Origin: a virus
Length of the DNA stretch: 23,373 nucleotides
IMG/VR virus record: IMGVR_UViG_3300034790_000020
Span: 1 to 23,373 of that record
Reading direction: 5' to 3' (one strand)
A program made the translations under genes and the position numbers. The stretch's first letter is position 1; each line of letters opens with the position of its first letter. A model generated the notes under the pieces. That model saw only the letters and a list, made by a program, of their open reading frames with translations, had not been told where the DNA came from and ran no database searches. Positions 1-23,373 of this stretch are shown here, piece by piece.

Positions 1-205
1 GTATGTTATGACTAGTATCAGTCTCGTAGATAATACCACTCCATCTACCATCTGGTAAAGACTTCTTGTTGAAGTCTCGTATTAACCAAATGTATGCTAT
101 GTTAACTAATTTATAATCTGCTTCATTTTCTTTTAATGCTGCGTTAACAATTTGTTCTAGTTGCTTTGTCTTTGTCTGTCTATGCTTCTTTAAATATTCC
201 TGCAT
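1..205 (-). CDS. Hypothetical protein, N-terminal part only (runs off the left edge)
   Basis: An open frame begins at an ATG at 205 and stays open for 68 codons to the window edge. Two ATGs are adjacent (208 and 205). I prefer 205 because a GGGAG Shine-Dalgarno lies only 1 base from the first ATG but 4 bases from the second. The visible protein starts MQEYLKKHRQTKTKQ, continues as a charged helix and then has the segment IAYIWLIRDFNKKSLPDGRW. It lies 11 bases after the J-like tail-tip gene and so is probably the next gene of the late operon. I do not recognise the family. A tail-tip accessory or a host-lysis gene are both possible by position, but nothing visible decides it. Confidence 0.6.
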   Translation of the reverse strand, partial: MQEYLKKHRQTKTKQLEQIVNAALKENEADYKLVNIAYIWLIRDFNKKSLPDGRWSGIIYETDTSHNI

Positions 206-216
206 CATTCTCCCTG

Positions 217-1638
217 TTATACTAATTCAATTGATGATTCGTATTCTGTTGCGGTAATACTAATAGTATCATCTGCTGTTAATTCTAATGACATCACCCT
301 AAACTTCTTAGTTGTCCAACCGAAGTTAGGTAAATCCATTTCTATAATATCGCCCGCTTCTACTTTTAATAACACATGTGCACCTTCAAAGTTAATACCA
401 ATTCCATAACGACTTGTGTTAATTTTATATTGTGCTAATAATGATACCATTACAGGATCATCTATTAAATCTAAGACAATTTGTGTTTCCAATATAGACC
501 CATTATCTTCTGCAAGATAAGTTGCGTTATCAACTACGATAATATCGTCATTGTAATTAGTTCCTACTGTTGGGTTTCTATAGTTTGCGGTGATTTTATT
601 AAACTTTGCTGCTTTTTCTGGTAGACTTACTGTTACTGATGACAGTATATGACTACTATTTATAACCATAGCAGTTGGCTCATTTTGGTGCTTGATACGA
701 AGAGTATACTTGCCCGCTTGGAATGCTAATACCCCATTCATTGATTCTAGTATTTCAGATATATTGTTATAGAGACTTTCACTTGTTGGTATAATACCAT
801 TAACCTTGAAGACATTCCAAGTCTTTATTTTTGCTGCTTTAAAACTCGCTAAATCAACGTGTAAACCAGCAAGATAGTTTCCATTAGAGTCATGTTCTAA
901 ACCTTTACCAAATCGTTTATTTGTCAAGTAATCATATAACACATCAACTGGGTTTGCGTCGGCAGCACTGAATAATGTAGATGGGATAGTGGCACCAGCA
1001 AATATATTTGAAACATTTTGAATTTTTTTACCTTCTATTGTAGCAGTAATAAGTGGAACACCACCCTTGAATATTTCTGGGTCTGCTTGTATTTTTATTG
1101 CAAGGTATGCAATACCTTGTAATCTGTGATTGCTTGTCCAAACACCAGAACCAATACTATTGGTCATGATAGTGTCAACTGTTTGATTATCTGCACCACT
1201 GTGGAATACGATATTACCATTAGTTAATGCTGGTGCGTAAGTTGATATAAAGCCTGACAACCCACCATTAGTGAATGTGCCACCATTATCAATATCCCAC
1301 ACAACTACATCATTAAACCATAATTGTTTGATATTACCAACTTCGCCTTCTGTCATTGCTAATACTATATTAAGATATTCATCACCAGCAAGATCGCCAC
1401 TGCCATTTGATGTATCAATATATGCACGAGTTCCACCTAGTCTTGATTTACCATATAATATTGAAATAGGATCATTATTGCTGTTTTTGTTGACCATGAC
1501 TGAGCGGGAAGCAATCTTTGCTGCCATCTTTGCTTCTGCACGACTTTGCATGACTTGACCCAAAGCAAAGCCAATAACCACTCTTGCTATAATTGCGCCA
1601 ATACTTGCACCAAATAACCATGCTGCGAACACGCTCAT
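217..1638 (-). CDS. Tail-tip / central hub protein, lambda gpJ-like (short form)
   Basis: This 473-aa protein probably forms the tail-tip hub. A hydrophobic N-terminal stretch (about residues 3-30, with SIGAIIARVVIGFALG) precedes the segment NNDPISILYGKSRLGGTRAYID. That segment resembles the P-(I/V)-x-x-x-YG-(R/K)-x-R-x-GG signature near the start of J-like tip proteins. The rest is beta-rich, with EYLNIVLAMTEGEVGNIKQLWFN typical of the first hub domain and a C-terminus (VEAGDIIEMDLPNFGW) typical of the later hub domain. I chose the ATG at 1638 over an upstream TTG at 1653, because it overlaps the stop of the K-like gene as TAATG and has a GGAG at 1648-1651. At 473 aa it is under half the length of lambda gpJ (1132 aa), so the C-terminal receptor-binding part appears to be absent. 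Host recognition may rest on the separate fibres. The family assignment is inferred from motif and gene order. Confidence 0.7.
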   Translation of the reverse strand: MSVFAAWLFGASIGAIIARVVIGFALGQVMQSRAEAKMAAKIASRSVMVNKNSNNDPISILYGKSRLGGTRAYIDTSNGSGDLAGDEYLNIVLAMTEGEVGNIKQLWFNDVVVWDIDNGGTFTNGGLSGFISTYAPALTNGNIVFHSGADNQTVDTIMTNSIGSGVWTSNHRLQGIAYLAIKIQADPEIFKGGVPLITATIEGKKIQNVSNIFAGATIPSTLFSAADANPVDVLYDYLTNKRFGKGLEHDSNGNYLAGLHVDLASFKAAKIKTWNVFKVNGIIPTSESLYNNISEILESMNGVLAFQAGKYTLRIKHQNEPTAMVINSSHILSSVTVSLPEKAAKFNKITANYRNPTVGTNYNDDIIVVDNATYLAEDNGSILETQIVLDLIDDPVMVSLLAQYKINTSRYGIGINFEGAHVLLKVEAGDIIEMDLPNFGWTTKKFRVMSLELTADDTISITATEYESSIELV

Positions 1639-2039
1639 TACGCTTGTCTCCAAACCGAATCGTAGTCAAGCAATGATGGATTTAAGCGGATTAATCCTCT
1701 TTCTTCGTCCATTGTATACAACGAGTTATTAAATACCAATAAAGCATCATATAAGTGCTTCTTTCTTACCACCACTATGTCACCATCTTTTAACTTGGGC
1801 TTCTTTGCAGTTAATTCCTTATACGAGTTTGATGCTAACCAACTCTTTATTGTTACAAAGTTTCTACCGAAGCGAGTTGCTTCTGCGTAACTATTATATT
1901 TTCTATATAAGGATAAGTTTTTATTTGTTCCAAACCGGACATCATGCCAACAGAATATAAACATCATACAATCTGTCTCTCCCCATCTGTGTTCTATTGA
2001 TGACCACTGTGTAATATATCTTGCTAATTCTAGTTTCAT
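1638..2039 (-). CDS. Tail assembly / NlpC-P60-like protein (lambda gpK C-terminal-like, DUF6950 type)
   Basis: This 133-aa protein sits between the L-like and J-like genes, the position of gpK in lambda-type tails. The motif RWGETDC gives a candidate nucleophile Cys24. The helix after it (MMFIFCWHDV) and the later KDGDIVVVRKKHLYDALLVF fit the small NlpC/P60-like fold of the DUF6950 type. His95 might be a catalytic partner, but the usual H-x-G-I context is missing, so peptidase activity is uncertain. No JAMM metalloprotease domain is present, unlike full gpK. I chose the ATG at 2039, which overlaps the preceding stop as ATGA, over one 15 bases upstream that lacks a Shine-Dalgarno. The probable role is tail-tip assembly or local peptidoglycan cleavage during DNA entry. 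Confidence 0.65.
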   Translation of the reverse strand: MKLELARYITQWSSIEHRWGETDCMMFIFCWHDVRFGTNKNLSLYRKYNSYAEATRFGRNFVTIKSWLASNSYKELTAKKPKLKDGDIVVVRKKHLYDALLVFNNSLYTMDEERGLIRLNPSLLDYDSVWRQA

Positions 2040-2614
2040 GCTGGTTTTTTCCATTCTATTTGTTTTTGTATATCTTTGCTATATTCAAATCCCAGGTCTG
2101 CTGGGAAATACGATTGCTGACTTGTATTATTAGTATGTCTACCAGTAATACGTGCGAAGTTAGACCAATGACTACTTGTAGTTATGCTTACATTTGAACC
2201 CTCTTCTCCTAGACCATCATTGATAGATGCACTGTCTATGAATCCTTTATATACTTCAAGACTATCTTGATAAACATCGTATTCATAATAAGCACGATGA
2301 ATAATGATATCTTTGTCTATATAATCTACTCCTAATACTTCTTGCATAAATGGCAATGAGGCGTTTTCCAAATAAGCAAGCCCGCTTATTGAGATATTCA
2401 ATTTTTGTATTTCAAATCCAATATCTTCTACAATATTATCAATAGATAATAACGCACCAGCCATTTTATAATTGTTACCACCATAAGATATATCAAATGG
2501 TGCATTGGTTAAATAATAACCATTGTTAACACCGATGTATACTAGTTCATAATACTGAACTACTGGTTTGCTTGTAGTGGCGATTAAGCCACTACTCATA
2601 TTTCTATTTGCCAT
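2036..2614 (-). CDS. Minor tail protein, lambda gpL-like (DUF2163/DUF1833-like)
   Basis: This 192-aa protein lies just before the K-like and J-like genes, where lambda-type tails encode gpL. Visible features are YYELVYIGVNNGYYLTNAPFDISYGG near the N-terminus and then DIGFEIQKLNISISGL. These match the pattern of the family: a first segment describing a loaded surface, then a strand with an ISG-type turn. The segment YDVYQDSLEVYKGFIDSASI follows the usual L-like order, and the C-terminus GRHTNNTSQQSYFPADLGFEYSKD resembles the typical GxxT.....FPxDxGF-(E/D) ending. Lambda gpL carries an iron-sulfur cluster held by cysteines, but this protein has no cysteine, so no cluster is expected. The start overlaps the preceding stop as TAATG with AGGAAG 9 bases upstream. 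Confidence 0.72.
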   Translation of the reverse strand: MANRNMSSGLIATTSKPVVQYYELVYIGVNNGYYLTNAPFDISYGGNNYKMAGALLSIDNIVEDIGFEIQKLNISISGLAYLENASLPFMQEVLGVDYIDKDIIIHRAYYEYDVYQDSLEVYKGFIDSASINDGLGEEGSNVSITTSSHWSNFARITGRHTNNTSQQSYFPADLGFEYSKDIQKQIEWKKPA

Positions 2615-5600
2615 TATGAATAACTTCCTGTTTCAAATCCTACTGTGACGTTATATAAACCAAATGTATCAACAGTGTATTGGAACTCATCACTATCAAG
2701 TGATACAACTATCCAGTATGGATTCTTATATATCTTAGTTCCATTAATTACATTATAAGGATTTCCATAAGCAATTCTTATTTCTGCTTCACCATAAACG
2801 TTTGCGTCTACTGTATTTAACACAGTTGACACACCACCATTTTGATTGCCAGTAGCGATGATCATCTCACCTTTCTTGAACACATCTTGCTCATTACTGT
2901 TGAAACCACCTAACTTTAATAAGGTTTCACCAGCAACATAAGGTGTAACATGTCTAGGATTAGACCTTGATGCATTTGTATTGAAGTTTAATACCTTACC
3001 ACCCCATAAAGCGACAACCAGATAGAATGTTGCTGCTTGACCACGTGCTGCTTGTGCATCGGCATGTAACTCTTGAAACTCTGCTTTGGTTAAGTTAGTG
3101 TAATTTACTTCTAACTTAGTTTTAACAAACCCAGAAGACCTAACATATTTTCTACCATTCTGTGACATATTAGTTGTGCTTGGTTGCACATAGGTAATAC
3201 TAGCACTAGTAGGTATGACATCTTTAGCAAACATCTTTCCAGCACCTTGATAACCAGATAGATTAGTCCATGCATTATTAATATCAAAGTAGTCTTCCAT
3301 TGCAGCCGTATTGGGTGCAGGAGGGACATATTGACTTGGTGGTTCTTGAATTGGAAATACTAATTCACCATCTGTGGCAAACGTTCCAGTAGTGACTATA
3401 GTCGCTCCAGTAACATGACCGATAGAGTCTGTTGCAATTGTTATATCTGGTTGCAGTCCGATTACCGATGGAGTTCCACCAGCATCTCTTGCCATAGTAT
3501 AGTTAACTTCTGCACCAGGAACTCTGACACCAGATGTGTTAAGATATCCATAATCTGCATTGGCAGGAATACTCAGGTTAAGACTTAACAATCTATATCG
3601 GTTTGTCTCACTAGTTGATATTGTCAAGTGACCAGTTGTTGCATTAACATAATTCAAAACAGGAATAGTATATTGATTAGGTGGAGTATACACTTCGGTG
3701 ACTGTTCCAGTAGTTGAGTTTGTCACGATTAATATTGGCAAACTTAGGGCAAAACCACCTAAGTCTGCATATGTAGTATAAAGATAAGATCCAGTAGTTT
3801 TAGTTAATAGTGACGATTGCCAAGTCAATGGGATAGTGAATGCAGCGTCAGAATATAATTTATATTCATTTGCATTTGTTTGTTTTTCACCATAAACTGT
3901 TGCATATCTTTCATGCACATTGCGATGTATCTGTTGTTCCTCAGTCCAGAATACATCAAATATTTCCTGTCCTGTCAAACCATAATAATCAGACACTACT
4001 GAGTCAAACTGTCCATAACCAAAGTTTGTTGCAAATGATGTGCGTTCACCATTAGGCATACCAGTCAGCAATCGTGCCGTATCATAATCATAGGTAAATC
4101 CGCCAGTAACTGCTTCTACTCTGTATGTGCCGATCCAGGTTCCACTATCTCTGCCCATTAGTAAACGGTCGCCGTCATAATTTAACTGTATTGAGTAAGA
4201 TGCGTCGTAACCAATGGACGCTGCACCGTCTAAATGGGTGTATGTATTATTATTTGGGAATATCTTTCCTAATACTTGCCAGCCAGACTTATACTCGTAA
4301 TCTGTCTGAGAGATTGCAAGGAACATACCATCGCCACTTAATGATATAATATTGGAGTTGTTGAACAGACTTGGGATATTCGGGTCTGGATCATCTAATA
4401 AGAATGTATATATTAATGTCCAAGAAGTTCCAAACTCATAGATCAGTATTGTATCCATCTCATTAAATGTGAAGTTATTACTTCTTGGCTTCATACGAGC
4501 GACTGCGAATACACTGCCGTCGGAACTTGAAGTTATGTTAAGGTCGGTGTTCGGGCTATGTTCGTTGTATCCAATTAAGGTTGATTGGTCGCCGCGTATT
4601 AATGCTTCTGTCACAGTATAAGACCATGAATCAAACGCATGTTTTAATATTCTAACAGCACCGCGATAACTTTCATAAGTCCAGTCATTTAGGAACATAA
4701 CGTTTCCATCGGCACTTAATGTGATACTTGTGGTATTCCATTGGTTATTTGATATTGGTGGATTATCACTTGGTGTAATAGTCTTAGCAACTGCCCATCC
4801 AAGACCACTTCGCTCATGTATCCTAATGTCAGTGCCGTCTGTTGTTAATATAACATTGTCTCCACCAAACGCGACCAAATTTTCTCCAGAGTTTAATGTG
4901 GTAACGCTAACAACTGATGACCAGTTATTTTCAACACCTGGACCAGTTAACATTTCGTATTCGGTAACTGAACTACCCTGTTGCACAATTTTAATTTTGC
5001 CATTATGCGACAATTTAGATACAGTTATTTCATTCACTGTAGACGCTGTTTCAATTAGCGTTCGTGTCTCAGTCGGAGCAGATAATATAATATTATCATT
5101 GTTTACGCTAATCGTAGAGGAATCTAATGTTAATAATATTGTATCGTCAGATACTAGTTTATACGATAATGCATTCACTGGCTGATTATTCGTATATGAT
5201 AATAAGTTTGTCCCACCAACATCTGATGATACATTAAATGTGTCAGCATTAACTACTTGAATATAATATGTTTCTCCATTGAAGTCATTGCCAATGGATC
5301 CGTCAAACCCACTCATTAAGACTTCTGTTCCAGTGGTCATTTCGTTGCCTATTAGCGTAAACACACATGGACCAGCAGCAGTTGCAGACGTTATATTGGC
5401 ATCTTCCAAGTCATAAAACAATATCTCATTGGTAAGTGCAGAGTCTGCGAAGAACTTTAAGCCAATGCCGAAGGTGCCGCCTTCGTCTTTAACATATAAC
5501 TCTTGGTTGTTATAATACTGACCAAATGATCCATCCATGCCAGTGATTAATATCTTTTGTCCATCATGCATGTCATGTGCATAGATTGTGCCAAACAACA

Positions 5601-5922
5601 CTGATCCATTTGCATCTTTAAGTGAACTTGCAACATCTGCTTCTATTAATTCTTTTGTTCCAATTAATAATGGATAGGTATACAGATCATGTATTGATAT
5701 ATGATGGAATTCTCCTCTATCCCAATAATAGTCGTTAAACTTTGAGATGTTACTCATTAAGTCACTTACTGTATCAACTGGCGCAGTTCCAGTCCACGAC
5801 AGATAGTTGCCATCTTTCAGGTCTTGTATTCTTTTTTGGAATCCATCAGAACCATCACCTACATACAATGGGTCTATGTATGAGGTGGCTGCGTTGTTTG
5901 GGTATGTAAAGATTGCTTTCAT
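2614..5922 (-). CDS. Large multi-domain minor tail protein (distal-tail position) with apparent beta-propeller insert
   Basis: This 1102-aa protein lies directly after the tape measure and before the L-like gene, where a distal tail or gpM-like protein is expected. Three regions can be seen. Residues about 110-240 hold at least two copies of a small beta motif (KILITGMDGSFG and EVLMSGFDGSIG, each followed by a Y-(Y/V)-containing strand), like the FCCH-type repeats found in phage structural proteins. Residues about 340-620 show four or five blade-like repeats of a pattern such as SxDGxxxxx followed by a strand ending in an aromatic residue (SADGNVMFL, SSDGSVFAV, SGDGMFLAI, NYDGDRLLM), suggesting a beta-propeller. 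Residues about 900-1102 (FVKTKLEVNYTNLTKAEF to the C-terminus VTVGFETGSYS) resemble a compact tail-ring module and could be the core function. The start follows the previous stop directly (TAAATG) with AAGGAA upstream. The role is inferred from position, and the propeller could bind host surface polymers. Confidence 0.65.
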   Translation of the reverse strand: MKAIFTYPNNAATSYIDPLYVGDGSDGFQKRIQDLKDGNYLSWTGTAPVDTVSDLMSNISKFNDYYWDRGEFHHISIHDLYTYPLLIGTKELIEADVASSLKDANGSVLFGTIYAHDMHDGQKILITGMDGSFGQYYNNQELYVKDEGGTFGIGLKFFADSALTNEILFYDLEDANITSATAAGPCVFTLIGNEMTTGTEVLMSGFDGSIGNDFNGETYYIQVVNADTFNVSSDVGGTNLLSYTNNQPVNALSYKLVSDDTILLTLDSSTISVNNDNIILSAPTETRTLIETASTVNEITVSKLSHNGKIKIVQQGSSVTEYEMLTGPGVENNWSSVVSVTTLNSGENLVAFGGDNVILTTDGTDIRIHERSGLGWAVAKTITPSDNPPISNNQWNTTSITLSADGNVMFLNDWTYESYRGAVRILKHAFDSWSYTVTEALIRGDQSTLIGYNEHSPNTDLNITSSSDGSVFAVARMKPRSNNFTFNEMDTILIYEFGTSWTLIYTFLLDDPDPNIPSLFNNSNIISLSGDGMFLAISQTDYEYKSGWQVLGKIFPNNNTYTHLDGAASIGYDASYSIQLNYDGDRLLMGRDSGTWIGTYRVEAVTGGFTYDYDTARLLTGMPNGERTSFATNFGYGQFDSVVSDYYGLTGQEIFDVFWTEEQQIHRNVHERYATVYGEKQTNANEYKLYSDAAFTIPLTWQSSLLTKTTGSYLYTTYADLGGFALSLPILIVTNSTTGTVTEVYTPPNQYTIPVLNYVNATTGHLTISTSETNRYRLLSLNLSIPANADYGYLNTSGVRVPGAEVNYTMARDAGGTPSVIGLQPDITIATDSIGHVTGATIVTTGTFATDGELVFPIQEPPSQYVPPAPNTAAMEDYFDINNAWTNLSGYQGAGKMFAKDVIPTSASITYVQPSTTNMSQNGRKYVRSSGFVKTKLEVNYTNLTKAEFQELHADAQAARGQAATFYLVVALWGGKVLNFNTNASRSNPRHVTPYVAGETLLKLGGFNSNEQDVFKKGEMIIATGNQNGGVSTVLNTVDANVYGEAEIRIAYGNPYNVINGTKIYKNPYWIVVSLDSDEFQYTVDTFGLYNVTVGFETGSYS

Positions 5923-8037
5923 TTAATTATATATTCCTTGCTTTCCGCGTCTTGAGTAAGCATTATGAATAATACCTTCAACTTCGCGCTTATGATCTAT
6001 TAGGAACTGAGTTCCCGATTGTGTGTCTATTGCATTGATATTTATCGTTACATTTTGACCACCACCAGAATTCATCTCACCATTCAATGGTGTAACATTG
6101 GCTGGTCCTGTAATCAACTCTGCACCCGCTTCACCTGCAATACCGACTTGACCATTTCCAAGGTATCCACCGTTTGCGAACGTAGGTAATACACTCATAA
6201 CAAAGTCACCTAGAGGACTTCCTCCAAATGCTGAACCTAACATGCTACCTAGACCATTGATCAATGGTGCAACAAGCATCTGATTAATGAGGTTAGATAT
6301 CAATTGATCTACCCAACTATCTAAGAAATCACCGAATGAACGGAACAATCCTTTACCAGCCATTATGCCCTTTGTCACACTATCAGACATACTTTCTGAC
6401 ATATCTGCCCAGTAATCGCTTACAGTATATGCGGTTTCTAACGCTTCGTTACGCATATCACCATATAACTTATAACCGGCAATTATCTTCTTCTGATATT
6501 CGTCTGCTGACTTCATGGCTAATGCATCTGCATCTTGACGAGCATAACCATATTCTCTATATGCTTGCGTAGTATTTTCTAATGTTCGTGCATCGTCAGC
6601 ATCAGTGACACCTTGTGAACGTAAAGAACCAAGATCAATATACGCTTTCGTGAGTTTTGCCAGTTCAGCGCGTTTCGCCATCATTGCGACTATTTCTTCT
6701 TGCGCTGCGACTTGACCTATACCATATAATGAGTATTGTTTGTTTAGGTTGTGCACCTTATTGGCGTGGTTGATCTTTTCAATTCTTGCATTATCATCTG
6801 CGATGTTTCGCAACTGACCATACATATCATATTGTTTTCTCAGCGCGAGTTCCTGTGGCGAGGATGAATCTTGCAATGTATTAGATTGAAGCGCGTTTTG
6901 TATTTTATTGAGTTGTCTGACAGATTCTTCTGCTTGTGCTAATTTCGCTTCTATTGCAGTGGTGTCAATACCAGCAGCAGACAGTTTAAGATACTGTTTA
7001 CCTAATGCAGAAACCAATAGTTGCTGTCTTAATAATAAATCGTTTCGCTCAATAATGGATTTTTGTTCTTTTTCACCAGCAGTTGATGCGAAATATGCAT
7101 TAATACCTTCCAATTCTTCTTTGTATGATATTAAAGCAGTCGTAGCCGCATCTGTTAAACCTGCTTGATCGTCAATATTTCCGTTCGCTTCTGCAAGTCT
7201 CACACTGTATTGGGATAATATAACTGTAGCGACTCTTAAAGATTCTTCGTATAACCAGGTCGCTCCTGTTGATTCACCTACAGCAACGGCAAACCTATCA
7301 AACGCGTCACCGAACGCAGTTTCTAATTGCCCAATGGTTGTTTGCATTTTATTGAAAGACTCGGTGATCTCATTTGAGTTTAATAACAATGAAGAGAATA
7401 CTTCTGCTGTTAACTTACCTTGTCCTGCCAGTTCACGCAACTTGCCTACAGTCAAACCAGATTCACGCGCCATAATGGCAAGTGCTCCACCCATACCCTC
7501 TACAATAGAGTTGAATTCATCACCACGCACAGTTCCAGATGCCATCGCTTGACCAAACTGCTTAATAACACCAGCAGATGTTGACGCATCAGCGCCAGAT
7601 ACTTGTAATGCTTGTGATAGTTTGGTTGTTAATTTCTCTACTTTGCTGCTGCTGAATCCTAATGACTCAGTTGCTAATGTTAGATCAGAGTATAATTCTA
7701 CTGTAGACTTGAAACTAGTTCTGTTGGCTGCTGCAACCTTTCTAAGTCGGTCGGTCGTATTTGCCAGATCTTCGGTGCCATTAGTGACAAGTCTTAATCT
7801 GTTCTGGAGGTTTTGATATACTCTGGTTGAGTCTATCGTTGATTTGGCTAAAGTCACAACCGCTACGCCTAGTGCAGCGACACCAGCAACGGCAAGTTTG
7901 CTTGCCATGCCCATCCCGCGTATGCTAGATGTGGTTGATTTAGTGGTTGTATCTAGGCTTTGTAATTTTCTCTCTACGTTGCTAAGAGTTCTTCCAGTTT
8001 TGTCCTGGGCTTTGATGATGATATCATAATCTGCCAT
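5923..8037 (-). CDS. Tail tape measure protein
   Basis: This 704-aa protein sets tail length and helps DNA pass into the host. After an N-terminal charged region comes a hydrophobic segment (KLAVAGVAALGVAVVTLA, about residues 47-64). Residues about 70-260 match the tape-measure domain seen in many phages, with YQNLQNRLRLVTNGTEDLA, QALQVSGADASTSAGVIKQF and RGDEFNSIVEGM. The middle is helical with many AxxL and YG segments. The C-terminus has SNLINQMLVAPLINGLGSML and the motif FANGGYLGNGQ followed by GEAGAELITG, which is typical of lambda gpH-type C-termini. At about 0.15 nm per residue it predicts a tail near 105 nm. The start has AGGAAA 7 bases upstream, inside the end of the frameshifted chaperone frame. 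Translation of the two is probably coupled. Confidence 0.93.
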   Translation of the reverse strand: MADYDIIIKAQDKTGRTLSNVERKLQSLDTTTKSTTSSIRGMGMASKLAVAGVAALGVAVVTLAKSTIDSTRVYQNLQNRLRLVTNGTEDLANTTDRLRKVAAANRTSFKSTVELYSDLTLATESLGFSSSKVEKLTTKLSQALQVSGADASTSAGVIKQFGQAMASGTVRGDEFNSIVEGMGGALAIMARESGLTVGKLRELAGQGKLTAEVFSSLLLNSNEITESFNKMQTTIGQLETAFGDAFDRFAVAVGESTGATWLYEESLRVATVILSQYSVRLAEANGNIDDQAGLTDAATTALISYKEELEGINAYFASTAGEKEQKSIIERNDLLLRQQLLVSALGKQYLKLSAAGIDTTAIEAKLAQAEESVRQLNKIQNALQSNTLQDSSSPQELALRKQYDMYGQLRNIADDNARIEKINHANKVHNLNKQYSLYGIGQVAAQEEIVAMMAKRAELAKLTKAYIDLGSLRSQGVTDADDARTLENTTQAYREYGYARQDADALAMKSADEYQKKIIAGYKLYGDMRNEALETAYTVSDYWADMSESMSDSVTKGIMAGKGLFRSFGDFLDSWVDQLISNLINQMLVAPLINGLGSMLGSAFGGSPLGDFVMSVLPTFANGGYLGNGQVGIAGEAGAELITGPANVTPLNGEMNSGGGQNVTININAIDTQSGTQFLIDHKREVEGIIHNAYSRRGKQGIYN

Positions 8038-8041
8038 GTGT

Positions 8042-8523
8042 TTATTTCCTTTTGGCTAATTCGGACTTGTGTTTGTAATACAAGTTCCATGAACGAAGTT
8101 CTAATGAACTAACATTATTCAACACCCACTCTACACTAGTATGCATCTGTTCCGCTATTTGATAAAGAAAGAATATCTCTTTATCTTTTATTAGTTTCCC
8201 AGTTCGTCCTCATCAACTCCCTTGTTGATGTGACTTGCTAATCGCATTAATACTTCTGGATCAACTTCGTGCATTAATGTTACTCTGTCTGCGCCTTTGA
8301 ATAATTTCTTACCATCGGCATCACATGCTTTTGATATAATTGATTCAACTAATGCTTCTGCTAATTTACCTTCTGTGTGCAGTTTTAACACTTTCTGTTC
8401 ATCTGCTAATGAAGTGATACCTTTAAAATAAATGGTTGTTTCCCATTCAGGCACTTCTATTGATTGTAAAATACCTGATAACTGTGCTTTGTAATGTGCT
8501 GTTGCGTTTTCTAAAATGCTCAT
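8042..8523 (-). CDS. Tail assembly chaperone, frameshifted long form (lambda gpGT-like)
   Basis: I read this product from the sequence. Ribosomes translating the 110-aa short form meet GGGAAAC (8200-8194, read G-GGA-AAC in frame) directly before the UAA stop. A -1 slip lets them continue with CTA-ATA-AAA-GAT for 50 more residues, from LIKDKEIFFLYQIAEQ to the end YYKHKSELAKRK, stopping at 8042-8044. The fusion is 160 aa. The extension has no other start signal, fills an otherwise empty gap exactly and ends 4 bases before the tape measure start, as in lambda-type G/GT pairs. In lambda, GT binds both the tape measure and the tail tube protein. The slip site and the open frame are seen. Function and efficiency are inferred. 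No strong downstream pseudoknot was identified. Confidence 0.88.
8191..8523 (-). CDS. Tail assembly chaperone, short form (lambda gpG-like)
   Basis: This 110-aa helical protein is the main, unshifted product of the chaperone locus. It starts with ATGA overlapping the end of the gp10-like gene and ends at the UAA directly after the GGGAAAC slip site. The sequence is rich in acidic residues at the end (GVDEDELGN) and contains helices such as KLAEALVESIISKACDADGK and the segment PEVLMRLASHINKG. Chaperones of this kind coat the tape measure during tail assembly and are not found in the virion. Identification rests on its position between the tail tube and tape measure genes, its size, helical character and the frameshift site, rather than on a clear sequence motif. 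Confidence 0.85.
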   Translation of the reverse strand: MSILENATAHYKAQLSGILQSIEVPEWETTIYFKGITSLADEQKVLKLHTEGKLAEALVESIISKACDADGKKLFKGADRVTLMHEVDPEVLMRLASHINKGVDEDELGN

Positions 8524-8813
8524 CTTGCCTGCCTCGTTCTTTTTAATGTTGGGTTAAACATACCTTTTGGTGCTTGCTTACTATGACCATTATCCAACAC
8601 TGCCGAATAAGGCACTCTGTTGGTGAACAATATGTAAGAAGATTTCTCACCTAATTGGTTGTTATAGTTCTTGACCCACCCGCGCTTTGCACGACCGGTG
8701 TCAACTGGGGTTAATTTAACTAACGACTTAAAGAAGTCGTTAATATACTTGTTAAAATCATGCCCAATCTCGGCACGCAAATCTTTCATTGTGTTTTTGC
8801 TTTGATTGGACAT
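8520..8813 (-). CDS. HK97 gp10-like neck / tail completion protein
   Basis: This 97-aa protein carries the signature VKLTPVDTGRAKRGWVKNYN (about residues 32-51), a close match to the TPVDTG-(R/x)-L-x-x-x-W motif of the HK97 gp10-like family. A second hallmark follows near residues 61-77 (LFTNRVPYSAVLDNGHS), matching the usual N-x-x-x-YA-x-x-x-E-x-G(H/W)S segment with Asp in place of Glu. Family members join head and tail or complete the tail end. The C-terminus is unusually short: it ends in FNPTLKRTRQAR without the usual long final helix. The gene follows the tail tube gene by 8 bases and overlaps the chaperone start by 4 bases (ATGA), so it is probably translated by coupling. Confidence 0.8.
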   Translation of the reverse strand: MSNQSKNTMKDLRAEIGHDFNKYINDFFKSLVKLTPVDTGRAKRGWVKNYNNQLGEKSSYILFTNRVPYSAVLDNGHSKQAPKGMFNPTLKRTRQAR

Positions 8814-8821
8814 AGGTTACT

Positions 8822-9208
8822 TTACGCCTCTATACCGCGTGTTAGAACACCTGTGCCTTGGAATGCAATAGATCCCGAAACATTGTCTTCTGTAGCGCCA
8901 GTAAGTGCGAATGAAGTAATGATAACACTGCCACTGATCTTCCAATCTGTTGCTGTGTCGTCACCTTCTGGGAATACTTCTAGTGTATAGGTGTTACCAA
9001 CTACGATATCACCATCTTGACGATTCCATACTAGGTCGGCAGAACCGTCCCATGATTTGAACGTAACTGCATGTTCGCGATAACTCAAAGAGTCAAAGTG
9101 AGTGCATTCAGTTGTGTCCGCTGTTTCTGAAATTGAATAAGAAGTAAGTTGAGCAATGGCTGAACCACCCGCTTTAATTACTCCGTTCTTTCCTGCTGTG
9201 CATGACAT
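8822..9208 (-). CDS. Major tail protein (tail tube)
   Basis: This 128-aa beta-rich protein is the probable tail tube subunit. It has the usual N-terminal plan of small tube proteins: a glycine-rich strand (GKNGVIKAGGSAIAQLTSYS), the turn SETADTTECTHF, then YREHAVTFKSWDGSADLVW with the aromatic-rich GSADL strand. The remainder (NTYTLEVFPEGDDTATDW and SITAF-like strands ending GTGVLTRG) fits the same fold. It has a strong Shine-Dalgarno (AGGAG, 9218-9222) as expected for an abundant protein, and lies two genes before the tape measure. No extra Ig-like domain is fused to it. Family assignment is based on pattern and gene order. Confidence 0.82.
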   Translation of the reverse strand: MSCTAGKNGVIKAGGSAIAQLTSYSISETADTTECTHFDSLSYREHAVTFKSWDGSADLVWNRQDGDIVVGNTYTLEVFPEGDDTATDWKISGSVIITSFALTGATEDNVSGSIAFQGTGVLTRGIEA

Positions 9209-9234
9209 AAATATTATCTCCTAATTTAGTCTAT

Positions 9235-9648
9235 TTATACAGTATAACAGTAGGTTACACCAAACGTTACCCTAACGGTAGCGAATGGCGATGCTTCACC
9301 TAAGTCAACTATATCTATGTTTGTTAATTCAATGCTATTTACTAACGAATTAATTTGTGTATCATTATAGATTGATTCTTCAATTGCTTCAATTGCAACA
9401 TTTCTCTGTGTGTCTCTATCTCTACCATTTACGGTAATGACAATTGCAATGTCCATATTGCATTCACGTAGAGTTTTAGTAATGTTTAATCGTTCCTCAT
9501 TTGAAGATTCAAGGTAAGCAGCAGGGAACCCAGTTCTTGGTAGTTCTTCCGCATTTATTGGATCTCTTACCACTGTATTAAACTTAACGCTTCGTTGCGC
9601 TTTGGCAACTTCGTAAAACCTTTTTACTATGTTTTCCCTTTTACTCAT
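9235..9648 (-). CDS. Probable tail terminator / minor tail completion protein
   Basis: This 137-aa protein lies between the head-tail connector and the tail tube gene, where phages of this type encode the tail terminator. The sequence has an N-terminal helix (RENIVKRFYEVAKAQRSV), the segment GFPAAYLESSNEERLN, a strand NMDIAIVITVNGRD, a helix (RNVAIEAIEESIYNDTQIN) and a final strand pair ending FATVRVTFGVTYCYTV. This alpha/beta order agrees with the fold of tail terminators such as gpU-like proteins. I see no decisive motif, so the name rests on position, length and secondary-structure pattern. The start is 1 base after the upstream stop, with only a weak AAGG 13 bases away, so coupling is likely. 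Confidence 0.6.
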   Translation of the reverse strand: MSKRENIVKRFYEVAKAQRSVKFNTVVRDPINAEELPRTGFPAAYLESSNEERLNITKTLRECNMDIAIVITVNGRDRDTQRNVAIEAIEESIYNDTQINSLVNSIELTNIDIVDLGEASPFATVRVTFGVTYCYTV

Positions 9649-9649
9649 A

Positions 9650-10060
9650 TTATCTATATAACCTTGTTTGTGTCATAGTGGTAATTTCTGATTCTGTTAT
9701 AGCACCATCACCATCACTATCGTATTCAATACCTAGTTGAAACTGTGTATTGATCTCTTCTGCGTATTGTGTCTTATAGAATGCAGTCTGTTCCATAAAG
9801 GTATCATCAAGTCTAAATGTTGATAACTTAGGTAAGATGTATGCACTCAAGGCACGATATACAGTAGCAGGTTTCCATTGAGTCTCAACCAATTTGGTCT
9901 TATCAAACTGAGCCTTATCTTCAAACTTATCCCAATACCTAATCCTAATTTGATTAGTAACATCGGTTTCCGCTAAAGCAAGTTCATCGCTCCAATCTGA
10001 TACACCATGATCAAAGATGTCCTGAATATATACTGTTAAATCATCGTTTGTAGCAAACAT
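9650..10060 (-). CDS. Head-tail connector / adaptor protein with an EF-hand-like loop
   Basis: This 136-aa, mainly helical protein follows the capsid gene and probably forms a connector ring under the portal. It begins FATNDDLTVYIQDIFDHG, and its middle (VETQWKPATVYRALSAYILP) is a helix typical of gp6-like or DUF1320-like connectors. Near the C-terminus residues 114-125 form a 12-residue loop DSDGDGAITESE with Asp at positions 1, 3 and 5, Gly at 6, Ile at 8 and Glu at 12, which is a textbook calcium-binding EF-hand loop. Only one loop is present. The start has GGAG 6 bases upstream and comes after a stable hairpin behind the capsid gene. The connector role is inferred from position and helical pattern. 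Confidence 0.72.
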   Translation of the reverse strand: MFATNDDLTVYIQDIFDHGVSDWSDELALAETDVTNQIRIRYWDKFEDKAQFDKTKLVETQWKPATVYRALSAYILPKLSTFRLDDTFMEQTAFYKTQYAEEINTQFQLGIEYDSDGDGAITESEITTMTQTRLYR

Positions 10061-10077
10061 TATAATCTCCGTTAATA

Positions 10078-10095
10078 GGGGATCTTGCGACCCCC
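10078..10095 (-). other. GNRA-loop hairpin between capsid and connector genes
   Basis: On the minus strand GGGGGTC, loop GCAA, and GATCCCC form a 7-bp stem with one G-U pair and a GNRA tetraloop. It lies 17 bases after the capsid stop. No run of T follows, so it is not a standard terminator. It may protect the 3' end of capsid mRNA or slow polymerase. Function is inferred. Confidence 0.6.
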
Positions 10096-10111
10096 AATAA
10101 TTGTGTTAAAC

Positions 10112-10900
10112 TTATACTAATTCAACAATGCGTGATTGGTCAATAAGACCAGCAGCGCCAGCGTATGAAGCCACGATGTCTGTTCCAACTGCTTCTGCAC
10201 GACGTTGCATTTCCATGTCAAGTCCACCTTGTGATGCAGTGCGCATTGCGTCAGCACCAAATACAACACCTAGCGCAGTCATGTGCGCAGATTGGAATAC
10301 AGAGATTCCAGCAACCTTAGTAACAAAACCGTTACGTAGTGCTTCTGTCTGGTAATCACCACCAGCGAATGCAGCACCACCGATTGCCTTCATAAGAAGA
10401 GCAGCGTAAGCAGGAGAAACGATAGCCATTAATGGACCCATTTCACCAGCCTGACGGATAGTTGCAGCAGCATCCCACAATGGGTTGATAGTTGCGTCAG
10501 TTGCTTGTGTAACTGTAGCAGTTAACAATTCAACTACAACTGCTTCGTCAAACTTTTGTGCAACAGCGTTGCCCAATACACGACCTAGTTCAGTTGGGTT
10601 TACACCACCAAGATCACGAAGAGTGTCGCGTGCAGCGAACAAATCCAAAGTGATTGTGTTAGCAGTTGCTAATACTTTAGTAGAAGTAATGTCATCTACA
10701 GCGTGTGCTGCTTGAGTCAATACTTGTGCAGAAGTCTTTGCGAATACTGGAACCTGTGCAGAAAAAGATCCTGCTGGAACTACGATGTTTGGAATGATAA
10801 AACCATTCATGAATAAACTGTTTTCCTGGGCTGCGTATACTGCCGCTGCTTTGGTTGGCACCATTAATGCCGATAAATCATATGCTGTGTTAAAAGCCAT
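10112..10900 (-). CDS. Major capsid protein (short HK97-fold type)
   Basis: This 262-aa alanine-rich protein is the probable shell subunit. It follows a scaffold-like gene and precedes the connectors. The sequence agrees with HK97-fold coats: an N-terminal arm (MAFNTAYDLSALMVP), the strand FSAQVPVFAKTSAQVL, the helix TELGRVLGNAVAQKFDEAVV, the A-domain segment MAIVSPAYAALLMKAIGGAA, and a strand AGISVFQSAHM near the end. It lacks an N-terminal delta region and no protease gene is nearby, which suggests assembly on a separate scaffold without proteolytic maturation. Base composition is visibly richer in G and C than its neighbours, probably because highly expressed genes use selected codons. AGGAAA lies 8 bases before the start. 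I cannot name a subfamily. Confidence 0.85.
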   Translation of the reverse strand: MAFNTAYDLSALMVPTKAAAVYAAQENSLFMNGFIIPNIVVPAGSFSAQVPVFAKTSAQVLTQAAHAVDDITSTKVLATANTITLDLFAARDTLRDLGGVNPTELGRVLGNAVAQKFDEAVVVELLTATVTQATDATINPLWDAAATIRQAGEMGPLMAIVSPAYAALLMKAIGGAAFAGGDYQTEALRNGFVTKVAGISVFQSAHMTALGVVFGADAMRTASQGGLDMEMQRRAEAVGTDIVASYAGAAGLIDQSRIVELV

Positions 10901-10923
10901 TTTAATATTTCCTATTAATTATT

Positions 10924-11589
10924 TTAAACCTTACCTTCTTGTTTCCATTTGCGATAAATGTCACGATGTTCGGGTCGGTTCATATCCAAATCAGCAAGTG
11001 TAACATTATTGTTATCTTTTACAGTGGTGTTGCTCGTTGAGTCTGTTCCACTGGGTCCTGCTGCTTTGAAGTAAGTGTTTGTGTCCAGGAAGTCGGAGAC
11101 TAACTGAGAAACTGTCATTGGTTCAGAGTCATCATTGTAGCGAACATTGTCACCATCCATAATAACTACCTTACCGTCTGAACCCAATCTAACCTGTTCG
11201 CGAAGTAACTTCGCAGTTTGTTCAGGTGCAATTGACTTCAATTGTGACGCTGCATCTATTAAAGCACCATCAATCTTAATACGCTCTAATTCACCGCGCA
11301 GTGAATTAATTTCTGTATCAGACTTAGTTTTGTGCTTCTTCATCAATTGATCAAAATCTTGCCTTTTGATTAGAGCATCGTCTTCAACTTGTGATTGTAG
11401 ACTCTTTAATTCTCTATATTCATTAGGGTCAATCCCGTCAAAAGACGATTTAACTTTTGCAACTCGTTTAGCAATTATTTCATTCATTTGTTCTTGAGTG
11501 AAAGTTTTCGCTTCTTCCTGGATAATAATTTCCTGTGATTCAACTCCAGTAGTTGATTCATCTGTAGGTGTTCCTATGTTTTCTGTCAT
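10924..11589 (-). CDS. Capsid scaffolding protein
   Basis: This 221-aa, highly charged helical protein lies between portal and capsid genes, the standard place for a scaffold. The N-terminus is acidic and disordered-looking (TGVESQEIIIQEEAKTF), then comes FTQEQMNEIIAKRVAKVKS, a recurring motif in scaffold proteins of the GP20-like type. A coiled-coil region follows (about residues 55-115, with TEINSLRGELERIKIDGAL). The C-terminal part includes the low-complexity stretch GTDSTSNTTVKDNNN and a basic end (RPEHRDIYRKWKQEGKV) that may contact the capsid. I chose the ATG at 11589 because AAAGGATT lies upstream. An in-frame ATG at 11640 lacks a Shine-Dalgarno and sits in a hairpin. No protease domain is seen. 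Confidence 0.85.
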   Translation of the reverse strand: MTENIGTPTDESTTGVESQEIIIQEEAKTFTQEQMNEIIAKRVAKVKSSFDGIDPNEYRELKSLQSQVEDDALIKRQDFDQLMKKHKTKSDTEINSLRGELERIKIDGALIDAASQLKSIAPEQTAKLLREQVRLGSDGKVVIMDGDNVRYNDDSEPMTVSQLVSDFLDTNTYFKAAGPSGTDSTSNTTVKDNNNVTLADLDMNRPEHRDIYRKWKQEGKV

Positions 11590-11619
11590 ATCAGTTTTAA
11601 TCCTTTTATTAGGGGCGAT

Positions 11620-11638
11620 AAAAGCAGCCTTATGCTGC
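11620..11638 (-). terminator. Weak intrinsic terminator-like hairpin between portal and scaffold genes
   Basis: On the minus strand GCAGC, loop ATAAG and GCTGC form a 5-bp stem followed by TTTT. It lies 12 bases after the portal stop and before the scaffold start. The stem is short, so it would at most cause partial termination or adjust portal versus scaffold/capsid mRNA levels. Confidence 0.4.
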
Positions 11639-11649
11639 ATTACATCTAT

Positions 11650-12963
11650 TTAGTCTTCAAATAATTTTCCAATCTTTTCTACGATCATCGCTCTAAAGAC
11701 TGGGTCATCATTCAATTCTAATGCTGCTTTGAAGTGCATAAGATCATTGCTCATGTCACGCATATCAAACTTGTTGTTATATGAGATAACAAAGTCTGCT
11801 GGCTTATCAATGTTCTGCCAATCAAACCATATATCCCACAATTTAATCTCTGTCTCTTGCACTGTGTCTGCAATGTCTTTCAACTTAGCAAACAATAACT
11901 CGCGTTCTACTTGCAAAGATATACCACTTGTAGGCGCTACCTTTGAAGATGTAACCGATGCAGTGTGACTCATGCGACTAATCGCATCTACTGTAAGTTC
12001 TATTGTAGATATAATACCATCAATACCAGCAGCAGTTGGTTGTAGCAAGTATGGGTTCAATCCTGGCTCAGACTGTTCATCTAAGTTTATAATTGCACCA
12101 GCACCACTATTCGCTTGTGTATGTGTAGTCTTCACTAGTGTAGGATGACTTGAGATACGGATTGATTGCTCTAATTCAGACAACAAGTTATAGATATAAC
12201 GCTGTGAGTCTGCAATGTCTGCAACAACACTGATACCAATGCCTTTTACTCTTGACTTCAATGGTGAATGGTTAACAAATGGAATGTAACCTAAAGGATT
12301 GTCATAAACCTCTTCGCCTACAATACTATCTGCTTCACCTGTGTCAGTTTTAGTGATAATACGCTTGATTACTGTGTCTTTATACCAATGGGTAACGGAC
12401 ATACGCTCTTTTGACTCTGATTCAACTACAGCAATGTGTGACAATGTCATCTTACCATTAATGCTGCGAGTATATTCCCAGTTCAATACGTTCTGTGGTG
12501 TGTATGTGCAAGCGTAACCACGAATACCCAATGCTTCTTCTTCTGCTTGAGTATTAACCTTGTAACTAGGCTTATCTACCAATATCCAGACATTACCTAG
12601 CACCATTGCTAAGTCATTCATTGTCTTCATGAAAGAGGTCATATCTTGACCTTCTTGATCGGTATCTTTCAACCATTGAATTACAAGTGGGTTGTTTTCC
12701 AAAGCACCAACTTCACGCTGTGGTTCATTCTTAAAGATGAATGAACGATAGATGTCAATAACAGTTGCTACATGGTTATCTAGTGGTGTTGCTGCAAGTC
12801 TGTTATAATATGCATGTGGTATTTCGTTTTCGCCAATGTATTGTGTTAAGTATTCGCCTTTACGATACTGTTCACCACCAACATAACTACGAAACAAATA
12901 GTCTGCTTGTTTTGCATTCTCTTCATAAGAGGGATGCTTTTTTAATATAGATTCTAATGTCAT
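11650..12963 (-). CDS. Portal protein (DUF4055-like)
   Basis: This 437-aa protein follows the large terminase and precedes the scaffold, the usual portal position. Portal-like features include RKGEYLTQYIGENEIPHAYY and VATVIDIYRSFIFKNEPQRE in the first 90 residues, a helix-strand region with MNDLAMVLGNVWILVDKPSY, and NPLGYIPFVNHSPL near the middle. Near the C-terminal third the segment SHTASVTSSKVAPTSGISLQ and the long helix that follows (VERELLFAKLKDIADTVQET) fit the stem region of portals where a serine-rich loop comes before a long helix. The overall order best fits the DUF4055 portal-like family. Twelve copies would form the DNA channel and bind the terminase. AGGA lies 8 bases upstream of the ATG. 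The subfamily is inferred. Confidence 0.82.
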   Translation of the reverse strand: MTLESILKKHPSYEENAKQADYLFRSYVGGEQYRKGEYLTQYIGENEIPHAYYNRLAATPLDNHVATVIDIYRSFIFKNEPQREVGALENNPLVIQWLKDTDQEGQDMTSFMKTMNDLAMVLGNVWILVDKPSYKVNTQAEEEALGIRGYACTYTPQNVLNWEYTRSINGKMTLSHIAVVESESKERMSVTHWYKDTVIKRIITKTDTGEADSIVGEEVYDNPLGYIPFVNHSPLKSRVKGIGISVVADIADSQRYIYNLLSELEQSIRISSHPTLVKTTHTQANSGAGAIINLDEQSEPGLNPYLLQPTAAGIDGIISTIELTVDAISRMSHTASVTSSKVAPTSGISLQVERELLFAKLKDIADTVQETEIKLWDIWFDWQNIDKPADFVISYNNKFDMRDMSNDLMHFKAALELNDDPVFRAMIVEKIGKLFED

Positions 12964-13001
12964 TAGTCTTTCCTAGTTTATTATATGCTATTTAGCATTT
13001 T

Positions 13002-14243
13002 CTAAAAGTGTCCGAATCGCTTGGTTGGGGTGTTACCAAAAGGACTGTCTATTGATGTTGCAGGCTTTGTAACAGGATAGAGATATTCTACACCATAACC
13101 TAAAGCATCATTCATGTGGTCATAACCACTATCTTTGTCAGGCAATTGCGTGCCTTCTTTGTATTGTTGTTTTGTCAAGCACTCAATAAGAAACTTGCAT
13201 TTAGGATCAATAAACAACTTACGATTGCCCGCTGCGTCTTGCAACAGTCTATTAACAGCATTTATTCTGTCTTTCACTGCAGGATGTTTACGCTTTACTT
13301 TAACGTTGAATCCATACTGCATTAGTATAGTATGATCTGTTCTACCACCAGCACTAGTCTTACGAGCCGCTCCTGCGGGATCTGGGAACGCTGTGACGGA
13401 TCTATTACCATACCTGTTGATAACTTCTTGCGCTAGTTCATCTGTGTTAGAGTTAATCAACTTCAATTCATCTATCACATGCAAACCATCTTTAGTCTGC
13501 ACTACGATACAACCCGCCATTGGGTCTACGTTCATATCGTTGAATAACATAATTCTGTTTGGAACATCACCAATGAATGGTTTAACACTATCTGCTACAT
13601 TGAATGGATAATAGATTCTATTGCCCGCTGTCTCAAATGATGCCTCATATTCTTGCTTGAATGTTTTAAGATCAAGGTCTTGTTTAGCATCTTCAACTTC
13701 TTCTGCTGTAACATTACCACCTTCTATTGTAGTATACTTGAAACTCTCCCAGTTAGACTTATTAACTGACTCATGCCACATATCAGCGAACCAATTGTAA
13801 CCTTTTGGTGTAGAGATAAACAATGCACCACCTTGTCTGTCTGATAGTGTAGGTCGCAATACTTCTGTCCACACTGACTTGGGCATAAATGCTGCTTCGT
13901 CTAATACAATGAAGTCTAGACTTACACCACGCATACTGTCAGGGTTGTCTGCTGATCTTATACTGATTCTACTACCATTCTTTAGCGTAATTGTCAAGTC
14001 ACTTTCATTGATCTTCTTTACCCATTTACGCACAGACAACTCAAATTTTAAATCTTCCCAAATGATCTGCTTACCCATTCTATACGATGGTGCAACATAA
14101 AAGATTCTCTTATTGGGTAGTCGTGCTATCTTTGCAATCTCAAACATTGCAAGAAAAGTTTTACCAAATCGTCTACCAGCACTCACAGTTCTGAAACGAG
14201 CAACACTATCAAATATATTCTGTTGGGGGATAGATAGTTTCAT
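13002..14243 (-). CDS. Terminase large subunit
   Basis: This 413-aa protein is the packaging motor and nuclease. The ATPase part shows the deviant Walker A GRRFGKT at residues 23-29, Walker B FIVLDEAAF at about 111-119 with Asp115 and Glu116, and the coupling motif STPKG at 144-148. The nuclease part has Asp236 (LFNDMNVDP), Asp288 in AFPDPAGA and an acidic cluster DSGYDHMNDALGYGVEYL near residues 371-388, the three positions expected of an RNase H-like fold. The N-terminus is very short before Walker A, as in compact terminases. The start overlaps the upstream small gene by ATGA, with no clear Shine-Dalgarno, so coupling is likely. Packaging strategy (cos, pac or repeats) cannot be told from this. 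Confidence 0.96.
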   Translation of the reverse strand: MKLSIPQQNIFDSVARFRTVSAGRRFGKTFLAMFEIAKIARLPNKRIFYVAPSYRMGKQIIWEDLKFELSVRKWVKKINESDLTITLKNGSRISIRSADNPDSMRGVSLDFIVLDEAAFMPKSVWTEVLRPTLSDRQGGALFISTPKGYNWFADMWHESVNKSNWESFKYTTIEGGNVTAEEVEDAKQDLDLKTFKQEYEASFETAGNRIYYPFNVADSVKPFIGDVPNRIMLFNDMNVDPMAGCIVVQTKDGLHVIDELKLINSNTDELAQEVINRYGNRSVTAFPDPAGAARKTSAGGRTDHTILMQYGFNVKVKRKHPAVKDRINAVNRLLQDAAGNRKLFIDPKCKFLIECLTKQQYKEGTQLPDKDSGYDHMNDALGYGVEYLYPVTKPATSIDSPFGNTPTKRFGHF

Positions 14244-14485
14244 TCTTTAATGATATTTCCGTATGTTGCAATAACTTCTGCATCATCAGCATCTAATGTA
14301 AAGGCTTCGTCAATCTCTTCATTAGTAACAACCTCAGTTAACTTAGCAAACTCTTCGTCTATCTTGTCAACATCAGTTACATCTACTTTACTTGCAAAGA
14401 TAACATCCCAGTTGAAACGATACTTGTCTGTGTTACGACCTGATACCATCTTCTTACCAGTTATTTCATTATACTTACTTGTCAT
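14240..14485 (-). CDS. Small acidic protein in the terminase cluster, function unknown
   Basis: This 81-aa protein has a basic N-terminal part (MTSKYNEITGKKMVSGRNTD), then YRFNWDVIFASKV, and an acidic C-terminal half (TNEEIDEAFTLDADDAEV). Small proteins with a similar aromatic N-W/Y-D-x-IF segment often lie just before large terminase genes in phages. I recall this as a pattern, not as a named family. The ATG at 14485 overlaps the previous stop as ATGA and has AAAGGA 6 bases upstream. A longer version from an earlier ATG at 14545 would overlap the preceding gene heavily and is less likely. It may help terminase assembly, but that is only a guess from position. Confidence 0.7.
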   Translation of the reverse strand: MTSKYNEITGKKMVSGRNTDKYRFNWDVIFASKVDVTDVDKIDEEFAKLTEVVTNEEIDEAFTLDADDAEVIATYGNIIKE

Positions 14486-14760
14486 AGTGAGTCCTTTATC
14501 ATTGGGATTAGTGTTGCCCCGATTAAGATACCGATAATCCACCATAGGCGACCATCCATCTTATCAATCTTCTTATCAATCTTTTCATCTAACTTATCAA
14601 CCTTTTTATTGATTGAATCCATATCATCTTCAATATGCTTTAAGTGATTGTTCTTTATAGATTCTATATCATTCTGTATAATTTGAATGGTATATTTGTT
14701 TTTCATTATCTCTTCGTGAATGTCATCATGTGACAATCCTATCTTAGATATCTTCGGCAT
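14482..14760 (-). CDS. Coiled-coil single-pass membrane protein (holin-like or XhlA-like candidate)
   Basis: This 92-aa protein has two parts. Residues about 10-68 are a charged helix with heptad-like repeats (NDIESIKNNHLKHIEDDMDS and then repeated K-(V/I)-D-K-(L/I)-D units). Residues about 70-88 form a membrane segment (RLWWIIGILIGATLIPMI) that ends close to the C-terminus. This is the plan of XhlA-type proteins and some phage holin or tail-associated membrane proteins. The ATG at 14760 lies within the end of the small terminase gene (17-base overlap) and has AAGGAA 10 bases upstream. An earlier start would add 24 residues inside that gene and is less likely. Position inside the terminase cluster is unusual for a lysis gene. 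Function is unknown. Confidence 0.75.
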   Translation of the reverse strand: MPKISKIGLSHDDIHEEIMKNKYTIQIIQNDIESIKNNHLKHIEDDMDSINKKVDKLDEKIDKKIDKMDGRLWWIIGILIGATLIPMIKDSL

Positions 14761-15103
14761 TGTTATCGTTTTCCTTAACTGGTGTAATCCAAGGCAAGAC
14801 TCCGTCGTCGCCCTCATCCCTTGGGACATCACTCATACCCAATAAGTTCTTCGCTAAGAATATCTGCACTGCTGCATTATACTTTTGCGTTGCATTATTG
14901 AACATCGCTAGTCGCAAACGAGTCCTACCATTGGCACGTCCTATGTCAATGTTTGCTTGGTAATTATTAGTCAATGTCTGTTCGTGACACCCCATAACAA
15001 ACGCGATATCTCTAGTGCTACAATGAAGTGACGCTAGTTTCTCAATCTGTTCAGTATCTAAGACCATGAAAGGTCTACCAAGTTTTGCTTTTTCTTGTTC
15101 CAT
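14744..15103 (-). CDS. Terminase small subunit
   Basis: This 119-aa protein recognises phage DNA for packaging. It starts with AKLGRPF, a common opening with a basic GRP element. A helix-turn-helix follows at about residues 15-50 (EQIEKLASLHCSTRDIAFVM, then GCHEQTLTNNY). After it comes RTRLRLAMFNNATQKYNAAV and then FLAKNLLGMSDVP. That is the usual small-terminase plan: an LR helix, a short variable loop and an LG-(M/Q)-x-D turn. The acidic C-terminal tail is short. AAAGGGAA lies upstream of the ATG. It is followed by the two small overlapping genes and then the large subunit, which supports the assignment. Confidence 0.9.
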   Translation of the reverse strand: MEQEKAKLGRPFMVLDTEQIEKLASLHCSTRDIAFVMGCHEQTLTNNYQANIDIGRANGRTRLRLAMFNNATQKYNAAVQIFLAKNLLGMSDVPRDEGDDGVLPWITPVKENDNNAEDI

Positions 15104-15115
15104 TATTGGTTCCCT

Positions 15116-16282
15116 TTAATGTAAGTTGTTCCATGCTGTCCCATCATAGCACTGTAGTTTAACATCTGTTGTGTTGAATATCATCATGCCTGATTCTGCT
15201 GTTAAAGCGTTTCTTTCAGTTGTAGTGAGGTTAACAAACACATGCGGTTTGTTTTCTTTGATTGCAGTAGCATTGGTTTCTATTAACAGTGGGCTAGTCC
15301 CAGTTGCAGTATTCATAGTAACACAAGAAACCCAAGGCTCTATTCTTAATGCTTGCAATGGACCAGATCCAGGAGCATAACCATCACCACGCATTTGCAC
15401 ATTGAAGAAAGCAGATTGACCATTGCCATATGCAAGTGTATTGTCACCGTTAAAGTCTGGGCTTAATACTTGAACACCAATATTAGCAATCTCACTGTTA
15501 TTTATAGAGTAACTTGTATCAACTCCAAATTCGTTACTGAACTGTTCTAAACCAGCACCAGCATCAAGATCAGCGTTAGTTGTGCATCTCATAGCGGATC
15601 TACTTCTATCCCACTTAGAGTTGTTAGTTTCAAGTCGTCTTTGTTTTACTAGATTGTCATAGTTGCCTTCTACTACGAAGTCATTGTAAGAACTTCTAAA
15701 GTCTGCTTTAAATTCAATTAAATCTTTATTCATTGTCATTAACTGGTGCCAAGTTGATGCCCCAGCAGTCATTGATGTTGTGTAGAAGTCAAGTCGGTTG
15801 TTGAAGTCTACATAATCATCATTACCATCTAATGCAACATCTTGCGTAATTATCTCAAACACACCAAGAAACTGTTCTTGGTTGGTTGTTTTAGCAGTCC
15901 ATACTATGTCATTTGCTTCATTATTATATGGTGTTGCATTTGATCTATCGTGTTGTATAACAAATGACTTCCAAGGTTGTGATGATGTCGCATCTTTGCT
16001 CACTGTTGTTGACTGTAAGTTTATAGTCGCTGTTGCTTCAACCGCATCAACAGCCTTAGCATCAGTGAAGTAAAGATTACTACCTTCTGTAAGGTCTGTT
16101 GTAGTCTTACTAGATAAGTCTAAGTTCGCACCAGTTTGTAGGTTAACACGACTGTCGGCTCTAGCCTCAGTATAGTAAAGATTACTACCTTCTGCTAAGG
16201 CGCTAGTCGTAGTTACACCAGTGATATCTGATGCACTTGAATGACTTGTTAGCGTTGAACCATCTATCTTGATAATAGCCAT
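15116..16282 (-). CDS. Tail fibre protein (second fibre, 388 aa)
   Basis: This 388-aa protein starts with MAIIKIDGSTLTSHS and has two copies of an (A/T)EGSNLY(Y/F)T(E/D)A(R/K) unit in its first 70 residues, a repeat widely seen in phage fibres. The middle is beta-rich with no recognised enzyme motif. The C-terminus contains FVNLTTTERNALTAESGMMI followed by FNTTDVKLQCYDGTAWNN, a common ending of fibre proteins that trimerise. It shares the EG-x-x-NLY unit with the 979-aa fibre, so the two may be related or partner fibres. I chose the ATG at 16282, which overlaps the preceding stop as TAATG with AGGTG 9 bases upstream, over a GTG at 16294. It ends 12 bases before the small terminase gene. Confidence 0.82.
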   Translation of the reverse strand: MAIIKIDGSTLTSHSSASDITGVTTTSALAEGSNLYYTEARADSRVNLQTGANLDLSSKTTTDLTEGSNLYFTDAKAVDAVEATATINLQSTTVSKDATSSQPWKSFVIQHDRSNATPYNNEANDIVWTAKTTNQEQFLGVFEIITQDVALDGNDDYVDFNNRLDFYTTSMTAGASTWHQLMTMNKDLIEFKADFRSSYNDFVVEGNYDNLVKQRRLETNNSKWDRSRSAMRCTTNADLDAGAGLEQFSNEFGVDTSYSINNSEIANIGVQVLSPDFNGDNTLAYGNGQSAFFNVQMRGDGYAPGSGPLQALRIEPWVSCVTMNTATGTSPLLIETNATAIKENKPHVFVNLTTTERNALTAESGMMIFNTTDVKLQCYDGTAWNNLH

Positions 16283-16491
16283 TACCAAGGACACCTAGTA
16301 GTTAAGAATGTGTCTATCTCAGTAGGCACTGTGAATACTGTTTCACCAGCAGACACTTGTTCACGATAAGCCTCGCCTAACAGTTGTATTACTAGTGTCA
16401 CATACTGTGAATGCACGCCAGTTAAGGCGGCATTCATTTGGGTTTCTGCATCTACATACGAGTAGATTGCTTGTTTACATTGTTCTTTCAT
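16282..16491 (-). CDS. Small protein between the two fibre genes, function unknown
   Basis: This 69-aa protein begins MKEQCKQAIYSYVDAETQMN and has a mainly helical first half, then VIQLLGEAYREQVSAGETVF and an end of FLTTRCPW. It has no membrane segment and no motif I recognise. Its place between two fibre genes and its small size fit a fibre chaperone or connector, but this is inferred from context alone. AGGA lies 9 bases before the ATG, and its stop overlaps the ATG of the second fibre (TAATG), so the two are probably translated together. The gene is likely real because of the good Shine-Dalgarno and tight packing. Confidence 0.7.
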   Translation of the reverse strand: MKEQCKQAIYSYVDAETQMNAALTGVHSQYVTLVIQLLGEAYREQVSAGETVFTVPTEIDTFLTTRCPW

Positions 16492-16497
16492 AATTTA

Positions 16498-16977
16498 TTA
16501 TCCTATAGTGATAGTGGCCCAATCGGAAATCGCCACTTTTGTGATTATTTTTTCTTCGCCAGTGAATGCACCAGTGTCACTCATTGCTATATCTACCGAC
16601 TCATTGGAACTTTGTCCAATCAACAACTTGAAACTCTTGACAGTTTGAATTGACCCGATATCTATTTGTAAATAATCTGCACTCAGTGCAGTAGTGCCAA
16701 TGTTCCAATAACCAGTGGTGCTGCTGCTATCAAATGCTCGCCAGGGAAGATATGCAGAGCCTGTAGTAGAACTGTAATAATTAGCCGTCGCCACATAAGG
16801 TGTTGGAGTATTTCCACTACTCATGAATGGTGTCAACAAAGTTCCCGTTGCTTGTTGTCCACTAAATATATTGAATGTGAGGATTAGTGTTCCTATCTCA
16901 TCAAAACCACCAGCACCATCTGGTGCTAAACGTGGACCAGCGTAGTTATTAATACGGAAGTATCTGCCACTGATGGC
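16498..16977 (-). other. Discoidin-like (F5/8 type C) C-terminal domain of the large fibre
   Basis: The last 159 residues follow the discoidin pattern: a YFRINNY opening strand, AFDSSSTTGYW in the middle and a D-I/L-G strand (LQIDIGS) followed by VKSFKLL. No catalytic residues are seen, which suggests a binding role, probably to host sugars. Assigned by pattern only. Confidence 0.6.
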
Positions 16978-19437
16978 ACCAGTATTAATTGATAATGTCT
17001 CAATCTCTGACTGTATATCACCAAAGTCTTGACATTTGACTCTAATTTCATAACCAGAATATACGCCAGTAAGTGGTATTTTAACAGTTAATGTTCCATT
17101 GTTATTGTCGGTGAACTGTGAGTTAGTTTCCAGTAATGTTCCAGTGTCTGTATATAACTCACAGAAGTAAGATGGATCATCATAAGTTGCATGATTGCTC
17201 ACTGTAACTGTGTATTCAATTCCTACATAACAATCTGCATTACCAGTAAGAGTAGGCGTTACACTTATACCAAGATTAGTGTTTTGCCACTCACTTGCAA
17301 CGCTATTATACATTAACAAGTCATTGTTCTGTAAGTTAAGGGTTGATACATCTGTTAAGTTTGCTAGTGCAATGCTACCACCAGCATTTACCCATGACAG
17401 ATGACCGTCGCCATTAGTTGTCATAACTTGATCTAATGAGCCATCGCTCGCTGGTAATGTGTAATCGCTAACACCATCTGAAATCTTTAATAGACCTTTC
17501 ACGTTAGTTACTGGACTTTGGAATACAGTAGTAGTGTCACTACTGAATTGAAGTTGTGTCCCTTCAAATGTCATATTGGTTAATGAACCACCTGCGCTAC
17601 TGTTATCACGAGTTGAGAAGTAACCTTCATCCCCACGCATTGCGAAATCAGCCACATGTGACCCATCATCTGCACTGCCAGTGGCTTTTATGTTTAACAG
17701 ATGATTACTATTGGTTGTTTTAAATGCGACTACTGCAACATTGTTGCTTGGTAAATTAGCCCATGATATCATATTCAATGTTGCTGAATATGCTCCACCA
17801 TAAGTCTGATCGTCTGTGACAAATTCAAACGCAGCAGAATCACCACTTCGGTTCATCATCGTAGGTGGTGCGTATGTCCCCGTAGTAGTATCATATACTA
17901 CATGTGTTTCGCCCCAAGATACATTGCCATTGCCGTCGGTTGTCAACTGTTGATCTGTATTACCATCATTTTGCGGGAATGTGTAACTACCATTAATCTG
18001 AACACCATTATTGGTGATTAAGTTAATATTATCAGCATCAAATTCTAAACCAGTTGCTGACTCATTCTGGAAACGAGACTTAAATACATTGTTAGTTCCA
18101 CTTAATACAAAGTTAGTTGAATGTGAACCATCACCTGGATCAACACCACCACTTGCTACAGCATCAAAGCGGAATAGTTTCTTGTTGGAGTCTGCTGTTT
18201 TCCAATGCATACCAGTGAAGATGTTCTGACCAACATTGTCAAATACAAAGTTTTTAAGTGCACCACCATCATTATCGCTGCGGAAATACAATGGTGCACT
18301 ACTGCCCCATTTACCAGTTGTAATACCAGTTGCACCAATAGTCATACCATTAATGTCTGGATCAATCGTAACAACATCGGTAAGGTTTGTTAAGTCAACC
18401 GCAGGAATAGCAGCGATACTATTATCTGTATAAAGGTTTGCACTTGACAATGTAGTTGCATCACCAGAGTTACTATTAACAATTGTTTCATATGAACTAA
18501 GATCAACTGCTGGAATAGCAGCGATAGAGTTGTCAGTATACAAGTTTGCACTTGATAGTGTTGTAGAGTCACCCGTTGTGACTTGAGTCGTTGTTGCAAA
18601 CCCAGCACTATTAGTGTCAATGACTGCCTGAACACGAGGAGTTGTATGATAAAGATTAGTAACACCTTCTGCTATGTTATCACTACCTAATACAACATTA
18701 CCCGTTAATGTGTTAACACTTGTAACTGGGACGGTAGGAGTCAAACTTGATAAGTCAACTGTATTACCATTTGATATTGTTAGGTTAGGATTAGCAAAAC
18801 TAAGTGTTTGACTGTCTGTTGAACTTGTAATATAACCAGCATCATTTGTGAATGTAGACACTGGTAATGCCTCTACTTGAACTGTAGTTGAATAAGCACT
18901 TAGGTCTGTTGCTGGTATTGCTGCAATAGATGTGTCTGTATATGTGTTTGCACTTGATAAAGTTGTTGCATCACCAGCATTACTATTAACAATAGTTTCA
19001 TAAGCACTTAGGTCTGTTGCTGGTATTGCTGCAATAGATGTGTCTGTATATGTGTTTGCACTTGACAATGTAGTTGCATCACCAGCATTACTATTAACAA
19101 TAGTTTCATATGATGATAAGTCAACCGCTGGGATTGCTGCGATACTATTATCTGTGTATGTGTTTGCACTTGATAGCGTTGTTGCATCACCTGCTTCACT
19201 ATTAACAATGGTTTCATATGATGTTAAATCAGTAGGCGGGATAGCAGCAATAGATGTGTCTGTATATGTGTTTGCACTTGATAGAGTTACAGTATCTCGT
19301 CCGTCTACGTATTCTTTGGAAACGCCTATGGTTGCGAATGCAGCAGGGTTAATATCAATGTAAACTAAATCGTTTGATTCAGTTATGGTTACATCTAGAT
19401 TACTGTCATCTAGTGGGACTGTTGTATAAACTGTCAT
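16498..19437 (-). CDS. Tail fibre with 36-residue repeats and C-terminal discoidin-like domain
   Basis: This 979-aa fibre shows several regions. The first 48 residues (VYTTVPLDDSNLDVTITESN) may attach to the tail. Four tandem 36-residue repeats follow (residues about 50-193), each with TLSSANTYTD, SIAAIP and SYETIVNS. Two more copies lie near residues 288-351. A unit EGVTNLYHTTPRVQAVID links it to the second fibre. Two trimerisation-like segments read QLTTDGNGNVSW and QVMTTNGDGHLSW. An Ig-like region at about 720-815 comes before a discoidin (F5/8 type C) fold at about 821-979, with PWRAFDSSSTTGYW and YLQIDIGSIQTVKSFKLL. Discoidin domains often bind sugars or lipids, so this end may touch the host. 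The start overlaps the upstream stop (TAATG) with AAGGAG. Confidence 0.88.
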   Translation of the reverse strand: MTVYTTVPLDDSNLDVTITESNDLVYIDINPAAFATIGVSKEYVDGRDTVTLSSANTYTDTSIAAIPPTDLTSYETIVNSEAGDATTLSSANTYTDNSIAAIPAVDLSSYETIVNSNAGDATTLSSANTYTDTSIAAIPATDLSAYETIVNSNAGDATTLSSANTYTDTSIAAIPATDLSAYSTTVQVEALPVSTFTNDAGYITSSTDSQTLSFANPNLTISNGNTVDLSSLTPTVPVTSVNTLTGNVVLGSDNIAEGVTNLYHTTPRVQAVIDTNSAGFATTTQVTTGDSTTLSSANLYTDNSIAAIPAVDLSSYETIVNSNSGDATTLSSANLYTDNSIAAIPAVDLTNLTDVVTIDPDINGMTIGATGITTGKWGSSAPLYFRSDNDGGALKNFVFDNVGQNIFTGMHWKTADSNKKLFRFDAVASGGVDPGDGSHSTNFVLSGTNNVFKSRFQNESATGLEFDADNINLITNNGVQINGSYTFPQNDGNTDQQLTTDGNGNVSWGETHVVYDTTTGTYAPPTMMNRSGDSAAFEFVTDDQTYGGAYSATLNMISWANLPSNNVAVVAFKTTNSNHLLNIKATGSADDGSHVADFAMRGDEGYFSTRDNSSAGGSLTNMTFEGTQLQFSSDTTTVFQSPVTNVKGLLKISDGVSDYTLPASDGSLDQVMTTNGDGHLSWVNAGGSIALANLTDVSTLNLQNNDLLMYNSVASEWQNTNLGISVTPTLTGNADCYVGIEYTVTVSNHATYDDPSYFCELYTDTGTLLETNSQFTDNNNGTLTVKIPLTGVYSGYEIRVKCQDFGDIQSEIETLSINTGAISGRYFRINNYAGPRLAPDGAGGFDEIGTLILTFNIFSGQQATGTLLTPFMSSGNTPTPYVATANYYSSTTGSAYLPWRAFDSSSTTGYWNIGTTALSADYLQIDIGSIQTVKSFKLLIGQSSNESVDIAMSDTGAFTGEEKIITKVAISDWATITIG
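18384..18577 (-). repeat. Two copies of the fibre repeat (second array)
   Basis: Two units with TTLSSANLYTDNSIAAIP and near-identical DNA lie about 114 bases apart and are separated from the first array by about 280 bases of other fibre sequence. They carry L in place of the T in NTYTD and N in DNS. The later copy merges into a DLTNLTDV segment. Confidence 0.8.
18859..19290 (-). repeat. Four tandem 108-bp repeats inside the large fibre gene
   Basis: Four units of 108 bp (36 residues) repeat in frame, each encoding TLSSANTYTD, SIAAIP and a (T/S)-(S/A)-YETIVNS-like segment. Copies 3 and 4 are nearly identical in DNA and the others differ at scattered third positions. This is consistent with expansion by duplication. 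It sits in the shaft just after the N-terminus. Confidence 0.9.
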
Positions 19438-19763
19438 TACGGTGTCACTCCTTGTTTAACAAATGCTTTACCTTCCAATAGTCTGATCTTTTCGCCAGTA
19501 GGCTTAATCATGACTATATCGTAGACCCATGTTCCAGGACCCATAGCGGTTGTTTCAACATCGGTTAACGCTGCTTTAAATGTTCCTAAGGCTGCATCTA
19601 CTATAGACATAGTGAATGGTGTTGACTGTGTTGATGTGTATCTTTCTTTTAACGTTCCTTCAAACGTGAATCCTGTTAGATCAATGGCAATATTACTTTC
19701 GGACAATGCGAATGCCCTTGCGAAATCTGTTCCTTTATTGATCTTTATATTATATTCAGACAT
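19437..19763 (-). CDS. Small beta-rich protein upstream of the fibre (fibre adaptor or BppU-N-like)
   Basis: This 108-aa protein starts MSEYNIKINKGTDFARAFAL and continues with alternating strands: IDLTGFTFEGTLKER, FTMSIVDAALGTFKAAL and MGPGTWVYDIVMIKPTGEKI. This follows the pattern of a small immunoglobulin-like domain. It resembles the N-terminal domain of baseplate upper proteins and small proteins found just before fibres in many phages, where KGxxF and a W-Y-D-I strand recur. It could join the fibre to the virion or cap it during assembly. No enzyme residues are seen. The TAGGAG Shine-Dalgarno is strong and the stop overlaps the fibre start (TAATG), supporting coupled synthesis. The identification is by pattern. 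Confidence 0.65.
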   Translation of the reverse strand: MSEYNIKINKGTDFARAFALSESNIAIDLTGFTFEGTLKERYTSTQSTPFTMSIVDAALGTFKAALTDVETTAMGPGTWVYDIVMIKPTGEKIRLLEGKAFVKQGVTP

Positions 19764-19772
19764 TTAAGTCTC

Positions 19773-19916
19773 CTAGTTTATAAATCCCATTAACACGAAT
19801 TCACCGGCTTGGTAGATTAATGTAATGAAGAATGCGAAGTTGAAGATATTAACTGTAGTAGTTAAAGCGACAACGAGTTTATCTGTAGGGGTTAGTGTGT
19901 TTGTAGTTTCTTTCAT
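19773..19916 (-). CDS. Short single-pass membrane protein, 47 aa (possible holin or envelope protein)
   Basis: I read this small frame directly. It starts with ATG at 19916, encodes MKETTNTLTPTDKLVVALTT and then a hydrophobic segment TVNIFNFAFFITLIYQAG, and ends FVLMGFIN before TAG. A membrane helix spans about residues 16-38, with a short hydrophilic N-terminus. The stop is 9 bases before the next ATG, in the same tight packing as the rest of the operon, and the frame fills the otherwise empty gap. The Shine-Dalgarno is poor (GCATAAATAACAAT before ATG). A holin-type or inner-membrane role is possible, but no lysin gene is near. It starts 20 bases after a terminator, so it would be the first gene of the next unit. 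Confidence 0.6.
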   Translation of the reverse strand: MKETTNTLTPTDKLVVALTTTVNIFNFAFFITLIYQAGEFVLMGFIN

Positions 19917-19935
19917 ATTGTTATTTATGCAAACC

Positions 19936-19964
19936 AAAAAAGCCCACTAGTTTCCTAGCAGGCT
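19936..19964 (-). terminator. Rho-independent terminator
   Basis: On the minus strand AGCCTGCTAG, loop GAAA and CTAGTGGGCT form a 10-bp stem with two G-U pairs and a GNRA tetraloop, directly followed by TTTTT. It lies 54 bases after the stop of the 127-aa gene and ends the methyltransferase block. On the plus strand no T-run follows, so it acts in one direction. Confidence 0.85.
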
Positions 19965-19987
19965 GATCCCATGATGAGTAATGGTAA

Positions 19988-20011
19988 TGTCGTTTACCCC
20001 CATAACCGACA
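19988..20011 (-). other. Hairpin with G-rich loop just before the terminator
   Basis: On the minus strand TGTCGGTTA, loop TGGGGG and TAAACGACA form a 9-bp stem with one G-A mismatch. It begins 7 bases after the stop of the 127-aa gene and stands 23 bases before the terminator. It could stabilise the 3' end or take part in termination. Its role is unknown. Confidence 0.5.
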
Positions 20012-20017
20012 CTACAT

Positions 20018-20401
20018 CTATTTACCAGATGGTGGTGAATAAGTGCGTGTTTTCTTCTTAGTTATAGGGATTTGACTACGCTTTAATTGTTTTAACTCAT
20101 TGACTAACTCTTGAAGTTTGTTTGCTTCTTCTGTTATCATCCCCAATCGTTCATGAGGTAATGGGTTAACCAATCTAAACAACGTCCTAGCATCTTTCTT
20201 TTTCAGTTTCTTATACGTTGATAGATTGTAACGCTTGCATATGAATTGTATTTCATCAAAGGCTGTTGGGTGTAGATTGTATGCAAATGCAATACGCTTT
20301 GAATGCATTACTAACCATGTTTGTGCTCTTTGATATCTACGGGCTTTATACCACCATTTATTAAACTTATACTCTCGTTTCTTTATATCTTTATTCGTCA
20401 T
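20018..20401 (-). CDS. Basic hypothetical protein, 127 aa
   Basis: This protein is strongly basic, with KKREYKFNKWWYKARRYQRA at the start and a lysine-rich tail (SQIPITKKKTRTY). A middle part reads HPTAFDEIQFICKRYNLST, then KKLKKKDARTLFRLV, and a helix EEANKLQELVNELKQLK near the end looks like a short coiled coil. The composition suggests binding of DNA or RNA, but I do not recognise the family. The start overlaps the upstream stop as TAATG and has TAGGAGAAGG nearby, a strong signal. It is the last gene before the terminator, so it belongs with the methyltransferase block and not with the fibres. Confidence 0.72.
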   Translation of the reverse strand: MTNKDIKKREYKFNKWWYKARRYQRAQTWLVMHSKRIAFAYNLHPTAFDEIQFICKRYNLSTYKKLKKKDARTLFRLVNPLPHERLGMITEEANKLQELVNELKQLKRSQIPITKKKTRTYSPPSGK

Positions 20402-20829
20402 TATCCTTCTCCTAGTTTCATTATGAACATTTCTTCCATTGTGGGGTTATATTCGTCTTTTAGGTATTTACTATGATTAATACGATTATGATTCATTGAA
20501 TAGTATACGCTAGTTGCTTCACCTTCGGGATTGTATGTAACTTGCGACGGACCAGAATCATTGTGTGACAAACCATATTTAATATACGATACTCTCTTAA
20601 CACTATTAGTTCCTCTAAACCCTGTAATAGTGATGTGAGCGGGACAGTCAACATTATGCATGACACCATGTGGTTTCATGAATCGTATATTCCATATTGA
20701 TGAGTTGGGTGAATGTGCTATGTGTATAACTAAGTCGTTTCTTTCTGCGATATCGTTAATATGATCGCCATTGATGAATATGTTTTGATCGTCAATTATA
20801 TCTACTATTGGTGCTTTACTATAATCCAT
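20401..20829 (-). CDS. Hypothetical protein, 142 aa
   Basis: This protein begins MDYSKAPIVDIIDDQNIFIN and contains DLVIHIAHSPNSSIWNIRFM, a mostly beta first half rich in His and Asn, and a C-terminus EYNPTMEEMFIMKLGEG. No known motif or membrane segment is seen. I chose the ATG at 20829 because GGAG lies 8 bases upstream (20838-20841). An in-frame ATG at 20862 lacks such a signal and lies in the spacer. Its end overlaps the next start (TAATG). It follows a 145-base gap after the second methyltransferase, which may hold a promoter. The function is unknown. Confidence 0.75.
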   Translation of the reverse strand: MDYSKAPIVDIIDDQNIFINGDHINDIAERNDLVIHIAHSPNSSIWNIRFMKPHGVMHNVDCPAHITITGFRGTNSVKRVSYIKYGLSHNDSGPSQVTYNPEGEATSVYYSMNHNRINHSKYLKDEYNPTMEEMFIMKLGEG

Positions 20830-20974
20830 TGTGTTTTCTCCATTAAGTGAATAGCCCATCAAGTGTGTTATCAGGTTATATTGTGGCTGACTTACAATCT
20901 AACTATCAGGGCTAATGTTGACGCTTTACGCTGCAACTATAAATGATCCTAAGGTATTATTTGCATTTATACAT
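20830..20974 (-). other. Intergenic gap between methyltransferase and 142-aa gene
   Basis: This 145-base AT-rich gap is the longest in the window without a coding frame I can support. I see no good -35/-10 pair: a TTGTAA followed 18 bases later by TGATAA is only a weak match. No terminator hairpin is seen. The Shine-Dalgarno of the next gene lies at its end. Confidence 0.4.
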
Positions 20975-22018
20975 TTATTTATCAAATAAACTATCAAAGT
21001 GATCATCATTGAACTTCGCTTCCCATGCAGCAATACGATTAGTTGCTATCTCTACGTAGTTGGGATCTAACTCACAACCAACATATTCATAACCAAGTTC
21101 TACACAAGCCATTCCCGTTGAACCACTACCATTGAATGGGTCTAATACTATTCCACCTTCTGGTGTAACTAACTTGACTAGATACTTCATTAACTCTACA
21201 GGCTTGACAGTTGGGTGATTGTTTTCTGCTGCGCCATTAGTGTTACGCTCTGCTCTGCCTACTTTAGGACAATAGAAGTATTTCTGGTAGTCAGTCACTT
21301 CGCCTATTACATTAGATGGGTATCTACCTTGAGGTTTGAATGTGTCTACTTCATCTGTATATTCAACTCTACTACCATCTATATTAAGTGCACCAGTTCC
21401 ATGCTTTAATACATTATCAATGCAACTACCTTTGAATGGTTTGCGTGCCATGACGATTGGTTCATGTGCTGGCTTTAGTGCTGTCTTCCAACCAGCCCAT
21501 TGTTGTGCTTCTTCTGTTTGGTAATTGTATCTTTGTCCACAGTCTTCTTCTTTGCAGTCTTTAATCCATGATCCAAGCGTCTTATTGCATACTAAGCATC
21601 TGTAGTCTTTTCTACCTTGACCCTCAGTTACAATACCAGAGTGCTTGTTTGACCCATAGTTAGGATCTTTCTTACCCGCTCTCTTGTCTATTGTTTTACC
21701 CATATCTTGTGCTTTAGGAAAACCACTACCATATAACCACATGATCTGGTCGCGTATTTCAAAGCCTGCTGATTCTATATTAGTTGCTAAGTTGTGATAA
21801 GTTCGTGCTGCGCTGAATGCGAGTATATAACCGCCTGGCTTTAATACTCGTAGACACTCTTGCCATGTTTCCATTGCACCAGTATCTTTGTCCCAGTCTT
21901 TACCTAAGAACTCTATTCCATATGGTGGGTCTGTAACGATGCTATCAAATGTGTTGTCTTCGTATGATTTTAGTAGATCAATATTATTACCGACCAATAC
22001 TTTCCAATCTTTCTTCAT
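20975..22018 (-). CDS. DNA methyltransferase, N6-adenine/N4-cytosine type, with zinc-ribbon-like insert
   Basis: This 347-aa enzyme probably transfers a methyl group from S-adenosylmethionine to adenine N6 or cytosine N4. The catalytic motif DPPYGIEF is at residues 30-37 near the N-terminus, and the SAM-binding motif LDPFNGSGSTGMA (292-304) comes near the C-terminus after HPTVKP (268-273). This order is that of the beta class. Between them, C141-x2-C144 and C155-x4-C160 (CLVCNKTLGSWIKDCKEEDC) look like a zinc ribbon in the target-recognition region. No restriction enzyme gene is next to it, so it is probably an orphan phage enzyme that protects or regulates phage DNA. The target sequence cannot be read. 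AAAGGAG lies upstream of the ATG. Confidence 0.93.
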   Translation of the reverse strand: MKKDWKVLVGNNIDLLKSYEDNTFDSIVTDPPYGIEFLGKDWDKDTGAMETWQECLRVLKPGGYILAFSAARTYHNLATNIESAGFEIRDQIMWLYGSGFPKAQDMGKTIDKRAGKKDPNYGSNKHSGIVTEGQGRKDYRCLVCNKTLGSWIKDCKEEDCGQRYNYQTEEAQQWAGWKTALKPAHEPIVMARKPFKGSCIDNVLKHGTGALNIDGSRVEYTDEVDTFKPQGRYPSNVIGEVTDYQKYFYCPKVGRAERNTNGAAENNHPTVKPVELMKYLVKLVTPEGGIVLDPFNGSGSTGMACVELGYEYVGCELDPNYVEIATNRIAAWEAKFNDDHFDSLFDK

Positions 22019-22036
22019 TGTGTTTCTCCTTTATTG

Positions 22037-23299
22037 TTAGTATTTATCAAAGACCCAAAGGTCTTCAAAGTTGCCGTCTCGTTGTTTTTTGGATTGGCGA
22101 CTACCTCCCATTGCACTCCATCTAACCTTATAATGTTTATCAAATGTTAAATGTTTTGCAACTACTTCTTGCATATCTTTTGATATATCGCGTTCTTCTT
22201 TATCCTTTGTTCTATAATTGCTAATAACAAATCCAAACTTTGCTTCTGGTTTCATTACTTGTTTACATAGTTTAACAGTTTCTTCCCAGTAACCTATTAA
22301 CCAATCATTATAGTCAGGGTAACTATTGAAACTCTGATTTTCACTTGGGTATATTTCTAAATCAAAGTATGGTGGACTAAACAACACTGCATCTATTGTA
22401 TTTCTGTATTTGTTTACAAAGTCATGCTTTGCATCTAATTGCTCACTTGGGCACAAATACAAGTCACTAGTCTTAGTAGTGTCACCACTGTCAAATAACT
22501 GTTCAAACGAGTTGGGTGATTTGTTATCATATTGTGCTTGCATCCAATGAGCGTTGTCTACTACACTAGGTATTACATCAGTTGCTACAAAGTGTTTGAA
22601 CTTACTGCTATAGAATGCTTGTTGATAACTGTTCCAACCCATAACAGGTGCAAATACTGTTTCACCTTGAAACACTGTATCAAGAATGCTTTTATATGTA
22701 TAAGGGTTAAACACACTTGCTTTGTTTGCACCCATCATGAAGTCAGTCCATACTTGTTTGTATGAGTCTTCAATCTTACATATATGATCAAAGAATGCGG
22801 GACCTGCTAGACTGTTGCGAATATGAAAGCGTTCATACATTGCTTTTAACAGTCCTAATACATATTCACTGTCGTTAGTATATAGTTTTTTTGTATTATA
22901 GAAGTTTTCAAAGTTTAAGTTCTTGCTTAGTCTACCATACTTACTATTCTTCATACCCATGAATGTATCGTCTTTAAGACAATTACCTTCTGGTAGTTCT
23001 AAATAAAACTCAGTTGCATTTGGTAGTGCAACATATTGATCAAACCATTGCTTTAAACTTGCTTCTGCATCTGTTACTAACATTTGATAGAGTTTTTTAA
23101 GATACAAGTCAACTCTAGGTGGTCGTGGGTCATTATCTTTTTTAGTGACCCTATCAAGAAACACATGTATATCGCTGCGTATTTTGAATGTTCCACTCTT
23201 ATCAGATATATCTAATATGCTCAGTTGACTACAGAAGTCGTCAAATGATATTTGTTGTATGTTTACTTCATTGAGTAAATCTTTAAAGGTTGTCATCAT
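22037..23299 (-). CDS. DNA methyltransferase-like protein with SPPY motif
   Basis: This 420-aa protein has a probable SAM-binding loop VFAPVMGWNSYQQAF (215-229) followed by an acidic Asp241, and then the catalytic-type motif AVLFSPPYFDLEIY (304-317). The order, SAM motif before SPPY, differs from that of the neighbouring enzyme. The SPPY-x-x-LE-x-Y form is typical of a group of phage-borne N6/N4 methyltransferases. The SAM loop is divergent (APVMGWNS instead of DP-(F/C)-AGxG), so activity is not certain. The first 200 residues have no recognised motif and may recognise the target. Two ATGs (23299 and 23296) are possible. The start overlaps the upstream gene by 17 bases and lacks a Shine-Dalgarno. 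The two methyltransferases are unrelated enough to have distinct targets. Confidence 0.82.
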   Translation of the reverse strand: MMTTFKDLLNEVNIQQISFDDFCSQLSILDISDKSGTFKIRSDIHVFLDRVTKKDNDPRPPRVDLYLKKLYQMLVTDAEASLKQWFDQYVALPNATEFYLELPEGNCLKDDTFMGMKNSKYGRLSKNLNFENFYNTKKLYTNDSEYVLGLLKAMYERFHIRNSLAGPAFFDHICKIEDSYKQVWTDFMMGANKASVFNPYTYKSILDTVFQGETVFAPVMGWNSYQQAFYSSKFKHFVATDVIPSVVDNAHWMQAQYDNKSPNSFEQLFDSGDTTKTSDLYLCPSEQLDAKHDFVNKYRNTIDAVLFSPPYFDLEIYPSENQSFNSYPDYNDWLIGYWEETVKLCKQVMKPEAKFGFVISNYRTKDKEERDISKDMQEVVAKHLTFDKHYKVRWSAMGGSRQSKKQRDGNFEDLWVFDKY

Positions 23300-23373
23300 A
23301 CACGTATTTAGTATTGATATCAGTCTGTGCCCAATTGATACGCACTTCTAGCATATCGTTACGCACTTCTTCA
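23283..23373 (-). CDS. C-terminal end of an unknown protein (runs off the right edge)
   Basis: Only one of the three minus-strand frames is open from the right edge. It ends with 29 residues (EEVRNDMLEVRINWAQTDIN, then TKYVYDDNL) and a TAA at 23283-23285, overlapping the start of the SPPY methyltransferase by 17 bases. The fragment is too short to identify. The tight overlap agrees with gene packing in the window. Confidence 0.5.
   Translation of the reverse strand, partial: EEVRNDMLEVRINWAQTDINTKYVYDDNL

Follow-up and report, generated by a model that had tools for sequence, protein, structure and literature searches.

Does the 110-residue chaperone gene of this phage, which ends on G_GGA_AAC directly against its stop codon, send part of its ribosomes into the -1 frame and so give two products, G and GT? 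G/GT frameshifting is a classical phage system. We think that such a pair is made here by ribosomal -1 frameshifting on this heptamer, and put the probability of that reading at about 0.93. The window, that is, the whole stretch of viral DNA analysed (23,373 nucleotides), was read together with its relatives; what is established here is the signal and its conservation at the RNA level, together with the order of the genes and the two protein domains.

Gene layout and the two protein domains

The features are as follows, in the numbering of the window:

8822..9208, minus strand: major tail tube protein, with which the T domain is expected to interact (Pfam Phage_tail_2, 1.5e-5; phrog_1407, 1.7e-16)
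8520..8813, minus strand: neck/tail-completion-like gene, between the tail tube gene and G
8523..8191, minus strand: G, tail assembly chaperone, zero frame, 110 aa (reading of the ORF, phrog_344 and predicted fold)
8200..8194, minus strand: slip heptamer G_GGA_AAC, in phase (read directly; in-phase XXXAAA(C/G) in 69/71 distinct relatives)
8193..8191, minus strand: zero-frame stop TAA, flush with the heptamer (flush in 63/69 relatives)
8194..8045, followed by stop TAA 8044..8042, minus strand: T extension, -1 frame, 50 codons (open frame, selection and gpT homology)
8185..8161, minus strand: predicted stem-loop 3' of the heptamer (fold z -1.96; family-wide stem; covariation in a sister group)
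5923..8037, minus strand: tape measure protein, on which G and GT are expected to act (Pfam TMP_3, 1.8e-48; phrog_339, 6.9e-61)

The order of genes (tail tube, neck-like, G, T, tape measure) is the placement expected of a G/GT pair. G ends ...GAA CTG GGA AAC TAA, the stop being the codon right after the heptamer, and the T stop is followed by ACAC and the tape-measure ATG at 8037. A preliminary description had given a 110-aa frame ending in GGGAAAC-TAA and a -1 frame of 50 codons which stops 4 nt ahead of the tape-measure ATG, and the minus strand reads exactly so. The neck/tail-completion-like gene and G share an ATGA overlap at 8520..8523 (minus strand), which suggests that translation into G is coupled with that of the neck-like gene.

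Elsewhere, also on the minus strand, a protein of 979 aa (16498..19437) with tandem repeats like TTLSSANTYTDTSIAAIPATDLS has no PHROG match and is perhaps a fibre or structural protein. A 1102-aa protein (2614..5922) matches a distal tail protein at residues 901-1087 only, its large N-terminal part being unmatched, and adjoining proteins of 347 and 420 aa (20975..23299) match DNA methyltransferase, the second weakly. No Rfam families or tRNAs were found within the window, and a search of solved structures by sequence gave no match.

G was matched to phrog_344 (tail assembly chaperone) at 5.2e-9. The best solved-structure match of its AlphaFold2 model (pLDDT 86) was HK97 gp13 [2OB9], over the full length, with a Foldseek probability of 1.00 and an E value of 4.8e-4. 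The identification of G as a tail assembly chaperone with the HK97 gp13 fold is supported by this predicted structure. Since G has no recognisable sequence similarity to lambda gpG, its link to that protein is one of place and role, not of sequence. The joined product GT matches phrog_16513 (tail assembly chaperone) over residues 2-154 of 160 at 1.9e-9, against 0.011 for G alone.

Viral contigs, genomes and phage records were scanned for relatives, and 71 distinct G/T sequences whose end could be read were obtained; the genome scan contributed a single relative. A profile of all 14 G sequences held no stretch conserved enough, and a closer set was used for the scan. Selection and frame statistics rest on the 57 sequences with less than 97% nucleotide identity.

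At this composition a 50-codon frame would be open by chance in 2.9% of cases. Among the 57 non-redundant complete relatives the -1 frame holds 0 stops, as against averages of 5.7 and 5.4 in the remaining frames. Median dN/dS is 0.38 for G and 0.41 for T, and T evolves as a protein, with purifying selection acting on both parts. Modelled alone, T forms three helices (pLDDT 91.7). The structure predictions were made without rows taken from phage records. The window's own T extension has no significant PHROG match by itself; the profile of the T family was aligned to lambda gpT by hhalign with a probability of 90% [1.4e-6] and found by hmmsearch [domain E value 1.1e-6], and phrog_337 matches both lambda T and 29 of the 38 T family members. 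Judged by these profile comparisons, the T domain is a homologue of gpT. The preliminary assignment of a G/GT tail chaperone pair is therefore upheld by the HK97 chaperone fold predicted for G, the gpT homology of the extension and the conserved heptamer and -1 frame.

Annotation of the T region varies among the records. Two short "hypothetical" genes, HTVC112P gp41 (L127:1906-2052) and HTVC111P gp45 (L128:1906-2058), lie over the T extension on the opposite strand; they are probably spurious and mask real coding in the -1 frame. In Sinorhizobium phage phi3LM21 a portion of T is annotated as a separate hypothetical protein, p41 (L022:3396-3506), and its frame is open from the AAAAAAC of G.

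The slip heptamer and the RNA downstream of it

The window's other genes, 7,230 codons in all, hold 7 in-phase X_XXY_YYZ heptamers (Y = A or T) and 0 GGGAAAN; a second GGGAAAC within G (8444..8438) is out of phase. An in-phase heptamer stands at the end of G in 69 of the 71 distinct relatives, with G identity reaching down to about 26%. It is GGGAAAC in 53 (49 flush with the stop, 1 at +3 and 3 at +12), AAAAAAC in 14 (12 flush, 2 at +3) and AAAAAAG in 2, both flush, and among the relatives it changes only from one of these good heptamers to another. The two exceptions are L129, a remote hit, and L006, whose isolated upstream frame break looks like an assembly error. The heptamer and its conservation argue against chance; the open frame by itself would be weak evidence.

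The Asn codon of the heptamer is AAC in 55 of 55 sequences and AAT in 0, even though AAT would be silent in G, would give Leu (TTA) in T and would keep the stop. Comparable two-fold sites (at least 45 sequences) underwent 6 to 15 changes, against none at this codon. The Gly codon is likewise GGA in 42 of 42. The heptamer is conserved at the RNA level, bases that are silent in both frames being frozen. The preliminary description, which looked to related phages to keep both heptamer and -1 frame, agrees with the alignment, where the one is present in 69/71 and the other is open. Its "textbook" slip site stands as a motif, not as to strength: on E. coli ribosomes X_XXA_AAC is a poor shifter, AAC being a poor second slip codon (PMC4066793).

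A downstream stem-loop, absent from the preliminary description, is predicted at 8185..8161. It consists of a 10-bp stem (8185..8176 with 8170..8161) and a 5-nt loop, separated from the heptamer by a spacer of 8 nt, and it folds only moderately better than shuffled sequences (z -1.96; 7 of 200 shuffles as good). A hairpin stands at this place in each of the window's four close relatives, mostly in shifted registers, and in the window's own group the stem is formed with a 3' arm that lies closer. For the window taken alone the case for the stem is moderate.

The fold test compared the 60 nt beginning 5 nt past the slip with a null having the same protein and the family's codon usage. Minimum free energies were lower than in this synonymous-codon null: z averaged -1.85 and fell below -1.64 in 32 of the 57 sequences. 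Elsewhere in G and T it ranged from -0.3 to -1.0; a minority of relatives had no stem stronger than the null. The 5' arm starts sharply at +8 or +9, the pairing probability at +9 to +12 being 0.83-0.86 versus 0.57-0.59 (0.86 versus 0.59 at +9 itself). In a sister group (n=20) a 9-bp outer helix joins columns 9-17 with 46-54; 91% of its cells are paired and three of its pairs are changed on both sides, as are 7 of the 17 pairs in the whole structure, counts which do not represent independent events as the sequences are related. The covariation score and the paired fraction were each reached in 0 of 500 shuffles, and pairing fell by half when the partner was displaced by 1 to 3 bases. The family thus appears to conserve an RNA structure at the right spacing for a canonical -1 frameshift cassette. 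Compensatory changes were also seen in the stem of L056 and L060, where GATTTAG faces CTAAATC. Upstream, Shine-Dalgarno-like pairing, a stimulator in dnaX, has a family mean of -4.69 kcal/mol against -3.59 for the synonymous null, but its best position is only about 6 nt upstream.

From this arrangement we infer that ribosomes slip, how often they do so and how G and GT share the work. Most ribosomes would stop at TAA and release G (110 aa). In a minority the Gly and Asn tRNAs on G_GGA_AAC would slip back one base onto GGG_AAA, with ribosomes slowed by the stem-loop 8 nt downstream and the stop as the next codon; these would read 50 more codons to give GT (160 aa), whose predicted sequence across the junction is ...ELGN-LIKD... 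in the window. If lambda is a guide, G parts would cover the tape measure protein, and a few GT copies would recruit tail tube subunits through their T domain. The 3' position of the stem fits the usual frameshift architecture, and a poor slip codon such as AAC (PMC4066793) suits a low ratio such as the 30:1 of lambda (PMC5009743); the HK97-like chaperone genes that have been tested gave 6-7% (PMC3711429).

Other origins of the T product were weighed. T might be translated separately, through reinitiation at the G stop, which adjoins it, or from an internal start; the preliminary statement that no ordinary start could explain the gap needs a small correction, an in-frame ATG being present at 8146..8144. 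This ATG has no good ribosome binding site upstream, lies past the first helix of T and inside the conserved domain, and is not conserved in the relatives. Separate translation would, moreover, leave unexplained both the freezing of the heptamer at silent positions and the match to phrog_16513 over the length of GT, and we hold it to be very unlikely. The shift could in principle be made by transcriptional slippage at the AAAAAAC or longer A runs of some relatives; GGGAAAC, the site found most often, contains no long homopolymer, and the phase, the flush stop and the stem-loop fit a slip of the ribosome, which makes a polymerase origin extremely unlikely. L006 has the kind of isolated break that assembly errors give, and one might take the frame break at the end of G for a sequencing error or the decay of a single gene. 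The same break, at the same heptamer, recurs across many samples and in cultured pelagiphages, in 69 of the 71 distinct sequences altogether, and both parts are under purifying selection, which renders this hardly conceivable. Ribosomal frameshifting on the heptamer is the reading that we retain.

The stop codon beside the slip site

The zero-frame stop is flush with the heptamer in 63 of 69 relatives. It lies otherwise in nine related prophage chaperone genes, where it follows the slip by 3 to 36 nt (commonest 21; flush in 0), and in the SEA-PHAGES training set, with a mean of 26 nt (PMC10885494). The comparison with lambda GGGAAAG "at the same place" made in the preliminary description holds for a -1 slip near the end of G; the lambda site precedes the G stop by 15 nt and is not flush. 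In phiCbK of Caulobacter the stop is flush too. The flush stop is thus a conserved trait of this phage family with at least one parallel. The idea that AAC sites work only with a flush stop was ruled out, most of the related prophages using AAAAAAC with the stop 21 nt away.

The stop might merely be inherited, or be forced by the first T codon, and have no role in frameshifting. T begins almost invariably with Leu, read as CTA in the -1 frame, and in L056 and L060 the stop has been lost while Leu is kept as CTC, so that the stop is dispensable. Against this, HTVC111P and HTVC112P have Val (GTA) as the first T residue and their stop is still flush; the Leu codon is therefore not the whole reason for where the stop is placed. 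Furthermore, the middle base of TAA falls on the fourfold wobble position of T's first codon, where a change would be silent in T and destroy the stop; 4 changes were inferred there on the G tree, whereas 23 comparable fourfold sites averaged 14.1 (sd 4.3). We consider a stop without any role in a real frameshift to be possible, though somewhat unlikely. Loss of the flush stop (TAA to TCA) with retention of the heptamer and the -1 frame was observed in L056, L060 and L070, which serve as natural test cases.

It is possible that the stop raises slipping by pausing the ribosome. In the one bacterial test found, however, made with the HIV slip sequence (Horsfield 1995, described in PMC4373837), frameshifting was lower when a stop stood at that position, and it was abolished by extra cognate release factor. 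We tentatively put forward, as a doubtful and rather unlikely proposal, that the flush stop takes an active part in the switch: ribosomes would slip while the stop waits in the A site, the G:GT ratio would be set by release factor against slippage, and tail assembly would be tied to the termination capacity of the host.

Comparison with known systems

GGGAAAC as a slip site was known already from Caulobacter phage Colossus (PMC3556154) and from halovirus HCTV-1 (PMC5009743). Our literature search found no description of G/GT frameshifting for pelagiphages, and a gene piece previously unannotated in marine phages, cultured pelagiphages included, is now annotated. The relatives supply some 70 natural frameshift signals that vary in heptamer, stop position and stem-loop. 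With this set an old question can be put to the test in bacteria, namely whether slipping of the tRNAs precedes or follows entry of the next codon into the A site.

The Pelagibacter phages HTVC026P, HTVC202P, HTVC111P and HTVC112P, and Phage DSL-LC06, share the gene pair, the flush stop and the open -1 frame; they differ in having AAAAAAC or AAAAAAG, and T is unannotated in their records. The phrog_344 chaperones of prophages of Pseudomonadota belong to the same G family and have a -1 T extension, but use mostly AAAAAAC, with the stop 3-36 nt after the slip (commonest 21) and a T of about 100 aa. HK97 gp13/gp14 shares the fold of G (2OB9) and a -1 frameshift product; near the end of gp13 the pattern used here finds no canonical in-phase heptamer.

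Caulobacter phage phiCbK gp93/94 (AAAAAAC) and its counterpart in Colossus (GGGAAAC) are, in the passage of PMC3556154 that treats them, annotated as -1 frameshifted chaperones preceding the tape measure. The heptamer of phiCbK is flush with TAA as it is here, a point on which that passage is silent; phiCbK differs in being a giant siphophage whose chaperone is larger. Lambda G/GT has the same place between tail tube and tape measure, a -1 slip near the end of G and a homologous T, whereas its GGGAAAG lies 15 nt ahead of the G stop and its T has 144 aa; here the site is flush and ends in C, T has 50 aa, and the G parts are without detectable sequence similarity. The conserved flush stop and the rewired stem-loop set the layout apart without making the system one of a new kind.
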